Shown: piece after piece, positions 1 to 64,000 of the stretch
How the letters are laid out: every line of letters begins with the position of its first letter
Numbering within the stretch: position 1 is the stretch's first letter
DNA from: Georgenia sp. M64
GTDB taxonomy: Bacteria; Actinomycetota; Actinomycetes; Actinomycetales; Actinomycetaceae
Length of the DNA stretch: 64,000 nucleotides
Direction of reading: 5' to 3'
Assembly: GCF_038049925.1 (NCBI RefSeq)
Contig: NZ_CP145809.1
Coordinates: forward strand, 1,798,001-1,862,000
Translations under genes and position numbers: made by a program
Notes under the pieces: generated by a model
Seen by the model: the letters and a program-made list of their open reading frames with translations, nothing else
Told to the model about the DNA's origin: nothing
Database searches by the model: none

Positions 1-538
1 GAAGCTCGTCCCGGTCGAACACCCGCCCGGTGGGGTTGTGCGGGTTGCACAGGACGAGCAGCTCCCCGCCGGCGGAGAACGCGGCGTCGAGCGCCTGGAG
101 GTCGTGGACGTACCGGCCGTCGACGACGCGGAGCGGGACCTCGAGCACCTCCCGGCCCAGCACCGGTGGCAGGGTGAGGAACGGCATGTACGCCGGCGTG
201 GGCACGATGACGGGCGAGCCCGGGGAGGTGAAGTGCTCGACGGTCGCCTGGAGACCGGCGAGGACGTCCCCGACCGGCCGGACCCGGTCCGGCTCCACGG
301 CCCAGCCGTACTCCTCGAGCATCCACCCGGCGGTGGCGCGGGCCATCTCCTCGGCCACGCCGCGCGAGACGTACCCGAGCTCGCCGCGCTCCACCGCCCG
401 GAGCAGGGCGGCCGTGACCGGCGGTGCCGTCCCGAAGTCCATCTCGGCGACGAACGCACCGATCTTCCCGGGGTAGCGCGTCCACTTCTCGCTGGACGCG
501 GCCCAGTCGGCGGAGAGGTCGTCGAGGGGGTGAACCAT
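1..538 (-). CDS. MalY/PatB-type PLP-dependent C-S lyase, N-terminal part (runs off left edge)
   Basis: The first 179 residues of a fold-type I PLP enzyme are visible; the gene continues beyond base 1. It opens MVHPLDDL, carries EMDFG near residue 32 (the MalY/PatB counterpart of the usual ADMDF) and ends in NPHNPTGRVF, the substrate/cofactor loop of this family. Family members cleave cystathionine or other cysteine conjugates to homocysteine or cysteine thiol, pyruvate and ammonia in the cytosol. The ATG at 538 is in frame; the ATG eight bases upstream is not. It diverges from metZ, so both genes can feed homocysteine synthesis. The PLP lysine is outside the window. Class I aminotransferase activity cannot be excluded. 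Confidence 0.85.
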   Translation of the reverse strand, partial: MVHPLDDLSADWAASSEKWTRYPGKIGAFVAEMDFGTAPPVTAALLRAVERGELGYVSRGVAEEMARATAGWMLEEYGWAVEPDRVRPVGDVLAGLQATVEHFTSPGSPVIVPTPAYMPFLTLPPVLGREVLEVPLRVVDGRYVHDLQALDAAFSAGGELLVLCNPHNPTGRVFDRDEL

Positions 539-737
539 GGCGCCATGTCTACGCCGCCCGGCTCAGGGCCGGCCGGGTGTGCCAACCGGTGGAACGCCGT
601 CGTGCTGGGCCGCCGCCATCCGGGAAGATCACGGTGGCCCAGGCGTGCGCCGACGATCTGCGGTAGGGCTCACGCGCGAGCCGCGGGCGGGTGGACACCC
701 GCGGGCCGCCCGCACCACCCCGACCACGGAGGACGAC
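539..737. other. Divergent leader between the MalY-like gene and metZ
   Basis: This 199-base gap holds no convincing gene. It is rich in inverted repeats. The clearest is a 7-bp stem, GCGGGTG-GA-CACCCGC, at 687-702, about 25 bases before the metZ Shine-Dalgarno site. Methionine genes in actinobacteria are often controlled by SAM-sensing leader RNAs, but I cannot match this leader to a SAM-I/IV core. I read it only as a probable regulatory leader. Confidence 0.4.
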
Positions 738-2006
738 ATGCCCGAGCTGCCCCAGCCAGCCATCGACCCGGCTGGCCTGCGTCCGGCCACCCTGGCCGTG
801 CGGGGCGGGCAGTACCGCAGCGCCTTCCAGGAGACCTCTGAGGCGCTCTACCTCACCCAGGGCTACGTCTACGACCGGGCCGCCGACGCCGAGGCCGCCT
901 TCGCCGAGGAGATCGAGCGCTACACGTACTCGCGGTACGCCAACCCCACGGTGACGACGTTCGAGGAGCGCCTCGCGCTCATCGAGGGCGCGGAGGACTG
1001 CTGTTCCACCGCCTCGGGCATGTCCGCCGTGTTCACCACCCTGGCGTCGCTCGTCTCGAGCGGTTCCCGGATCGTCGCCGCCCGGGAGCTCTTCGGCTCC
1101 TCGCTGGTCGTCCTCGACGACGTCCTCGGACGCTGGGGCGTGCGCACCGACTACGTCCGCGGCACCGACCTCGACCAGTGGGCCCGCGCCCTGGCCACCC
1201 CGGCGGACGTCGTCCTCCTCGAGTCGCCCTCGAACCCCATGCAGGACGTGCTCGACCTCCCGGAGATCGCCCGCCTCGCCCATGCGGCGGGCGCCGTCGT
1301 CGTCGTCGACAACGTCTTCGCGACGCCGGTCCTTCAGCGCCCGCTCGAGCTCGGCGCCGACGTCGTCGTGTACTCCGCCACCAAGCACATCGACGGGCAG
1401 GGCCGGGTCATGGGCGGGGCGGTGCTCGGCAGCCGTGACCTCGTCCGTGGACCGTTGCAGCAGATGGTCCGCAACACCGGACCCACGCTCGCCCCGTTCA
1501 ACGCCTGGGTGCTCACCAAGGGCCTGGAGACGATGGCGCTGCGGGTGCGGGCCCAGAGCGCCGCCGCGCTCGACCTCGCCACGTGGCTCGAGGAGCAGCC
1601 GGGGGTGGCGTCCGTGCGGTACCCGTTCCTGGCCTCCCACCCGCAGCACGCGCTGGCCCGCGCGCAGATGAGCGGCGGCGGGACCGTGGTGACGATGACC
1701 CTCGAGCGCTCGGGCGGCGACGACGAGCACGAGAAGGACCGCGCCTTCGCCTTCCTCGACGCCCTGCGCGTCATCGACATCTCCAACAACCTCGGCGACG
1801 CGAAGTCCCTCGTCACCCACCCGGCGACGACCACGCACCGCCGCGTCGACCCGGCGGTGCGCGCGGAGCTGGGCATCACGGCGACGACGGTCCGCCTGTC
1901 CGTCGGCCTGGAGGACGTCGAGGACCTGCGCGAGGACCTCGACGGCGCGCTGGCGGTCCTCCGCGGCGGCGACCGTCCCCGCGCAGCGGCGAAGATGGAC
2001 CCGTGA
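738..2006 (+). CDS. metZ: O-succinylhomoserine sulfhydrylase (MetZ), cystathionine gamma-synthase family
   Basis: A 422-residue Cys/Met-metabolism PLP enzyme. It makes homocysteine from an activated homoserine (O-succinyl or O-acetyl) and sulfide, in the cytosol. The signature SATKHIDGQGR, typical of MetZ, contains the PLP lysine at about K216. SRYANPT (65-71) and LESPSNP (161-167) are further family landmarks. The start is the ATG eight bases after the GGAGG of ACGGAGGACGAC. Its stop overlaps the GTG of the next gene by four bases, so the two are translationally coupled. Length is close to the usual ~400 residues. Substrate preference (succinyl versus acetyl) cannot be read from the sequence. 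Confidence 0.93.
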   Translation: MPELPQPAIDPAGLRPATLAVRGGQYRSAFQETSEALYLTQGYVYDRAADAEAAFAEEIERYTYSRYANPTVTTFEERLALIEGAEDCCSTASGMSAVFTTLASLVSSGSRIVAARELFGSSLVVLDDVLGRWGVRTDYVRGTDLDQWARALATPADVVLLESPSNPMQDVLDLPEIARLAHAAGAVVVVDNVFATPVLQRPLELGADVVVYSATKHIDGQGRVMGGAVLGSRDLVRGPLQQMVRNTGPTLAPFNAWVLTKGLETMALRVRAQSAAALDLATWLEEQPGVASVRYPFLASHPQHALARAQMSGGGTVVTMTLERSGGDDEHEKDRAFAFLDALRVIDISNNLGDAKSLVTHPATTTHRRVDPAVRAELGITATTVRLSVGLEDVEDLREDLDGALAVLRGGDRPRAAAKMDP

Positions 2007-2827
2007 GACAACGACGAGCGATCTTCCTCGACGTGGACGGCACGTTCGCCGACCGCGGCGTCGTCCCGGCCGGGCACGTGGCAGCGGTGCGCGCCGCCCG
2101 CGCCGCGGGCCACCTGGTCCTGCTGTGCACCGGCCGGCCGCGCTCCATGCTGCCCGAGCGCATCCTCGAGGCCGGCTTCGACGGGTTCGTCGCCGCTGCC
2201 GGCGGCTACGTCGAGGTGGCGGGGGAGGTCCTGGTGGACCGGCGGTTCCCGGCCGCGCTCGCCGCCCGGGTCGTGGAGGTCCTCGACACCCACGACGTCG
2301 CCTACGTCCTCGAGGCGCCCGACGCCCTCTACGGCCCGGTCGGCATCGACGAGCGGCTGCGGTCGCTCCTGTCCGGCCAGCTCGGCGGCGACGACGAGCA
2401 GGAGGGCCCGGTGGACATCCTCCGGGCGCTGCGCATGTCGGCGGACCTCACCGGCGCCTCGTTCGGGAAGGTCACGATGTTCGACTCCCCGGTGCCGGTC
2501 GCCTCGCTCGGCACCACCCTGGGCGAGGAGGTCGGGGTGCTGCCGAGCTCGATCCCGGGCATGGGCGACTCGGCCGGCGAGCTGTTCCTCACCGGCGTCC
2601 ACAAGGCCGCCGGCATGGCGGTGGTCGCCGAGCACCTCGGGGTCGCGCAGCACGACACGGTCGCCTTCGGTGATGGTCTCAACGACCTCGAGATGCTCCA
2701 GTACGCCGGCGTCGGCGTGGCGATCGAGGGTGCCGACCCCAGGGTGCTCGCCGTCTCCGACCGGACCGCCCGAGGACCCGGCGAGGAGGGCCTCGCCGAC
2801 GCGTTCGCCGCGCTCGGGCTCCTGTGA
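2003..2827 (+). CDS. HAD-superfamily Cof-type phosphatase
   Basis: 274 residues starting at a GTG that overlaps the metZ stop (GTGA). Motif I DVDGT lies at residues 10-14 with both aspartates. CTGRP (about 40) is motif II-like, and GDGLND near residue 220 is the metal-binding motif IV. The long insert between motifs II and III is the C2-type cap of Cof/YbiV hydrolases. These magnesium-dependent enzymes dephosphorylate sugar phosphates and cofactor intermediates; the substrate here is unknown. Coupling to metZ suggests co-expression but no known role in methionine synthesis. Family assignment is firm. Confidence 0.88.
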   Translation: MRQRRAIFLDVDGTFADRGVVPAGHVAAVRAARAAGHLVLLCTGRPRSMLPERILEAGFDGFVAAAGGYVEVAGEVLVDRRFPAALAARVVEVLDTHDVAYVLEAPDALYGPVGIDERLRSLLSGQLGGDDEQEGPVDILRALRMSADLTGASFGKVTMFDSPVPVASLGTTLGEEVGVLPSSIPGMGDSAGELFLTGVHKAAGMAVVAEHLGVAQHDTVAFGDGLNDLEMLQYAGVGVAIEGADPRVLAVSDRTARGPGEEGLADAFAALGLL

Positions 2828-2904
2828 GCCGATGACACCCGGGGACCACTGAGGGGGTCCGAAGGTCCTCCGAGTGCGGCGTCAGGCGACCGGACAATGG
2901 TGGC

Positions 2905-3063
2905 GTGAGCACCAAGGCCCCCTGGTCCAGCCCGACACCGGCGTTCGCCCGCGCCCGCCAGGCGTTCCAGCAGCGTCGTGAGGCCGAGCGGCGTCGCGCC
3001 GAGCCCGCCCGGCGGACCGCGGCGCCCCGCCGGAGCGGCACCTCGGAGCGCCACGGAGGCTGA
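2905..3063 (+). CDS. Small basic hypothetical protein (52 aa)
   Basis: A short frame starting GTG AGC ACC. It gives a 52-residue, Arg/Ala-rich product (start STKAPWSSP, then a strongly basic helical run such as RREAERRRAEPARR). There is no Shine-Dalgarno site; a GACAAT hexamer eight bases upstream could be a -10 for a leaderless start. Codon third positions are G/C-rich as in real genes, but that is weak evidence in DNA this GC-rich. The rest of the 380-base gap between the HAD gene and the reductase shows nothing else. Tentative. Confidence 0.35.
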   Translation: MSTKAPWSSPTPAFARARQAFQQRREAERRRAEPARRTAAPRRSGTSERHGG

Positions 3064-3207
3064 CCGTGCGGGCGTCGGCGTTGCCGCCCACGGCGGGCCG
3101 GAGGACAGTGGGACGGGCAGGGCCGCCACGACGGCACCCTCGCGCCCCAGCCCGAACCCACCGCACGCAGCCGGACCGGCCGCCGGACCGGCGAGAAGGG
3201 ACCTGCC

Positions 3208-3807
3208 ATGGCGTTCACGATCGGCTACTTCGTCGGGAGCCTCGCGACCGGCTCGATCAACCGCACCCTGTCCAAGGCGCTGATCCGGCTCGCTCCCGAG
3301 GAGCTCGAGTTCACCGAGATCCCCATCAAGGACCTCCCGCTGTACAGCTACGACTACGACGCCGACTTCCCGCCGGAGGGTCGGGCGCTCAAGGAGGCGA
3401 TCGAGGCCTCCGACGGGATCCTCTTCGTCTCCCCGGAGTACAACAGGTCCATCCCCGGCGCCCTCAAGAACGCCATCGACTGGGGTTCGCGGCCGTGGGG
3501 GACCAACTCGTTCGCGCGCAAGCCCACCGGCATCATCGGGGCCTCGCCCGGAGGCATCGGCACCGCGGTGATGCAGTCCTCGATGCGCAGCGTCCTGAGC
3601 TTCCTCGACGCGCCCCAGCTCAACGCCCCCGAGGCGTACATCACCTACAAGCCGGAGGTGTTCGGCGACGACGGCGAGGTGACGGATGAGCCGACGGCAC
3701 AGTTCCTGCGGCACTACATGGAGGAGTACTCCGCGTTCGTCCAGCGCGTGCTGGCCGTGACGGCGCCCGGTCACATCGGCGACGAGGACCCGACCTCGCG
3801 CAAGTGA
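3208..3807 (+). CDS. NADPH-dependent FMN reductase (flavodoxin-like quinone/chromate reductase family)
   Basis: 199 residues with the flavodoxin-like fold of the NADPH-dependent FMN reductase family. The N-terminal GSLATGSINRTLSKAL is the phosphate-binding loop for FMN, and SPEYNRSIPGALKNAIDW (about 74-91) is the family hallmark that packs on the isoalloxazine ring. SPGG near residue 113 completes the flavin site. Relatives reduce quinones, azo dyes or chromate with two electrons and protect against redox stress in the cytosol. The ATG follows AAGGGA with eight bases between. It stands alone between a small basic frame and pirin. Confidence 0.88.
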   Translation: MAFTIGYFVGSLATGSINRTLSKALIRLAPEELEFTEIPIKDLPLYSYDYDADFPPEGRALKEAIEASDGILFVSPEYNRSIPGALKNAIDWGSRPWGTNSFARKPTGIIGASPGGIGTAVMQSSMRSVLSFLDAPQLNAPEAYITYKPEVFGDDGEVTDEPTAQFLRHYMEEYSAFVQRVLAVTAPGHIGDEDPTSRK

Positions 3808-3908
3808 GCCGGGCTCGCGCGCGGGGCGCCGGCCGGTGCGTGCGCGCGGCTGGCCGGGCCTGCTCGCGCGGCTGGCGGGCTCGCGCGCGTGCGGCGGGCC
3901 GCCGCGGC

Positions 3909-3914
3909 TAGGCT
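3909..3914 (+). promoter_or_regulatory. -10 element (TAGGCT) of a leaderless pirin transcript
   Basis: TAGGCT fits TAnnnT and lies six bases before the ATG at 3921. That spacing is typical of actinobacterial leaderless mRNAs that begin at the start codon. No Shine-Dalgarno site is present. Confidence 0.6.
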
Positions 3915-3920
3915 TCGACG

Positions 3921-4937
3921 ATGAGCAACCGGGAGACCGCGCCGGTCGAGACGCTCTGCGTCAGCGGTGACGGCACCGCGGGCGTCGAGCTGTTGGAGCC
4001 TCGCGACGTGCCCCTCGGCGGGCCGCGCGCGATGGGGGTGCGCCGCACGCTGCCGCAGCGGCGCCGCAGCCTCATCGGCGCCTGGTGCTTCCTGGACCAC
4101 TACGGCCCGGACCGGGTGGGCGAGACCGGCGGGATGTACGTCCCGCGCCACCCGCACACCGGCCTGCAGACCGTCAGCTGGCTCTTCTCGGGGGAGATCG
4201 AGCACCGTGACTCCGCGGGCCACCACGCGCTCGTGCGCCCGGGTGAGGTCAACCTCATGACGGCCGGCCGGGGGATCAGCCACTCCGAGCTCTCGACGGC
4301 CGGCACCGAGGTCCTCCACGGGGCGCAGCTGTGGGTGGCGCTGCCCGACGCCGCCCGGCACACCGCTCCGGGGTTCGAGCACCACCGGCCCGAGCCCGTG
4401 TCCGGACCGGGCTGGGAGGTCCGGGTCTTCCTCGGCTCGCTGGCCGGGAGCGTCTCGCCGGTGCGCACGCACACGCCGCTCCTCGGCGCCGAGGTGCTGC
4501 TCCGGCCCGGTACCGAGCTGCGGCTGGACGTGGCGACCCCGTTCGAGCACGGCGTCCTCGTCGACGACGGCGACCTCGCCCTCGACGGCCGGGCGGTGCC
4601 GGTGGACCACCTCGCCTACGTGCCGACCGGCCGCACCGGGATCACGCTCGCGGCGGGGGAGCGGCCCGTCCGGGCCCTGCTCATCGGCGGCGAGCCGCTC
4701 GGTGAGCAGATCGTCATGTGGTGGAACTTCGTCGGTCGCGACCACGACGAGGTGGTGCGCTACCGGGCGGAGTGGATGGCCGAGATCGGCGCCGACGGCG
4801 ACGTCGTGACCGACGACCCGGCGCTCGTCGGCCCCGGCGGTGAGCGGCTGGCCCGCTTCGGCACCTTCCCGCCCGGGGAGCCCCCGCCCCTGCCCGCACC
4901 GGAGCTGCCGCAGGTGCGGATGCGCCCGCGGGGCTGA
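3921..4937 (+). CDS. Pirin-family bicupin protein
   Basis: 338 residues. The N-terminal cupin carries the pirin signature: HPHTGLQTVSWLFSGEIEHRDS (first part near residues 74-80) followed by NLMTAGRGISHSE, which supply the His/His/His/Glu ligands of a single Fe(II). A second cupin follows from about residue 180. Bacterial pirins act in the cytosol; some are quercetin dioxygenases, others bind metabolic enzymes. The substrate here cannot be told. The upstream 113 bases are very GC-rich with imperfect repeats of GCGCGGCTGG. Expression is probably leaderless from the TAGGCT box. Confidence 0.9.
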   Translation: MSNRETAPVETLCVSGDGTAGVELLEPRDVPLGGPRAMGVRRTLPQRRRSLIGAWCFLDHYGPDRVGETGGMYVPRHPHTGLQTVSWLFSGEIEHRDSAGHHALVRPGEVNLMTAGRGISHSELSTAGTEVLHGAQLWVALPDAARHTAPGFEHHRPEPVSGPGWEVRVFLGSLAGSVSPVRTHTPLLGAEVLLRPGTELRLDVATPFEHGVLVDDGDLALDGRAVPVDHLAYVPTGRTGITLAAGERPVRALLIGGEPLGEQIVMWWNFVGRDHDEVVRYRAEWMAEIGADGDVVTDDPALVGPGGERLARFGTFPPGEPPPLPAPELPQVRMRPRG

Positions 4938-5002
4938 GCACCGTCGCCCTTCCTGGTGTCGGTGCGCCGTGGTTGTCTGGGTCCACCGACCGAGGAGGAC
5001 CC

Positions 5003-5437
5003 GTGGCGGCCACCGTCCAGATCACGTTCGACGCCCACGACCCCGGCACCCTCGCCCAGTTCTGGGCGCAGGTGCTCGGCTACGAGCTCGACCCGCCCCC
5101 GCCCGGGTTCGCCACCTGGGACGAGGCGCTGGAGGCCTGGGGCGTCCCCCCGGAGCGTCGCAACGACCGCTCGGCGCTCAGCGACCCCGAGGGCGCAGGA
5201 CCCCGGCTGTTCTTCCAGCGCGTGCCCGAGGGCAAGACGGCGAAGAACCGCGTGCACCTCGACGTCCGCGCGGCACCGGGGCTCACCGGGGAGGAGCGGA
5301 TGGCCGTGCTCGAGGCCCGGTGCGCCGACCTCGTGGCGATCGGCGCGCGGCGCGTGACCCGGTTCGAGCCGGACGCGATGGACGCCGGCTGGATCGTCAT
5401 GCAGGACCCCGAGGGCAACGAGTTCTGCCTGGACTAG
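5003..5437 (+). CDS. VOC-superfamily (glyoxalase-like) protein
   Basis: 144 residues. It has the start ITFDAHDPGTLAQFWAQVLGY and the end MQDPEGNEFCLD (the DPEGNEFC motif provides a metal-ligand glutamate), both typical of glyoxalase/bleomycin-resistance-like VOC proteins of the Glyoxalase_6 type. HLDV near residue 85 is the matching second-repeat histidine. The GTG at 5003 is chosen because a GAGGAGG sits five bases upstream; an ATG-type start 30 bases earlier lacks one. The reaction is unknown. Its stop overlaps the convergent small gene by a few bases. Confidence 0.85.
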   Translation: MAATVQITFDAHDPGTLAQFWAQVLGYELDPPPPGFATWDEALEAWGVPPERRNDRSALSDPEGAGPRLFFQRVPEGKTAKNRVHLDVRAAPGLTGEERMAVLEARCADLVAIGARRVTRFEPDAMDAGWIVMQDPEGNEFCLD

Positions 5438-5682
5438 CTCGCGACGGCGTCGGCGTCTGCGTCGGCCCGGCTCCGCAGGTGCTGGACCGCCTGGCGGAGG
5501 GCGCCCGCGACGTCGTCCGGCCCGCCGACGACCTCGTACTCCACCGCCCGCCCGGGCTCCCCCCGGTGGAGGTAGTGCAGGACCCAGCCCTCGCGGCGCC
5601 GCCAGACGAGGACGGGGGCGCCGAGGGTGCTCGGGTCGTCGTCCGGTTCGAACCGGACGTCCAGGGTCGTCGTCGCGCTCAT
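5434..5682 (-). CDS. Small conserved-looking hypothetical protein (82 aa)
   Basis: 82 residues reading MSATTTLDVRFEPDDD at the start, a tryptophan/arginine patch (LVWRRREGWVLHYLH) in the middle, and an acidic Ala-Asp tail. No family recognised. The ATG at 5682 is preferred because GGAGG lies five bases before it; the GTG two codons earlier overlaps that ribosome site. It is soluble with no signal or membrane segment. Its last codon overlaps the stop of the convergent VOC gene. Confidence 0.65.
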   Translation of the reverse strand: MSATTTLDVRFEPDDDPSTLGAPVLVWRRREGWVLHYLHRGEPGRAVEYEVVGGPDDVAGALRQAVQHLRSRADADADAVAS

Positions 5683-5749
5683 GCCCACCTCCGGGGATTG
5701 CCAACACTTTGCTCAAGCAACACTGTGGCGTGAGACTAGCGTGGTCCGA

Positions 5750-6727
5750 TCAAGACCCGGGCGGGACGTTCGGCCCGGCGGCCGCGCGGAGGAGGGACCG
5801 CAGGACCCGGCGGGTGTGGGGCTCGTCGAGCACCTCGCCGACCCAGGCGGCGGAGTCCGCCCGGTCCGGCGAGCGGACGTTGGGCGCCAGCCAGTCCTCG
5901 GCCGCGACCTCGGTGATGTGCCCGAGCTGGGCGATGAGCATGGTGAAGTGACCCGGCCGCTCGACCCGGCCGGGTCCGCCCGCGTCCTCGTACGCCGCGA
6001 GCAGCGCGCGGACGCGACCGGGATCGGTGCGGGCGAACTCGAAGAGCACGGCCGCGAGCTCGTTGCTGGGGTCGGCCGGCCCGGCCTCCTCCCAGTCGAT
6101 GACGCACAGGCCGTCGGTGGTGGGCAGGAGGTTGTCGGCCCACAGGTCGCGGTGGCAGGTGCGCAGCGTCCGTGGCGGCTCGATCCAGGACTCGAGCGCG
6201 ACGAGCTCGTCGCGCAGGGCGGCGAGCCGGCCGGCGAACGGGGCGCCCCCGGCCCGCAGCCTCTGGAGCAGGTCGTCCCACCGGTCGGCGCCGACGGGAG
6301 CGTGCGACCAGGGGTCCGGGGGGACGCTGGGACCGTCGTCCCGCACCTGGTGCAGGGCCCCGAGCACGGCCCCGACCAGGTCGGGGTCCACGAGGGGGTC
6401 GGGCGGGAGGAGGTCCACCCACTCGAAGACGCGGACCGGGACGCCCCCGACCTCGGCCAGGACCTGTCCCTCGGTCGTGCGCACGACCGCCGGGGTCGGC
6501 ACGCCGGCGGTGTGGGCGGCCTCCTGGAAGTGGGTCGCGGGCAGGACCTCGGCCTCCCGGCGCGGGCGGAACGAGGTCTTGACCGCCCAGGCGCCGTCGC
6601 TGGTGGTCAGGCGCCAGACCTCGCCCTGGCGCCCGCGCGCCACGGGCCCTGCCGACAGGCGCGGCGCGGCGCCGAGCCCGAACCGTCGGGCCACCTCCGC
6701 CGCCTCCACGGGCCCACTGCACCACAC
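5750..6727 (-). CDS. APH-family phosphotransferase (aminoglycoside/choline-kinase fold)
   Basis: About 325 residues of the protein-kinase-like APH fold. It has an N-lobe with WAVKTSFRP (ATP lysine), the Brenner motif CHRDLWADN (HxDxxxxN, catalytic aspartate) and VIDWEEAG, the metal-binding DxD/DW segment. Relatives phosphorylate small hydroxyl or amino compounds; a resistance role is possible but not shown. The start is uncertain: GTG at 6727 or GTG at 6709, six codons apart, neither with a ribosome site. It lies 75 bases downstream of the flavoenzyme gene on the same strand and may be read with it. Confidence 0.82.
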   Translation of the reverse strand: MWCSGPVEAAEVARRFGLGAAPRLSAGPVARGRQGEVWRLTTSDGAWAVKTSFRPRREAEVLPATHFQEAAHTAGVPTPAVVRTTEGQVLAEVGGVPVRVFEWVDLLPPDPLVDPDLVGAVLGALHQVRDDGPSVPPDPWSHAPVGADRWDDLLQRLRAGGAPFAGRLAALRDELVALESWIEPPRTLRTCHRDLWADNLLPTTDGLCVIDWEEAGPADPSNELAAVLFEFARTDPGRVRALLAAYEDAGGPGRVERPGHFTMLIAQLGHITEVAAEDWLAPNVRSPDRADSAAWVGEVLDEPHTRRVLRSLLRAAAGPNVPPGS

Positions 6728-6801
6728 CGGCGCGCCGTGGGGTAGTGGTACGGGTGATCCGGGCCCGGCGGGGCCGCCGCCGGTTGCGGCGCACGGGGGT
6801 C

Positions 6802-8097
6802 TCAGCGCGGCGGCAGGTACGTGTCGACGAAGTCGTTGCGGAACGTCCCGGTCGGGTCCAGGTGGTCGGCCAGCGCGGCGAAGTCGCCGATCCGGGGGTA
6901 CGCGGACCGCACCACGTCGGGCGCGATCGTGAAGACCTTGCCCCAGTGCGGCCGCGGCGCGTACGGCGCGAGAGCCTCCTCGACGGCGGGCAGCACCGCC
7001 GCGACGCCGCCCGGATCCTTGTGCCACGTGAAGTGCAGCGCGACGCTGTCCCGTCCGTAGGCCGGGCTCAGCCAGAGGTCGTCGGCCGCGACCGTGCGCA
7101 CCTCGGAGACGTGCAGGACCGGCGCGACCCGCTCCCGGAGGCCCCGTAGCGCCGTGAGCGCGGCGGCGGCGTCGGCGCGGGCGACGAGGTACTCCGACTG
7201 GATCTCCTCGCCGCTGCTGGGGGTGAAGGCGGCACGGAAGTGGGGGAGTCGCTCGTGCCACGGACCGGGGTCCCCGCCCTGGACGGTGCAGCTCTCGGCC
7301 GGCATCCCGGGCACGGGGTGGACCGGCCCGGCGGCGAGCCGCGCGCCGTGGAAGGTCGTGGCCCGGGGAGCCCAGGGCTGGTCCGTGCCGGCGTCGTCGG
7401 GGCGGTGCTTGAGCCAGACCTGGTCGACGTCGTCACCGCGCCAGCGGGTGAACAGGCTGACGCTGTACGCCCCGGCCAGCACCTCGTCGAGCTCGTCCTG
7501 GCCGAGCGACGTCGCCGGCAGGTCCTCGTAGACGACCTGGCTGACGTCGTACGTGGGGACGACGTCGAGGGTCAGGCGCACCACGACGCCGAGCGACCCG
7601 AGGGCGACGACGGCGCCGGGGAAGTCCTCCGGGTCGTCCGCGCGGCTCAGCGTGCGCAGCTCGCCGTCGCCGGTGACGAGCTCCACGGCCGACACGGCGG
7701 AGGCGAGGCCCTGGTTCGTGACCCCGGAGCCGTGCGTGCCGGTCGCACACGCCCCGGCCACGGAGATGTGCGGCAGGGACGCCATCGCCCGCAGCGCCAG
7801 ACCCGCCCGGTGCAGCCGCTCGGCGAGCTCGCCGTAGCGCACGCCCGCCGCGACGGTGACCCGCGAGCGGGCCGGGTCGATCTCGACGGTCGGCGGCAGC
7901 CCCGCCACCGAGACGAGGTCCGCGGTCGTGTCCGCGACGCGGCTGAACGAGTGCCCTGTGCCGAGGGCCCGGATGCGCTCGCTCGTCCTCACGAGCTCCT
8001 GCAGCTCGGCGACCGAACCGGGGCGGTGGACGGCGCGAGCGCCGAAGGTCAGGGTCCGGGCCCAGTTCGTGAGGGGCGCGGCAGGGGTGGCGGTCAT
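6802..8097 (-). CDS. FAD-linked oxidoreductase of the alditol oxidase / aldonolactone oxidase family
   Basis: 431 residues. The PCMH-type FAD domain comes first, with GTGHSFS (H49 is the expected covalent-flavin histidine, as H46 in Streptomyces AldO) and THGSG. The ALO domain follows and ends in the HWGK motif near residue 390. The family oxidises polyols (AldO) or L-gulono/D-arabinono lactones with oxygen, giving hydrogen peroxide. AldO-like oxidation of alditols is my best guess because of the length and the HWGK context. The ATG follows GGAGG with seven bases between. No signal peptide, so cytosolic. Confidence 0.87.
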   Translation of the reverse strand: MTATPAAPLTNWARTLTFGARAVHRPGSVAELQELVRTSERIRALGTGHSFSRVADTTADLVSVAGLPPTVEIDPARSRVTVAAGVRYGELAERLHRAGLALRAMASLPHISVAGACATGTHGSGVTNQGLASAVSAVELVTGDGELRTLSRADDPEDFPGAVVALGSLGVVVRLTLDVVPTYDVSQVVYEDLPATSLGQDELDEVLAGAYSVSLFTRWRGDDVDQVWLKHRPDDAGTDQPWAPRATTFHGARLAAGPVHPVPGMPAESCTVQGGDPGPWHERLPHFRAAFTPSSGEEIQSEYLVARADAAAALTALRGLRERVAPVLHVSEVRTVAADDLWLSPAYGRDSVALHFTWHKDPGGVAAVLPAVEEALAPYAPRPHWGKVFTIAPDVVRSAYPRIGDFAALADHLDPTGTFRNDFVDTYLPPR

Positions 8098-8165
8098 CGT
8101 CGGCCTCCGGGGACGTGGGTTCTGGTCGTGGACGCCGTGCCCGCCCGGGCTGTCGGGCAGGAACG

Positions 8166-8200
8166 CGAGAACCCCAGCACCGAGGGTGCTGGGGTTCTCG
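8166..8200 (-). terminator. Strong intrinsic hairpin after the cold-shock gene
   Basis: A perfect 16-bp stem with a three-base loop; the arm reads CGAGAACCCCAGCACC. It starts 18 bases downstream of the cold-shock stop. There is no T-run, as often in actinobacteria. It separates the cold-shock gene from the flavoenzyme gene on the same strand. Confidence 0.85.
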
Positions 8201-8218
8201 AGGTCTACGCGCGAGGCG

Positions 8219-8422
8219 TCAGAGCGGACGGACGTTCTCCGCCTGCGGGCCCTTGTTGCCCTGCGTGACGTCGAACTCGACCTTCTGGTTCTCCTCGAGC
8301 GAGCGGTACCCGGAGGTAGAGATCGCCGAGTAGTGGACGAAGACGTCCGCGGTGTTGTCGTCGGGGGCGATGAAGCCGAACCCCTTCTCAGCGTTGAACC
8401 ACTTGACGGTTCCGGTGGCCAT
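8219..8422 (-). CDS. cspA: Cold-shock protein CspA family
   Basis: 67 residues, the exact family length, forming one OB-fold cold-shock domain. RNP1 is KGFGFIAP (about 14-21) and RNP2 is VFVHYSAI (about 27-34). It binds single-stranded RNA/DNA as an RNA chaperone in the cytosol. The ATG follows AAGGAG with five bases between. The upstream leader contains a small hairpin (CCCCG-CGTGT-CGGGG at 8451-8465) close to the ribosome site, which could matter for temperature-dependent translation; that is inference. A strong terminator follows the gene. Confidence 0.97.
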
Positions 8423-8512
8423 GGCTACTCCTTCTAGAGCGGTCAAACGACCCCGCGTGTCGGGGCCGCTTGTCACGGTGTTTCTCTGTCTGCTCCGCAA
8501 AGGAATAGCTAA

Positions 8513-8528
8513 CCCGGACGGGTCCGGG
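8513..8528. promoter_or_regulatory. 16-bp perfect palindrome in the csp promoter region
   Basis: CCCGGAC-GG-GTCCGGG is a perfect inverted repeat about 90 bases upstream of the csp start, next to TTAGCTATTCC on the csp strand, which could hold the -10. It is placed like an operator or an initial-transcript hairpin. The regulator is unknown. Confidence 0.45.
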
Positions 8529-8676
8529 GGCACACAAGACTTCGACGCACTGCAACTGTTCCCTGAGCCTACGGCAATCCCGGCGGTTGTGCGAGCGCCC
8601 GGGTGTGGGGCGTGTCTCCACGGACCTGCCGCCTGAGACGGACGTCGCACCGGGGGCGGGCCGAGGTCTGGTTTAC

Positions 8677-8695
8677 TAAGGTAATGCTTACCTTA
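8677..8695. promoter_or_regulatory. DmdR1/IdeR-type iron box at the siderophore-reductase promoter
   Basis: TAAGGTAATGCTTACCTTA matches 18 of 19 positions of the actinobacterial iron-box consensus TWAGGTWAGSCTWACCTWA. It is a 7-bp perfect inverted repeat around TGC. Fe(II)-loaded DmdR/IdeR would repress here. The annotated ATG of the reductase lies inside the box, which leaves the true start open. Confidence 0.85.
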
Positions 8696-9682
8696 CCTAC
8701 GCCGACGGTCGGCGTGCGCAAGGACGACCGACCCGCCTACCGCCCCTTCGCGGTCCGTGTGCGCGCCGTGCGCGAGCTCACCCCGCACTTCGTCCGTGTG
8801 ACCTTCGCGGGCGCGGACCTCGCGTGGTTCGGCACCGACGGCCTGGACCAGCGGGTCAAGCTCGTCCTGCCCGGGCCGGACGGCACCCTCCCCGACGTCG
8901 GTGCCGAGGACCCCGAGGTCATCCTCGCGGGCACGTGGTACGCCAGGCTCCGGGCGCTGGCCGACCCGCCGCCCTTCCGGACCTACACGGTCAGGCACGT
9001 TCGCCCCGACGCCGGGGAGATCGACGTCGACATGGTGCGCCACGACGACGCCCACGGGCCGGCCGCGCGCTGGCTCGCCGGGGTGCGGGCCGGCGACGAG
9101 GCGGTCGTCGTCGGCCCGGACGTGCGCTCACGCAGCTCCGCCACGGGGATCGACTGGGCCCCCGGCAGCGCCGCCGACCTCCTGCTCGCCGGTGACGAGA
9201 CCGCCGCGCCGGCGATCTGCTCGATCCTGGAGTCCCTCCCGGCCGGGCGTCGCGCCCGGGCCTTCATCGAGGTGCCCACGGCCGCGGACGCCCTCGACGT
9301 CACCGTGCCGGCCGGCGCCCAGGTCACGTGGCTCGGCCGCGAGGGCCGGCCGCACGGCGACCTCCTCGTCCCCGCCGTCCAGCAGTGGGTGGGCGCCAAC
9401 GCCGAGGTGGTCGACGACGCCCGCGCCGTCGCGGCGCAGACCCTCGACGACGTCGACGTCGACCGCGAGACCCTCTGGGACTCGCCCGTGGTGCAGGTGC
9501 TGCCGGTGGACCTGTGCGGCCGCGGGGGCGAACGGTGCGGGAGCGACTTCTACGCATGGTTCGCGGGGGAGGCCGCGGTCATCCGCGCGCTGCGCCGGAC
9601 GCTCGTCTCCGAGACCGGCGTGTGCCGGCGCCGGGTCGCGTTCATGGGGTACTGGCGCCTCGGCCGCGCCGAGGCCCAGTGA
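8684..9682 (+). CDS. Siderophore-interacting protein: FAD/NAD(P)H ferric-siderophore reductase
   Basis: 332 residues of the SIP family, which reduces Fe(III)-siderophores in the cytosol to release iron. The FAD domain carries [12 protein letters not shown] (RxYTxR motif). The SIP-type C-terminal domain contains [18 protein letters not shown] and ends in [20 protein letters not shown] and GYWRLGRAE, all diagnostic. The ATG at 8684 lies within the iron box; the GTG at 8714 is an alternative, favoured if TAAGGT of the box is the -10. The stop overlaps the first permease by four bases. Repressed when iron is plentiful, by inference from the box. Confidence 0.93.
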
Positions 9683-10818
9683 GCCCCGCGGCGTCCTTGG
9701 AGAGGTCGCAGGCGCGGTCCACGTCGCCCCGGACGCCCGCGACCGGGGCGGCGCCGCCGAGGACGGCACCGGCGAGCTCGGGCGCGGCGGGCTCGCGCGC
9801 GGCGAGGCCGAGGCCCGTGCCCTCGCGGACGCGGCGGGCGACCGGGCTGCTGCTGGCCGGAGCCGTGCTCGCCCTGGTCGTCCTCGCCTCGCTCGCCCTC
9901 GGTGCGCGCGACATCGCCCCGGGCGTGGTCCTCGGCGCGCTCGTCGACCCGACCGGCAGCACGGACCACGCCGTCGTCCTCGACCAGCGGCTGCCCCGCA
10001 CGGTCGTCGGCCTGGCCGCCGGTGCCGCCCTGGGCCTGGCGGGCACGGTGATGCAGGGCATCACCCGCAACCCCCTCGCCGACCCCGGCCTCCTGGGCAT
10101 CAACGCCGGCGCCTCTCTCGCCGTCGTGCTCGCCACCGCCGTCGTGGGCGTCACGAGCCCGTCGCGGTTCATCTGGTTCGCCCTGGCCGGCGCCGCCGTG
10201 GCCGCCGCGATCGTCTACGGCGTCGGTGCCATCGGCCGCGAAGGGGCGACCCCCGTCAAGCTCGCCCTGGCCGGCACCGCGGTGACGGCCGGGCTCACCT
10301 CGGTCATCACCCTCCTGCTCATCACCGACACCGACACCATCGCCGCCTACCGGCGCTGGTCGGTGGGCTCCCTCGCCGGACGCGACCTCGACACCGTCGT
10401 CACGCTCGTGCCCTTCCTCCTCGCCGGGGCCGGGCTGGCCCTGGTCACCGCGCGCGCCCTCAACCTCCTCGCCCTCGGCGACGACCTCGCTCGCGGCCTG
10501 GGGCAGAACGTCCATCTCGCCCGGGCGGCCGCCGCGGGCGCGGTGGTCCTCCTCGCCGGCGCGGCGACGGCCATGGCGGGGCCGGTCGTCTTCGTCGGCC
10601 TCGTCGTCCCGCACCTCGCCCGTCCCCTCACCGGCCCCGACCACCGGTGGCTCCTGCCGTACTCGGTGGTCCTGGGGCCGGTGGTGCTCCTCGCCGCCGA
10701 CGTCGTCGGGCGGCTCGTCCTGCGCCCGGGCGAGCTCGAGGCCGGCCTCGTCGTCGCCGTCGTGGGAGCCCCCGCGCTGGTCGCGATCGTCCGGCGCACC
10801 AAGGTGGCCGGCCTGTGA
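9679..10818 (+). CDS. FecCD-family iron-siderophore ABC permease (subunit 1)
   Basis: 379 residues, starting at GTG overlapping the reductase stop. A soluble Ala/Pro/Arg-rich N-terminus of about 50 residues precedes some nine to ten membrane helices. Family landmarks are LPRTVVGLAAGAALGLAG and GITRNPLADPGLLGINAGA (substrate gate/helix 2-3 region) and VFVGLVVPHLARPL near residue 300 (coupling helix that contacts the ATPase). It forms the heteromeric channel with the next gene product in the cytoplasmic membrane. Confidence 0.95.
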   Translation: MSPAASLERSQARSTSPRTPATGAAPPRTAPASSGAAGSRAARPRPVPSRTRRATGLLLAGAVLALVVLASLALGARDIAPGVVLGALVDPTGSTDHAVVLDQRLPRTVVGLAAGAALGLAGTVMQGITRNPLADPGLLGINAGASLAVVLATAVVGVTSPSRFIWFALAGAAVAAAIVYGVGAIGREGATPVKLALAGTAVTAGLTSVITLLLITDTDTIAAYRRWSVGSLAGRDLDTVVTLVPFLLAGAGLALVTARALNLLALGDDLARGLGQNVHLARAAAAGAVVLLAGAATAMAGPVVFVGLVVPHLARPLTGPDHRWLLPYSVVLGPVVLLAADVVGRLVLRPGELEAGLVVAVVGAPALVAIVRRTKVAGL

Positions 10819-11864
10819 CCGCCGCGACGGCTCTCGCCGGGACGGCCGCGCCCCGGCCGGCCCCCGACCCGCCGGGTGCGCTGCGCCGGGCGGTGCGCCG
10901 CCGGCGGCTGGTCCTCGCCGCGCTCGTGGCGGCCGGCCTCGTGCTCGCCTGGGTCACCCTCACCGTCGGCGGGTACGCCGGCGACCTCCTCCGCCTGGTC
11001 TCCGGGCAGGCCGGGGCGGGGGAGTCCTTCGTGCTCGAGCGGCTGCGGCTGCCCCGCCTCGCGCTCGGCGCCGGGGTGGGCGTGGCCCTGGCCCTGTCGG
11101 GGGCGCTGTTCCAGACCGTCCTGCGCAACCCGCTCGCCAGCCCGGACATCCTCGGCGTCAGCGGCGGGGCGAGCCTGGCGGCCGCGGCGGCGATCCTCCT
11201 CGGCGGGCTCTCCGGCGCCGGCGTCTCCCTCGCGGCCCTCGCGGGGGCGGTCGTCGCCGCCGTCGCGATCTACCTGCTCGCCTGGCGCGACGGCGTCTCG
11301 GGCTACCGCTTCGTCCTCATCGGCGTCGCCGTGGCATTCGTCGTCAACGCGGGCCTGGGCTACCTCGTCAGCCGTGCGGGCATCAACGACGTGCGGGAGG
11401 TGCTCGTGTGGACGGTCGGGAGCATCGGCACCCCCGCCTGGGACGAGGTCGCGGTCCTCGCGGTCGCGCTCGCCGCCCTGGTCCCTGGTGTGGCGCTGCT
11501 CGCCCCGCGGCTGCGGATCCTCCAGCTCGGCGACGACGCCGCCGCCGGGCTCGGGGTCCGGGTGGAGACCGCCCGGCTGACGGCCCTCGGGGTCGCCGTC
11601 GCCCTGGCGGCCGCGGCGACGGCGCTGGCCGGGCCGGTGGCGTTCGTCGCCTTCGTCAGCGCCCCCGTCGCCCGGCGCCTGCTGCCCGGGCTGGCCCTGG
11701 TGCCGAGCGCCGTCGTCGGGGTCGTCCTCGTCCTGGCGGCCGACCTCGCCGGGCAGCACCTCCTCGCCCAGCCGGTACCGGTCGGGATCGTCACCGGGGT
11801 GGTCGGCGCCCCCTACCTGCTGTGGCTGCTGGCGACCGGCAACCGGGAAGGACGCGGAGCATGA
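10815..11864 (+). CDS. FecCD-family iron-siderophore ABC permease (subunit 2)
   Basis: 349 residues, GTG start overlapping the previous stop by four bases. It repeats the FecCD plan: LPRLALGAGVGVALALSG, TVLRNPLASPDILGVSGGA, then about nine membrane helices and VAFVAFVSAPVARRL as the ATPase contact. The coupling motif has S-A-P-V in place of the more usual V-P-H, a modest departure. With subunit 1 it makes the transmembrane pore for ferric siderophore uptake. Confidence 0.95.
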   Translation: MTAATALAGTAAPRPAPDPPGALRRAVRRRRLVLAALVAAGLVLAWVTLTVGGYAGDLLRLVSGQAGAGESFVLERLRLPRLALGAGVGVALALSGALFQTVLRNPLASPDILGVSGGASLAAAAAILLGGLSGAGVSLAALAGAVVAAVAIYLLAWRDGVSGYRFVLIGVAVAFVVNAGLGYLVSRAGINDVREVLVWTVGSIGTPAWDEVAVLAVALAALVPGVALLAPRLRILQLGDDAAAGLGVRVETARLTALGVAVALAAAATALAGPVAFVAFVSAPVARRLLPGLALVPSAVVGVVLVLAADLAGQHLLAQPVPVGIVTGVVGAPYLLWLLATGNREGRGA

Positions 11865-12667
11865 GACCCGCCCACCACCTCCAGGCGCGGGGCCTGAGCC
11901 TGGCCTACGACGGCGACCTCGTCGTGCGCGACCTCGACCTCGTGGTGCCGGACGGCGCCACCACGGTGGTCGTCGGGGCCAACGGCTGCGGCAAGTCCAC
12001 CCTGCTGCGGGGACTGGCCCGGCTCCTGCGGCCGCGCGCCGGGCAGGTGCTCCTCGACGACGCGCCCGTGCACCGGATGCCCGCGAAGGAGGTGGCGCGC
12101 GTCGTCGGCATCCTGCCCCAGTCGCCGACCGCCCCGGAGGGCATCACGGTCGCCGACCTCGTGGGCCGGGGCCGCTACCCCCACCAGGGCTGGTTCCGGC
12201 GGTGGAGCAGCACCGACGACGACGTCGTGGCCGCGTCGCTCGCCGCGACGGGCACCGCGGAGCTGGCGGCCCGCCGGGTCGAGGAGCTCTCGGGCGGCCA
12301 GCGCCAGCGGGTGTGGATCGCGATGGCGCTCGCCCAGGACCCCGACATCCTCCTGCTGGACGAGCCCACCACGTTCCTCGACGTCGCCCACCAGCTCGAC
12401 GTGCTCGACCTGCTGCGCGCCCACAACCGCGAGCGCGGGACAACCGTGGTCATGGTCCTGCACGACCTCAACCTCGCCGCGCGCTACGCCGACCACCTCG
12501 TCGTCATGGCGGACGGTGAGGTGGTGGCGGCGGGCGCACCGGACGAGGTGATCACCCCGGACCTGCTGCGCCTGGCGTTCGGTCTCGACGCCGAGGTCCT
12601 TCCCGACCCGGTCACCGGTGCGCCCATGGTCGTCCCGCGCGGCCGGGTGACGCAGGTCACGTCCTGA
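11861..12667 (+). CDS. Iron-siderophore ABC transporter ATP-binding protein (FepC/FecE type)
   Basis: 268 residues, with ATG overlapping the preceding stop (ATGA). Walker A GANGCGKST (about 41-49), Q-loop ILPQSP, signature LSGGQRQR, Walker B ILLLDEPT and H-loop VLHDLN are all intact. The LDVAHQLDVLDLL stretch is characteristic of siderophore-type ATPases. It powers import through the two FecCD subunits. Last gene of the four-gene coupled operon; the binding lipoprotein follows under its own promoter. Confidence 0.96.
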   Translation: MRPAHHLQARGLSLAYDGDLVVRDLDLVVPDGATTVVVGANGCGKSTLLRGLARLLRPRAGQVLLDDAPVHRMPAKEVARVVGILPQSPTAPEGITVADLVGRGRYPHQGWFRRWSSTDDDVVAASLAATGTAELAARRVEELSGGQRQRVWIAMALAQDPDILLLDEPTTFLDVAHQLDVLDLLRAHNRERGTTVVMVLHDLNLAARYADHLVVMADGEVVAAGAPDEVITPDLLRLAFGLDAEVLPDPVTGAPMVVPRGRVTQVTS

Positions 12668-12693
12668 CGGCTCGGTGTCCGGTCCGATTTAGG

Positions 12694-12712
12694 TAAGGTA
12701 AGGCTTGCCTAA
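12694..12712. promoter_or_regulatory. DmdR1/IdeR-type iron box before the binding-protein gene
   Basis: TAAGGTAAGGCTTGCCTAA matches 18 of 19 consensus positions. An extra half site (TTAGGT) overlaps it just upstream at 12689-12694, so two dimers could stack. The TAAGGT part can serve as the -10, leaving a ~50-base leader before the ATG. Confidence 0.88.
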
Positions 12713-12755
12713 GTCGCCGACCGGCGACGTTCGTCCGGAACACCCTGGAGACTTC

Positions 12756-13748
12756 ATGAACTACCGGCTCGCGGCCGTGGCCGTCCCGCTGGTCCTCGCC
12801 CTGTCCGCCTGCTCCGGCCCTGAGGGCGAGGAGGCGGACGCGCCCGCCACGACCGCTGCCGGCGTCACGCTCACGCACGCGTTCGGGCAGACCGAGGTGC
12901 CCGCCGACGCCCGGCGGGTGGTGACCCTGGGCTGGGGGAGCACCGAGGCGGCGCTGGCGCTCGGCGTCGTCCCGGTGGGGATCGAGACCCAGACCTACGC
13001 CGCGGACGAGGACGGCCGGCTCCCGTGGGTCGCCGAGGCGCTCGCGGAGACCGGCGAGGAGCCGACGATGGTGCCGGCGAGCGTGGAGGAGCCCGCCTAC
13101 GAGGAGATCGGCGCGCTCGAGCCCGACGTCATCCTCGCCCCGTACTCGGGCCTGACCGCCGAGCAGTACGAGATCCTCAGCGAGATCGCCCCCACGGTCG
13201 CCTTCCCCGAGGAGCCCTGGACGACGCCGTGGCGCGAGGTCATCACCATCGTCGGCGAGGCGCTGGGCCGCACCGCCGAGGCCGAGGAGCTCGTCGCCGA
13301 CCTCGACGCCCGGATCGGGGAGGAGGCCGCCGCCCACCCCGAGCTCGAGGGGAAGAGCGTGGCCGCGGTGTGGGACGTCGGCGGGACGTTCTGGGTGTAC
13401 AAGCCGCAGGACTCCCGGGTGGACTTCCTCCTCGACCTGGGGCTGGTCAGCGCCCCGGCCGTCGAGGAGCTCGCCACCGGCGAGGAGAGCTTCGTCTACA
13501 CCCTCAGCTACGAGGAGACCGACCGGCTCGAGTCCGACATCCTCGTCACCTACGCCAGCACCGAGGAGGAGGTGGAGACCTTCCTCGGGCAGTCCTACGC
13601 CCAGGTGATCCCCGCCGTGGCGGAGGGCTCGGTGGCCGCGATCACCGGCGACGAGCTCGTCGCGGCGATGTCCCCGCCCACGGCGCTGTCGGTGGACTGG
13701 GGCCTGGACACCTATGTCGAGCTGATCTCCGCCGCCGCGGCCGACTGA
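12756..13748 (+). CDS. Iron-siderophore-binding lipoprotein (FepB/FhuD-like)
   Basis: 330 residues. A short signal peptide ends in LSAC with the lipobox cysteine at residue 19, so it is anchored outside the membrane. The rest is a helical-backbone binding protein (class III): RRVVTLGWGSTEAALALG, then EIGALEPDVILAPYSGLT and YEILSEIAPTVAF, typical of siderophore receptors. It delivers ferric siderophore to the FecCD permeases encoded upstream. The ATG follows GGAG. Its separate iron box suggests it is made in excess over the permease. Its 3' end overlaps the convergent rlmC by 37 bases. Confidence 0.94.
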   Translation: MNYRLAAVAVPLVLALSACSGPEGEEADAPATTAAGVTLTHAFGQTEVPADARRVVTLGWGSTEAALALGVVPVGIETQTYAADEDGRLPWVAEALAETGEEPTMVPASVEEPAYEEIGALEPDVILAPYSGLTAEQYEILSEIAPTVAFPEEPWTTPWREVITIVGEALGRTAEAEELVADLDARIGEEAAAHPELEGKSVAAVWDVGGTFWVYKPQDSRVDFLLDLGLVSAPAVEELATGEESFVYTLSYEETDRLESDILVTYASTEEEVETFLGQSYAQVIPAVAEGSVAAITGDELVAAMSPPTALSVDWGLDTYVELISAAAAD

Positions 13749-15190
13749 TCCCGGCCGAGGCTGCCGAGCACGCGGCCGGCGGCGTCGCGGACCTCGAGGC
13801 GGCCCGTGACGACGCGGGCCGCCGCCGCGCCCGAGAGCCACGTGTCCACGCCGTCGCAGGCCATCCGGGTCGAGGCGAGGGGTCCGAGGACCACTGCCCC
13901 GTCGGGCCCGGACGACCAGGAGCCGGCCAGGCGGTTGCACCCGTCGCTGCCGTGCACGGCACCGTCGGGCTCGAGGACCAGCGAGGGCCGTCCGCGGCTG
14001 CGGACGCCCCAGGCCCCCACCGGGGTGTCGCGCTCCGCCGGCGCGCCCGCCGCCGTGTGGTGCCTGTCCGCGCCCACCCGCTCGAGCATGACGATCACCT
14101 CGTAGTGGTCGGTCTGGGGGAACATGTCCAGCACCCGGGCCCTGCGCACGGCCAGGGACGGCATGGCGGCGAGGTCCCGGGCGAGGGAGGCCGCGTTGCA
14201 GCTGGAGTACACCACGTGCCGGGCGTCGGAGGACTCCAGCCAGGCGGCGAGGTCGGGCCCGACGCCGCGCCGTGGCGGGTTGACGACCACGAGGTCCGGG
14301 GCCTCGCCGGCGGAGAGGGCGAAGGTGGTCGCGTCGCCGGCCAGGAAGCGCACCGACGTCAGCCCGGCGGCGTCCCGGGCCGCCTCCGCACTGGCGACCG
14401 CCTCGCGGCTGGTCTCGATCCCGACCACGTCGCGCCGGCCGTCCGCCAGGTGCAGGGCGAACCCGCCGACCCCGCAGTACAGGTCCCACACCGTGGCCGG
14501 GTCGACCTCGGCCACCCACTCCGCCGCCTGGCGGTACAGCGCGGCCGCGACGGCGGTGTTGGTCTGGAAGAAGCTCTGCGGACGCAGGTGGAGGTCGACG
14601 TCGCCGACGCGCATCCGCAGCGCGGCGGCCTCGGTCAGCACGATCTCGCGCGGGCCCTCGAGGACGGCCTTGTGCTCGGGCTGGAGGTTGACCGAGACGA
14701 CCTGCAGGCGCGGCAGGGCGGCCCGGAGCCAGGGCAGGTGCTTGCGCAGGCGCGTGACCGGCTCCTGGGAGCGCAGGACGAACCGCAGCATGAGCTCGCC
14801 GTCGGGGGAGCCGGTGAGGAGCAGGTACTTCAGCTCCCCGCGGCGGGTGGGGACGTCGTAGGGGGTGAGGTGCGCACGGGTGACGAACGCGGCGAGGACG
14901 TCGAAGGTGGCGCGCAGGTCGGCGGCGGTCACCCCGCACCCGCGTAGGTCCACCCCGCGTCCGTCCGCGTCGAGGATGCCCAGCGTCGGGTGCTCGACGG
15001 TGCCGGCGACGACCATCTTGGCCTTGTTGCGGTACCCCGACTCCTGGCCCGGCACCGGTGGCAGCCACTCGACCCCGGCCGGGAGCAGCTGCTCGCCGTG
15101 GCGCTGCTTGCCGGCGAGCTGGTCGCCGTAGGGCCGACCCATGAGGGAGCAGGAACGGCAGCGGCCCGCGTCGAAGTAGGAGCACTGCAC
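13712..15190 (-). CDS. rlmC: 23S rRNA (uracil-C5)-methyltransferase RlmC with a C-terminal META domain
   Basis: 492 residues. Residues 1-372 align in pattern with E. coli RlmC (375 aa), which methylates U747 of 23S rRNA using SAM. Iron-sulfur cysteines are C3, C11, C14 and C85, YRNKAKM is at 53-59, the SAM motif DLYCGVGGF at 236-244, NPPRRG at 304-309, and the catalytic cysteine in YSSCN is C331. There is no TRAM domain, as expected for RlmC. From about 388 an unexpected META (HslJ-like) domain follows, with GSDGCNR (414-420) and GPLASTRMAC (436-445). No stop or frame change separates them. Start is a GTG seven bases after a TAGACT -10, so probably leaderless. Confidence 0.93.
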   Translation of the reverse strand: MQCSYFDAGRCRSCSLMGRPYGDQLAGKQRHGEQLLPAGVEWLPPVPGQESGYRNKAKMVVAGTVEHPTLGILDADGRGVDLRGCGVTAADLRATFDVLAAFVTRAHLTPYDVPTRRGELKYLLLTGSPDGELMLRFVLRSQEPVTRLRKHLPWLRAALPRLQVVSVNLQPEHKAVLEGPREIVLTEAAALRMRVGDVDLHLRPQSFFQTNTAVAAALYRQAAEWVAEVDPATVWDLYCGVGGFALHLADGRRDVVGIETSREAVASAEAARDAAGLTSVRFLAGDATTFALSAGEAPDLVVVNPPRRGVGPDLAAWLESSDARHVVYSSCNAASLARDLAAMPSLAVRRARVLDMFPQTDHYEVIVMLERVGADRHHTAAGAPAERDTPVGAWGVRSRGRPSLVLEPDGAVHGSDGCNRLAGSWSSGPDGAVVLGPLASTRMACDGVDTWLSGAAAARVVTGRLEVRDAAGRVLGSLGRDQSAAAAEISST

Positions 15191-15197
15191 AGGGGGG

Positions 15198-15203
15198 AGT
15201 CTA
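15198..15203 (-). promoter_or_regulatory. -10 element (TAGACT) of leaderless rlmC, overlapping the upstream stop codon
   Basis: TAGACT lies seven bases before the rlmC GTG. Its first three bases are the TAG stop of the upstream gene on the same strand, so rlmC can be transcribed independently with no intergenic space. Confidence 0.6.
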
Positions 15204-16682
15204 CGGCGGCGGGCCCGCAGGAGCTGCCGACCGCCGGGCCGCCCGGTACATCTCACGGGCCTGCTCGAACCCGATCACCCAGCCGGTCTGCCGGATGCTG
15301 CGGTACAGGGCCGTGGTGAGCATGGCGCCGTCGGCGTCGTAGACCTCGGGGAACCCACCGTTCTCGACCATCGCGGCCTCGTAGGCGGCGAGGTGCCGGC
15401 CGGCCTCCTCGAGGTGGCCGGGGTCCCCGGTCGCCCGGTGGAGGAGGACGAGGACCTTGACGTACTCCATCCCCCAGAAGCTCCAGATCGCGTCACCGCC
15501 GTAGGACGGCACGGCCAGGCGCACCACCGGGAACTGCCGGGCGGCGCGCGTCTCGCGCTGGTACCGGATCGCGAAGGGCTCGGCGACGCCGGTGACGCGC
15601 ACGTGCTGCACGGCGCGCTCGTAGTAGGGCCGGTCACGGGGGTCGGCGGGGTCGAGGAACCCCGTCGACAGCACGATGAGCCAGTCGGAGGAGTAGTAGC
15701 GCCGGGTCAGCGCCTCGGGGGAGAGGTCCTCGAGGAAGTGGCCCTCGGCGGGCAGCCAGAACCGCTGCAGGATCCGCTCGCGCAGGGCGTGGTCGAGCTC
15801 CTCGTCGTGGTCGACGAGACCGAGCCCGGCGGCGAGGCGGGCGGTCTTCCACAGGACCACGTTGTCGTAGAGGGCGGAGCGGCGCCGGGTGATGTCCTTC
15901 GCCCCGGACAGGTGGCGCCGCGTGGTGACCAGACCGGTGCGCTCGTCGAGCACCGCCGCCCGGTAGGTGCGGTAGTGGTGCGTGAGGCGCGACCCGTACC
16001 GCTGGAGGAGCTCCTCGGCGGCTGCGCGGGTGTCGAGACGGTGGACGTCGTCGCCGTAGGGGGCCGGTCTGGCGGGCTCGTCGCCCCGCAGCGCCGCCAG
16101 GGCGAAGAGGATGCCGTACAGGGTGTCGGAGGGGTAGGCGTAGATGTTCACGCACGCCACCGAGCGGCGGCCCACCGGCACGACCGTCGTGGTCAGCTCG
16201 TGACGGTCGAAAGCGCCCAGCGCCAGTCCGACGGTCTGCAGGTACACCGTCTCCCGCGCGCGCCAGTCGGGCCCGGGGATCGCCCGGTCGAGCACCGGGT
16301 AGTAGAAGACCCCGAGGTTGCGCACGAACAGCGCCGGGAAGTTCTCGCCGGAGACGAGCAGCAGCCTGTCCGGGTCGAAGCGCAGGCGGTGGACGTCGGC
16401 GACGACCCCGTCGACCGTCGCCGACGGCGAGCGGGGACTGCCGAGGTAGCGCGAGCCGAGCACGTCGAGCCCGCACGCCACCAGGGCCAGCGCACGCCAG
16501 AGCGGGCCCCGGCGCACGACCAGCCGGTCGTTGTGGTCGCTCACGGACGTCCCGCCTGCGGTGACGTTCGCCCGGAACGTCGGCCGCACGATCGTCAGGC
16601 GCGTGAACGGGTTGGTGAGGTAGGTGAAGGCGGCGAGCACGCCGGCCACCGCGGTCACCACGCGCAGCACGAGCCGGCCCAC
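15201..16682 (-). CDS. Uncharacterised membrane-anchored 493-aa protein, possible alpha/alpha-toroid enzyme
   Basis: I do not recognise the family. One hydrophobic segment (VLRVVTAVAGVLAAFTYL, about 4-21) starts the protein. The remainder is soluble and rich in aromatic residues. Recurring Trp/Tyr-rich helical stretches such as GENFPALFVRNLGVFYYPVLD, IYAYPSDTLYG, YDNVVLWKT, WSFWGMEYVKVLV and ENGGFPEVYD resemble the helical hairpins of six-hairpin glycosidases and related sugar enzymes; that is inference only. The GTG start follows GGAGGAGGAG ideally. It is upstream of rlmC with which it shares its stop/-10. Membrane-bound cell-envelope or glycan processing is a reasonable hypothesis. Confidence 0.75.
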   Translation of the reverse strand: MGRLVLRVVTAVAGVLAAFTYLTNPFTRLTIVRPTFRANVTAGGTSVSDHNDRLVVRRGPLWRALALVACGLDVLGSRYLGSPRSPSATVDGVVADVHRLRFDPDRLLLVSGENFPALFVRNLGVFYYPVLDRAIPGPDWRARETVYLQTVGLALGAFDRHELTTTVVPVGRRSVACVNIYAYPSDTLYGILFALAALRGDEPARPAPYGDDVHRLDTRAAAEELLQRYGSRLTHHYRTYRAAVLDERTGLVTTRRHLSGAKDITRRRSALYDNVVLWKTARLAAGLGLVDHDEELDHALRERILQRFWLPAEGHFLEDLSPEALTRRYYSSDWLIVLSTGFLDPADPRDRPYYERAVQHVRVTGVAEPFAIRYQRETRAARQFPVVRLAVPSYGGDAIWSFWGMEYVKVLVLLHRATGDPGHLEEAGRHLAAYEAAMVENGGFPEVYDADGAMLTTALYRSIRQTGWVIGFEQAREMYRAARRSAAPAGPPP

Positions 16683-16784
16683 CGCTCCTCCTCCCGGCGC
16701 GTCCTCGACCCGCCCGGGGCAGGCTATCGGGCGTCCGGCGGCGGCGCGGGGCGCCGGGGTCTGGCGGGGCGTCGCCCGGCGACG

Positions 16785-16790
16785 TACCGT
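16785..16790 (+). promoter_or_regulatory. -10 element (TACCGT) of a leaderless LolA-like gene
   Basis: TACCGT fits TAnnnT and lies six bases before the ATG at 16797; no ribosome-binding site is present. Confidence 0.5.
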
Positions 16791-16796
16791 CGTGCC

Positions 16797-17927
16797 ATGA
16801 GGCGCGAGGCGTGGACGAGGTGGGTCCCGGCGATCGTCGTGCCGGCGGCGATCGGGGCGGGCTCGCTCGTCGTCGCCGCTCAGGCCGGCGCGGCCGTGGA
16901 CCTGCCCGACCTCACCGCCGAGGAGGTCCTCGTCCTGGCGGCGGAGCACGGGGTCGAGTCGTTCTCCGGCGCCTTCGAGCAGACCTCGGACCTGGGCCTG
17001 CCCGAGCTCCCCGGCGGGTTCACCGGCCCGGGCGACCCCTCGGCGGGCCCGTCCGGGGCCGACCCGGCCGCGGCGGTCGGCGAGGTGCTGGCGGCGCTGA
17101 CGCAGGACCGGTCCGGCCGGGTCTACGCCGACGGGCCCGAGCGGGTGCGCGTGCAGCTCCTCGACCGCTTCGACCAGGTCGACCTCGTCCGCTCGGGCAC
17201 GCAGGTGTGGCTCTACGACTCCGCCGAGAACACCGCCACCCACCTCACCATCCCGGCGGACGCGGTCCACGGCGGCGCGACGACGGAGCACGCGCTCACC
17301 CCCGAGGAGGTGGCCGCGCGGTTCGTCGCGGCCGCCGAGGACGGTGCGGACGTCACGGTCGGCGAGGACCGGCTCGTCGCCGGCCGGCCGGCGTACGAGC
17401 TCGTCGTGGACCCCCGCACCGAGGACACCCTCGTGGACTCGGTCAGCCTCGCCGTCGACGCCGAGACGGGCTTCCCGCTGGCGGTCGCCGTCCGCGCCGT
17501 CGGCCAGCAGGACCCCGCCCTCTCCCTCGCCTACACCTCCTTCGACCCGGTCGCCCCCGACCCGGGCCTGTTCGCCTTCGAGCCCCCCGAGGGCGCCGAG
17601 GTCGTCGAGAAGGAGCTGCCCGAGGAGCTCGCGGGCGCACGGCCGGAGGGACTGCACGGCACCGACCGGCCGTCCGGCAGCGACGCCGAGCACGCCCTGC
17701 CCTTCGCGGACGGCGTCCGGCTCGACGGCTCGGGCTGGGACGCGGTGCTCGTCGCCGCGGCGGGCGCCGACCTCCTGGACGACCCGCTGCTCGAGCAGCT
17801 CACCACCGGGACGGAGGGCGGCCGGGCGCTGACGACGTCGCTGCTCACCGTCCTGCTCACCGACGACGGACGGGTGCTCGCGGGCGCCGTCCCCCTGGAG
17901 CGGCTGCTCGCCGTCGCCGCGTCCTGA
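16797..17927 (+). CDS. LolA-like exported protein (lipoprotein-carrier fold)
   Basis: 376 residues. An N-terminal signal segment (VPAIVVPAAIGAGSLVVAAQAGA) exports it. The body follows the LolA/LppX-like beta-sheet plan of actinobacteria: LTAEEVLVLAAEHGVESFSGAFEQTSDLG, then VRVQLLDRFDQVDLVRSGTQVWLYDSAENTATHL, and AYELVVDPRTEDTLVDSVSLAVDAETGFPL. Proteins of this fold carry or sense lipids, or resemble RseB. The ABC-2 exporter genes start two bases after its stop, so the three probably work together on a lipid or hydrophobic substrate at the membrane. Leaderless start likely. Confidence 0.82.
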   Translation: MRREAWTRWVPAIVVPAAIGAGSLVVAAQAGAAVDLPDLTAEEVLVLAAEHGVESFSGAFEQTSDLGLPELPGGFTGPGDPSAGPSGADPAAAVGEVLAALTQDRSGRVYADGPERVRVQLLDRFDQVDLVRSGTQVWLYDSAENTATHLTIPADAVHGGATTEHALTPEEVAARFVAAAEDGADVTVGEDRLVAGRPAYELVVDPRTEDTLVDSVSLAVDAETGFPLAVAVRAVGQQDPALSLAYTSFDPVAPDPGLFAFEPPEGAEVVEKELPEELAGARPEGLHGTDRPSGSDAEHALPFADGVRLDGSGWDAVLVAAAGADLLDDPLLEQLTTGTEGGRALTTSLLTVLLTDDGRVLAGAVPLERLLAVAAS

Positions 17928-17928
17928 C

Positions 17929-18930
17929 GTGGGCACGGCCGCGGCGCCCGCGACGGACGACCTCCCTCACGGCTCGACCGACCTCGCGATCCGGACCGCC
18001 GGCCTGACCAAGGTGTTCGGTCGGCAGCGGGCCGTCGACGCGGTGGACCTCGCCGTCCCCCGAGGTTCCGTGTTCGGCTTCCTGGGGCCGAACGGGTCGG
18101 GCAAGACGACGACGATCCGGGTGCTCCTCGGCCTCGCCGCCGCCACCGACGGCAGCGCGCGGGTGCTCGGGCAGGAGGTGCCGCGCGGGCTGCGCGAGGT
18201 GCTGCCCCGGGTCGGCGCCCTCGTGGAGGGACCGGCGTTCTACCCGTTCCTCTCCGGCGCCGCGAACCTCGAGCGGCTCGACACCGCGAACCGTTACGCC
18301 CCCTCGGCCACCCGGGCCGAGCGGGTCCACCGTGCCCTGGAGCGGGTGGGGCTCTCGCACGCGGCCGGCAAGCGGGTGCGCGCGTACTCCCTCGGCATGA
18401 AGCAGCGCCTGGGCATCGCGAACGCGCTGCTGTCCCCGCGTGAGCTCCTCGTCCTGGACGAGCCCACCAACGGCCTGGACCCCCAGGGCACGCGCGAGGT
18501 GCGCGGCCTGGTCCGCTCCCTCGCCGCGGAGGGCTCGACGGTGTTCGTCTCGAGCCACCTGCTGGCCGAGGTCGAGCAGATGTGCACCCACGTGGCCGTC
18601 ATGAGCGCGGGGTCCCTCGTGGCGCAGGGCAGCCTGGCGGAGCTGCGCCGCTCCGGCGGGGCGGCCCGGGTGCGGGTGCGCACCCCCGACGGCGCCGCCG
18701 CGGCCGCCGAGCTCGCCCGGCTCGGGCTGGACCCGGAGCCGGCCGGTGACGCCGTCCTCGCGCGGTTCGACGGCGCAGCCGGGGACGCCGCCCCCGGCCC
18801 GGCGCCCGAGACGATCGTCGCCGCGCTCGTCGCGGCCGGGGTCCGGGTCCGCGGTTTCGCGGTGGAGGAGCCCACGCTGGAGGAGCGGTTCGTGGCCCTG
18901 ACGGGGGAGGGGTTCGACGTTGCCCAGTGA
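17929..18930 (+). CDS. ABC-2 type exporter, ATP-binding protein
   Basis: 333 residues. Walker A GPNGSGKTT, signature YSLGMKQRLGIA, Walker B LLVLDEPTNGLDPQG and H-loop VSSHLL are intact. This signature variant (YSLGMKQR) and the C-terminal regulatory tail of about 100 residues (EPTLEERFVALTGE) are typical of drug/lipid-type ABC-2 ATPases. The GTG lies one base after the LolA-like stop. It overlaps the permease by 11 bases. The three genes form a coupled operon. Confidence 0.93.
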   Translation: MGTAAAPATDDLPHGSTDLAIRTAGLTKVFGRQRAVDAVDLAVPRGSVFGFLGPNGSGKTTTIRVLLGLAAATDGSARVLGQEVPRGLREVLPRVGALVEGPAFYPFLSGAANLERLDTANRYAPSATRAERVHRALERVGLSHAAGKRVRAYSLGMKQRLGIANALLSPRELLVLDEPTNGLDPQGTREVRGLVRSLAAEGSTVFVSSHLLAEVEQMCTHVAVMSAGSLVAQGSLAELRRSGGAARVRVRTPDGAAAAAELARLGLDPEPAGDAVLARFDGAAGDAAPGPAPETIVAALVAAGVRVRGFAVEEPTLEERFVALTGEGFDVAQ

Positions 18931-19753
18931 GGCCTCGCCCGGGTGGGCCCTGCTGGGCTCGGAGCTGTCCGTGCTGTTCCGCCGTCGCCGGACGTGGGCG
19001 ATGCTCCTGGCGCTCGCCGCCATCCCCGTCCTCATCGCCGTCGCCGTGCGGCTGTCGTCCTCTCCGCCAGGGCCCGGGGAGGGACCGCCCTTCATCGACC
19101 GGATCACGCAGAACGGCCTGTTCGTCTCGGTGACGGCCCTCGTGGTCACCGTGCCTTTGTTCCTCCCCCTCACCGTCGGGGTCGTCGCCGGCGACACCAT
19201 CGCCGGCGAGGCCGGCCTGGGCACGCTGCGCTACCTCCTCATCGCCCCGGCCGGGCGGGTCCGGCTGCTCCTGGTCAAGCTCGCCGGGGCCGCGGCGTTC
19301 TGCGTGGCCGCGACCCTGACGGTCGTGCTCACCGGCGCGGCGATCGGCGCCGCCCTCTTCCCGGTCGGCCCGGTGACCCTGCTCTCCGGCGACACCGTCG
19401 GGACGGGCGAGTCGGTGGTGCGGTCGCTGCTCGTGGCCGGCTACGTCACGGTCTCGCTCCTCGGGCTCGCGGCCGTCGGGCTGTTCGTCTCCACCCTCAC
19501 CGAGGTCCCGGTCGGTGCCATGGCCACCACCGTCGTCCTGGCCATCGTCTCCCAGGTCCTGGACTCCCTCGCCCAGCTCGAGTGGCTCCACCCCTGGCTG
19601 CTCAGCCACCACTGGCTCGGCTTCGCCGACCTCCTGCGCAACCCGGTGGCGTGGGGGTCCTTCACCGACAACGCGCTCCTGCAGGCCGGGTACGTGCTCA
19701 CCTTCGGCGCGCTCGCCTACGGGCGCTTCGTGACCAAGGACGTGCTTTCCTGA
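18920..19753 (+). CDS. ABC-2 type exporter, membrane subunit
   Basis: 277 residues with six predicted membrane helices (for example TWAMLLALAAIPVLIAVAV, LFVSVTALVVTVPLFLPLTVGVVAGD, FCVAATLTVVLTGAAIGAALF). GDTIAGEAGLGTLRYLL between helices 2 and 3 is the ABC-2 coupling region. A TTG start is chosen because GGGGAGGGG lies about nine bases upstream and it gives an 11-base overlap with the ATPase gene. It exports an unknown substrate; the LolA-like neighbour suggests something hydrophobic. Confidence 0.88.
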   Translation: MPSEASPGWALLGSELSVLFRRRRTWAMLLALAAIPVLIAVAVRLSSSPPGPGEGPPFIDRITQNGLFVSVTALVVTVPLFLPLTVGVVAGDTIAGEAGLGTLRYLLIAPAGRVRLLLVKLAGAAAFCVAATLTVVLTGAAIGAALFPVGPVTLLSGDTVGTGESVVRSLLVAGYVTVSLLGLAAVGLFVSTLTEVPVGAMATTVVLAIVSQVLDSLAQLEWLHPWLLSHHWLGFADLLRNPVAWGSFTDNALLQAGYVLTFGALAYGRFVTKDVLS

Positions 19754-19781
19754 TCTCCCCACCATCGTCGGAAGGCACCCT

Positions 19782-21068
19782 GTGGACACGACCGGCCTCA
19801 TCTATGCCGCCGCGGGCCTGGCCGCCCTGCTCGCGGCACTCCTGCCCGTCGCGCTGCGGCGTGCCCCGGTCTCCATGCCCATGGCCTTCCTCGGCGCCGG
19901 CGTGCTGGCGTTCGCCACGATCCCCGAGCTGCCCGACCCGGACCCGTTGGCGCACGGCGGGGTCGCCACGCACCTGACCGAGGCGGTCGTCATCATCTCC
20001 CTCATGGGGGCGGGCCTGGCGCTCAACCGCCCGATCGGGTGGCGGCGGTGGATCACCACCTGGCGGCTGCTCGGCATCACCATGCCCCTGACCATGCTGG
20101 CCGTGGGTCTCCTCGGCGGCTGGCTGCTGGGCCTGGGGGCGGCCGGCGCCGTGCTCCTCGCCGCCGCCCTGGCCCCCACCGACCCCGTCCTGGCCAGCGA
20201 GGTGCAGGTGGGCGAACCCTCCGACGACCCGTCGGACGAGGACGAGGCCCGGTTCGCGCTGACCTCCGAGGCCGGCCTCAACGACGGCCTGGCCTTCCCC
20301 TTCACCTACGCCGCGATCGCCATCGCGACGGCGGGCGTGGCGCCGTCGGGCTGGCTCGGCGAGTGGCTGCTCCTCGACGTGGTGTGGCGCCTGGCGGCCG
20401 GAGTGCTCGTCGGCGTCGGGGTCGGGTGGCTCCTGCGCACCCTGTTCTTCCGAGCCCCCTCGGAGCGGTTCCGGCTGGCCGAGCACGGCGAGGGCTTCGT
20501 CGCGCTCGCGGCCACCTTCGCCGCCTACGGCGCGGCGGAGCTCGTCGAGGGGTACGGGTTCATCGCCGTCTTCGTCTGCGCCGTGACCATCCGCTCGGCC
20601 GAGCGAGACCACGGCTACCACAAGATCCTCCACGAGTACGTCGAGCAGATCGAGCGGCTCCTCACGATCGTCGTCCTCATCCTCCTCGGTGGTGCCGTCG
20701 CGCGCGGGCTCCTCGCCGAGGTCGGCTGGCCGCACGTCGCCCTGGCGCTGGCGGCGGTGCTCCTCGTGCGCCCCCTCACGGGCTGGGTGGGGCTCGCCGG
20801 CGGGAAGACCGGGCCCCGGGAGCGGGGCGCGATCGCGTACTTCGGCATCCGCGGGATCGGCTCGCTCTACTACGTCTCCTACGCCCTGGGGAAGGCGGAG
20901 TTCGACGAGGCGGGGACGCTGTGGGCCACCGTCGGGCTCGTCGTGGTGACCTCCGTCGTCGTCCACGGCGTGACCGCCACACCGTTCATGGCCGAGCTCG
21001 ACCGCCGCCGGGAGCGGGCGGCAGCGGTCGCCGGCAGTCCGGAGACGGCGCCGGCCACCCCCGTGTGA
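19782..21068 (+). CDS. Na+(K+)/H+ antiporter, CPA1/NhaP-type
   Basis: 428 residues with about 12 membrane helices. LAPTDPVLASEVQVGEPS (about 132-149) is the NhaP/CPA1 ion-binding motif with the essential TD pair, and LTSEAGLNDGLAFPF provides the second ND motif. IRGIGSLYYVSYAL near residue 360 is the conserved helix 11 region with its arginine. It exchanges Na+ or K+ for protons at the cytoplasmic membrane. GTG start; GGAAGG is eight bases upstream. It starts 28 bases after the ABC-2 permease and may be co-transcribed with it. Confidence 0.92.
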   Translation: MDTTGLIYAAAGLAALLAALLPVALRRAPVSMPMAFLGAGVLAFATIPELPDPDPLAHGGVATHLTEAVVIISLMGAGLALNRPIGWRRWITTWRLLGITMPLTMLAVGLLGGWLLGLGAAGAVLLAAALAPTDPVLASEVQVGEPSDDPSDEDEARFALTSEAGLNDGLAFPFTYAAIAIATAGVAPSGWLGEWLLLDVVWRLAAGVLVGVGVGWLLRTLFFRAPSERFRLAEHGEGFVALAATFAAYGAAELVEGYGFIAVFVCAVTIRSAERDHGYHKILHEYVEQIERLLTIVVLILLGGAVARGLLAEVGWPHVALALAAVLLVRPLTGWVGLAGGKTGPRERGAIAYFGIRGIGSLYYVSYALGKAEFDEAGTLWATVGLVVVTSVVVHGVTATPFMAELDRRRERAAAVAGSPETAPATPV

Positions 21069-21085
21069 CCACCCCCCCGGGGCCG

Positions 21086-22591
21086 CTACCCCACGCCGAG
21101 CCGTCGGAGCATGAGGACGCACACGTCGTCGTGGCCCTGCGCGCCCTCCAGGAGGCGGGCGGTGAGGGCGGTGACGAGCTCGGCGGGCGGCAGGGCGGCC
21201 ACCTCGTCGACGTGGGTGGTGAGGCTGGCCAGTCCCGTGCGCAGCGACCGGTCGCGCCGCTCGACGAGCCCGTCGGTGAAGAGCAGGAGGCGGTCCCCGG
21301 CCGCCAGGTCGAGCGTGTCCTCGACGCGGCGCCGGCGGGGGTGCTCGAGCCCGAGCGGCGTCGAGCGCCCGCCCCACACCAGGCGCCCCGGGCCGTCGAC
21401 GGGCAGCAGGAGCGGCGGCATGTGGCCGGCGCACGCGTACCGCGCCCGGCCGGTGCCCAGGTCGAGCTCGACGTAGGCCAGCGTCGCCGACGCGGCGCCG
21501 TCCACCTGCTCGACGAACCGGTCCAGCCGCGTGAGGACCTCCGCCGGGGACGTCCCCGGCCCGGCGACCGCACGCACCGCGCTGCGCAGCTGTCCCATCG
21601 CGATCGCGGCCCCGAGCCCCCGGCCCACCACGTCCCCGACGACGACGGCGAGGGTGTCCTCGTCGACCCGGAACGCGTCGAACCAGTCCCCGCCCACCGC
21701 GAGGGTGTCCACGCCCGGGTGGTAGGCGGTGGTGACGTCGAAGCGTGGGTCGCTGGGCGGCTCGCCGGCGAGCAGCGAGCCCTGGAGCTGGTGCGCGATG
21801 CTCGTGCTCCGCTCGTAGAGCAGGGCCCGGTCCAGGGCGAGGCCGGCCTGGGCGGCGACGGCGGTGACGATCTCGGGGTCGAGCGGCTCGGCGCCGGGCG
21901 CGGGGTCCGGCAGGAGCGAGACGAAGCCGTGGAGGCGGGTCTGGCCGTGGAGCGGGGCGACGAACCACTCGCCCCGGGTGGATCGTCCCTCCCGGGCCGG
22001 CCGGGGGCGGGGCGAGGCCGGTCCGAGGTGGGAGTGCAGGACCAGGCCGTCGGGGTCGGTGAGCCAGAGGCTCGCGGCAGCGGCGCCGAGCCGACCGGTG
22101 GCGGCCTCGAGCACCGCCGCGCCGACGCCGTCGACGCCCACGCCCAGCGAGAGGGCGGAGGTCGCGGCGAGCAGCGCCGCCGTCCGCGCCGCCGAGGTCT
22201 CCGCCGCGCGGCGGGCGGCGAGGAGGTCCCGCTCGTACCGGGTGCGCTCCCGGGCACCCGAGACGGCGACGACCACCTCGTCCTGCCCGGCGCCGCCGGG
22301 ACGCACGGTGGCGGCGACGAGGACCGGGAGGCGGCCGTGCGGTGTCCTCAGCTCGAGGGCGACCTCGTCGAACCTGCCGTCCACGAGCAGCAGCGGGGAG
22401 AGGTGGGTCTCCCAGAAGATCCGCCCGCCCACGGACAGCAGCTCGGTGAACCGGGCACCGCCGAGGACCTCCGCCCCGGGCCGCCCGAGCCAGGTGAGGA
22501 ACGTCTCGTTCGCGGCCGAGACGGTCCCGTCGGGCCGGAGGCGGACGAGCCCGCACGGCGCACCGTCCCAGGGGTCGGGTGGCGCGTTCAC
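21086..22591 (-). CDS. rsbP: PAS-GAF-SpoIIE serine phosphatase, RsbP-like
   Basis: 501 residues. PAS domain at about 8-112 (ends in VVVAVSGARERTRYERDL, the usual PAS-to-linker exit), a helical linker, a GAF-like domain at about 135-262, and a PP2C-type SpoIIE domain at about 280-497. Metal aspartates are seen in GGDWFDAF (D302), GDVVGRGLGAA (D320), FTDGLVE (D440) and GHDDVCVL (D488/489). Such phosphatases dephosphorylate an anti-anti-sigma factor to release a stress sigma factor. The GTG overlaps the stop of the RsbQ-like gene, as partners would. Unlike Bacillus RsbP, a GAF domain is inserted. Confidence 0.92.
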   Translation of the reverse strand: MNAPPDPWDGAPCGLVRLRPDGTVSAANETFLTWLGRPGAEVLGGARFTELLSVGGRIFWETHLSPLLLVDGRFDEVALELRTPHGRLPVLVAATVRPGGAGQDEVVVAVSGARERTRYERDLLAARRAAETSAARTAALLAATSALSLGVGVDGVGAAVLEAATGRLGAAAASLWLTDPDGLVLHSHLGPASPRPRPAREGRSTRGEWFVAPLHGQTRLHGFVSLLPDPAPGAEPLDPEIVTAVAAQAGLALDRALLYERSTSIAHQLQGSLLAGEPPSDPRFDVTTAYHPGVDTLAVGGDWFDAFRVDEDTLAVVVGDVVGRGLGAAIAMGQLRSAVRAVAGPGTSPAEVLTRLDRFVEQVDGAASATLAYVELDLGTGRARYACAGHMPPLLLPVDGPGRLVWGGRSTPLGLEHPRRRRVEDTLDLAAGDRLLLFTDGLVERRDRSLRTGLASLTTHVDEVAALPPAELVTALTARLLEGAQGHDDVCVLMLRRLGVG

Positions 22592-23385
22592 GCGGCGAGG
22601 TACCTGCGCATCGCGGCGACGAGCTGGTCCGGCGCGCTGAGGTTGGGGCAGTGCCCGACGGCGTCGAGGGTGACCAGCTCGCTGCCGGCGAGGTGCCGGT
22701 GGACGAACGCGCCCACCGACGGCGGGGCGATGACGTCCTCGCGGGACTGGACCACCAGGGCCGGGGTGGTCACCCGGGCCAGGTCGGCGCGGTTGTCGGA
22801 GCGGAACGTCGTCCGGGCGAAGTGGCGCGCCACGGCGGGGTCGGTGCGGCAGAAGCTCGAGGTGAGCTCCTCGCCGAGCTCGGGCCGGTCGGGCACGCCC
22901 ATGATCGTCGGGGCGACGGACGCCGACCAGCCGAGGTAGTTCTCGTCCATGGTCTCGAGCAGCTCGTCGATCTCCGCGCTCGTGAACCCGCCGCGGTACT
23001 CGCCGTCGTCGGTGTAGCGGGGGTTCGGGCACACCAGCACCAGGCGGGCGAAGCGCTCGGGGCGCCGGGCGGCGGCGAGCGCGCCGATCATCGCGCTGAC
23101 CGAGTGCCCGACGAACGCCACGGGGGCGAGGTCGAGGGCGTCGAGGATCTCCAGGACGTCCTCGGCGTAGCCGTCGAGGGAGGAGTAGCGGTCGGGGCGG
23201 AAGGCGGCGACGTCGGACCCACCGGCACCGACGTGGTCGAACAGCACGACCCGGTGGGAGCGCTCGAACGCCGGGGCCACGTGACGCCACATGCCCTGGT
23301 CGCACCCGAAGCCGTGCGCGAGGACCAGGGGCGGGGCGCCCTCGGGCCCGCTGAGCCGGACGTTGTTGCGCTCGAGCACACTCAC
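22588..23385 (-). CDS. rsbQ: Alpha/beta hydrolase RsbQ, partner of the PAS phosphatase
   Basis: 265 residues closely matching the RsbQ plan. The nucleophile is S95 in VGHSVSAMIG, with acid D217 (QSREDVIAP) and H245 (VGHCPN); these sit one or two residues from S96, D219 and H247 of B. subtilis RsbQ. The cap reads NYLGWSASVAPTIMG and SSFCRTDPAVARHFA, again RsbQ-like. RsbQ hydrolyses or binds a small hydrophobic ligand and is needed to activate RsbP during energy stress. A GTG start overlaps a weak GAGGTGAG ribosome site. First gene of the two-gene unit. Confidence 0.93.
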   Translation of the reverse strand: MSVLERNNVRLSGPEGAPPLVLAHGFGCDQGMWRHVAPAFERSHRVVLFDHVGAGGSDVAAFRPDRYSSLDGYAEDVLEILDALDLAPVAFVGHSVSAMIGALAAARRPERFARLVLVCPNPRYTDDGEYRGGFTSAEIDELLETMDENYLGWSASVAPTIMGVPDRPELGEELTSSFCRTDPAVARHFARTTFRSDNRADLARVTTPALVVQSREDVIAPPSVGAFVHRHLAGSELVTLDAVGHCPNLSAPDQLVAAMRRYLAA

Positions 23386-23472
23386 CTCGGCAGGCTACGG
23401 GACGGCGCGCCGACCCCGCGCGCCGGCCCGGCGCACCGGCGGACCGGCACCCGCGGAGGCAGCCTGACGCCG

Positions 23473-24765
23473 CTAGAGCCAGCGCCGGATCGGGGCGACG
23501 GCCGTCTCGAGTGCACGCTGCCGGCCGGACCGGTTCCGCCACCGGTCGAGGTCGATCTCGCGGCTGCGCCCGAGGTCGTCGAGGAACTGCTGCTCGAGGA
23601 CCTCGACGACGGCGGCGTCGAGGACGACCATCGCGACCTCCTCGTCGTGGTCGAGGGAGCGGCGGTTGAGGTTGCTCGACCCCACGAGGGCGGCCGCGCC
23701 GTCGACGACCATGATCTTCGTGTGCAGCATGCTGGGCTGGAAGTTCCACACGCGCACCCCGGCGTCGGCGAGCTCGGCGTAGACCGCCTCGCCGGCGAGC
23801 TGGGCCACGCGCTTGTCCGCGTGCGGCCCGGGCACGAGGACGTCGACCTCGACGCCGCGCGCGGCCGCCTCGCGCAGCGCGGTCCGCATCGCCTCGTCCG
23901 GGGCGAAGTAGGCGCTCTGGAGACGGATGCGCCGGCGGGCCGAGCGCATGAGGACGTACCAGACGGTGTGGATGTCGTCCCAGCCGATGCTGGCCGAGCC
24001 GCGCACGACCTGGACCACCGCGTCGCCGCGGTGGGGGTGGTCGGGGAACCGGTCGCGGTCGTCGTAGAGGGACCGGCCGGTCTCGGCCCAGTCCTGGACG
24101 AAGGCCGCGGCGAGGCCGTCCACCGCCGGGCCCTCGACCCGGAAGTGGGTGTCGCGCCACTGCGTCTCGTCGCGGGCGTCCCCGGCCCACTCCTCGGCGA
24201 TGCCGACCCCGCCGGTGAACGCCACGGACTCGTCCACGACGCACACCTTGCGGTGGCCGCGGTGGTTCTGCTTGAACGGCGAGCGCACGAGGGGACGGCG
24301 GAACCACTGGACGTCCACGCCCGCGGCCTCCATCGCCTCGACGAGGCCGGACTCGATGTGGAAGCCGCCGAGGGCGTCGATGAGCACCCGCACCCGCACC
24401 CCCGCGCGGGCCCGGTCGGACAGCGCGTCGGCGAACGCCCGGGCGGGCCAGCCCTTCCAGTACACGAACGTCATGAGGTCGACGCTGCGGCGGGCACCGC
24501 CGATCGCCTCGAGCATGGCGGGGAAGATCTCGTCGCCGTTGTGCAGCACCTGCACGGAGTTGCCCTCGGTGAAGTGCACCCCGATGAGGCACTCGAGGGT
24601 GCGGCGCAACCGGCGGCGCGAGTCCTCCCCGCCCTCGGCCCCCGGGCCGGTCGTGCCCTCGTCCGGCCCGGGGCGGGGCAGGCTGTTGCCGGGTCCGGCG
24701 CCGGTCACGCCGTCGCCGGGTCCGGCGCCGGTCACGCCGTCGCCGGGCCGGGTCGCCTCGCTCAT
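23473..24765 (-). CDS. Phospholipase D/cardiolipin-synthase-like protein with two HKD motifs
   Basis: 430 residues. Two HKD motifs, HRKVCVVDE (about 180) and HTKIMVVDG (about 345), form the double catalytic site of the phospholipase D superfamily. VDLMTFVYWKGWPA and IRLQSAYFAPDEAM match cardiolipin synthases. No N-terminal membrane helices are present, so it is like the ClsB type rather than ClsA. The first 45 residues are low-complexity and contain a duplicated 9-residue unit. It starts five bases after the aldo/keto reductase stop, third gene of a tight operon. Phosphatidyl transfer to glycerol or phosphatidylglycerol is the likely reaction. Confidence 0.9.
   Translation of the reverse strand: MSEATRPGDGVTGAGPGDGVTGAGPGNSLPRPGPDEGTTGPGAEGGEDSRRRLRRTLECLIGVHFTEGNSVQVLHNGDEIFPAMLEAIGGARRSVDLMTFVYWKGWPARAFADALSDRARAGVRVRVLIDALGGFHIESGLVEAMEAAGVDVQWFRRPLVRSPFKQNHRGHRKVCVVDESVAFTGGVGIAEEWAGDARDETQWRDTHFRVEGPAVDGLAAAFVQDWAETGRSLYDDRDRFPDHPHRGDAVVQVVRGSASIGWDDIHTVWYVLMRSARRRIRLQSAYFAPDEAMRTALREAAARGVEVDVLVPGPHADKRVAQLAGEAVYAELADAGVRVWNFQPSMLHTKIMVVDGAAALVGSSNLNRRSLDHDEEVAMVVLDAAVVEVLEQQFLDDLGRSREIDLDRWRNRSGRQRALETAVAPIRRWL
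24694..24747. repeat. Perfect 27-bp tandem duplication inside the phospholipase D gene
   Basis: Two identical 27-base units (24694-24720 and 24721-24747) encode a repeated GDGVTGAGP in the disordered N-terminus. In frame, so copy number can change without breaking the gene. Confidence 0.85.
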
Positions 24766-24770
24766 GGTGG

Positions 24771-25802
24771 TCAGGCCCGGCGGAAGCCCGCCCACAGGTC
24801 GATGCCCGCGTCGCGCGCGTGGTCGTCGATCGTGGCGAGCTCGTCGTCGGTGAAGGAGAGGTTCTCCAGGGCGCCGAGGTTCTGCTCGAGCTGGGCCACG
24901 CTGGAGGCCCCGATGAGGACCGAGGTCACCCGCTCGTCGCGCAGCGCCCACGCCAGGGCCATCTGCGCCAGGCCCTGACCGCGACCCTCGGCGATCTCGG
25001 CGAGCTTGCGCACGTGGTCGAGGGTGGCGTCGGTGAGCAGGTCGGGGGAGAGGGACTTGCCCTGGCTGGCGCGCGACCCCTCGGGGATGCCGCCGAGGTA
25101 CTTGCCGGTGAGCATGCCCTGCGCCAGCGGCGAGAACGCGATGCACCCGGCCCCGACGTCGGCGAGGGCGTCGAGGAGCCCCTCGCTCTCGACCCAGCGG
25201 TTGAGCATCGAGTACGACGGCTGGTGGATGAGCAGCGGGGTGCCGAGGTCGGCGAGGATCTGCGCGGCGCGCCGGGTGTCCTCGGGGCCGTAGGAGGAGA
25301 TCCCGGCGTACAGCGCCCTGCCGCTCGTGACGGCGGTGTGCAGGGCCCCCATCGTCTCCTCCAGCGGGGTGGAGGCGTCGAAGCGGTGGGAGTAGAAGAT
25401 GTCGACGTAGTCCAGGCCCATCCGGGCCAGGGACTGGTCCAGGCTCGCGAGGAGGTACTTGCGCGAGCCGCCGCCCTGACCGTACGGGCCCGGCCACATG
25501 TCGTACCCGGCCTTGGTCGAGATGACGAGCTCGTCGCGGTAGGGACGGAGGTCGTCGGCGAGGTGACGGCCGAAGTTGCGCTCCGCGGAGCCGTAGGGCG
25601 GGCCGTAGTTGTTGGCCAGGTCGAAGTGCGTGACGCCCAGGTCGAAGGCGCGACGCAGGATCGCCCGCTGGGTCTCGAACGGCATGTCGTCGCCGAAGTT
25701 GTGCCACAGGCCCAGCGACACCGCGGGGAGGTCGAGGCCGCTGGCGCCGGTGCGGCGGTAGACCATGTCGTCGTAGCGGGCGGAGGAGGGGGTGTACGTC
25801 AT
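24771..25802 (-). CDS. yghZ: Aldo/keto reductase, YghZ (L-glyceraldehyde 3-phosphate reductase) type
   Basis: 343 residues of the AKR14-like group. MVYRRTGASGLDLPAVSLGLWHNFG, HFDLANNYGPPYGSAE and STKAGYDMWPGPYG follow E. coli YghZ closely. The AKR tetrad is present (D and Y in DLANNYG, K in STKAGY, H in FYSHR). VLIGASSVAQLEQN is the NADPH 2'-phosphate site. YghZ reduces L-glyceraldehyde 3-phosphate and methylglyoxal with NADPH. Its ATG overlaps the stop of the ddn-like gene by four bases; the phospholipase D gene follows. Detoxification of reactive carbonyls is the likely role. Confidence 0.92.
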   Translation of the reverse strand: MTYTPSSARYDDMVYRRTGASGLDLPAVSLGLWHNFGDDMPFETQRAILRRAFDLGVTHFDLANNYGPPYGSAERNFGRHLADDLRPYRDELVISTKAGYDMWPGPYGQGGGSRKYLLASLDQSLARMGLDYVDIFYSHRFDASTPLEETMGALHTAVTSGRALYAGISSYGPEDTRRAAQILADLGTPLLIHQPSYSMLNRWVESEGLLDALADVGAGCIAFSPLAQGMLTGKYLGGIPEGSRASQGKSLSPDLLTDATLDHVRKLAEIAEGRGQGLAQMALAWALRDERVTSVLIGASSVAQLEQNLGALENLSFTDDELATIDDHARDAGIDLWAGFRRA

Positions 25803-26266
25803 GGCGACGAGTCTGGCCCGTCCGCGACGCCGTGTCCAAGGACCGGTCGCAGGACCACGACGGCGATCTCCCGGCTCGTCCGTTCCTGGTACCGGGCGTA
25901 CAGCGGGTGCCCGGCGACGATCCGCGGCCACAGCTCCGCCCGTTCCGTGGGGCCGGCGACCCGGGCGTGCATGGGGCGGCCCGGGTCCCCGGGCGGGCGC
26001 ACGTGGACACGGGGGTCCGCGGTGAGGTTGACCAGCCACGCCGGCGGCCGGTCGTCACCGCCCCGGGACGCGACGACGACGTAGCCGGCGTCGTCGTGGA
26101 GCGGGGCGGTGAGCAGGACGGCGTGGCGCCGGCCCGTGCGCCGCCCGGTCGTGGTCAGCTCCAGGACGGGCATGCCGGCCGCGACCCGGCCCACCCGGCC
26201 GCGGGAGAGGACCAGGAGCGCGCGGTGGCCGGCGTTCATCGCCCGGAGCAGGGCGTCGGCGGGCAT
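25799..26266 (-). CDS. Deazaflavin (F420)-dependent nitroreductase-family protein
   Basis: 155 residues of the DDN/DUF385 split-barrel family. VLELTTTGRRTGRRHAVLL and VVVASRGGDDRPPAWLVNLTADPRVHV are its two hallmark stretches; the glycine-rich TTTGRRTG loop binds the F420 phosphate side. Related proteins reduce quinones and nitro-imidazoles with F420H2 in mycobacteria. The ATG at 26266 follows GAGGAGG with five bases between; an in-frame upstream start has none. First gene of the ddn-yghZ-phospholipase operon. F420 use implies the host makes this cofactor. Confidence 0.88.
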   Translation of the reverse strand: MPADALLRAMNAGHRALLVLSRGRVGRVAAGMPVLELTTTGRRTGRRHAVLLTAPLHDDAGYVVVASRGGDDRPPAWLVNLTADPRVHVRPPGDPGRPMHARVAGPTERAELWPRIVAGHPLYARYQERTSREIAVVVLRPVLGHGVADGPDSSP

Positions 26267-26304
26267 CGGGCCTCCTCGGTCCGCGCGGGGGGCGCGTTGC
26301 GGGC

Positions 26305-26310
26305 ACACTA
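26305..26310 (-). promoter_or_regulatory. -10 element (TAGTGT) for the ddn-like operon
   Basis: TAGTGT on the minus strand lies about 38 bases before the ATG and leaves a short leader with a good ribosome site. It nearly abuts the divergent hrpB start at 26317, so the two promoters overlap. Confidence 0.45.
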
Positions 26311-26316
26311 CCGAAG

Positions 26317-28809
26317 GTGCCCGTCGACCCCCTCGCCCGGCTGCTCGCCGACCCGCCCGACCTGCCCGTTGCGGGCGCGCTGGCCGAGCTCGTCGACGCC
26401 GTGCGCGACCGTGGCGCCGCCGTCGTCCAGGCCCCGCCGGGCACCGGCAAGACGACCCTCGTGCCGCCCGCGCTCGCCGCGCACGTGCCGGGCACGGTCG
26501 TCCTCACCCAGCCCCGGCGGGTCGCCGCCCGGGCAGCGGCCCGCCGGCTCGCGCACCTGCTGGGCGAGCCCCTCGGAGCGACCGTGGGCTACAGCGTCCG
26601 GGGTGACCGCGTGGTCGGGCCGCGCACGCGCGTGGAGGTGGTCACCACCGGGGTGCTGATGCGCCGGCTCCAGCGCGACCCCGAGCTGCCCGGCGTCGGA
26701 GCGGTCGTCCTGGACGAGGTCCACGAGCGCCACCTCGACGCCGACCTCGCCCTGGCGCTGCTCGTGGACGTCCGCGCCAACCTGCGCCCGGACCTCCCGC
26801 TCGTGGCGATGTCCGCGACCGTCGAGGCCGCGAGGACCGCCGCCCTGCTCGGCGAGGGGGTCCCGGTGGTCTCGGTGACGGGCGCCCTGCACCCCGTCGA
26901 GATCCTGTGGTGCCCGCCGCCCGCAGCGCGGGCGGACCACCGGGGGGTGACCCCGGCGTTCCTCGGTCACGTGGCCGCGACGGTCCGCCGGGCACTGGCG
27001 GAGCGGTCCGGCGACGTGCTCGTCTTCCTGCCCGGCGCCGCTGAGATCGGCGCGGTGGCCCGCCGGCTCGCGGGGGTCGACGCCGACGTCCGCCCCCTCC
27101 ACGGCCGCCTGCCCGGACCCGAGCAGGACCGCGCGCTCGACCCGGGCCCGCGCCGGAGGGTGGTGCTGTCCACCGCGGTGGCGGAGTCGTCCCTCACCGT
27201 CCCGGGCGTGCGGGTGGTCGTCGACGCCGGGTTCTCCCGCGAGCCGCGCACCGACCACCGCCGGGGTCTGGCCGGGCTGGTCACGGTGGGGGTCAGCCGG
27301 GCCGCGGCCGAGCAGCGTGCCGGGCGGGCGGGCCGGGAGGGCCCCGGCGCCGTGTACCGGTGCTGGTCGCCGGCGGAGCACGCCGGGCTGCGCGAGCACC
27401 CCGCCCCGGAGATCGCCACCGCCGACCTGGCGTCCTTCGTCCTCGAGGTCGCGTGCTGGGGCGGGGGCGACCTGGCCCTGCTCGACCCGCCGCCCCCCGC
27501 CGCGACGGAGGCCGCCCGGGCGACCCTGCGCCGGCTCGGGGCCCTCGACGACGCCGGCGCGGTGACCGCCCGCGGGCGGGCGATCGCCGCGGTCCCGGCG
27601 GACCCGCGCCTGGCCCGGGCGCTGCTCGACGCCGCCCCGGTGCTCGGCGCCCGGCGCGCGGCCGAGGCGGTGGCGCTGCTGACCGAGTCCTCCGCGGGCG
27701 GGGACCTCGTCGCGGCCCTGCGAGCGCTGCGCCGCGGCGGCCCGGAGTCGGCCACGTGGGCCACGCAGACCCGGCGCCTGCGCACCATCGTCGACGAGCG
27801 GCGTGGCCGGTCCGACGACGCGCCGGGTGCCGCGCTGCCGGACGACCTCGCCGTCGGGCTCGTCGTCGCCCTCGCCCACCCCGACCGCCTGGCCCGGCTG
27901 CGTCCCGGCGGGTCGGGGTACCTCATGGTCTCGGGCACGGGGGCGGTCCTGCCGCCCGGTTCGGGCCTGGCCGGCTCGCCCTGGCTCGCGGTCGCGGACG
28001 CCGAGCGCACCGCCGGGCGGCGCGACGCCCTCATCCGCTCCGCCGTCCCCGTCGACGAGGACCTCGCCCTGGAGGCGGCCGGCGCGACGCTCCACGAGGA
28101 GGAGGAGGTGCGCTGGGAGGGCCGGGTCGTCGCCCGCCGGACCCTCGCCCTCGGGGCGGTGGAGCTGACCTCGACCCCGTTCGACCCGGGTCCCGCCCAG
28201 GTGGTCGGCGCCGTGCGGGAGGCGCTGCGCAGCGACGGCCTCGACACCCTCGCGTGGTCGGCGGCGGCCCGGGCCCTGCGCGCCCGGCTCGCGTTCCTCC
28301 ACCGCGCCCTGGGCGAGCCCTGGCCCGACGTCGGTGACGACGCCCTGCTCACCGGGCTCGACTCCTGGCTCGGCCCCGACCTCGCCCGGGTCCGGGGCGC
28401 CGGCGACCTGCGGCGGCTCGACCTTCTCGGTGCCCTGCGCCGGCTCCTGCCCTGGCCCGAGGCCGCCCGCCTGGACGAGCTCGCCCCGGAGCGGGTGGCC
28501 CTGCCCAGCGGCTCGTCCGCCGCGGTGGACTACACCGGGGAGCGGCCTGTGCTGGCGGCCCGGATCCAGGAGGTCTTCGGCTGGCAGGAGGCCCCGCGTC
28601 TGGCCGGTGGGCGGGTGCCGGTGCTGGTGCACCTGCTCTCCCCGGCCCGTCGCCCGGCCGCGGTCACCGACGACCTCGCGTCCTTCTGGGCCACCGGGTA
28701 CGCCCAGGTGCGGGCCGAGCTGCGCGGGCGCTACCCGCGCCACGCGTGGCCGGAGGACCCGCTCACCGCGGCGCCCACCCGTGGCACCGGGCGGCCCCGG
28801 CGTGCCTGA
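26317..28809 (+). CDS. hrpB: ATP-dependent DEAH-type RNA helicase HrpB
   Basis: 830 residues, the usual HrpB length. Walker A PPGTGKTT (40-47), QPRRVAARAAA (motif Ia), Walker B DEVHER (133-138), SAT (motif III) and the motif VI QRAGRAGREGPG are all there. The C-terminal HrpB domain with SPWLAVADAER and PVDYTGERPVL-type stretch (here AVDYTGERPVLAARIQEVFG) separates HrpB from other DEAH helicases. Its cellular role is not settled. GTG start with no ribosome site, immediately next to the divergent ddn-like promoter. Confidence 0.96.
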   Translation: MPVDPLARLLADPPDLPVAGALAELVDAVRDRGAAVVQAPPGTGKTTLVPPALAAHVPGTVVLTQPRRVAARAAARRLAHLLGEPLGATVGYSVRGDRVVGPRTRVEVVTTGVLMRRLQRDPELPGVGAVVLDEVHERHLDADLALALLVDVRANLRPDLPLVAMSATVEAARTAALLGEGVPVVSVTGALHPVEILWCPPPAARADHRGVTPAFLGHVAATVRRALAERSGDVLVFLPGAAEIGAVARRLAGVDADVRPLHGRLPGPEQDRALDPGPRRRVVLSTAVAESSLTVPGVRVVVDAGFSREPRTDHRRGLAGLVTVGVSRAAAEQRAGRAGREGPGAVYRCWSPAEHAGLREHPAPEIATADLASFVLEVACWGGGDLALLDPPPPAATEAARATLRRLGALDDAGAVTARGRAIAAVPADPRLARALLDAAPVLGARRAAEAVALLTESSAGGDLVAALRALRRGGPESATWATQTRRLRTIVDERRGRSDDAPGAALPDDLAVGLVVALAHPDRLARLRPGGSGYLMVSGTGAVLPPGSGLAGSPWLAVADAERTAGRRDALIRSAVPVDEDLALEAAGATLHEEEEVRWEGRVVARRTLALGAVELTSTPFDPGPAQVVGAVREALRSDGLDTLAWSAAARALRARLAFLHRALGEPWPDVGDDALLTGLDSWLGPDLARVRGAGDLRRLDLLGALRRLLPWPEAARLDELAPERVALPSGSSAAVDYTGERPVLAARIQEVFGWQEAPRLAGGRVPVLVHLLSPARRPAAVTDDLASFWATGYAQVRAELRGRYPRHAWPEDPLTAAPTRGTGRPRRA

Positions 28810-28857
28810 GGGGAACGCAGCCGCGGCGCCGGCCGGCCCCGGCGTGCCTGAGGGGAA
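28793..28857. repeat. 23-bp direct repeat spanning the hrpB stop codon
   Basis: GGCCCCGGCGTGCCTGAGGG plus GAA occurs at 28793-28815 and again at 28835-28857. The first copy encodes the last residues and TGA of hrpB, so the second looks like a duplicated gene end. Confidence 0.8.
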
Positions 28858-28933
28858 AGCGGCCGTGGGAGCACGCCCCGCGCGGACCGGCTGGGCGGAC
28901 TCCGGCAGACGGAGGCCGCCGCCTCCCGCCGCT

Positions 28934-29010
28934 GATCACCCCGTCGCCGAGTGAGAGTGGTCTACCGGGATCGTTCGGCGACGGGGTGATCGCTCGGCGA
29001 CGGAGGGATC
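28934..29010. repeat. Large inverted repeat with a third degenerate copy, between convergent hrpB and phrB
   Basis: GATCACCCCGTCGCCGA (28934-28950) pairs perfectly with its reverse complement at 28975-28991 across a 24-base loop. A third copy (28994-29010) matches 15 of 17 bases. It sits between two convergent genes and can act as a two-way terminator, but the extra copy suggests a dispersed REP-like element. No gene is seen in 28810-29084. Confidence 0.8.
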
Positions 29011-29084
29011 GGTCGTGCAGCGGACCGCCGCCGCCGGCCGGTCCGTTCACCGTCGGGCGGAGCCGTAGCGGGCGAGCGGCTCGG

Positions 29085-30437
29085 TCAGCGGCGGGCGGCC
29101 TCGTAGCGGGCCAGCGCCTCCGCCCGCTCGGCGGCGTGGTCGACGACCCGCTCGGGGTACCCCGGTGCCCCGCCGTGGCGCCAGGGCTCGTGCGCGGCGG
29201 CGCCGGCCAGGTGCGCGAGCTCGGGGACGTACCGGCGCACGTAGCCGCCGTCGGGGTCGAACCGCAGGCCCTGCGTCACCGGGTTGAAGACGCGGAAGTA
29301 GGGCGCGGCGTCCGTGCCGGTGCCGGCGGTCCACTGCCACCCGTGGCTGTTGGAGGCGATGTCGCCGTCGCGCAGGAGGTCGAGGAAGTGTCGGGCACCG
29401 TGCGGCCACCACACGTGGAGATCCTTGACGAGGAAGGACGCCGTGACCATGCGGACCCGGTTGTGCATCCATCCCTCGGCGAGGAGCTGGCGCATGCCCG
29501 CGTCGACGAACGGGTAGCCCGTGCGTCCGGCCCGCCACGCCTCGAACCGGGTCGTCGTGGGCTCGGTGGCGGGGTCGTCGTACACGAGCGACCCGAGGTC
29601 CGAGCGCAGGTCGGCCCATGCCGAGGCGGGGTGGTGGTGGAGGACGTCGGCGTAGAACTCGCGCCAGCACAGCTCGCTGACGAAGGTCTGCGCGCCCCTG
29701 CCGCCGCCCGCCGGGTGCGCGGCGATGTCGGCGAGCAGCGTGCGGGGGTGGACCGTGCCGAGCTTGAGGTCGGCCGACAGGCGCGACGTGCCGGCGAGGT
29801 CCGGCCGGTCCCGGCGCTCGGCGTAACGCTCGAGCCCGTCGTCGAGGAATGCCTCCCACCGGCGCAGGGCGGCGTCCTCGCCCGCCGCTCCGGCCCGGTC
29901 GGCGTCCGGGTCCGCGAGGACGCGCCCGCCCGCGGCGTCCTCGGGCGCCGCGCCCCACCGGACCGCGGGCAGGGGCGCCGGGCAGGGCGCACCGTGGTCG
30001 CGCCAGGCCCGGGAGAACGGGGTGAAGACGCGGTAGGGGGTGCCGTCTGCCTTGCGCAGGACCCCGGGCCCGACGGCGTAGGGGGTGCCGGTGGCCACGA
30101 GGTCCACCCCGAGCGACCGCTCCACCTCGGCGTCGCGCCGCCGCCCGTACGGGGTGGTCTCCCGGGTGACGTGCACCGCGGCCGCCCCGGTCTCGCGGAC
30201 GAGAGCGGGGAGGACCTCCTCGGGTCGGCCGCGCCGCACGACCAGGGCGCCGTCGGTGGCCTCGTGCAGCGACCGCAGGGCCGCGTGGAGCGCCTCGCGC
30301 CGGGCCGCGCCCGCGCCGTCGAAGGCCGGGTCGAGGACGAAGACCGGCACCACCGGGCCCGCCGCCGCGGCGGCGAGCAGGGCAGGGTGGTCCCGCAGGC
30401 GCAGGTCGCGGCGGAACCACAGGACGGTGGTGGACAC
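29085..30437 (-). CDS. phrB: Deoxyribodipyrimidine photolyase (CPD photolyase)
   Basis: 450 residues. The N-terminal antenna domain starts STTVLWFRRDLRLRDHPALL. The FAD/DNA-repair domain contains ELCWREFYADVLHHHP, YPFVDAGMRQLLAEGWMHNRVRM and SFLVKDLHVWWPHGARHFLDLLRDGDIASNSHGWQW, the classic class I photolyase block whose asparagine faces N5 of FAD. It repairs UV-induced cyclobutane dimers with blue light. The GTG is six bases after TAGTGT, so probably leaderless. Antenna pigment cannot be told from sequence; with F420 enzymes nearby, a deazaflavin is possible. Confidence 0.95.
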   Translation of the reverse strand: MSTTVLWFRRDLRLRDHPALLAAAAAGPVVPVFVLDPAFDGAGAARREALHAALRSLHEATDGALVVRRGRPEEVLPALVRETGAAAVHVTRETTPYGRRRDAEVERSLGVDLVATGTPYAVGPGVLRKADGTPYRVFTPFSRAWRDHGAPCPAPLPAVRWGAAPEDAAGGRVLADPDADRAGAAGEDAALRRWEAFLDDGLERYAERRDRPDLAGTSRLSADLKLGTVHPRTLLADIAAHPAGGGRGAQTFVSELCWREFYADVLHHHPASAWADLRSDLGSLVYDDPATEPTTTRFEAWRAGRTGYPFVDAGMRQLLAEGWMHNRVRMVTASFLVKDLHVWWPHGARHFLDLLRDGDIASNSHGWQWTAGTGTDAAPYFRVFNPVTQGLRFDPDGGYVRRYVPELAHLAGAAAHEPWRHGGAPGYPERVVDHAAERAEALARYEAARR

Positions 30438-30443
30438 GTCCGG

Positions 30444-30449
30444 ACACTA
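30444..30449 (-). promoter_or_regulatory. -10 element (TAGTGT) of leaderless phrB
   Basis: TAGTGT then six bases then the GTG start at 30437 on the minus strand; no ribosome-binding site. Confidence 0.55.
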
Positions 30450-30534
30450 TCCGCGCCTGCGGCCCCGCGCCCCTGGGCCGAGACGGCAGACGGGGTTCCT
30501 GCGCCGGGGACCGCAGAGGACGCCGGCGCAGGAT

Positions 30535-30574
30535 CGCGAGGAGGACGGCTCGGACCGCGAGGAGGACGGCTCGG
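30535..30574. repeat. 19-bp tandem repeat in the phrB / small-gene intergenic region
   Basis: CGCGAGGAGGACGGCTCGG occurs at 30535-30553 and 30556-30574 (period 21), with further decayed copies (GGACCGCAGAGGA, GGACCGCGAGGGA) on both sides out to about 30615. The 232-base gap otherwise holds only the two leaderless promoters. Confidence 0.75.
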
Positions 30575-30656
30575 GACCGCAGAGGAGCCCGGCGCCGGAC
30601 CGCGAGGGACGTCGGCCCGGGACTGCTGGGGCGTCGGGCCCGGCGTCGAACAGGCG

Positions 30657-30662
30657 TACGAT
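30657..30662 (+). promoter_or_regulatory. -10 element (TACGAT) of the leaderless small gene
   Basis: TACGAT followed by seven bases and the ATG at 30670; a near-perfect TAnnnT box. Confidence 0.6.
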
Positions 30663-30669
30663 AGCCGAC

Positions 30670-30933
30670 ATGACGGTCGGGGCGGACGGCGTCGCCCCGT
30701 GGTGGGCGGGCCGGCAGAGGATCCTCAACAGCCGTGGCGTGCCCGGGCGCTTCACGACCGCCTCGGCGCCGGTCCCCGTCGTCGTCCGGCTCGTGTGGGC
30801 CGACGACGGGGAGGAGCTGGTGGAGACCGTCGCCACCGCCTGGACGTCGCCGCTCGTCCTCGTGGCGGTGGGTGACCCGCGGTCGGCCTACCGCGGGGTG
30901 TGGGTGCCCGCCCGGGACGTCACCCGCCGGTGA
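30670..30933 (+). CDS. Small hypothetical protein (87 aa)
   Basis: 87 residues, soluble, no family recognised. It reads APWWAGRQRILNSRGVPGRFTT at the start, with a central strand-like VPVVVRLVWADDGEELVETVATAWT and the end DPRSAYRGVWVPARDVTRR. The tryptophan-rich, alternating pattern suggests a small beta-barrel-like fold. The leaderless promoter just upstream supports it being real. It is convergent with pgi. Confidence 0.7.
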   Translation: MTVGADGVAPWWAGRQRILNSRGVPGRFTTASAPVPVVVRLVWADDGEELVETVATAWTSPLVLVAVGDPRSAYRGVWVPARDVTRR

Positions 30934-31017
30934 GGACGGCGCGACTGCTGTGGCGCGAGTGCCGTGCAGCGCCGCGCCGGACGCGACGCGCGCCTCTCAC
31001 CCGGACCGCCCGACGCG

Positions 31018-32643
31018 CTACGCGCGCCGCTGCTCGCGGTAGCGGCGGATGAGCGCGTTGGTGGAGGAGTCGTGGGCGGGCTCGTCGTCCCCGGCCAGCT
31101 CCGGCACGATCCGCCCGGCGAGGACCTTGCCGAGCTCGACCCCCCACTGGTCGAAGGAGTTGATGCCCCACACGACGCCCTGCGTGAACACCCGGTGCTC
31201 GTACAGGGCGACGAGCTGGCCGAGGACGGACGGCGTGAGGGCCGGCGCCAGGATCATCGTGGTCGGGTGGTTGCCGGCGAACGTCCGGTGCGGCACGAGG
31301 TCCCCGGCGACGCCGTCGGCCCGTACCTCGTCCGCCGTCTTGCCGAAGGCCAGCGCCTCGGCCTGGGCGAGGAGGTTCGCGGTGAGGAGGTCGTGGTGCG
31401 GGTCGATCTCCACGGCCGGCCGGACGAAGCCGAGCAGGTCCGCCGGGACGAGCTGGGTGCCCTGGTGGATGAGCTGGTAGAACGCGTGCTGGCCGTTCGT
31501 GCCCGGCTCACCCCACACCACAGGGCCGGTCTCGACGCGCACGGGCTCGCCGTCGACGGTGACGGACTTGCCGTTGGACTCCATGTCGAGCTGCTGGAGG
31601 TAGGCGGGAAACCGCGCGAGGTGCTGGTTGTACGGCAGGACCGCGTGCGTGGCCGCGCCGAGGAAGTTGCGGTACCAGATCCCGATCAGACCCAGCAGCG
31701 CAGGGACGTTGCGCTCGAGCGGGGTGGTGCGGAAGTGCTCGTCGACGGTGTGGAACCCGTCGAGCATCTCCCGGTAGCGCTCCGGGCCGATGGCGATCAT
31801 GAGCGACAGGCCCACCGCCGAGGTGAACGAGTACCGACCCCCGACCCAGTCCCAGAACCCGAACATGTTGGCCGTGTCGATGCCGAACCCGGCGACCTCG
31901 GTGGCGTTGGTGGAGACCGCGACGAAGTGCTTGGCGACCGCCGCGTCGTCGCCGAGGCCCTCGACCAGCCAGGCGCGGGCCGTGCGGGCGTTGGTGATGG
32001 TCTCGATGGTGGTGAAGGTCTTCGACGCGACGACGAAGAGGGTGCTCGCGGGGTCGAGGCCGTCGAGCGCGTCCGCGATGTCGTCGCCGTCGACGTTGGA
32101 GACGAACAGCGACCGGATGCCGGGGTGGCTGAAGGGCGCCAGGGCACCGGCGGCCATCGCGGGCCCGAGGTCGGAGCCGCCGATGCCGATGTTGACCACC
32201 GTGGCGATGCGCGCGCCGGTGTGGCCGGTCCAGGCCCCGGAGCGGACCTGCTCGGCGAAGGCGGCCATCTTGTCGAGGACGGCGTGGACGTCGGCGACGA
32301 CGTCCTGGCCGTCGACGACGAGCTCGGTCGAGCGCGGGGCGCGCAGGGCGGTGTGCAGGACGGCGCGGTCCTCCGTGGTGTTGATGTGCTCGCCGCGGAA
32401 CATGGCCTCGGTGCGCTCGGGCAGCCCGGCGGCCCGGGCCAGGTCCACCAGAAGCGCGAGCGTCTCGTCGGTCACCCGGTTCTTCGAGTAGTCGACGTAG
32501 AGGTCGCCCACCTCGGCCACGAGACGCGTGCCCCGCTCGGGGTCGGCGGCGAAGAGGTCCCGCAGGTGCGCGTCGCCGGTGGTCGCCGCGTGCGCGGCCA
32601 GGGCCTGCCAGGCGGGGGTGGTGGAGATGTCGGGTCGGCTCAC
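31018..32643 (-). CDS. pgi: Glucose-6-phosphate isomerase
   Basis: 541 residues, full length. It interconverts glucose-6-phosphate and fructose-6-phosphate in glycolysis and gluconeogenesis. Signatures are [12 protein letters not shown] (phosphate loop), [30 protein letters not shown] (catalytic glutamate and histidine) and [14 protein letters not shown] (catalytic lysine). The GTG at 32643 is chosen because GGAGGAG lies 10-12 bases upstream; the frame is open further upstream without a ribosome site. Confidence 0.97.
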
Positions 32644-32764
32644 GGGGCGCGCTCCTCCGCCGGGCTGGCCCCGGCCTCGTCGGTCCGCCGGGTCCGGCCC
32701 GGCCTTGACGAGGACCATCATGGCGCGGTGAGCGCGCCGGGACGAACCCGCGGCGCGGGTGGGC

Positions 32765-33694
32765 TCAGCCGACGGTGACGGTGCGGGAGTCGACCGTCGG
32801 CTCACCGCCGGCGCCGCCGGAGGGGTCGTCCTCGATGATCTCCACCGTGTAGGTCCCCGGGTCGAGCTCCACCGTGAAGGAGAAGGGCGCGAAGGTCTGG
32901 CCCTCGCTCGTCATCGTGAAGCCCGCCTCGACCTCGGTGCCGGCGTCGTCGAGGACCCGCCACGGCAGGTTGGCCTCGAAGACTGCCGCCTCGCCGGAGA
33001 CGGTCACCGGCGAGGTGACCTCCGCGCCCTCGGCGGGCCGGTCGATCTGCACGAGCTGGCGCACGTCGAGGGGGTCCTCGGCCGCGACCGGTTCGTCCCA
33101 GACGAGCGTGCCCCACACCTCACCGGCCGGCTCGCCGTCGATGAGGAGGAGGACCTCGGCGTCCTCGGCGCCGGCGGCGCCGAGGACCGTGTGGACGAGC
33201 TGCTGGACCATCATGGCGGCGCCCTCGGAGCCCACGTTCGCGGTGCGGGCCTCGGCGGAGAGGTCCACGACGAGCGTGCCGTCGTCGTCCTCGACGCCGA
33301 GGACCTCGGTGGCCGGGTCCCACGTCGTCGTGTAGTCGGGGTCCTGCGGTCCCGCGACCATCGTCTCGACGGCACCGACGACGGGGTCGCCGTCGACCTC
33401 CCGCAGCTCGCGCGCCAGGCGGATGCCGTTGCGCGTGTCCACGACGAAGTACACCGGCACCTCGTCCGTCCCGGCGGGCTCCGTGGCGGGCTCCGTGGTC
33501 GGCTCCGCGGGTTCGGTGGTGGGCTCGTCGGTGGCGGTGGCGGTGGCGGTGGCGGTGGCGGTGGCGGTGGCGGTGGGGGTGGGCGGCGGCGGCGCGCTCG
33601 TCGTCGGGTCGGTGCCGGGGTCGACGTCGGTGCATGCCGCCAGGACGAGGACGAGGGCGGCGACCGGTCCCCGTCGTCGAAGGGATCCGGCCAT
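32765..33694 (-). CDS. GerMN/Gmad2-domain lipoprotein
   Basis: 309 residues. Signal peptide and lipobox LAAC put the lipidated cysteine at residue 21. A Pro/Thr/Ala linker with eight Ala-Thr repeats follows, then a GerMN domain (about 80-190, [20 protein letters not shown] through VVDLS) and a C-terminal Gmad2 immunoglobulin-like domain (about 205-309, [20 protein letters not shown]). These domains were named from spore germination and sporulation proteins but are common on actinobacterial surface lipoproteins such as LpqB-like proteins. The ATG follows GAGGAGG. Probable role in envelope sensing or assembly. Confidence 0.9.
33529..33576. repeat. Hexanucleotide (CGGTGG)x8 microsatellite inside the GerMN lipoprotein gene
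   Basis: Eight perfect CGGTGG units, read on the minus strand as Thr-Ala repeats just after the lipobox. Gain or loss of units keeps the frame and only changes linker length. Confidence 0.9.
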
Positions 33695-33829
33695 GGCAGC
33701 CTCCTCGGTGCGGTGGCGGGCGGCCGGACGGCCGGAGCAGCGCGGGCCGCACCCTCTCAGTGTGGCACCGCCGGGCCGCTGCGGGCGGCTGTTGGGAGAC
33801 GTAGGCTCGCCCGCGGAAGGGGGCCGCGG

Positions 33830-34555
33830 GTGATCCACGTCGGGACGTCGGGCTGGAGCTACGACCACTGGGACGGGGTGCTGTACCCCCCGGGCTCGCC
33901 ACCGCGCGACCGGCTGGCGCACTACGTCGAGCGGTTCGGCACGGTCGAGCTCAATGCCAGCTTCTACCGCTGGCCGCGCGAGGCCGCGTTCGCGAGCTGG
34001 CGCCGCCGCACGCCCGAGGGCTTCCTCCTCTCGGTCAAGGCGCCCCGGGGGCTCACCCACGCCCGGCGCCTGTACGCCCCCGAGCCCTGGGTCGAGCGCC
34101 TTGCGGCGGCGTGGCACACCCTGGGACCGCGCCGGGGTGTGGTGCTCGTCCAGCTCCCGCCCGGGCTCGAGCGCGACGACGCCCGGCTCGGGTACTTCCT
34201 CGGCCGGCTCCCGCCGTGGATGCGGGTGGCGGTCGAGATGCGCCACCCGAGCTGGCACGACGAGGCCGTGCTGGGAATGCTCGAGCACCACGGCGCCGCC
34301 TACTGCGTGATGAGCGGCGCGGGTCTGCCGTGCCTGCTGCGCGCCACCGCGCCGCACGTCTACGTCCGCCTCCACGGGCCCGACCACCACCACCTCTACG
34401 CGGGGGAGTACACCGACGACGACCTGCGGTGGTGGGCCGACCGGCTCCGGGAGTGGGAGGGGGCGGGCCGGGAGGTCTTCGCCTACTTCAACAACGACGG
34501 CGGCGGCAACGCCGTGCGCAACGCCGGCCGGCTCCGCGAGCTGCTGGACGGCTGA
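33830..34555 (+). CDS. DUF72-family protein
   Basis: 241 residues with the DUF72 TIM-barrel-like pattern: HVGTSGWSYDHWDGVLYP at the start, FGTVELNASFYRWP (catalytic-looking E), FLLSVKAPRGLTH, VEMRHPSW and the end FAYFNNDGGGNAVRNA. Members such as YecE have no settled function. The GTG follows GGAAGGGGG; a TAGGCT -10 lies at 33802-33807. The last 73 bases overlap the convergent transglutaminase gene. Confidence 0.9.
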   Translation: MIHVGTSGWSYDHWDGVLYPPGSPPRDRLAHYVERFGTVELNASFYRWPREAAFASWRRRTPEGFLLSVKAPRGLTHARRLYAPEPWVERLAAAWHTLGPRRGVVLVQLPPGLERDDARLGYFLGRLPPWMRVAVEMRHPSWHDEAVLGMLEHHGAAYCVMSGAGLPCLLRATAPHVYVRLHGPDHHHLYAGEYTDDDLRWWADRLREWEGAGREVFAYFNNDGGGNAVRNAGRLRELLDG

Positions 34556-36861
34556 AGCCCGACGGAGCCGACCCGCCGGGCCGTCGCGGCCGTCGCGGCG
34601 CGCGCACCGGCGGCCAGGGCGGCCAGCCGGTCGACGCCGGTGACCGGCACGAGGGCGGCCCGCAGCCGGGCGCGGCGCGAGGCCACCGCCCTGACCTCGG
34701 CCAGGACGGTCTCGACGTCGGCGGTCATGGCGCCCTCACGGACCGGGCCGGGTGCGTAGCGCACGCGCTCGACCCGGTCGGTGATCCGCGCGAGCGCCTC
34801 GGCGCCGGCGCCGTGCAGCGCTGCGGCCCCGACGAGCAGCTCCCGGGAGCGTCGGGGGCTCGCACCCACGGGCACGTCGACGCCCAGGTCGCGCAACGAG
34901 GCCACGAGCAGGTGCCACCGCCCCTCGACCCGGTCCGCGTCGTCCTCGGCGCGTCGCAGCGGCGCGGTCCGTGCGCGCCGGCCGGCGAGAGGTACCAGGA
35001 GGAGGAGCGCGGCCAGCGCGACGACCACCGCGAGGGCGGGCAGGAGCAGGCCACGGACGCGGTCGGTCCAGGAGGAGGTCGTGCCCACCGTGGTGACGTC
35101 GCCGGCGTCGAGCCCCGGGGCCGTCCGGTCGGGGACCACCGGCGCGGCGGTCGAGCCCGGGACCTCGGCCGTCTCGGGTGCGTCCTGGACGAAGTACAGG
35201 GGCCGGTTGCCCGCCCGCTCGGCCGGCGTCGGCTCGAACCGGGTCCAGCCCAGGCCGGTCACGTAGAGCTCGGGCCAGGCGTGCGCGTCGGCGGCGACGA
35301 CGGTCCACGCACCGTCCTCGTCCTGCTCGCCCGGCAGGAACCCCACGGCGAGCCGGGCGGGGATGCCGCTCGCCCGGGCCATCATCACCATGGCGGTGGC
35401 GAACTGCGTGCAGTAGCCGCGACGGGTGGCCAGGAAGTGGCTCACCGGGTCGAGCTCCGCGCCGTCGGGGCCGACGACGGGGTCGGCCAGGGTGAGGCTG
35501 TAGACGAAGGCCTCGCTGCTGAGGAAGGCCTGGATGGCGGTGGCGGCGTCGACCTGGTTGGTGCTCCCGGCGGTGATCTCCCGGGCGAGGGCGGTCACGG
35601 TCTCCCGGGACGCGTCGTCGACGCCGAGGAGGTCGGGGTCGCCCAGCTCCGGCACGGTCCAGGCGCCGGTCCCGGGCGGGAGGCTGCCCACCGTCCGGTA
35701 GGACGTCGCCTCGTAGCTGGCGGGCTGGTCGGTGACGAGGGCGGTGCCGGTGGCGGCGTCCAGGCCCCACGCGATCTCCCCGACGTCGGCGGCGACGAGC
35801 GGGTGCGGCATGGCGACCTGGGGGGCGCTGAGCCGGTTGAGCAGGACGGTCATCGACCACGGTTCCGTCTCGACGCCGACGGGCAGGAGGGGCTCGGGCG
35901 GCGGCGGGTCGCCCATGCGGCGGGCACTGGGCAGCCACCGCCCGTCCTCGTACCGGCTGCTCACCGTCACCCGCAGGGGGCTCGGGCGGCTGGAGTCGGT
36001 CCGGAAGCGCAGCACCGGGGCCTCGCTGCGGGAGGTGAGGTCCTGGGCCAGGTCGAGGGTCTCGGTGAAGGTCACCGGACCCCGCGCCCCCCCGGCCGCC
36101 CGGGCCAGGCCCTCCACCACGGTCGTCGGTGGCAGGTGCGGGACGACCGCCGGGAGGACGGCAGCCAGCGCGACGGTGGCGGCGACGAGGACGCGTCCTC
36201 GCTGGGAGTAGCGCCGCCGGCTGCGCTCGACGGCGGGACCGAGCCAGACCGACGTGGTGAGCTCGTCCGTGCGGGCGGTGGACCAGCCCCGCACCGTGCC
36301 GAGCCCCTCGCGCGCGACCAGCAGCAGCCACACGACGGCGGTGGAGGCGAAGTACCACGGGTGCAGGGCGTCGCCGGTGTTCGAGGCCGTCACCGTCCCC
36401 ACCACGAGGAGCGGGACGCCGGCGAGCGCCGGCGACCGGCCGGTCACCCCGATCGCGTCCACGGCCAGCCCCACCGCGGCGAGAGCGGCGACGACGAGGA
36501 GGACCAGACCGGCCGTGGCCGGCGCCGGGACCTGCTCGTCACGGACGGTCGTGAGGCCCTCGGTCCACAGGGCCGCTGCGGCCGCGAGGGTGCGGGAGGT
36601 GGGCAGGCCGTAGAGGTGGTCGCCGGGCACCAGGAGCCAGGAGAGGACGAGCGTCGCGAGGGTCCCCTGGACCGCGAGGACGGCCGGCGCCGGCAGGCGC
36701 AGGGCCCGTGCGGCGCTGCCGGTCACGGCCACGGTCGCCAGGACGACGAGCAGCGGTCCGACCCAGGGCTGCTCGCGCAGGAGCGGGGTGACCGACCAGC
36801 TCGCCACCGCGGTCGCGAGGGCGGCGAGGAGGGCGTCGGGCCAGCGGCTGCGCTCGTTCAC
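34483..36861 (-). CDS. TgpA-like membrane transglutaminase-domain protein
   Basis: 792 residues. Six or seven membrane helices in the first 245 residues (DUF3488/TgpA N-terminus) are followed by an extracytoplasmic transglutaminase-like core with C484 in RRGYCTQFATA and H527 in ADAHAWPELYV, then WTRFEPTP. One further helix near 603-625 and a cytoplasmic tail (DUF4129-like) end it. The fold suggests a cysteine peptidase or crosslinking enzyme acting outside the membrane. The GTG overlaps the DUF58 stop. The last ~24 codons lie antisense to the DUF72 gene end, so the C-terminus is worth checking. Confidence 0.92.
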   Translation of the reverse strand: MNERSRWPDALLAALATAVASWSVTPLLREQPWVGPLLVVLATVAVTGSAARALRLPAPAVLAVQGTLATLVLSWLLVPGDHLYGLPTSRTLAAAAALWTEGLTTVRDEQVPAPATAGLVLLVVAALAAVGLAVDAIGVTGRSPALAGVPLLVVGTVTASNTGDALHPWYFASTAVVWLLLVAREGLGTVRGWSTARTDELTTSVWLGPAVERSRRRYSQRGRVLVAATVALAAVLPAVVPHLPPTTVVEGLARAAGGARGPVTFTETLDLAQDLTSRSEAPVLRFRTDSSRPSPLRVTVSSRYEDGRWLPSARRMGDPPPPEPLLPVGVETEPWSMTVLLNRLSAPQVAMPHPLVAADVGEIAWGLDAATGTALVTDQPASYEATSYRTVGSLPPGTGAWTVPELGDPDLLGVDDASRETVTALAREITAGSTNQVDAATAIQAFLSSEAFVYSLTLADPVVGPDGAELDPVSHFLATRRGYCTQFATAMVMMARASGIPARLAVGFLPGEQDEDGAWTVVAADAHAWPELYVTGLGWTRFEPTPAERAGNRPLYFVQDAPETAEVPGSTAAPVVPDRTAPGLDAGDVTTVGTTSSWTDRVRGLLLPALAVVVALAALLLLVPLAGRRARTAPLRRAEDDADRVEGRWHLLVASLRDLGVDVPVGASPRRSRELLVGAAALHGAGAEALARITDRVERVRYAPGPVREGAMTADVETVLAEVRAVASRRARLRAALVPVTGVDRLAALAAGARAATAATARRVGSVGLQPSSSSRSRPALRTALPPPSLLK

Positions 36862-38086
36862 GAGCGCACCCGCTCGCCGCGCGTGACCTCGTCCCAGGCC
36901 CGGTGGACGCTCTCGCCGTGCCGGGTGACGTGGCAGTGCCAGCCCGCCGCCCGGGCCCGCGTGGCCGCCTCCTGGGTGCGGCGGCCGGGCACGGTGGCGG
37001 AGGTGAAGGTGGCGGTGTCCAGGAGCAGCAGGAGGCCGACCCCGCCCGGTGGCCGGACGCCGACCAGGCGCGGGAGGTCCTCGCCGAGGCCGTCGGCCAC
37101 GGCCGCGACGGCCATCCCCGCCCGGGCGTGACGCGCGGCGCGCAGGACCCCGGTGAGGTCGCCGTCGTCGGCGCGGGCGAGGGCGAGGTGGCGCAGGACG
37201 GCCTGGACGGGCAGCGGCTCGCGGGCCAGGCCCTCGGCGGCGGTCCCCGCCGACGCCAGCACGAGCGAGAAACCCAGCCGGTGCAGGTGCACCGCGGCCG
37301 AGGCCAGGGCGCTGACGGCCCACTCGAAGGAGCTGTCCTCGCCGCTCCCGCGGTGGGCGGCGGGGCGCGGGTCGAGCACGAGGACGGCGCGGCGGCGGGC
37401 GTGGCGCTCCTCCTGGCGCACCATGAGCTCGCCGCGGTGGGCCGTGGCGGGCCAGTGGATGCGGCGCAGGTCGTCGCCCTCGCGGTAGGAGCGCGTGCTG
37501 GCGTCGTCCTCGCCCTGCGTCCCCACGGAGTGGGGCAGGACCCCCTCGCCGGCGACGCCGAGCCGGCGCAGGACCGCCGGGTCGAGCTCCTCCACCCGGG
37601 GGAGGACGACGACGTCGGCGGTGGCGTGCAGCTGCAGCCGCGAGGTCGTCAGGCCGAACGGGTCCTCCTGGCGCAGGCTCAGCGGGCCGACCCGGTAGCC
37701 CCCCCGGGTGGCACCGCGCACCCGGTAGGACGCCTGGTGGTGCTCGCCGGGGCGCATGTCGGGTAGGAGCAGGCGCGGGGGGCGGCCCAGCGCAGGGTCC
37801 AGGTGCTCCTCGGCGAGCTGCAGGACGGTCGAGGTCGTGCCGGTGTTGCGGATGTCGAGGTGGACGTCGGCGCTCTGCCCCGGTCGCAGCAGGGTGGGGC
37901 TCACGGTCCGGCGCACCGAGATCTGCGGCGTGCGCCGCCACCCGGCGACCAGTGCCAGGACCGGCAGCACGGCGAGCAGGGCGCCGATGCGGGTGATGTC
38001 GGGGAACCCGAGCACCATGCCGACCAGGGAGATCGTCAGTCCCGCGGCCAGGAACGACTGTCCCCGGGTCGTCAGGCGCGGGCTCC

Positions 38087-38090
<4 letters not shown>
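36858..38090 (-). CDS. DUF58-domain membrane protein (MoxR-associated)
   Basis: 410 residues. Two N-terminal helices (SFLAAGLTISLVGMVLGF and IGALLAVLPVLALVAGW), a beta-rich region, then the DUF58 core YREGDDLRRIHWPATAHRGELMVRQ (about 205-229) leading into a VWA-like fold (RAVLVLDPRP). It always travels with MoxR ATPases and transglutaminase-like proteins and is thought to be a partner in assembling or activating envelope complexes. Coupled on both sides by 4-base overlaps. Confidence 0.93.
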
Positions 38091-39067
<977 letters not shown>

Positions 39068-39116
39068 GGCCCGATCGTGCCTCATCGGCAGCCCGCACGG
39101 AAGGGATCGGGACGTC

Positions 39117-39122
39117 TAGGCT
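39117..39122 (+). promoter_or_regulatory. -10 element (TAGGCT) of the leaderless small membrane gene
   Basis: TAGGCT, six bases, then ATG at 39129. The moxR operon promoter must lie close by on the other strand. Confidence 0.55.
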
Positions 39123-39128
39123 GCGGGG

Positions 39129-39407
39129 ATGGCCCATCACCGGGCGCGCGACGCCGGCCGCGGCGCCGCCGCCGTCGCCGGGGTCCTCCTGCTGCTGGTG
39201 CTCCTGCCGGTCTTCCTCTCGTCGGGGCTGCTGGCCCCGGGGTGGGCGGTGGTCGCCCTCGTCGTGGTGTGGGTGGTGGCCCTGGTCCTCGCGGTCCGGT
39301 GGTTCCGCCCGCATCCCGGGCGGGTCCTGGCCCTGCCCTTCGCCCTGGCGGCTGTGTGGCTCGTGACGATGTACGTCGGTGACCTCGTCCTGGGGTGGAC
39401 GGCCTAG
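39129..39407 (+). CDS. Small membrane protein, three helices (92 aa)
   Basis: 92 residues with three hydrophobic stretches (AVAGVLLLLVLLPVFLSSGLL, VVALVVVWVVALVLAV, LALPFALAAVWLVTMYVGDLVLG), separated by short basic turns (RWFRPHPGR). No family recognised. The histidine-rich start MAHHRARDAGR is probably cytoplasmic. It diverges from moxR and its short promoter region suggests possible co-regulation. Confidence 0.7.
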   Translation: MAHHRARDAGRGAAAVAGVLLLLVLLPVFLSSGLLAPGWAVVALVVVWVVALVLAVRWFRPHPGRVLALPFALAAVWLVTMYVGDLVLGWTA

Positions 39408-39428
39408 CGGGCAGCGCCCGCCGACAGG

Positions 39429-39899
39429 TCAGGCGGTCGGGCAGGACGTCTGGCCGACGAGCCGCTGCGTGAGGCCGAAGGCGGCGAAGGAGACGGCGAA
39501 CATCGCACCGGGCACGGCGTGCGCGGGGTTGTTCGCCAGGGTCACCACCGCGCAGACCACGCTGACGGCCGCCAGGGCGGCGCACGTCGAGCAGCCGGTG
39601 TCGACCACCCTGCCGGTGCCGGGGAGCGGGACGTACGAGGCGAGCGTGCCTGCCGCGAGGACGGCGGCCGCGAGCACGAGCGCGCTCCACGCGGGCGGGC
39701 CGTCCCACCCGCCCCCGGCGGCGGCCAGCACGACGGCGAGGACGGGCGCGGCCACGGCGGCGACGAGGAGCCGCCGGGCGGGCCACTGGTCGCGCAGGCG
39801 CGGCGCCGCGACCGGGGCGAGGGCGGGGTTCGTGGTGAGGTCCAGGCGGGTGACGACGGTGTCCTCGGTGGGCGGGACGGGGGCGGACGGGACAGCCAT
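39429..39899 (-). CDS. Four-helix membrane protein with a CSTC motif, under a CsoR-like operator
   Basis: 156 residues; I do not recognise the family. A polar N-terminus of about 42 residues (TTNPALAPVAAPRLRDQWPARR) is followed by four helices (about 44-60, 68-85, 100-118, 126-145). GCSTCAAL at the start of the third helix puts two cysteines in a CxxC pattern and a third cysteine ends the chain in QTSCPTA. Such cysteines could bind copper or carry thiol chemistry. A TATGGT -10 six bases before the ATG overlaps a G-tract palindrome, so metal- or sulfur-responsive control is likely. It diverges from the mini-protein gene at 40013. Confidence 0.8.
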   Translation of the reverse strand: MAVPSAPVPPTEDTVVTRLDLTTNPALAPVAAPRLRDQWPARRLLVAAVAAPVLAVVLAAAGGGWDGPPAWSALVLAAAVLAAGTLASYVPLPGTGRVVDTGCSTCAALAAVSVVCAVVTLANNPAHAVPGAMFAVSFAAFGLTQRLVGQTSCPTA

Positions 39900-39905
39900 G
39901 ACCGC

Positions 39906-39911
39906 ACCATA
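39906..39911 (-). promoter_or_regulatory. -10 element (TATGGT) of the CSTC membrane gene
   Basis: TATGGT on the minus strand, six bases before the ATG at 39899. Its TAT is the end of the palindrome at 39909-39924, so a bound repressor would block it. Confidence 0.6.
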
Positions 39912-39924
39912 CCCCATGGGGTAT
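39909..39924. promoter_or_regulatory. CsoR/CstR-type operator 1
   Basis: ATACCCC-AT-GGGGTAT, a perfect 16-bp palindrome. The A/T-flanked C4/G4 tracts are the hallmark of operators of the CsoR/RcnR/FrmR/CstR family. Same arms as operator 2, 49 bases away. Confidence 0.75.
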
Positions 39925-39957
39925 ACGTCACTCCGCCTCGCGTAGGCTGGACACCAC

Positions 39958-39973
39958 ATACCCCCTGGGGTAT
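39958..39973. promoter_or_regulatory. CsoR/CstR-type operator 2
   Basis: ATACCCC-CT-GGGGTAT, perfect arms identical to operator 1. Its final TAT starts TATAAA (39971-39976), the likely -10 for the mini-protein gene. Confidence 0.75.
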
Positions 39974-39976
39974 AAA
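39971..39976 (+). promoter_or_regulatory. Probable -10 (TATAAA) of the cysteine-rich mini-protein gene
   Basis: TATAAA begins in the last three bases of operator 2, mirroring how TATGGT begins in operator 1. It would leave a ~30-base leader with a GAGGAG ribosome site. An alternative is TAGGCT at 39943-39948, between the operators. Confidence 0.45.
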
Positions 39977-40012
39977 AGTTCGGTACCCGTTCCTGAGACC
40001 GAGGAGAGAACC

Positions 40013-40129
40013 ATGTGCAGTCCCGCTCGATGCAACAGCTGTGGCAAGATCACCTGGACCGGCTGCGGCATGCACGTCGACCAGGTCTTCGCGGGCGTTC
40101 CCACGGAGCAGCGCTGCACCTGCCGCTGA
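40013..40129 (+). CDS. Cysteine-rich mini-protein (38 aa)
   Basis: 38 residues with six cysteines (2, 7, 10, 18, 34, 36) and one histidine (21). The core is CNSCGKITWTGCGMHVDQV, and the end QRCTCR. It resembles very short CxxCGKxTWxGCGxHV proteins I recall from many actinobacteria and fungi, of unknown function; the pattern suggests zinc, copper or persulfide binding. GAGGAG lies six bases before the ATG. It diverges from the CSTC membrane gene and both promoters carry the same G-tract palindrome. Too short for routine gene finders and easily missed. Confidence 0.8.
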   Translation: MCSPARCNSCGKITWTGCGMHVDQVFAGVPTEQRCTCR

Positions 40130-40260
40130 CGCGGACACCCCGACCGACGGCCCGTCGCGACGCCTTCCCCCGGCACGCGGCGGGCCGTCCTCCATGTCCG
40201 GGACCGCGTCGAGGAGCGGTCGCCCGCCACGTCCGGGCGGCTCGGCGGCGTCCGGTCGGC

Positions 40261-41925
40261 TCAGCGGCGGGGCCGGTTCAGCAGGGCGTCCACGAAGACG
40301 GTGCCGATGTCCTCCGGGTCCTGGGCGAGGTAGCTCCGCCCGCCGGTCTGGGCGGAGATGACCCGCAGCTCGGTCTCGTCGGTGCCCGGTCCCATGCCCA
40401 CCGTGATGACCGGTACGGGCCGGTCCGGGTCGCCGGCCGCCTGGAGCTCGGCGAGGAGCTGGTCGAAGCTGATCCCGTCGTCGTCCTCGTTCTTGCCGTC
40501 GGTGAGCAGCACCACCGAGTTGACGAAGCCCGGCTCGTAGCTGTCCTGGACCGTGCGGTACGCCGCGAGCACCGTGTCGTAGAGGCCGGTGTCCCCGTCG
40601 GCGCGGCCGGGCAGGGACTGCGCCGCCGCCAGCAGGGCGTCACGGTGGGTCCCGTCGCCGGCGGGGGAGTCGATCCGGGCGACCGGGACGAGCTCGGTCC
40701 AGTCACGACCCTCGCCGTGGTCGGTCGAGAAGGCCCACAGGCCCACCTGGGAGGTCGGCGGGAACTGCTGCATCGCCACCTGGGCGGCGCCGGCCGCGAG
40801 CTCGATGCGGGACCGCCCGCCCGCGTCGTCGAGCATCGAGCCGGAGATGTCGATGACGGCGAGCATGCGCATGTCCACCGCGACGGTGCGCCACGACGCC
40901 AGGGCCGTCTCGACGGCTCCCGCGGTGGGATCGGGCCTCGGCTCGGTGTCCTCGGGGACGCCCGGCACACCGGGGGAGCCCCCACCGTCGGCGTCGCGGA
41001 AGCCGGCCGCGGCGAGCGCGGCGCGCCCGCCGGGGCCGGTCAGGGCCTCCTCGAGCGCCGCCACGGCGGGTTCGGGTGCCGCGGCGACCCGGACGAAGGG
41101 GAACGCGAACGACCCGGTCCCCTCGGCGGGGACGACGGCGACCAGCGGGGCGCCCGGGTTGTCCGCGAGGTGGCGGAAGAGCCGCTGCTCGCTGGCGGGG
41201 AAGGCGACGGCGTCGGGGGAGTCCGCCCGGTCGAACAGCTCGTCCTCCGTCGTCTCCTGCCGCGAGAGTACGATGGTCGCGCGGCCCAGGGCCTGCTCGC
41301 CCTCGGGCGTGCCGCCGAGCACCTCCCCGGCGCTGACCAGGGCGAGGAGGGAGGCGGTGGACTCCTCGGGATCGGCCATGAGCAGGTCCACCCCGCCGGT
41401 GAGGAACGTCTGCCAGGGCTGGGCCCCGCCGAGCTCCTCGGTCATCGCGCGCGGCAGCGCGATCACGACCGGGCTGGTCGCCAGGACCGGCCCCACCTCG
41501 AGCGCCTCGCCACGCGCGGCCGCGGTGCGCTCAGCCCAGACCGGTGAGTCCGGCACCCACACGTGCGGACCGGTGGCCGTGGCGACGGTGAGCTGCGCGG
41601 CCGTCTCCGCGGCGGGCGCCGCCGTGACCGCGTAGGTCGCGCAGGCCTCCTCCTCGATCTCAGCCGCCACCTCCGCCAGGACCGGTGCCAGGTCGGGCGT
41701 CGTGGTCACCCTCACCTCGGCGGGCTCCTCGCAGGGGGTTGCCGTGGCCGTGGCGGGCGCCGAGGTGGTGGCTGCCTGGCCGCCCGCCCTGTCCCGGCCG
41801 GCGGGCTCGTCGGCGCGCGGCCAGTTCGCCCAGGCGATGCCGCCCAGGACCACGAGCAGAGCGACGAGCGCGGTGGGTGCCACCCACCACAGCCCGCTGC
41901 GCCGCGAGTCGTCGTGCCGACCCAT
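40261..41925 (-). CDS. Membrane-anchored substrate-binding / VWA chimera
   Basis: 554 residues. One N-terminal helix (LWWVAPTALVALLVVLGGIAWA, about 12-33), then a Thr/Ala-rich spacer. Next is a type-II periplasmic-binding-like region (about 65-330, VRVTTTPDLAPVLAEVA to FRDADG). A von Willebrand A domain ends the chain, with the MIDAS DISGSM at 359-364 and VVLLTDGKNEDDDG. The binding domain faces outside. It might capture a ligand and present it to a partner through the metal site. Similar architectures occur in other actinobacteria; function unknown. TAGGTT seven bases before the ATG suggests a leaderless transcript. Confidence 0.9.
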   Translation of the reverse strand: MGRHDDSRRSGLWWVAPTALVALLVVLGGIAWANWPRADEPAGRDRAGGQAATTSAPATATATPCEEPAEVRVTTTPDLAPVLAEVAAEIEEEACATYAVTAAPAAETAAQLTVATATGPHVWVPDSPVWAERTAAARGEALEVGPVLATSPVVIALPRAMTEELGGAQPWQTFLTGGVDLLMADPEESTASLLALVSAGEVLGGTPEGEQALGRATIVLSRQETTEDELFDRADSPDAVAFPASEQRLFRHLADNPGAPLVAVVPAEGTGSFAFPFVRVAAAPEPAVAALEEALTGPGGRAALAAAGFRDADGGGSPGVPGVPEDTEPRPDPTAGAVETALASWRTVAVDMRMLAVIDISGSMLDDAGGRSRIELAAGAAQVAMQQFPPTSQVGLWAFSTDHGEGRDWTELVPVARIDSPAGDGTHRDALLAAAQSLPGRADGDTGLYDTVLAAYRTVQDSYEPGFVNSVVLLTDGKNEDDDGISFDQLLAELQAAGDPDRPVPVITVGMGPGTDETELRVISAQTGGRSYLAQDPEDIGTVFVDALLNRPRR

Positions 41926-41932
41926 GCCCGTG

Positions 41933-41938
41933 AACCTA
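41933..41938 (-). promoter_or_regulatory. -10 element (TAGGTT) of the leaderless VWA gene
   Basis: TAGGTT, seven bases, then ATG at 41925 on the minus strand. Confidence 0.55.
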
Positions 41939-41979
41939 ACGATGCCCCGGCGACGGGGGTACCGCGCGTTCTGGGGGCA

Positions 41980-42432
41980 TCAGCGCGGACGGCGCCCCGG
42001 CACCAGCCGCGGGGTGCGCGCGGCGTAGTGGCGGTAGGGCTCGCCGAAGTGGCGGTGCAGGGCGTCCTCCTCGACCCGTGCCTTCGTGGCGAGGACGCCG
42101 GCCAGGAGCGCGGCGGCGGCGAGCGGGCCTCGGCGTCCGCGCAGCAGGGCCACGCCGAAGGACGCGGTGGCCAGACCGGCGTAGATGGGGTTGCGGGTGT
42201 GGGCGTAGACGCCGGTGGTGATGAGGCCGGCGTCGGCGGGCGGGCGCACACGCGGGGTGATCCGCCGTCCGTGCGGGGCGAGCCCGGCGAGCGAGAGGGC
42301 CCCGCCGGCCAGGGTCAGCGTCCAGGCGAGGCGGCGGGTGGCGGGCGCGGGCCGCCACCGGGCGCGTCCGGGCCACAGCACGCCGGCGAGCGCGGCGGCC
42401 TGGCCGGCCACGAGCAGGTCCGTACGGTCCAT
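41980..42432 (-). CDS. Isoprenylcysteine-carboxyl-methyltransferase-like membrane protein (ICMT/PEMT family)
   Basis: 150 residues with about four helices. TTGVYAHTRNPIYAGL and EEDALHRHFGEPYRHYAARTPRLVP are the paired motifs of this SAM-dependent membrane methyltransferase group (RNPxY binding SAM; E-E and Y-R-R-P-P/F at the end). Actinobacterial members methylate unknown lipids or thiols. The ATG is the first in-frame one after the arfB region; no ribosome site is seen. It is followed by the VWA gene. Confidence 0.85.
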   Translation of the reverse strand: MDRTDLLVAGQAAALAGVLWPGRARWRPAPATRRLAWTLTLAGGALSLAGLAPHGRRITPRVRPPADAGLITTGVYAHTRNPIYAGLATASFGVALLRGRRGPLAAAALLAGVLATKARVEEDALHRHFGEPYRHYAARTPRLVPGRRPR

Positions 42433-42464
42433 CCGCCCAGGGTGCCACCTGCGACCGGCGGCCG

Positions 42465-42890
42465 TCAGTCCGGCGGGCGTCGCCGCAGCTCCTTGGTGGC
42501 GCTGCGGCGCTGCTTGTCCTCCGCCCGGCGGCGCCGCACGCCGCGGGACGGGCGCGAGGCGCGCCGCGCCGGGGGCGGCGGGGCGAGCGCGTCCCGCAGC
42601 AGGGCGAGCAGGCGCTCCTGGGCGGCGCGCCGGTTCTGCAGCTGCGAGCGGTGCTCGGACGCCACCACCGTCAGCACGTCGCCGACGAGCCGTGCGGCGA
42701 GCGCGGCCCGGACCCGCTCGCGCTGAGCGGGGCTGAGCGCGGCGGACCGGGCGACGTCGAACGAGAGCTCGACGCGCGAGTCCGTCGTGTTGACGCCCTG
42801 GCCGCCCGGCCCGCCGGCGCGCGAGAACCGCCACGCCAGGTCGGCGGGGTCGAGGACGACCCTGCCGGTGACCCGCAGCGGATCAGGCAT
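42465..42890 (-). CDS. arfB: ArfB-type peptidyl-tRNA hydrolase (alternative ribosome rescue)
   Basis: 141 residues. GGPGGQGVNTTDSRVEL carries the catalytic GGQ loop of class-I release factors. The basic tail (RRRAEDKQRRSATKELRRRP) enters the empty mRNA channel of stalled ribosomes. ArfB/YaeJ frees ribosomes stalled without a stop codon. ATG start; it overlaps the DUF6328 gene end by eight bases. Confidence 0.95.
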   Translation of the reverse strand: MPDPLRVTGRVVLDPADLAWRFSRAGGPGGQGVNTTDSRVELSFDVARSAALSPAQRERVRAALAARLVGDVLTVVASEHRSQLQNRRAAQERLLALLRDALAPPPPARRASRPSRGVRRRRAEDKQRRSATKELRRRPPD

Positions 42891-43368
42891 CGCGACGGCG
42901 CACGCCGTGCGGCAGCACGAGCCAGGCGAGCAAGACGAGCAGACCCAGCACGCCGGCGACCGTGAGCGCCGTGGTGCGCGTGGTGACGACGTCGAAGACG
43001 AGCAGCACGACGCCGACGACGACCACCCCGAGCAGGGCCAGGCCGCCCTTGACCAGGCGGTTGCCGGTGTCGACGGTCTCGGGCTTGAGGCGCTTGCCGA
43101 AGAGGATGCGGTGCAGGCTCACCGGGGCGACCACGGCGATGGTGGTCATCGTCGACAGGACCACCAGCGCGAGGTAGGTGCCCACCTGGAACGCGTCCAG
43201 CTCGGTGAAGCGGGACTGGAAGGGCAGCGTGAGGAGGAACCCGGTGAGGATCTGGGTGCCCGTCTGCATGACGCGCATCTCCTGGAGGAGTTCGTTCCAG
43301 TTCCGGTCCGAGCGCTCCTCGGGCGTCTCGTCCCGGCCCTTCTCCAGACCGCCGTCCCTGCCGCGCAC
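42883..43368 (-). CDS. DUF6328-family membrane protein
   Basis: 161 residues. A conserved cytosolic block (ELLQEMRVMQTGTQILTGFLLTLPFQSRFTELD) leads into four helices. This QTGxQILxxFLLTLPF signature marks DUF6328, of unknown function. The GTG at 43368 follows GGAGGAGGACGG; longer frames upstream lack a ribosome site. It precedes arfB on the same strand with an eight-base overlap. Confidence 0.88.
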   Translation of the reverse strand: MRGRDGGLEKGRDETPEERSDRNWNELLQEMRVMQTGTQILTGFLLTLPFQSRFTELDAFQVGTYLALVVLSTMTTIAVVAPVSLHRILFGKRLKPETVDTGNRLVKGGLALLGVVVVGVVLLVFDVVTTRTTALTVAGVLGLLVLLAWLVLPHGVRRRDA

Positions 43369-43424
43369 CCGTCCTCCTCCGTGATGTCCAGGCCGCCAGG
43401 GTAGGTCCTCCGAGCCGCCGGGGC

Positions 43425-45071
43425 TCACCTACGGCCCGTGCCGGCGTCGACCTCGTCCCCGCGTACGAACGCCTCGGCCCGCACGCTCGCGTGGAGCCGG
43501 TCGAACATCTCCGCCTGGTCCCGGGCCTGCTGCGCGAGGGCGTCGAACCGGGCGGCGGTCAGCCCCAGGTCCGCGGCGTGGTGCGAGAGCACCTGCCACA
43601 GCCCGAGCTTGCCCATGACGGCGCCGCGAAAGAGCTCGAGCTCGAGCAGCGGCGTCATGGGGGAGCGGGAGAGCACCCGGCGGTTGAGCTTGAGCCGGCC
43701 GACCCGCTCGCCGGCCCACGCGGCCGCCTGGCGGTGGCGACGGCGCGGGAGGCCGAGACCGTCGATGACCGTGGTGAGGACCTCGACCTCCTCGGTGAGC
43801 TCGCTCACGAGGCGCCGCAGGTCCGGCGCGAGGGCCGTGTCCGCGTAGTGCTCGGCCATGAACCGGGCCCGGCTCAGCCCGCCGGTGGCGCCGGTGAGGT
43901 GGTCGGAGAGGTAGAGCCCGAGGAGCCCGTCGTCGAGGTGGCGCGGGACGTGCGCGCTCGGGGTTCTTCCGGGGGACGTGATCGCGGCGGTCGACGCCGA
44001 CGGGGCGGACGTGGGGGTGTCCGGGGTGCCGGCGGGACGCATGGGCGGGCTGGCCGTGCCGCGGCCGGCCGCCATGCCCTCCAGGAGCTCGGCGAGGGTG
44101 TCGGCGGCGTCGTGCTGCGGCCGCCAGCCCAGCACGGCCCGGGCACGGTCGGTGGACATCAGGGGGACGCCCATGCCCATGTCGAGCCAGCCCGCGTCGG
44201 TGGGGACCAGGCGGCTCTGCCAGGCGAGGGCGAGGACGCGTCGGAGCGGCGCCGGCGGCACCTCGACGAACCGGCCGTGGTCGACCACCCGGGCGAGGTC
44301 CGCCGCGCGCAGGACCGGCTCGCCGGCCACGTTGAACGCTCCCGGCGCGCGTTGCACGACCACCTGGACGTACGCGCGGGCGACGTCGTCGGCGTGGACG
44401 ACCTGCAGGCGCAGACCCCTCGGCAGCGGCAGGAGGGGGAGGCGGCCGGGCGCCAGCAGCGGGGCCGGGACGAGCGGTCCGAGGAAGTAGCGCACGATCT
44501 CGGCGCCGGCGTCGTCCTGGAAGATCAGGGCCGGTCGCAGGCGCGAGACGACCAGGTCGGGGTGGGCCGCTGCCACCCGGTCCAGGACCCGCTCCTGCGC
44601 GACCTTGTCCACGGAGTAGTGGGACGTCGGGATCCCGCCGGTCGGCCAGGACTCCTCGCGGGGGACGTCGTCGTCGACGGGGGAGTACGCGCCCACCGAG
44701 GAGGCGCACACGAGGTGCCCGACGCCGGCCCGGACGCACGCCTCGGCCACCCGGCGGGTACCGGCGACGTTCGCGCGGCGCAGGACCTCCCGCTCGTGGT
44801 TGGGCTGGATGAGCCAGGCGAGGTGGATGACGGCGTCCGCGCCCGCCAGGTGCGCGGCGAGCCGGGTGACGAGCGCGTCCTCCTCGCCGGGACCGGCGGT
44901 CTCGGCGCCGACGTCGACCGTGGCCCACTCGACGTCGGCGTAGGGCTCGGCCGCGCGGTCCGGCAGCCGGCGCGCCAGGCCCAGCACGGAGGTGACCGCC
45001 GGCTCGGCCCGCAGCGCGCGCAGGACGGCGGTGCCGGCGTTGCCGGTCGCCCCGACGACGACGACCCTCAT
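43425..45071 (-). CDS. NAD-dependent epimerase/dehydratase with an added C-terminal helical domain
   Basis: 548 residues. The first ~320 form an extended SDR: GATGNAGTA (7-15), VIHLAW, ASSVGAY and YSVDK (catalytic Tyr and Lys), then LGWRPQHDAADTLAELLEG. After a Pro/Thr/Ser linker (about 325-365) comes an all-helical domain (DDGLLGLYLSDHLTGATGGL to WQVLSHHAADLGLTAARFDAL), which I believe exists alone as a ~170-residue actinobacterial protein resembling ferritin-like bundles. Substrate unknown. Its ATG overlaps the alcohol dehydrogenase stop (ATGA), so both work under one promoter. Confidence 0.9.
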   Translation of the reverse strand: MRVVVVGATGNAGTAVLRALRAEPAVTSVLGLARRLPDRAAEPYADVEWATVDVGAETAGPGEEDALVTRLAAHLAGADAVIHLAWLIQPNHEREVLRRANVAGTRRVAEACVRAGVGHLVCASSVGAYSPVDDDVPREESWPTGGIPTSHYSVDKVAQERVLDRVAAAHPDLVVSRLRPALIFQDDAGAEIVRYFLGPLVPAPLLAPGRLPLLPLPRGLRLQVVHADDVARAYVQVVVQRAPGAFNVAGEPVLRAADLARVVDHGRFVEVPPAPLRRVLALAWQSRLVPTDAGWLDMGMGVPLMSTDRARAVLGWRPQHDAADTLAELLEGMAAGRGTASPPMRPAGTPDTPTSAPSASTAAITSPGRTPSAHVPRHLDDGLLGLYLSDHLTGATGGLSRARFMAEHYADTALAPDLRRLVSELTEEVEVLTTVIDGLGLPRRRHRQAAAWAGERVGRLKLNRRVLSRSPMTPLLELELFRGAVMGKLGLWQVLSHHAADLGLTAARFDALAQQARDQAEMFDRLHASVRAEAFVRGDEVDAGTGRR

Positions 45072-46291
45072 GCGCCCGTGCCCCCCGTCCGGCGGGCCGG
45101 CAGGGTCGGGTCGAGCACGACCTTGATCGCGCCGTCGAGCTTCTTCTGGAAGATCTCGTACCCGTACGGGGCGTCCTCGAGGGCGATGCGGTGCGTGCGC
45201 AGGTCGAGCACGCCGAGCGGGTCGGCGGCATCGGAGACGAGCGGAAGGAGGTCGTCGACCCAGCGACGCACGTTCGCCTGACCCATCCGCACGGTGACCT
45301 GCTTGTCGAACAGCTGGAGCATCGGCAGGGGGTCGCGGGCGCCGCCGTAGACCCCGGAGACGGACAGCGTCCCACCGCGCCGCACCAGCTCGATCGCGGT
45401 GAGGAGGGCCGCGAGGCGGTCCACCCCCAGCTTCTTGAACACCGGCCGGGCGAGGGCGTCGGGCAGCAGGTTCGCCCCGGCGTGGAGCGCCTCGGCGACG
45501 GGCGAGCCGTGTGCCTCCATCCCGACGGCGTCGATGACCGAGTCGGGCCCGCGGCCACCGGTCAGTGCCCGGACGGCGTCGGGGAGGTCGTCGACCTCAC
45601 GCAGGTCCAGGGTGTCCACGCCGTGCCGGCGCGCCATCGCCAGACGCTCGGGGACGAGGTCGACCCCGATCACCAGCTCCGCCCCGCGGTGGCGGGCGAC
45701 GCGGGCGGCCATCTGCCCGACCGGTCCGAGACCGAGGACGACGACGGACCCGCCGGGGGGCACCTGGGCGTACTCGACCGCCTGCCACGCGGTGGGCAGG
45801 ACGTCGGAGAGGTAGAGGTAGCGCTCGTCCGGCTGGCCGTCGTCGGGGACGGGGACCGGGCCGTAGTGCGCCTGGGGCACGCGCAGGTACTCGGCCTGGC
45901 CGCCCGGGACCTGCCCGTAGAGCCTGGTGTAGCCCAGCAGGGACCCGCCCGTGCCGTGCTCGTGGTTCTGGGTGGTCTCGCACTGGCTCTGCAGGCCGCG
46001 GGTGCACATCCAGCACCGGCCGCACGAGACGTTGAAGGGGACGACGACACGGTCGCCCGGGCGGATGTGCGCGACCTCGGGGCCGACCTCCTCGACGACG
46101 CCCATCGGCTCGTGGCCGAGCACGTCGCCGGCGTCGAGGAAGGGCCCGAAGACGTCGTAGAGGTGCAGGTCCGAGCCGCAGATCGCCGTGGACGTCACCC
46201 GGATGACGGCGTCGGTCGGCTCGACGATCCTCGGGTCGGGGACGTCCTCGACGCGGACGTCCTCCTTGCCCTGCCAGGTCAGTGCGCGCAT
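45068..46291 (-). CDS. Zinc-dependent alcohol/formaldehyde dehydrogenase (MDR family)
   Basis: 407 residues. ICGSDLHLYDVFGP gives catalytic Cys38, GHEPMG the His/Glu pair, and CGRCWMCTRGLQSQC four structural-zinc cysteines. VLGLGPVGQMAA is the NAD site. The length, HEHGTGGSLLGYTRLYG insert and C-terminal KKLDGAIKVVLDP fit the glutathione-independent formaldehyde dehydrogenase-like group, where aldehydes or alcohols are oxidised with NAD. It starts ten bases after a small acidic protein gene and is coupled to the epimerase gene. Confidence 0.92.
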   Translation of the reverse strand: MRALTWQGKEDVRVEDVPDPRIVEPTDAVIRVTSTAICGSDLHLYDVFGPFLDAGDVLGHEPMGVVEEVGPEVAHIRPGDRVVVPFNVSCGRCWMCTRGLQSQCETTQNHEHGTGGSLLGYTRLYGQVPGGQAEYLRVPQAHYGPVPVPDDGQPDERYLYLSDVLPTAWQAVEYAQVPPGGSVVVLGLGPVGQMAARVARHRGAELVIGVDLVPERLAMARRHGVDTLDLREVDDLPDAVRALTGGRGPDSVIDAVGMEAHGSPVAEALHAGANLLPDALARPVFKKLGVDRLAALLTAIELVRRGGTLSVSGVYGGARDPLPMLQLFDKQVTVRMGQANVRRWVDDLLPLVSDAADPLGVLDLRTHRIALEDAPYGYEIFQKKLDGAIKVVLDPTLPARRTGGTGA

Positions 46292-46301
46292 CTGTCGTCC
46301 G

Positions 46302-46442
46302 TCAGCTGCCGCCGGTCTCGGCGGGGTCGTCCTCGCCCTCGGCCTGGTCGGGCTGGTCCGCCGCCTCGCGCGAGGTCAGGCTGCCCGGGTCGGCGTCGGG
46401 GTCGGTGGTGGGGTCGTACGGCTGCTCCGATGGTGTGCTCAT
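46302..46442 (-). CDS. Small acidic hypothetical protein (46 aa)
   Basis: 46 residues, highly acidic and disordered: STPSEQPYDPTTDPDADPGSL and an Asp/Glu/Gln-rich tail QPDQAEGEDDPAETGGS. I recall similar short PYDPTxDPDADP proteins from related actinobacteria, unnamed. No strong ribosome site. It directly precedes the alcohol dehydrogenase gene, so it may be the leader gene of that operon. Confidence 0.5.
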   Translation of the reverse strand: MSTPSEQPYDPTTDPDADPGSLTSREAADQPDQAEGEDDPAETGGS

Positions 46443-46538
46443 GGTGCTCACGGTGGCACCGGGTCCCGTGGTGCGCATCTCGGGGCGCTGGTCCGGAGCC
46501 CGATCACCGTTCGGGTCGCCGACGCCGGGGAACCGTCC

Positions 46539-46544
46539 TACGTT
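46539..46544 (+). promoter_or_regulatory. Probable -10 element (TACGTT) of the sugar ABC operon
   Basis: TACGTT fits TAnnnT and leaves a 50-base leader to the ATG at 46601. A -35 is weak. Confidence 0.4.
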
Positions 46545-46553
46545 CAGGGCACA

Positions 46554-46567
46554 TCGACGTCCGTCGA
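46554..46567. promoter_or_regulatory. Candidate operator of the sugar ABC operon
   Basis: TCGACG-TC-CGTCGA is a perfect 14-bp palindrome starting about nine bases after the proposed -10, where a LacI-type repressor would sit. No regulator gene is in the window. Confidence 0.45.
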
Positions 46568-46600
46568 AGCGAGCTTTGCCGGATCGAAGGAGACAGACAG

Positions 46601-47995
46601 ATGCGTCACCACCTCACCGCGACGTCGCTGACCGCGGCCCTCGCGCTCACGCTGGCCGCCTGCGCACAGGGCAGCGGCGGCGACGACCAGGACCCCGCGC
46701 CCACCGGCGACGACGCCGGCCAGTTCGACCCCGAGGCCGAGCTCTCGGGCAGCCTCGACATCCTCGGCTTCGGCGCCGGGGACGAGGTCGCGACCGTGCG
46801 GATGGAGCACGCCGAGGAGGCCCTCGGCGACGTCGAGGTCTCGCTGACCGAGGGCGACCTCGACATCCAGCAGTTCCTCTCCGCGGTCGCCTCCGGGGAG
46901 CCGCCCGAGCTCATCTACGCCAACCGCGACCAGATCGGCACGTTCGCCTCCCGGGGCGCGATCATCCCCCTCACCGGCTGCATCGAGGGCGAGGGGATCC
47001 GCACCGAGGACTTCCGTGAGCCTGCTATCGAGCAGGTGACCTTCGACGGGGAGGTCTACGGCATCCCGGAGTTCAACTCCGTCCAGCTCACCATGGCCAA
47101 CTCCGAGCTGCTCGAGGCCGCCGGCCTGAGCGTCGAGGACGTCAACGGCTCCGACTGGGACGCGGTGACGTCGGCCAGCGAGGCGCTGGCCGACCCGGGG
47201 GCGGGAGTCATCGGCTACGACTCCAAGCTCCCGGAGTTCCTCCCGCTGTGGGCCCACGTCAACGGCACCGACCTCATCTCCGAGGACGGCCGCACCGCCC
47301 AGCTCGACGACCCCGCCGTCGTCGAGGCGCTCGAGTGGGCCGTCGGGATCTACGACGCCCAGGGCGGCTTCCCGACCGTCAAGGCCGTGCGCGACTCGGC
47401 CGACTTCTTCGGCTCCGGCAACCAGTTCGCCTCGGGCACCCTCGGGGCGATGCCGATGGAGCAGTGGTACGTCAACGTCCTCAACGACGTCTCGCCCGAC
47501 GCCCCGCTCGTCTTCGACACCGTGCGCGACCACGACGGCGCCCCCGTCGCCTACGCCTCCGGCTCGGCCTGGGCGATCCCGGCCGACACCGAGAACCCGG
47601 CCGCCGCGTGCCGCTGGGCCCGGGCGATGACCGAGGTGGACGCGTGGGTGGCCGCCGCCGAGGAGCGCAAGTCGATCCGCGACGGCGAGGGCAAGCCCTT
47701 CACCGGGCTGCTCACCGGCAACCAGGCCGCCGACGACGCCGTCGCCGAGCTCGTCGAGCCCAGCGGCGACGAGGTCTGGGACAGCGCCGTCGAGGCGATG
47801 TACGAGGCGAACGACAACACCTTCTCCCTCCCGGCCAACCCCGCCGACGCCGAGTTCAAGACGGCCTGGCAGGACGCGGTCAACCGGGTCCTCAACGGCC
47901 AGGCCGAGCCGGCCGACTCCCTCGCCCAGGCCCAGGAGGAGGCGCAGGCGGCCCTCGACGAGAGGTGGGCGGCCTGGGACGACGGCGAGGGCTGA
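46601..47995 (+). CDS. Sugar ABC transporter solute-binding lipoprotein
   Basis: 464 residues. Signal peptide with lipobox LAAC (C21). The mature part is a group-B (MalE-like) binding protein: LDILGFGAGDEVATVRM, QFLSAVASGEPPELIYANRD, FDGEVYGIPEFNSVQLTMANSELLEAAG and LGAMPMEQWYVNVL. It captures an oligosaccharide or related carbohydrate outside the cell. GAAGGAG lies eight to ten bases before the ATG. Two permease genes follow directly; the ligand is unknown. Confidence 0.93.
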   Translation: MRHHLTATSLTAALALTLAACAQGSGGDDQDPAPTGDDAGQFDPEAELSGSLDILGFGAGDEVATVRMEHAEEALGDVEVSLTEGDLDIQQFLSAVASGEPPELIYANRDQIGTFASRGAIIPLTGCIEGEGIRTEDFREPAIEQVTFDGEVYGIPEFNSVQLTMANSELLEAAGLSVEDVNGSDWDAVTSASEALADPGAGVIGYDSKLPEFLPLWAHVNGTDLISEDGRTAQLDDPAVVEALEWAVGIYDAQGGFPTVKAVRDSADFFGSGNQFASGTLGAMPMEQWYVNVLNDVSPDAPLVFDTVRDHDGAPVAYASGSAWAIPADTENPAAACRWARAMTEVDAWVAAAEERKSIRDGEGKPFTGLLTGNQAADDAVAELVEPSGDEVWDSAVEAMYEANDNTFSLPANPADAEFKTAWQDAVNRVLNGQAEPADSLAQAQEEAQAALDERWAAWDDGEG

Positions 47996-47996
47996 C

Positions 47997-48944
47997 ATGA
48001 CCGCCCTCACCGGGCCGCTCGCCCGGGTCCGCGCGCAGGTCTCGACGCGCTCCCAGCGCCGGGACCTGCGCGCGGCCCTGCTGTTCATCAGTCCCTGGGC
48101 GGTCGGCTTCCTCGTCTTCACCGCGTGGCCGCTGCTGTACTCGGCCTACCTGTCGCTGACCGACTACGACGTGCTGACCGACCCGAGCTTCATCGGCCTG
48201 GAGAACTACCGCACGCTCCTCGAGGACGACAAGATCGCGCTCTCCCTGCGCAACACGATCTTCTACACGGTGATCCAGGTGCCGGCGTACGTCCTGGTCT
48301 CCCTCGGCCTGGCCATGCTGCTCAACCAGGCGGGACGGGCGGCGGGATTCTTCCGCACCGCGTTCTACCTGCCCAACATGACCCCGCCGGTCGCCGTCGG
48401 GGTGCTGCTCCTGCTGATCTTCAACGGCCAGAACGGCCTCATCAACGAGGTGCTCGGGTTCTTCGGGATCGACGGGCCGTCGTGGACCACCGACCCGAAC
48501 TGGGTCAAGCCCGCCATCATCGTCATGAGCCTGTGGTCGGTGGGAGGCTCCGTCATCATCCTCCTCGCCGCCCTGCGCAACGTGCCCACGGAGCTCTACG
48601 ACGCGGCCCGGGTCGACGGCGCCGGGCCGTGGCAGCGGACCTGGAGCGTGACCCTGCCGATGATCTCCCCCGCCCTGTTCTTCGTCACGGTCGTCAACAC
48701 GATCGCCGCGTTCCAGACCTTCACCGAGACGTACACGGCGTTCTTCGGCTCGGGCAACTCCACCTACAGCAACGACGCGGCCCTGTTCTTCTCGATCTAC
48801 CTGTTCCAGCAGGCGTTCCAGTTCCTCAACATGGGCTACGCCTCGGCGATGGCCTGGGTGCTGTTCGTCATCATCATGGTCATCACCGTGATCCAGCTGC
48901 GGGTCTCGCGCCGGCTGGTCTACCTCGAGGGGGAGCAGCGATGA
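47997..48944 (+). CDS. Sugar ABC transporter permease (MalF-like)
   Basis: 315 residues, six helices. The EAA motif appears as ELYDAARVDGAGPWQRTWSVTLPMISPALFFV (about 198-229), the ATPase contact of MalF-type subunits. FLVFTAWPLLYSAYLSLTDYD opens it as usual. ATG starts one base after the binding-protein stop. Works with the next gene as a heterodimer in the membrane. Confidence 0.96.
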   Translation: MTALTGPLARVRAQVSTRSQRRDLRAALLFISPWAVGFLVFTAWPLLYSAYLSLTDYDVLTDPSFIGLENYRTLLEDDKIALSLRNTIFYTVIQVPAYVLVSLGLAMLLNQAGRAAGFFRTAFYLPNMTPPVAVGVLLLLIFNGQNGLINEVLGFFGIDGPSWTTDPNWVKPAIIVMSLWSVGGSVIILLAALRNVPTELYDAARVDGAGPWQRTWSVTLPMISPALFFVTVVNTIAAFQTFTETYTAFFGSGNSTYSNDAALFFSIYLFQQAFQFLNMGYASAMAWVLFVIIMVITVIQLRVSRRLVYLEGEQR

Positions 48945-49894
48945 GCGCCTCCACCGACACCGCCCGCCCCGTCGCCGCCGCCCGCGGCGTCGACCTCACC
49001 CCGGGCGGGCCCACCGGGCCGCTGCCCGCCCCGCCGCCGCGGGCCGCCCGGCCCGCCGGGGGGCGCCGGTGGGGGCCCGGCCGGGTCGCCGTCGTCGTTG
49101 CGCTCGTCGCGCTCACCGGTGTCTTCGTCTACCCGTTCGTCTGGCTGGTGAGCGCGTCCCTCAAGCCGCAGGGCGAGGTGTTCGACAACCGGATCATCCC
49201 CCTGACCCCCACGCTCGAGAACTACGTCAACGTGTGGGCCGAGGCGCCGATGCTCCTGTGGCTGGGCAACACCGTCCTCGTCACGGTCCTCGCGGCCGTG
49301 ACCGTGACCGTCTCCAGCGCGATGGTCGCGTGGGGTTTCGCCTACTTCCGCTTCCCCGGGCGCGGGCCGCTGTTCGGCCTGGTGCTGGCCACGATGATGC
49401 TGCCGGGCGCGGTGACGATGATCCCCACGTTCCTCATCTGGAACTCGCTCGGCCAGGTCAACACCCTCACCCCGCTGTGGGCGGGCAACCTCTTCGGCAG
49501 CGCCTTCTACATCTTCCTGCTGCGCCAGTTCTTCCTCGGCCTGCCCCGCGAGCTCTTCGAGGCGGCGAAGCTCGACGGTGCGGGCAACTGGGCGATCTTC
49601 CGCCGCATCGCGATGCCGCTGACGAAACCGGCGCTGGTGGTGACGCTGCTGTTCGAGTTCCAGGCGGCCTGGACGGACCTCATGCGTCCGCTCATCTACC
49701 TGCGTGACTCCGACAAGTTCACCATCCCGCGCGGGCTGAAGTCGCTCCTCGACCAGTTCGGCTTCGGCGGGAACTGGCACTGGGAGATCATCGTCACCGC
49801 CTCCGTCATCACGACGGTGCCGATGATCATCCTGTTCTTCCTCGGCCAGCGGCACTTCGTCGAGGGCATCGCGACGACCGGCTCCAAGGGCTGA
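48941..49894 (+). CDS. Sugar ABC transporter permease (MalG-like)
   Basis: 317 residues, ATG overlapping the previous stop (ATGA). A 45-residue Ala/Pro-rich N-terminus precedes six helices. EAA loop: ELFEAAKLDGAGNWAIFRRIAMPLTKPAL. The end QRHFVEGIATTGSKG is the typical MalG/LacG tail. No ATPase gene follows, so a shared MsiK-type ATPase encoded elsewhere is expected, as in many actinobacteria. Confidence 0.96.
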   Translation: MSASTDTARPVAAARGVDLTPGGPTGPLPAPPPRAARPAGGRRWGPGRVAVVVALVALTGVFVYPFVWLVSASLKPQGEVFDNRIIPLTPTLENYVNVWAEAPMLLWLGNTVLVTVLAAVTVTVSSAMVAWGFAYFRFPGRGPLFGLVLATMMLPGAVTMIPTFLIWNSLGQVNTLTPLWAGNLFGSAFYIFLLRQFFLGLPRELFEAAKLDGAGNWAIFRRIAMPLTKPALVVTLLFEFQAAWTDLMRPLIYLRDSDKFTIPRGLKSLLDQFGFGGNWHWEIIVTASVITTVPMIILFFLGQRHFVEGIATTGSKG

Positions 49895-49897
49895 GCC

Positions 49898-49926
49898 GCG
49901 GCGGCGCGGGTCGCCCCCGCCGCCGC
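49898..49926 (+). terminator. Hairpin terminator after the sugar ABC operon
   Basis: A 13-bp G/C stem with one mismatch and a TCG loop, starting four bases after the operon's last codon. No T-run. Confidence 0.6.
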
Positions 49927-49961
49927 TCGCCCGCACCGTCGCCCCTCCCGCCGCTCCCGCC

Positions 49962-50006
49962 GGTCACCCCGGTCACGCCGGTCACCCCGGTCACGCCGGT
50001 CACCCC
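49962..50006. repeat. Five 9-bp tandem repeats between convergent sugar ABC and usp genes
   Basis: GGTCACCCC and GGTCACGCC alternate for five units. The 129-base gap contains this and the hairpin only. Confidence 0.85.
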
Positions 50007-50023
50007 GGGCCGGCGGGGTCCTC

Positions 50024-50908
50024 TCAGCCGGTCGCAGCGTGAGCGCGGACGACGGCGACGAGCGGCGCGCGGTGGAGCACCCCGCGGCTGACGGAGCCGA
50101 GCAGCAGCCCGGCGAGGCCTCCCCGGCCGCGGCTGCCCACGACGACGACGCCGGCGGTCCCCGCCTCGGCCGCGAGCGCGTCCACCGGGTGCTCGGGCAC
50201 CTGCACCAGCTCGACCTCGACCTCGGGGTAGTGCTCGGTCCAGGACGCGACCGCGTCGCGGACCGCCTGCTCCGCACGCTCGTCGAGGTCGGCGAGGGTC
50301 TGCATCGCGGAGGAGTCGAAGTACTCCCCGGTCACGGCCTCGCGGTAGCGCGAGTGGACGACCCGGACCCCGACGCCCCGGCGCCGGGCCTCCGCCATGG
50401 CGAAGGCCATCGCCTCGGGGGAGCCGTCGGCCGGGTCGATGCCCACGACCACCGGCCCGCCCGTGTCCCCGGCCTCCTCGCGCACGACGAGGACCGGGCC
50501 GTGGGCGTGCGCGGCCACCTTCTGCGACACCGAGCCGAGCAGGGGTCCGGCCAGGCGGCCCAGGCCCCGCGCGCCGACGACGACGAGGGCGGCGTCCTCC
50601 GACGCCGCGACCAGCTCGACGGCCGGCGCACCGAGGTGGACGGACGTGGTGATCGAGAGGTCGGGGTGCGCCGCGGCGACCTCGGCGGCGAGGTCGTCCA
50701 CGAGCTTCCCGCCACCGGCGAGGAGGTCCACCACGGGCAGGACGTCGAAGTCCGCGCCCGACGGCAGCGGCGGGAACGCGTAGAGCAGGTGGAGCCCGGC
50801 GCCGCGCCGGGCGGCCTCGCCCGCCGCGACCTCGGCCGCGTGCCGGGCGCGGGGCGAGCCGTCGACACCGACGACGACGCTTCCTCGGGGGATCTCGGTG
50901 GACGTCAT
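50024..50908 (-). CDS. Tandem universal stress protein (two UspA domains)
   Basis: 294 residues. Two UspA domains (about 10-145 and 152-290), each with the ATP-binding loop: GARGLGRLAGPLLGSVS and GSRGRGGLAGLLLGSVS (GxxGx9GS). VVVGVDGSPRA and VVVGIDPADGSPEA begin each domain. ATP-binding tandem Usps act in the cytosol under starvation or hypoxia in actinobacteria. ATG after AGAAGGGG. Convergent with the sugar ABC operon and divergent from pepN. Confidence 0.95.
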   Translation of the reverse strand: MTSTEIPRGSVVVGVDGSPRARHAAEVAAGEAARRGAGLHLLYAFPPLPSGADFDVLPVVDLLAGGGKLVDDLAAEVAAAHPDLSITTSVHLGAPAVELVAASEDAALVVVGARGLGRLAGPLLGSVSQKVAAHAHGPVLVVREEAGDTGGPVVVGIDPADGSPEAMAFAMAEARRRGVGVRVVHSRYREAVTGEYFDSSAMQTLADLDERAEQAVRDAVASWTEHYPEVEVELVQVPEHPVDALAAEAGTAGVVVVGSRGRGGLAGLLLGSVSRGVLHRAPLVAVVRAHAATG

Positions 50909-51064
50909 GACGCACCCCTTCTCCGGCGCGCCCCGTCCCGCGGTCGGCACCCGGAACCGGGGCGAACCACCTGTGGTCCACCCAGCGTCCCACATGCGGT
51001 CGCAACCCCCTCGGACGAACGTCCCGCCTGGCCGCGGGGGCGCCGGAGGTGGTTGAGTGCCCCG

Positions 51065-53635
51065 GTGAGCGCAGCGACCCAGAACCTGACCCGGGCCGAG
51101 GCGCAGGAGCGCTCGGCGCACCTGCGGGTGACGACGACGGAGGTCCACCTCGACCTCGCCGGCGACGCCGAGACCTTCGGGACCACCACGACCGTGACCT
51201 TCGAGGCCACCACCGGCGAGACCTTCCTGGACTTCCTGGGCCCCGTCGTGGAGCGGGTGGTGCTCAACGGCGCCGAGCTCGACCCGGCCGCCTGCTTCGA
51301 CGGCGCGCGCATCCACCTCACGCCGCTCGAGGCGGAGAACGTCGTCACCGTCGTCGCGCGCGGGGCGTACTCCCGCTCGGGCGAGGGGCTGCACCGCTTC
51401 GTCGACCCGGTCGACGGGCAGACCTACCTCTACACCCAGTACGAGCCGGCCGACTCCCGCCGGGTCCTGGCGACCTTCGAGCAGCCGGACCTCAAGTCCC
51501 GGTACACGTTCTCGGTGACGGCGCCCGCCCCGTGGCTGGTCCTGTCCAACCAGCCGGCCGTGGGGTCCGAGCCCGCGGGGGTGGGCCTCACGAGGACGAC
51601 GTTCGCGCCCACGCCGCCGCTGTCCTCCTACCTCACCGCCGTCGTCGCCGGGCCCTACCACCACGTGCGCGACGTGTGGGAGTCCCCGGACGGGCTGCGC
51701 GTCCCGCTGGGAGTGCTGTGCCGCGCCTCGCTCGCCCCGCACCTCGACGCCGACAGGATCCTCACCGTGACGAGGCAGGGCCTGGACTTCTACCATCGCG
51801 AGTTCGCCTTCCCGTACCCGTGGGGCAAGTACGACCAGGTCTTCGTCCCCGAGTGCAACCTCGGCGCCATGGAGAACCCCGGCTGCGTGACGTTCACCGA
51901 GCACTACGTCTTCCGCTCCGCCGCCACCCGCAACCAGTACCAGGGGCGGGCGAACACGATCCTGCACGAGATGGCGCACATGTGGTTCGGCGACCTGGCC
52001 ACCCCGCGGTGGTGGGACGACCTGTGGCTCAAGGAGTCCTTCGCCGACTACATGGGCTCCCACGCCTCCGTCGCCGCCACCGAGCACACCGACGCCTGGG
52101 TGGCCTTCGCCAACCGGCGCAAGGCCTGGGCGTACACCCAGGACCAGCTGCCCACCACCCACCCGGTGGTCGCGGACATCCCCGACCTGGAGGCGGCCAA
52201 GCAGAACTTCGACGGCATCACCTACGCCAAGGGCGCCGCCGTCCTCAAGCAGCTCGTCGCCTACGTCGGGGTCGAGGCGTTCTTCGACGGCGCCCGGCGC
52301 TACTTCCGTGACCACGCCTACGCCGCGACGACGCTCGGCGACCTCCTCGGTGCGCTCGAGGCGGCGTCGGGCCGGAACCTGGGGGAGTGGGCACGGCTGT
52401 GGCTGCAGACCGCCGGCACCGCGGAGCTGCGCGCCCAGGTCGAGGCCCGGGACGGCCGGGTCGAGCGGCTCACGGTCCACCAGCGCGGCACGGACCCGCG
52501 CACCGGCTCGTCGGTGCTGCGGCCGCACCGCCTCGCCGTGGGGCTCTACGGCCTGGCCGACGGCGTCCTCGTCCGGACCGCCCGGTACGAGCTGGACGTC
52601 GCCGGCGCGGTCACGGAGGTGGCCGGGGCCGCCGGGGCGCCGGTGCCGGACCTCGTCCTCGTCAACGACGACGACCTCACCTACGCCAAGGTCGTCCTGG
52701 ACGAGCCGTCCGCCGCCACGGCGCTGGCCCACGTCGGTGCCATCCCCGACGCCATGCCCCGCTCGCTGGTCTGGTCGGGGCTGTGGAACGCCACCCGCGA
52801 CGCCCGGCTGCCCGCCGCGGACTACCTCACCGCGGTCCTCACCCACGGCGCGCACGAGAGCGACACCGCCGTCCTCACCGGACTGACCGTGAACGCCCGG
52901 ACCGCCGTCGAGCGCTACGTCCCGGCCCCGCGGCGCCCTGCCGAGCGGGAGCGCCTCGGCGAGGGCGCCTGGGAGCACCTGCGCTCGGCGGCGCCCGGCT
53001 CGGACGACCAGCTCGTCTGGGCGCGCGCCTTCGCCGCGGCCGCCGCCACGGTCCCGGCCGCCGCGGGGCGGGCCCGCGAGGTCCTCGCCGGGGTCGTGCC
53101 CGGCCTGCCGCTGGACCCGGAGCTGCGGTGGGCGCTGTGGCAGTCCCTGGCCGCGACCGGGTCCGCGACCCCTGCCGAGCTCGACGCCGAGCTGGCCCGC
53201 GACGCGACCGCGGACGGGGCCACCCGCCACCTCGCCGCACACTCCGCGCTACCGGAACCGCAGGTGCGCGAGACGGCCTTCGAGACCCTGCTGCGCCCGG
53301 GCGCGCTGACGAACGACCAGGTGGACGCCACCCTGGAGGGGTACGGCCAGCCGCTCCACGCCGACCTGGCCGCACCGCTGACCGAGCGGTACTTCGCCGC
53401 CCTGCGCACCGTCTGGGCCGAGCACAGCATCGAGATCGCGGACCGGCTCGTCCAGGGCCTCTACCCCGGCCACCAGGACGCCGGCGACGGCGATCCTGCC
53501 GACCACCCCGTCGTCGCGCGGACGACGCGGTGGCTCGAGGACAACGCCGACGCGCCCGGCGCCCTGCGTCGCCTGGTGCTCGAGGAGCGGGACCATCTCC
53601 TGCGGTCGCTGCACGCCCAGCGGGCGGGCCGCTGA
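51065..53635 (+). CDS. pepN: Aminopeptidase N (M1 metallopeptidase)
   Basis: 856 residues. GAMEN at 267-271 (N-terminal amine binding) and HEMAH at 301-305 with the third zinc ligand E324 in LKESFADY, the exact M1 spacing. It removes N-terminal residues from peptides in the cytosol. The ERAP1-type C-terminal helical domain fills 520-856. A GTG at 51065 is taken as the start; GGAGG lies 14 bases upstream, closer to a TTG at 51053 that would add four residues. Divergent from the Usp gene. Confidence 0.96.
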   Translation: MSAATQNLTRAEAQERSAHLRVTTTEVHLDLAGDAETFGTTTTVTFEATTGETFLDFLGPVVERVVLNGAELDPAACFDGARIHLTPLEAENVVTVVARGAYSRSGEGLHRFVDPVDGQTYLYTQYEPADSRRVLATFEQPDLKSRYTFSVTAPAPWLVLSNQPAVGSEPAGVGLTRTTFAPTPPLSSYLTAVVAGPYHHVRDVWESPDGLRVPLGVLCRASLAPHLDADRILTVTRQGLDFYHREFAFPYPWGKYDQVFVPECNLGAMENPGCVTFTEHYVFRSAATRNQYQGRANTILHEMAHMWFGDLATPRWWDDLWLKESFADYMGSHASVAATEHTDAWVAFANRRKAWAYTQDQLPTTHPVVADIPDLEAAKQNFDGITYAKGAAVLKQLVAYVGVEAFFDGARRYFRDHAYAATTLGDLLGALEAASGRNLGEWARLWLQTAGTAELRAQVEARDGRVERLTVHQRGTDPRTGSSVLRPHRLAVGLYGLADGVLVRTARYELDVAGAVTEVAGAAGAPVPDLVLVNDDDLTYAKVVLDEPSAATALAHVGAIPDAMPRSLVWSGLWNATRDARLPAADYLTAVLTHGAHESDTAVLTGLTVNARTAVERYVPAPRRPAERERLGEGAWEHLRSAAPGSDDQLVWARAFAAAAATVPAAAGRAREVLAGVVPGLPLDPELRWALWQSLAATGSATPAELDAELARDATADGATRHLAAHSALPEPQVRETAFETLLRPGALTNDQVDATLEGYGQPLHADLAAPLTERYFAALRTVWAEHSIEIADRLVQGLYPGHQDAGDGDPADHPVVARTTRWLEDNADAPGALRRLVLEERDHLLRSLHAQRAGR

Positions 53636-53707
53636 GGTCGGGCCGCTGAGGCCGGGCCCTGCCCGCGCGGACGGCGAGGCCGTGCCCGGTCGCCGGGCCG
53701 GGCCCGG

Positions 53708-54655
53708 TCAGACCGCGAGCTCGGCCAGGGTGGCGACGACGTCGACCAGGGCGCCGCGCCGGAAGACGGTCACCGGGAGGTCCCGGCCCACCGCGGTGCC
53801 GAGCATGAGTCGCTGGAGGTCCTGAGCGGTGCTGACGGGCCGGTCGCCCGCGCTGGTGACGATGTCGCCCAGGTAGATCCCAGCGGCGGCCGCGGGGCCG
53901 CCCGGGACGACCTCCCGCACGTGCAGGCCGGTGCGACGGCCCAGCCGGTCGGCGAGCGCGGGCGGTACCGGCGCGGTGACCCCGCCGACGCCGAGCCACG
54001 CCCGGCGCACCCGGCCGTCCCGGACGAGCGAGTCGAGGATCCGCAGCGTCGTGGGGTTGACCGGCACCGCCAGCCCGAGCCCCACGCCGGCGACGGCGGT
54101 GCTGACCCCCACCACCCGCGCGGCGGAGTCGGCCAGCGCCCCGCCGCTGTTGCCCGGGTTCAGGGCGGCGTCGGTCTGGATGACGTCGTCGATGGAGTGG
54201 GCGCCGTAGGCGGTGCGGACCGGCAGCGAGCGGCCGAGCGCGCTGACGACACCGGCGGTCACGGACCCGGCGAGACCCAGCGGGCTGCCGACCGCGACGA
54301 CGAGCTGGCCCACTCGCAGCGAGTCGGCGTCCCCGAGCACCGCCGGAGGCGAGAGGCCCTCCCGGGTGCGCAGGACCGCCAGGTCCGAGAGCCGGTCGGC
54401 GCCGACGACGTCGAAGGGCGACTCCTCGCCGTCGGCCGCGACGACCCTGCCGCCACGGACGCCCTCGACCACGTGGGCGCTGGTGAGCAGCAGGCCGTCG
54501 GCGGAGAACGCCACGGCGGAGCCGGCGCCCGCGCCGCGGCGACCGTGCACCCGCACGGACAGCACCGACGGCGCCAGCGCCGCGGCGACCGTCGTGACCA
54601 CCCGGGAGTAGGCGTCCATGGCCTCGTCCACGGCAGCGCAACGTCGCCGGGCCAC
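53708..54655 (-). CDS. S1C (HtrA/DegP-like) serine protease without signal peptide
   Basis: 315 residues. Catalytic triad H61 (LTSAHVV), D91 (LSDLAVL) and S170 (NPGNSGGAL), with a C-terminal PDZ domain (about 215-310, GLHVREVVPGGPAAAAGIYLGDIV). HtrA proteins normally act outside the membrane, but this one has neither signal nor helix; its N-terminus is soluble (DEAMDAYSRVVTTVAAALAPSV). The start could be GTG 54655 or ATG 54619; both lack export signals. Cytosolic quality control is plausible. Confidence 0.9.
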   Translation of the reverse strand: MARRRCAAVDEAMDAYSRVVTTVAAALAPSVLSVRVHGRRGAGAGSAVAFSADGLLLTSAHVVEGVRGGRVVAADGEESPFDVVGADRLSDLAVLRTREGLSPPAVLGDADSLRVGQLVVAVGSPLGLAGSVTAGVVSALGRSLPVRTAYGAHSIDDVIQTDAALNPGNSGGALADSAARVVGVSTAVAGVGLGLAVPVNPTTLRILDSLVRDGRVRRAWLGVGGVTAPVPPALADRLGRRTGLHVREVVPGGPAAAAGIYLGDIVTSAGDRPVSTAQDLQRLMLGTAVGRDLPVTVFRRGALVDVVATLAELAV

Positions 54656-54786
54656 GGTGCGATACCCGTGTTCGCCCGGGGCTTACCGTTCCGGCGGTGG
54701 CCGCGGTCCGAGTGCGGTCATCCGGGCCGGCGGGCCGGCCGGCCGGGGGCGGGTCGGCGGGGCGGCCGGCCGGGGGGCGGTGGACG

Positions 54787-55389
54787 TCAGAACGAGCCGG
54801 TGCGGACCTCGCCGGCCGGGAGCCAGGCGGTGTACACCGCGCCGCCCGCGGTCGCGCGGGTCTCGACGGCGCGCAGCGTCCGCGCGGGCGTCCCCTCGGC
54901 GAAGATCCGCTTGCCGCGGCCCAGCACGACGGGGTACGTGAACAGGCGGTACTCGTCGACCAGGTCGTGGATGTGCTGGAGGAGCCGGCTGCTGCCCTGG
55001 ATGAGGATGTCGCCCCCGTCGCCCTCCTTCAGCCCGGCGACGACGTCGTGGGCCTCACCGCGCAGGACCGTGGTGTTCTCCCACGCGGCCTCCGTGAGCG
55101 TCCGGGAGACCACGTACTTGGGCATCCGCCCCAGCGATGCGGCGAACTCGTCGCCGGCCTCGGCCTGGCCGGGCCAGTACCCGGCGAAGATGTCGTACGT
55201 CCGCCGGCCCAGGAGCAGTGCGGAGGACGAGCGGAAGTAGTCGCCGACGATGGCGCCGAGCTCGTCGTCGGCGAACGGGACCTGCCACCCGCCGAACGGG
55301 AAGTCGTCCTCGGTGTCCTCCTGCGGGCCGCCCGGTCCCTGCATGACCCCGTCCAGGGTCACGAACCCGGCCATGACGAGCGTGCGCAC
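54787..55389 (-). CDS. Dihydrofolate-reductase-like (RibD C-terminal) family protein
   Basis: 200 residues. LVMAGFVTLDGVMQGPGGPQED and ALLLGRRTYDIFAGYWPGQ are typical of the YwjB/YyaP DHFR-like family, with ILIQGSSRLLQHIHDLVDEYRL in the C-terminal half. These bind NADPH and a pteridine-like substrate, but true folate activity is unproven. GTG after GGAGGAGACC. No coupling with neighbours. Confidence 0.9.
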   Translation of the reverse strand: MRTLVMAGFVTLDGVMQGPGGPQEDTEDDFPFGGWQVPFADDELGAIVGDYFRSSSALLLGRRTYDIFAGYWPGQAEAGDEFAASLGRMPKYVVSRTLTEAAWENTTVLRGEAHDVVAGLKEGDGGDILIQGSSRLLQHIHDLVDEYRLFTYPVVLGRGKRIFAEGTPARTLRAVETRATAGGAVYTAWLPAGEVRTGSF

Positions 55390-55443
55390 GGTCTCCTCCT
55401 TCTCGAGGCGGGAGCGCCCACCGACCTGGCGGGCGCCCTACGG

Positions 55444-55872
55444 TCAGCGGCCGCCGCCCCGCACCTGGTGCACGGCCACCCAGCCCTCGGGCACGTACTG
55501 GTCCGAGGGGATGATGCGCTTGCCGAACGGCACGACCGTGACCGGCAGCATCTTGAGGTTCGCCAGGGCCAGCGGGATCCCGACGATCGTCACGGCCTGC
55601 GCGGCGGCGGTCGTGATGTGCCCGATCGCCAGCCACACCCCGGCGACGACGAACCACACGACGTTCGCCACCGCCGACCCCGCTCCGGCGCCCGGCTTGG
55701 CCACCACCATGCGGCCGAACGGCCACAGGGCGTACGAGGCCATCCGGAAGGAGGCCACCCCGAAGGGGATGGTGACGATGAACAGGCACGCGACGACCCC
55801 GAAGACGACGTAGCCGAGGGCGAGCCACAGACCGCCGAAGAGGAGCCAGATGACGTTGAGCAGAGCGGACAT
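55444..55872 (-). CDS. yccF: YccF-family membrane protein
   Basis: 142 residues. Two repeats of the YccF motif: LLNVIWLLFGGLWLALGYVV with TIPFGVASFRMASYALWPFGR, and VANVVWFVVAGVWLAIGHI with GIPLALANLKMLPVTVVPFGKRI. Four helices. Function unknown in all bacteria. Confidence 0.93.
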   Translation of the reverse strand: MSALLNVIWLLFGGLWLALGYVVFGVVACLFIVTIPFGVASFRMASYALWPFGRMVVAKPGAGAGSAVANVVWFVVAGVWLAIGHITTAAAQAVTIVGIPLALANLKMLPVTVVPFGKRIIPSDQYVPEGWVAVHQVRGGGR

Positions 55873-55920
55873 GCCTACGAGGTTGCCACACCGGCCCGCC
55901 GGGCGGGAGGTGCCGGATCG

Positions 55921-58002
55921 TCAGCGCGCGGCCCCGACGGTGGCCCGGGTGGCGGCGGTGAGGTGGGTGGGCACGGGGTCGTAGTGGTCGTGCACCGCCC
56001 GGTAGGTGCCGCGGCCTCCGGTGAGGGCCCGCAGGTCGATGGCGTAGCGGCGCAGCTCGGCGGTGGGCACGTGGGCCTCGATGACGCCCTCGCCGTCGGC
56101 GCCGGTGCCGGTGTCCACCACGCGGCCGCGCCGGCCGGCCAGGTCGGCCAGGACGTCGCCCTGGGTGGCGACCGGGACCGTGACGGTGACGGCGGAGACC
56201 GGCTCGAGCACGAGCGAGCCGGCCTGCTGCAGCGCCTGGGCGACGCCGAGGCCGGCGGCGGTCCGGAACGCCATGTCGGAGGAGTCGACCGAGTGGTACT
56301 TGCCGTCGACGCACTCGACCCGCAGGTCGGTCAGGCGGTGCCCGTTCGGCCCGCCCGCGAGGAGGGCGTCCTGCACCCCGTGCTCGACGGCGGGCAGGTA
56401 GTTGCGCGGGATCGCGCCGCCGACGATGGAGTCGACGAAGACCAGGCCCGTGCCGCGCTCGGCGGGGGAGACCACCAGGCGCACCACGGCGAACTGGCCG
56501 TGCCCGCCGGACTGCTTCTTGAGCTTGCCCTCGACCTCGACCGGGCCCGCGATGGTCTCGCGGTAGGCGACCTTGACGTCCTCGGTCTCGACCCGCACGC
56601 CGAACTTGCGCTCGAGACGCTCGAGCGCGACCGCCAGGTGGGTGTCCCCGACCGCGGTGAGCAGGGTCTGCCCCGACTCCTCGTCCTGGGTCACGGTCAG
56701 CGCCGGGTCCTCGGCGGCCAGGCGGCGCAGGGCGTCGGTGAGCTTGTCGTCGTCGGACTGGGTCAGCGGCCGCACCCCCAGGGTGTAGCCCGCCTCGGGG
56801 GTGGGCCGGGACGGCAGGGCCACCGGTCGGCCGGGTCGGGCCAGGAGGGTACGGGTGGGGGAGTCGCCGAGCTTGGCGACGGCGGCGAGGTCGCCGGCCA
56901 CGACCGAGCGGACGTCCAGATGCTCACGCCCCCGCAGGGTGAACAGGCCGTGGAGCCGCTCGTCCGCACCGGTGGAGGTGTTGGTGAGGCGCTCGTCGCC
57001 GCGCACGGTCCCCGAGAGGACCTTGAGGAGGGAGATCTGTCCGACGAACTGGTCGGCGACGGTGCGGAAGACGTGGACGAGGGCCTCCCTGCCGGGGTCG
57101 GCCGGCACCGCGGTGGCCTCGCCGCCGACGAGGACCTCGGTGGGGTGCATGTCCGGCGAGGGACCGATCTCGCAGATGAAGTCCCCGAGCCGGTCCACCC
57201 CGGCGCCGGTGGTGGCCGAGCCGACGAGGACCGGGAAGATCGCCGAGGCCGCGACCGCCCGGCGCAGGGTGCGCTCGACGTCCCCGGGGGCCGGCTCGTC
57301 CCCGGCGAGGTAGCGCTCGAGCTGGTCGTCGTCGCCGCTGACGACCTCCTCCACGAGCTCCTCGTGGCGGATCCGCTCGATCTCCTCGACGTCGGCGGGC
57401 ACCGGCGCGGTGGTCTCGTGCCACTCGGCGTCGTAGAGGTGGGCGATGTCGAAGAGCACGTCGGCGACGCCGCGGAAGTCCTGCTGCTCCCCGATGGGGA
57501 GCTCGAGGGGGAACAGGCGCTCGCCCAGGCGGGCGCGCAGGTCGGCCAGGACCGACTCGAAGTCCGCGCTGGGCTTGTCCTCCTTGGTCACGAAGATCAT
57601 CCGGGCCAGACCGAGCTCCTGGCAGCGGGCCCACACCCGCTCGTCGCCGGCCTGGACACCCTCCACGGCGGAGACGACGACGACGGCGAGGTCGGCCACC
57701 TCGAGCGCGGTGTCGACCACCTGGGTGAAGTCGTCGTGGCCCGGGGTGTCGAGGAGGTTGATCTTGCAGGTCTCGCCGTTCGCGGTCGTCCACGGCACCG
57801 CCGCCAGGGCGAGCGAGAGCGTCTGGTGGCGCCGGGTCTCCTCGGGGTCGGCGTCGAGCAGCGAGGTGCCGTCGTCCACGCGGCCCAGGCGAGCCGTCGC
57901 ACCGGCACGGAAGAGCAACGCCTCGGCGAGGGAGGTCTTGCCGCTGCCCGCGTGGCCGACCAGGACCACGTTGCGGATGGCTGAGGTGACGACGTCGTCC
58001 AT
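55921..58002 (-). CDS. fusA2: Elongation-factor-G-like GTPase (EF-G2 type)
   Basis: 693 residues with all EF-G domains. G1 GHAGSGKT (16-23), G3 DTPGHDD (85-91) and G4 TKED (139-142) in place of NKxD, a change seen in actinobacterial EF-G2. Switch I is short (RRHQTLSLAL, where EF-G has RGITI). Domains II-V are recognisable up to LTGGRGTYRAVHDHYDPVP. EF-G2 paralogues lack normal translocase activity in mycobacteria and bind ribosomes under stress or nutrient change. The GTPase pattern is intact. The ATG follows GGGAG; a TACGAT -10 is at 58034-58039. Confidence 0.94.
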   Translation of the reverse strand: MDDVVTSAIRNVVLVGHAGSGKTSLAEALLFRAGATARLGRVDDGTSLLDADPEETRRHQTLSLALAAVPWTTANGETCKINLLDTPGHDDFTQVVDTALEVADLAVVVVSAVEGVQAGDERVWARCQELGLARMIFVTKEDKPSADFESVLADLRARLGERLFPLELPIGEQQDFRGVADVLFDIAHLYDAEWHETTAPVPADVEEIERIRHEELVEEVVSGDDDQLERYLAGDEPAPGDVERTLRRAVAASAIFPVLVGSATTGAGVDRLGDFICEIGPSPDMHPTEVLVGGEATAVPADPGREALVHVFRTVADQFVGQISLLKVLSGTVRGDERLTNTSTGADERLHGLFTLRGREHLDVRSVVAGDLAAVAKLGDSPTRTLLARPGRPVALPSRPTPEAGYTLGVRPLTQSDDDKLTDALRRLAAEDPALTVTQDEESGQTLLTAVGDTHLAVALERLERKFGVRVETEDVKVAYRETIAGPVEVEGKLKKQSGGHGQFAVVRLVVSPAERGTGLVFVDSIVGGAIPRNYLPAVEHGVQDALLAGGPNGHRLTDLRVECVDGKYHSVDSSDMAFRTAAGLGVAQALQQAGSLVLEPVSAVTVTVPVATQGDVLADLAGRRGRVVDTGTGADGEGVIEAHVPTAELRRYAIDLRALTGGRGTYRAVHDHYDPVPTHLTAATRATVGAAR

Positions 58003-58033
58003 GCTCACTCCCGGCTCTGGGTCTGTGGCTGCG

Positions 58034-58039
58034 ATCGTA
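58034..58039 (-). promoter_or_regulatory. -10 element (TACGAT) of fusA2
   Basis: TACGAT on the minus strand, 31 bases before the ATG, leaving a short leader with a GGGAG ribosome site. Confidence 0.45.
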
Positions 58040-58221
58040 GCGCCGAGGGGGCCGGGGGTATGTGACGAAGATCCCACTTCGTGCTGCAGCGGCCGGTGTA
58101 CGCCCGGCGCGGGGTGCCCCGGGAGGGCGCGCCGGGCGTGTCCGGTTTCGGGGCGGACCGTCCGGCGTTGCACAGTGGTCCCCGGCCGGCCGCGTCCGCG
58201 GGCGCCGCAGGAGGGGTGGAC

Positions 58222-58953
58222 GTGGCAGGGACCTGGTCGACGCAGACGGAGCTGGGTGCGGCGCACGCGCTCACCGCGCGGCAGGTGGGCACCCACCTCG
58301 CCGCCCTGGGCCTCAAGGAGGGCACCCGGGCGAGCGAGTCGGCGGTGGCGCAGGGGCTGGCGCGGGACGCGAGGCTGCGCGACGGCACGGTCTTCTTCGT
58401 CTGGCACACCGAACGGGTGACCGCCCTCCTCGCCGGGCAGGGCGTCATGCCCGCCGTGCCGACGGCGCCGACGACGTCGGCACCGAGCTCGACGCCGTCC
58501 GCCGCCGCGTCGCGGCGGCACGACAAGGTGGTGGCCACCGACGGCTCGGCACTGGGCAACCCGGGCCCGACGGGGTGGGCCTGGGTGGACCAGACCACGG
58601 GGGAGACCGGCTCGGGCGGGCTGGCCCACGGCACCAACAACATCGGCGAGCTGCTCGCGCTGCGCGAGGCGCTGCACCACGCCGGGCCCGAGGGCGACCT
58701 GCTCGTCCGCGCGGACTCGCAGTACGTCATCAACATCGCCACGAGGTGGGCGGTCGGCTGGCGGCGGCGCGGCTGGCGCAAGGGCGACGGCAAGGTCCCG
58801 GAGAACCTCGAGATCGTCCAGGACATCCTCGCCGCCCTGGAGGCCCGCGCGGGGCGGACGGACTTCGAGTGGGTGCGCGGCCACGCCGGCGACGAGCACA
58901 ACGAGCGTGCCGACGCCCTCGCCAACGCCGCCGCGCGGGCCGCCCGCGGGTAG
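58222..58953 (+). CDS. rnhA: Ribonuclease HI with an N-terminal accessory domain
   Basis: 243 residues. The C-terminal ~145 form RNase HI with the four acidic catalytic residues: ATDGSALGNPG, NNIGELLALREAL, RADSQYV and NERADALAN. It cuts RNA in RNA-DNA hybrids. The first ~85 residues are a separate helical domain (TQTELGAAHALTARQVGTHLAALG ... GTVFFVWHTERVTALL), which looks like a winged-helix or DNA-binding type, then a Pro/Thr linker. The GTG at 58222 follows GGAGGGG six bases upstream. Standard bacterial RnhA is 150-160 aa. Confidence 0.94.
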   Translation: MAGTWSTQTELGAAHALTARQVGTHLAALGLKEGTRASESAVAQGLARDARLRDGTVFFVWHTERVTALLAGQGVMPAVPTAPTTSAPSSTPSAAASRRHDKVVATDGSALGNPGPTGWAWVDQTTGETGSGGLAHGTNNIGELLALREALHHAGPEGDLLVRADSQYVINIATRWAVGWRRRGWRKGDGKVPENLEIVQDILAALEARAGRTDFEWVRGHAGDEHNERADALANAAARAARG

Positions 58954-58960
58954 TCGTGCT

Positions 58961-58982
58961 CTCGCCGCCCGCGGGCGGCGAG
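58961..58982. terminator. Perfect 22-bp palindrome between convergent rnhA and LLM genes
   Basis: The arm CTCGCCGCCCG with its exact complement (11 bp each side). Located between two convergent stops, a likely two-way terminator. Confidence 0.75.
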
Positions 58983-59003
58983 CTTGCGCTGCCCCGAGCT
59001 CGC

Positions 59004-60026
59004 TCAGTCCTCCCAGGAGGGCACACCGGCCAGGGCCGGCATCACCTCGTGCTCGAAGAGCTCGATGCTCTCGGTGGTGTAGGCCGCGTCCGGGAAGTAG
59101 AAGATCCCGTAGGTCATGCCGGCCTCGCGCAGCGCCAGCAGCTTCTCCACGATCTGCTCGGGGGTGCCGAACGCCGGCAGGTCCCGGAAGCCCGCGAGCT
59201 GCCGCTCGAGGTCGTCGGCGCCCAGGTGGGGCGCGAGCCGGGCCGCCAGCTCGTCGAGCTTGGCCGCCACGTCCGCCTCGGTGCGGCCGATCGTGACGTT
59301 GTAGTTCGCGGAGCGGACGATCTGGTCGAAGTCCGTGCCCTGGGCGGCGCAGTGCTCGGCGAGGATCTCGCTCTTGCGGGTGAAGCCCTCCAGGGTCCCG
59401 TCGAAGTTGGTGTACCGCGCGTGCTGGGCGGCGATGCGCAGCGTGACCTTCTCCCCGCCGCCGGCGATCCACAGCGGGATCCCGCCGGGCTGGACGGGCA
59501 GGGGGTAGCACAGGGCGCCGTCGACGTCGTAGTGCTTGCCGTGGAGGGTGGCCGAGCCCGTGCGCCAGGCCTGCTCGAAGATCTGCACACCCTCGTCCAG
59601 CCGCGCCAGCCGCTCGCCGGCGGACGGGAAGCCGTAGCCGTAGGCACGCCACTCGTGCTCGTACCACCCCGCGCCGATGCCCATCTCCAGGCGGCCCCCG
59701 CTGATGTGGTCGACCGTCGCGGCGACCTTGGCCAGGTACATGGGGTTGCGGTAGCTCATGCAGCTGCACATCTGCCCGATCCGGACCCGGTCGGTCACGG
59801 CGCCGAGGCCCGCCATGAGGGCCCAGGCCTCGTGCGTCGCCTCCTCGCTGGGCACCGGGGTGGTGTGGAAGTGGTCGTACACCCACACCGACTCCCACAG
59901 GCCGCCGTCGTCGGCGCGCCTGGCGAGGGAGGACATGACGTTCCAGTGCTGCGACTCGTCGATCCCGACGAGGTCGAAGCGCCAGCCCTGGGGGATGAAC
60001 ATCCCGAACCGCATGTGATCAGCCAT
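59004..60026 (-). CDS. LLM-class F420-dependent oxidoreductase
   Basis: 340 residues of the luciferase-like monooxygenase fold. MRFGMFIPQGWRFDLVG, VWVYDHFHTTP, RIGQMCSCMSYRNPMYLAK and GRLEMGIGAGWYEHEWRAYGYGFP are hallmarks of the F420-type (Rv-like) subgroup. It probably transfers hydride between F420 and an unknown substrate in the cytosol. ATG 60026 is seven bases after TAGGGT, so leaderless; that -10 uses the stop codon of the upstream DUF4126 gene. Confidence 0.9.
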   Translation of the reverse strand: MADHMRFGMFIPQGWRFDLVGIDESQHWNVMSSLARRADDGGLWESVWVYDHFHTTPVPSEEATHEAWALMAGLGAVTDRVRIGQMCSCMSYRNPMYLAKVAATVDHISGGRLEMGIGAGWYEHEWRAYGYGFPSAGERLARLDEGVQIFEQAWRTGSATLHGKHYDVDGALCYPLPVQPGGIPLWIAGGGEKVTLRIAAQHARYTNFDGTLEGFTRKSEILAEHCAAQGTDFDQIVRSANYNVTIGRTEADVAAKLDELAARLAPHLGADDLERQLAGFRDLPAFGTPEQIVEKLLALREAGMTYGIFYFPDAAYTTESIELFEHEVMPALAGVPSWED

Positions 60027-60033
60027 GACGCCA

Positions 60034-60039
60034 ACCCTA
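60034..60039 (-). promoter_or_regulatory. -10 element (TAGGGT) of the leaderless LLM gene, overlapping the DUF4126 stop
   Basis: TAGGGT, seven bases, ATG. Its first three bases are the TAG stop of the upstream gene. Confidence 0.6.
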
Positions 60040-60642
60040 GAGGGGGGCCTCGTGCCTCGCGCGCGAGCGGGCGGCGAGCCACCGGCGCACCGCCAGGATC
60101 GCCAGGACGAGGACCACGACCGCCAGCACCGTCACGAGGACGGGGACGAGCACGGCCACGAGCACCAGGCCGACCGACGACACGTCCTCGACGGTGGAGG
60201 CGACCGGCGCGCCGACACCGGCAGTCGCGGTGTTGACCACCGGGCGGGACAGGGACTTCGCGGTGTGGGTCGTCAGCGCCAGCAGCACGCCCAGCACGAT
60301 CGGCACCCACTGCCAGTCCTGCAGCAGGGTCGAGGGGTCGGGCACGGCCTGGGTCTGCGACGCGGAGCCCGCCGCGAAGACGATGCCACCGGCGGTGGGC
60401 CGCACCGCCGTCTGGATGACGTCGTTCACCGAGTCGACGGCGGGGATCTTGTCGGCGACGACCTCGACGACGAGAAGGATGCCCAGCACCACCAGCGCCG
60501 GGGTGGACTCGAGCCACGACCACCCCGCCGGGAGGGCGAGCAGGTCGGAGAAGCGTGAGAGCAGCCCGAGGGCGATGAGCGGCACGTAGGCGTTGAGGCC
60601 GGCGGCCATCGCCATCCCGGACCCGGTCATGAGCTCGAGCAC
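60037..60642 (-). CDS. DUF4126-family membrane protein
   Basis: 201 residues. MAMAAGLNAYVPLIALGLLSRF, LESTPALVVLGILLVVEVVADKIPAVDSVNDVIQT and LTTHTAKSLSRPVVNTATAGVGAPVASTVED are its hallmarks, with four to five helices and a basic tail (RRWLAARSRARHEAPL). Function unknown. Start may be GTG 60642 or ATG 60630. Confidence 0.88.
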   Translation of the reverse strand: MLELMTGSGMAMAAGLNAYVPLIALGLLSRFSDLLALPAGWSWLESTPALVVLGILLVVEVVADKIPAVDSVNDVIQTAVRPTAGGIVFAAGSASQTQAVPDPSTLLQDWQWVPIVLGVLLALTTHTAKSLSRPVVNTATAGVGAPVASTVEDVSSVGLVLVAVLVPVLVTVLAVVVLVLAILAVRRWLAARSRARHEAPL

Positions 60643-60752
60643 GTCGTCAGCGTCCCACGACCGCGACGACGCCGCCGGGTGGGCGGGGTCACGGAACGGT
60701 CTCGTCCCGGTCCGGCGGCGTCGTCCCGGCCCGGGGCGTCGGGGCGGCTGCG

Positions 60753-60758
60753 TAGGCT
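60753..60758 (+). promoter_or_regulatory. -10 element (TAGGCT) of leaderless pgsA2
   Basis: TAGGCT, six bases, GTG at 60765. Same hexamer as at pirin (3909) and the small membrane gene (39117). Confidence 0.6.
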
Positions 60759-60764
60759 GGGCGG

Positions 60765-61370
60765 GTGAGCAGCCAGGCCCCCCGGGAGCGGACGCGGACC
60801 GCCGCCCCGAGCGAGAGGGTCTGGACCGTGCCCAACGCGATCTCGGGCGTGCGGCTGCTCCTCGTGCCGGTCTTCGCGGTGCTGATCTTCACCGGCCGCG
60901 ACGTCGCGGCGATCGTCGTCCTCGTCGTCGCCGGAGCCAGCGACTGGCTCGACGGCGTCATCGCCCGCCGGTTCGACCAGACCAGCCGTGTGGGCCAGCT
61001 CCTCGACCCCGCCGCGGACCGGCTCTACATCTTCGTCACCCTCATCGGCCTCGGGTGGCGCGAGGTCGTGCCGTGGTGGCTCGTGATCGTCATCGCCGCC
61101 CGCGACGTGTTCCTCGCGGGGATGATCCCCACGCTGAGCCGCCACGGGTACGGGCCGCTGCCGGTCCACCTCGCGGGCAAGGCGGGCACCTTCGCCCTCA
61201 TGTACTCCTTCCCCCTCCTCCTCCTCGCGGGCAGCCCCGGCACGCTCGGTGACGTCGCCAGCACGGTCGGGTGGGCGTCGGCGCTGTGGGGCGTGGGCCT
61301 GTACTGGTTCGCGGCGCTGCTCTACCTCGAGCAGGTGGTGCGCATCGTGCGTGAGGACCGGGTCGCGTGA
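60765..61370 (+). CDS. pgsA2: CDP-alcohol phosphatidyltransferase (PgsA2-like)
   Basis: 201 residues, about six helices. The CDP-alcohol motif D-G-x2-A-R-x8-G-x3-D-x3-D reads WLDGVIARRFDQTSRVGQLLDPAADR (about 62-87), with all catalytic aspartates. VPNAISGVRLLLVPVF precedes it. It transfers a phosphatidyl group from CDP-diacylglycerol to an alcohol such as glycerol phosphate. Its place before DUF881/sbp/garA matches Rv1822 (pgsA2) of mycobacteria. Leaderless start likely. Confidence 0.92.
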   Translation: MSSQAPRERTRTAAPSERVWTVPNAISGVRLLLVPVFAVLIFTGRDVAAIVVLVVAGASDWLDGVIARRFDQTSRVGQLLDPAADRLYIFVTLIGLGWREVVPWWLVIVIAARDVFLAGMIPTLSRHGYGPLPVHLAGKAGTFALMYSFPLLLLAGSPGTLGDVASTVGWASALWGVGLYWFAALLYLEQVVRIVREDRVA

Positions 61371-62374
61371 ACGCACCCACCCACCGCACCGATCCGGCGC
61401 CGCACCGGGCGCAGCCGGCCGCGCACCGGACGGAGCCGGCCGCACACCGCACGGCGGTATCACCCCCGCCGCCGCGCCGCCCCGACGAGTCGATGTCACT
61501 CCTGCGCGAGCTGCTCGACGACCCCCTCGACGCGGGCTACCGCACCGCTCCGCGCAGCGCGGCGCCCGGACCGGGCCGCCCGCTCACGTGGCGCCAGATC
61601 CTCGTGGTCGTCGCGGCGTTCGTCATCGGCGCCGGCGCCGTGTGGTCGGCCCGCGAGCTGCGTGCCCCCGACGGCACGGTGACCGCCCGGACCGTGCTGC
61701 TCGACCAGATCGTCGAGCGCCGAGCGGTCGGCGACGAGCTGCAGGCCGCCAACGAGAGCCGGCAGATCGAGATCGAGGAGCTGCGCGCCGCGGCGCTCGA
61801 GGGCGCCGACCAGGAGCTGCTCGAGCAGCTCGCCGTGCTGGGGGTGGCGTCCGGGATGTCCCGGGTGTCCGGACCGGGGATCGTCGTCGAGCTCACCGAC
61901 TCCGAGGCGGCGCAGGCGGGCGAGGCCGGTTCGGAGGAGGAACGGGTCAAGGACATCGACCTGCAGGTCCTCGTCAACGGGCTCTGGGCCGCGGGCGCGG
62001 AGGCGATCGCCGTCGACGGCCAGCGGCTCAGCTCGACGAGCGCGATCCGCGCGGCGGGGCAGACGATCCTCGTCAACCTCGCACCCGTGGCCTCGCCGTA
62101 CACGGTGGAGGTCATCGGCGACCCGGTGGAGCTGCAGACCCGGCTCGCGCGCACCGTGGCCGGGGCCCACCTCGGTGTGCTCCGCTCGAGCTTCGGGATC
62201 CGCTCGGAGATCACGGTCGCCGAGGAGCTCGTCCTCTCCGCGCCGACCCTGTCGGAGCTGAGGTACGCCGAGCCGTTCGGCGGTGAGGCCACCGCGGCCT
62301 CCGAGGTCGGGGCACAATCACCGGGGGCGCCGACGCAGGGACGCCCGGGTCCCACCGATGGAGAGGGAGACTGA
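61367..62374 (+). CDS. DUF881-family membrane protein 1
   Basis: 335 residues, GTG overlapping the pgsA2 stop. A disordered His/Arg/Pro-rich N-terminus of about 70 residues with a degenerate repeat (PAPHRAQPAAHRTEPAAHRT), one helix (QILVVVAAFVIGAGAVWSA), a coiled-coil stretch, then the DUF881 domain (VSGPGIVVELTDSE, LVNGLWAAGAEAIAVDGQRLSSTSAIRAAGQTILVN). Divisome- or lipid-associated role is guessed from the cluster only. Confidence 0.93.
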   Translation: MNAPTHRTDPAPHRAQPAAHRTEPAAHRTAVSPPPPRRPDESMSLLRELLDDPLDAGYRTAPRSAAPGPGRPLTWRQILVVVAAFVIGAGAVWSARELRAPDGTVTARTVLLDQIVERRAVGDELQAANESRQIEIEELRAAALEGADQELLEQLAVLGVASGMSRVSGPGIVVELTDSEAAQAGEAGSEEERVKDIDLQVLVNGLWAAGAEAIAVDGQRLSSTSAIRAAGQTILVNLAPVASPYTVEVIGDPVELQTRLARTVAGAHLGVLRSSFGIRSEITVAEELVLSAPTLSELRYAEPFGGEATAASEVGAQSPGAPTQGRPGPTDGEGD

Positions 62375-62707
62375 GTGCTAGCGCTGATCGGACTGGTCGT
62401 GGGGGTCGTGGCCGGGGTGCTCATGGACCCCACCGTGCCCCTGTGGCTCCAGCCCTACCTGCCCATCGCGCTCGTCGCCGCCCTCGACGCCCTCTTCGGG
62501 GCGCTGCGCGCCGGCCTGGACGGCATCTTCAACGACCGGGTCTTCGTGGTCTCGTTCGTCTTCAACGTGCTCGTGGCCGGGTTCATCGTCTTCCTCGGCG
62601 ACCAGCTCGGCGTCGGGGCGCAGCTGACGACCGCCGTCGTGGTGGTCCTCGGGATCCGGATCTTCTCCAACGCCGCGGCGATCCGCCGTCACGTCTTCAA
62701 GGCATGA
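62375..62707 (+). CDS. sbp: Small basic protein Sbp (DUF1290)
   Basis: 110 residues, three helices. LALIGLVVGVVAGVLMDPTVPLWLQPYLPIALVAALDALFGALRAGLDGIFNDRVFVVSF is the Sbp hallmark. GTG starts directly after the DUF881 stop. Sits between two DUF881 genes exactly as Rv1824 in mycobacteria. Function unknown; in Bacillus it lies near cell-division genes. Confidence 0.93.
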   Translation: MLALIGLVVGVVAGVLMDPTVPLWLQPYLPIALVAALDALFGALRAGLDGIFNDRVFVVSFVFNVLVAGFIVFLGDQLGVGAQLTTAVVVVLGIRIFSNAAAIRRHVFKA

Positions 62708-63540
62708 GCACGACCAGGCACGGGGAGGACGGCCCGGACCGGACGGCCGCGGTCCGGGCGGGCTCCGTCGACGGCGCCGAGCCGGCGGCCGGCCGTGCCG
62801 GTGACCAGGCCTCACCCACGCGGGCGGGGGAGCGCGGCGTCAGGGCGCTGCTGGTGCCCCGGTGGAGCGCGACGCACGTCGTCGGGGCCCTGCTGTGCGT
62901 CGCGCTCGGCTTCGCGGTGGTCGCCCAGGTGAGCCAGACCCAGGACGACGTCCTCACGGGGATGCGTCAGGACGACCTCGTCCGGCTGCTCGACGACCTC
63001 AACCAGCGCAACGTCGAGCTCACCGACGAGCAGGAGGAGCTGCGCCAGGACCTCGCGGAGCTGCGCTCGAGCACGAGCTCGCGCCAGGCGGCCCAGGAGG
63101 CCGCCGAGGAGCAGGCCCGGGTGCAGGGTGTGCTGGCCGGCACCCTGCCGGTGCGCGGGCCCGGGGTGGTGCTGACGATCCGCGACCCCGAGGACGGCGT
63201 CCGCGCGCAGCACCTCGTGACGATCCTCGAGGAGATGCGCAACGCCGGCGTGGAGGCCGTGGAGCTCTCCGGGCAGCGGCTGACCGCCAGCAGCTGGATC
63301 CTCGACGGCGGGGACGGCATCGTCGTCGACGGCGTCGCCCTCGCGCAGCCCTGGACGTGGACGGCGATCGGGGACCCCGACGTCGTCTCGGTCGCCCTGG
63401 GGATCCCCGGTGGCGCGCTCGCCACGGTGCGGGCGGCGGGGGCGACCGTCGTGCTGCGCGAGGTCGAGGAGGTCGAGATCACCGCCGTGCGCACGCTCGA
63501 CGAGCCCGAGTTCGCCGAACCGGCCGCGCCGACGGGGTGA
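62704..63540 (+). CDS. DUF881-family membrane protein 2
   Basis: 278 residues, ATG overlapping the sbp stop. Disordered N-terminus, one helix (HVVGALLCVALGFAVVAQV), a coiled coil (DLNQRNVELTDEQEELRQDLAELR) and the DUF881 domain (VRGPGVVLTIRDPEDGV, VVDGVALAQPWTWTAIGDPDVVSVAL). Paralogue of DUF881 protein 1; the pair probably forms one complex with Sbp at the membrane. Confidence 0.93.
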   Translation: MSTTRHGEDGPDRTAAVRAGSVDGAEPAAGRAGDQASPTRAGERGVRALLVPRWSATHVVGALLCVALGFAVVAQVSQTQDDVLTGMRQDDLVRLLDDLNQRNVELTDEQEELRQDLAELRSSTSSRQAAQEAAEEQARVQGVLAGTLPVRGPGVVLTIRDPEDGVRAQHLVTILEEMRNAGVEAVELSGQRLTASSWILDGGDGIVVDGVALAQPWTWTAIGDPDVVSVALGIPGGALATVRAAGATVVLREVEEVEITAVRTLDEPEFAEPAAPTG

Positions 63541-63569
63541 GCGGTGGTCACAGGCCGGTCACGGACCTC

Positions 63570-63575
63570 TAGAGT
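63570..63575 (+). promoter_or_regulatory. -10 element (TAGAGT) of garA
   Basis: TAGAGT with a weak GGTCAC 17 bases upstream as -35. It gives garA its own promoter after the DUF881 gene. Confidence 0.5.
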
Positions 63576-63624
63576 GGGGGAGGAGACAGCGGGCGAGCGC
63601 CCAGGACCACCAGGAGGCAGGTAC

Positions 63625-64000
63625 ATGACCAGCACCCCGGAGCAGCCCGGCCGTGAGCCCGCGGACCGCCCGGACGTGACGACGACCGCCCGGTTCGGAG
63701 CCGTGGGCCACGAGCCCGAGACCGAGCTGCTGAGCCGCGGGCTCAACCCCGACGACGCCGCGGCGGTCGAGGCGCTCCCGCCGGCCTCCGCGCTGCTCAT
63801 CGTCCAGCGGGGCCCGAACGCCGGCGCCCGGTTCCTCCTCGACGCCGAGCGCACCACGGCGGGGCGGCACCCGAGCTCGGACATCTTCCTCGACGACGTC
63901 ACCGTCTCGCGCAAGCACGCCGAGTTCATCGCCGTCGACGGCGGGTTCGTCGTGCGTGACGTCGGCAGCCTCAACGGCACGTACGTCAACCGCGAGCGGA
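63625..64000 (+). CDS. garA: FHA-domain regulator GarA/OdhI (runs off right edge)
   Basis: The first 125 residues are visible; the gene continues past the edge. The N-terminal tail carries DVTTTARFG, matching the TT phosphorylation site of GarA/OdhI. The FHA domain follows with AGRHPSSDIFLDDVTVSRKHAEF and DVGSLNGTYVNRE (phosphothreonine-binding R, S, N). GarA, when phosphorylated by PknB/PknG, switches its hold on 2-oxoglutarate dehydrogenase and glutamate enzymes, steering nitrogen and carbon use. ATG after AGGAGG. Confidence 0.96.
   Translation, partial: MTSTPEQPGREPADRPDVTTTARFGAVGHEPETELLSRGLNPDDAAAVEALPPASALLIVQRGPNAGARFLLDAERTTAGRHPSSDIFLDDVTVSRKHAEFIAVDGGFVVRDVGSLNGTYVNRER

Follow-up and report, generated by a model that had tools for sequence, protein, structure and literature searches.

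Among the described systems closest to the locus presented here is the ScCsoR (SCO0620) circuit of Streptomyces coelicolor. ScCsoR is a CsoR-like repressor that senses sulfane sulfur via Cys37 and Cys66, two cysteines 29 apart, and its reaction with polysulfide leads to release from DNA (PMC7533328). Its binding site is the 16-bp ATACC-n6-GGTAT, which occurs twice in the Scpdo promoter (PMC7533328). According to the portion of the report accessible to us, the circuit consists of four genes, the targets being rhodanese, persulfide dioxygenase and sulfite exporter, with neither a mini-protein nor a CxxC membrane protein among them (PMC7533328). The same portion describes the site as highly similar to those of the copper sensors Geobacillus CsoR and RicR, so that the signal cannot be told from the site by itself (PMC7533328). 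The CstR and YrkD regulons of Staphylococcus aureus and Bacillus licheniformis are controlled by homologous two-cysteine relatives of CsoR, which repress sulfane-sulfur genes and are released by sulfane sulfur (PMC9918477). The Bacillus cluster, as given in the available part of the source, includes DsrE, TusA, rhodanese, PDO, TauE, thioredoxin, SQR and NreBC and no mini-protein of the kind described below; it also belongs to a different phylum (PMC9918477). CsoR-family metal sensors place a histidine at the metal-binding place in the region of repressor position 60 (PMC5016687). Within Actinomycetota, the RicR/MymT system, in the source material available, provides a small Cys-rich protein under a CsoR-family repressor with a similar operator (MymT being likened here by description alone), but its signal is copper.

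The locus in question lies in the window, by which we mean the whole 64,000-nucleotide stretch of the Georgenia sp. M64 genome (G000; one contig, 4.18 Mb) that was analyzed. It consists of two divergent genes, one for a 38-residue mini-protein and one for a predicted four-helix membrane protein, with two palindromic operators between them. The locus shares with the ScCsoR circuit the 16-bp site and the placement of two sites in one promoter region; the genome also encodes a CstR-type protein with two cysteines 29 apart, and the same kinds of target genes carry the site. Unlike the ScCsoR circuit, as far as it is set out in the available text, G000 has sites at a distant divergent pair and at thioredoxin and SQR-like genes. 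A preliminary description regarded the pair as a separate and undescribed two-part response for metal or sulfur handling. The regulator idea behind this description holds, but the label of metal or sulfur handling is not specific enough: both the repressors linked to the site and the neighboring genes are of the sulfane-sulfur (CstR) kind. Instead of a separate response, the operator match, the CstR-type gene, the co-occurrence of genes and the upstream-site counts suggest that the two proteins are undescribed members of the known CstR persulfide regulon. What is new are the proteins themselves: neither has a curated Pfam or NCBIfam family, and no description of either was found in the literature searched, a search with most subscription papers outside its scope.

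Two operators between divergent genes

Features of the locus are listed in Table 1. The palindromes, ATACCCC-N2-GGGGTAT, have identical arms, lie 49 bases apart and are located inside the divergent intergenic stretch, as had been described, and both match the ScCsoR consensus exactly, in line with their earlier assignment as CsoR/CstR-type operators. With up to two mismatches allowed, these are the only two sites in the window. Shuffled controls (n=100) contained 0.01 sites on average and one at most, and two sites were found in 0/100 of them.

Table 1. Features of the divergent locus (positions in the window)
Feature	Position	Strand	Remarks
Operator 1, ATACCCCATGGGGTAT	39909..39924	none	CstR-type site; exact; fits ATACC-n6-GGTAT
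Operator 2, ATACCCCCTGGGGTAT	39958..39973	none	CstR-type site; exact; lies in the spacer and reaches halfway into the -10
CSTC four-helix membrane-protein gene	39429..39899	-	156 aa from ATG at 39899
Mini-protein gene	40013..40129	+	38 residues
Probable -10 of membrane-protein gene, TATGGT	39906..39911	-	six bases 5' of ATG; sequence reading
Probable -35 of mini-protein gene, TGGACA	39948..39953	+	sequence reading; kept in congener G006
Probable -10 of mini-protein gene, TATAAA	39971..39976	+	sequence reading; kept in congener G006
Probable ribosome-binding site of mini-protein gene, GAGGAG	40001..40006	+	sequence reading

Read by eye, the mini-protein gene has a promoter-like stretch TGGACA-N17-TATAAA on the + strand. 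Since 17 bases separate its two hexamers, operator 2 would take up the greater part of the spacer and extend halfway into the -10. For the membrane-protein gene, the same reading of the - strand gave no good -35, and its transcript is perhaps leaderless. A promoter scan returned 0 sites and thus reported neither predicted promoter; its rule accepts only T as the sixth base of the -10, and TATAAA ends in A. In the congener G006, all 28 of 28 bases of the palindrome arms are unchanged, versus 8 differences in the 33 bases between the palindromes (counted by eye), and the mini-protein coding sequence carries one synonymous change in 117 bases. The genes flanking the pair (window 36858-39085 and 40261-41925) encode a MoxR-type ATPase, a DUF58 protein and a solute-binding/VWA protein; a link to sulfur is not evident in any of them.

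CsoR-family repressors and operator sites in the Georgenia genome

The sensor gene had been expected elsewhere in the genome, and G000 indeed contains five CsoR-family genes. Three of the five have the C-x24-H-x3-C copper-sensor pattern. Another, C1:3400775-3400957, keeps the first cysteine and has tyrosine and alanine at the other two places. The gene C1:439711-439971 is the sole one encoding two cysteines and no metal-binding histidine (C35-S60-C64), i.e., a protein of the CstR type. Its relatives among solved chains carry the names CsoR, InrS, FrmR and putative cytosolic protein. An operator-type site is found 32 bases before its ATG, and its neighbors are rhodanese, CoA-disulfide-reductase-like, thioredoxin and DUF302-like genes. 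None of the other four CsoR-family genes has a.TACC-N6-GGTA. site within 1.5 kb. The shared site points to the CstR-type protein, rather than another CsoR, as the putative ligand of both window sites, with 1.4 Mb between its gene and that of the mini-protein.

The further sites anticipated in the preliminary description are present. A whole-genome scan with up to two mismatches recovered 15 distinct sites, compared to one for the reversed pattern. The best sites precede rhodanese and CoA-disulfide-reductase-like, thioredoxin, CstR-type and SQR-like genes. Also among the best are those upstream of a group of rhodanese, persulfide-dioxygenase-like and TauE-like genes, and of a rhodanese-lipoprotein gene. 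The enzyme names are our reading of the translations, compared with annotated relatives. Several weaker sites, which fall inside long reading frames, are probably due to chance.

Three of the individual sites deserve separate mention. In the case of the rhodanese-like lipoprotein (G000:C1:1470513-1471067, L013), the CstR-type site at 1470946-1470961 is positioned before the likely start, which suggests an extracytoplasmic arm of the regulon. A one-mismatch site, G000:C1:1661231-1661246, precedes a small frame (L014, around 3190-3250) whose product we take to resemble membrane proteins of the SHOCT type. Because Knoellia has a frame like it behind its CstR gene (L053 7438-7779), the L014 frame is possibly another regulon member. 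The third site, G000:C1:1437799-1437814 (L012), also with one mismatch, precedes or coincides with the start of a frame that by eye looks CBS-domain-like, a possible further target.

Mini-protein genes follow the CstR regulon

Conservation of the palindrome upstream of homologous genes was predicted earlier and is borne out. For 62 of the 113 mini genes, which corresponds to 60 of 110 distinct proteins, an operator is present within 200 bp upstream, versus 45 of 3422 control tiles from the same loci. The reversed motif was found at 0/113 mini genes and in 3/3422 tiles. The set of 113 corresponds to 115 mini genes less two with fewer than 150 bases upstream; 7 of 116 loci without a pattern-matching mini gene had been dropped, and L038 and L138 represent one genome entered twice. 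Site and mini gene are conserved across actinobacteria, and in genomes of other actinobacterial classes the site can overlap the mini start codon, as in L205 and L207 (direct reading) and in G353 and G406 (coordinates).

Gene neighborhoods give a similar picture. In 39 of 80 loci, genes of the sulfane-sulfur cluster (CstR, rhodanese, PDO, CoADR, SQR, DUF302) are found within 5 kb of the mini gene, compared to 0 of 40 control stretches drawn from relatives in other genomes. The 80 loci are the best-scoring 80 of at least 562 relatives and are thus biased towards window-like forms. Either a site or a cluster gene is present in 70/80 loci and neither in 10/80. Near the mini genes of these loci, tblastn located 29 CsoR-family places, all of which (29/29) lack the histidine. 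A copper-type CsoR query produced 21 matches, every one overlapping the 29 His-less places. Among 150 mini genes listed, 58 are no more than 500 bp away from a CstR-type gene, some being directly adjacent to it, and for 84 the distance is at most 5 kb.

The association extends to genome content. In 248 genomes of the order, the mini gene and a CstR-type gene occur together in 106, the mini gene only in 15, the CstR-type gene only in 17 and neither in 110, which corresponds to an odds ratio of about 46 when genomes are treated as independent. Here, a gene counts as CstR-type if it matches a profile built from 11 such proteins at E <= 1e-17; absence of the histidine was verified in the 29 places near mini genes and in G000. 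For the mini gene and the exact operator, the respective counts are 96 (both), 25 (mini only), 16 (operator only) and 111 (neither). The exact operator is present in 112/248 order genomes versus 3/248 for the reversed pattern. The 15 of 121 mini-bearing genomes without a CstR-type gene at the threshold used, and the 25 of 121 without an exact operator, count against a strict link. All these statistics treat genomes as independent even though they are related; results within the genus and across the phylum guard against this non-independence. Of the nine genus genomes, six contain a CstR-type gene and all six have the mini-protein; G004, G005 and G008, which lack the CstR-type gene, have neither the mini-protein nor the membrane protein. 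In the phylum sample, the exact operator is found in 13 of 20 mini-bearing genomes versus 43 of 178 others (p = 3e-4), a weaker link than in the order; the reversed pattern is present in 10/198 of these genomes, versus 56/198 for the true one.

The mini-protein family

The mini-protein has the pattern MC-x4-C-x2-CGK-x-T-W-x-GCG-x-H-x13-C-x-C over its 38 residues. The first four cysteines (2, 7, 10 and 18) are where they had been reported; the last two are at 35 and 37 rather than at 34 and 36. Twelve of the 38 positions are invariant in an alignment of 56 sequences, namely, M1, C2, C7, C10, G11, K12, W15, G17, C18, G19, H21 and C35, and these include the putative ligands C2, C7, C10, C18, H21 and C35. 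The remaining cysteine, C37, is exchanged for G37-H38 in 32 of 112 distinct proteins, and either C37 or H38 is retained in 108/112, as expected if position 37/38 is a metal ligand. Thus, the protein displays three C/H pairs and C2, together with a conserved W/K/G surface. Metal binding is suggested by these residues. The family contains short forms of about 38 residues and long forms, mostly of 50-60 residues; 42 of 50 long forms fit a loose hydrophobic-basic tail pattern (e.g., GFFARLFGR).

At least 562 relatives were confirmed in the genome collection. The mini-protein is found in 36 of 59 kin genomes, 121 of 248 genomes of the order and 20 of 198 genomes sampled across the phylum, and also on 77 plasmid records and four viral contigs (L213-L216). 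It is often missed by gene annotation: 35 of the 40 plasmid matches listed have no listed gene beneath them, the gene table being incomplete. One annotated example, a 'hypothetical protein' with an operator upstream, is encoded by plasmid pRHL3 of Rhodococcus jostii RHA1 (L027 4001-4171, RHA1_RS51140) in a cluster with genes for an MBL-fold hydrolase, thioredoxin, rhodanese and a metal-sensitive-regulator-type protein. Six loci (L028, L033, L063, L093, L094, L108) have two mini genes each, one short and one of the longer form, with starts about 100-210 bases apart in five of the six. Georgenia thermotolerans NBRC 104148 (L038) and G002, from the genus of the window, have the same mini-protein sequence. 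Records L073 and L090, from outside the actinobacteria, are possible contaminations; the proteins of L088 and L090 differ by one residue.

The window mini-protein has no Pfam or NCBIfam match at E <= 1. Other members match weakly to two families, YyzF/CxxH_BA5709 and RNA polymerase subunit N, both of which have short zinc-binding-type C/H pairs. In Pfam, RNA_pol_N is matched by 6/56 members (best E 0.0059) and YyzF by 2/56 (best E 0.026); in NCBIfam, the same two families are found with best E values of 0.017 and 0.013. Further weak matches are to HMA, a zinc finger and LipB. Membership in the YyzF or RNA_pol_N family was rejected, given that the window protein matches neither. The fold model is fair only (pLDDT 82, pTM 0.48). 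Among solved structures, no fold match was obtained at E <= 0.001 and no convincing relative by sequence.

The membrane protein

In the membrane protein, the CSTC motif (C103, C106) lies close to where the third helix begins, and a further cysteine, C153, is found near the end. It has no Pfam or NCBIfam match at E <= 1, and AlphaFold predicts four helices with low confidence (pLDDT 61). Thiol oxidoreductases of the DsbB/VKOR-like kind are four-helix bundles which carry, besides CxxC, another pair of cysteines. For the membrane protein, four helices (in a poor model), the CxxC and one further conserved cysteine were observed, and no Pfam match was obtained.

The two genes occur as a pair in other genomes too, but the pair is not the basic unit, because the mini-protein (36/59 kin genomes) is more widespread than the membrane protein (10/59 at E <= 0.01, some matches being weak). 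Eight of the nine matches at E <= 1e-10 in the 59 genomes, that of the window included, adjoin a mini gene, the exception being G037. Knoellia (L053) and Isoptericola (L070) provide further cases of a membrane-protein gene next to a mini gene. In G001, G002, both copies of G003, G016, G047, L053 and L070, the two genes have the same orientation, with the membrane-protein gene 3' of the mini gene. In L038, L053, L143, L145 and L146, the pair is close to genes of the rhodanese, thioredoxin, DUF302 or CstR type; none of these was seen near the pair in L142. Given these arrangements, the divergent layout of the window appears to have arisen by rearrangement of a part of the cluster, with the operators being kept.

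In L053, L143, L144 and L150, the membrane protein is fused in frame to an N-terminal stretch (around SLCTLSRxG...KYxEG), which starts close to where the mini gene ends; the frame of the stretch overlaps or abuts that end. This stretch is in a different frame in L146 and is absent in L070, L142 and the window copy. Four aligned membrane proteins conserve TLA-x-Y-x-P, G-C-x2-C and the last cysteine.

Proposed function and alternative explanations

Membership of both genes in the CstR regulon is, in our view, very likely. We also consider it probable, with appreciably less confidence, that the locus as a whole is an outlying branch of this regulon, i.e., a persulfide-induced pair in which the mini-protein handles sulfur through metal-held thiols and the membrane protein is its companion. 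At low sulfane sulfur, the CstR-type repressor (C1:439711-439971) would sit on both operators and mask the -10 boxes of the two genes. A rise in persulfides or polysulfides would lead to modification of C35 and C64 of the repressor, which would then leave the DNA. Both proteins would then be made together with those encoded behind the other sites, that is, rhodaneses and persulfide-dioxygenase-like, CoA-disulfide-reductase-like, sulfide:quinone-reductase-like and thioredoxin proteins. The mini-protein would fold around a metal held by its C/H pairs. C/H motifs of this type are familiar from zinc sites, and the metal is probably zinc. Its reactive cysteines may accept sulfane sulfur and either transport it to a partner or buffer it on the partner's behalf; such a sulfur-carrier role is our best guess, although we would not put it at even chances. 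The membrane protein would be a less common CxxC companion, perhaps acting in membrane thiol redox or in passing sulfur on.

Could the pair respond to copper or another metal instead? A CsoR/RicR-type sensor would then drive a metallothionein-like mini-protein and a membrane metal carrier, much as RicR drives MymT in mycobacteria. The small Cys-rich protein behind a CsoR-family site agrees with this scenario, as do the three CsoR-type genes with the metal-binding histidine in G000. RicR itself is Cu(I)-responsive, as stated in the accessible part of PMC5016687, and the likeness of its site and that of Geobacillus CsoR to the 16-bp site (PMC7533328) fits as well. However, no operator-type site lies within 1.5 kb of the genes for the Cys-His-Cys repressors, all 29 CsoR-family places near mini genes are His-less, and the genes next to the mini genes are those of sulfane-sulfur metabolism. 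Moreover, invariant G11, K12, W15, G17 and G19, none of them Cys or His, are unlike what a plain metallothionein would have. A CsoR/RicR copper regulon is thus considered unlikely, and we give the copper reading very little weight; a stand-alone response to any metal is unlikely. The absence of the histidine and of sites near the other four genes makes a formaldehyde regulon unlikely too. In FrmR, Pro2, Cys35 and His60 play the respective roles, according to the available portion of PMC5016687; the CstR-type repressor has E2 and S60, which speaks against an FrmR regulon.

The main rival to the sulfur-carrier role concerns the mini-protein itself, which might act in feedback on CstR. As an anti-repressor or reset factor, it would bind the repressor or remove its persulfides, and its metal site would be structural only. 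The close spacing of many mini and CstR-type genes, including adjacent ones (58 of the 150 listed within 500 bp), the tight co-distribution in the order (106/15/17/110) and a possible binding surface formed by invariant W15, K12 and the glycines would all suit such a partner. Yet shared regulation would explain the linkage too, 15 of the 121 mini-bearing genomes do without a CstR-type gene, and in G000 the two genes are far apart (1.4 Mb). We consider the feedback role unlikely, albeit more credible than the copper response. Alternatively, the matches to RNA_pol_N and YyzF could be taken to suggest a zinc-finger-like factor with a role in transcription or translation during sulfur stress; every one of these is weak, the window protein has neither and no fold match supports the idea, which leaves it highly improbable. 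That the 38-codon frame is not a gene, the membrane protein alone being regulated, is hardly tenable. The frame is very short and plasmid copies often lack a listed gene in the incomplete gene table, but the protein sequence is conserved across the phylum, the frame has its own promoter-like stretch and ribosome-binding site, it differs from the congener by a synonymous change only, and 62 of 113 homologues have the operator upstream.

A broader version of the sulfur-handling reading is more tentative still than the carrier role. In this version, the mini-protein would be the first member of a new microprotein family that binds metal and handles sulfane sulfur, an overlooked core part of the persulfide response of Actinomycetota. 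Its members may carry sulfane sulfur or reset CstR, one metal ligand having been swapped between Cys and His in evolution and some members having a hydrophobic-basic tail at the C terminus; the CxxC membrane companion would pass sulfur or electrons across the membrane.

Implications

CstR-type regulons have been described as a handful of enzymes, namely, rhodanese, dioxygenase, SQR and exporter. A protein of 38-60 residues tracks the CstR-type gene across 248 genomes with the strength given above, yet no Pfam or NCBIfam model fits it. This suggests that sulfane-sulfur homeostasis has a small-protein component which has been missed.
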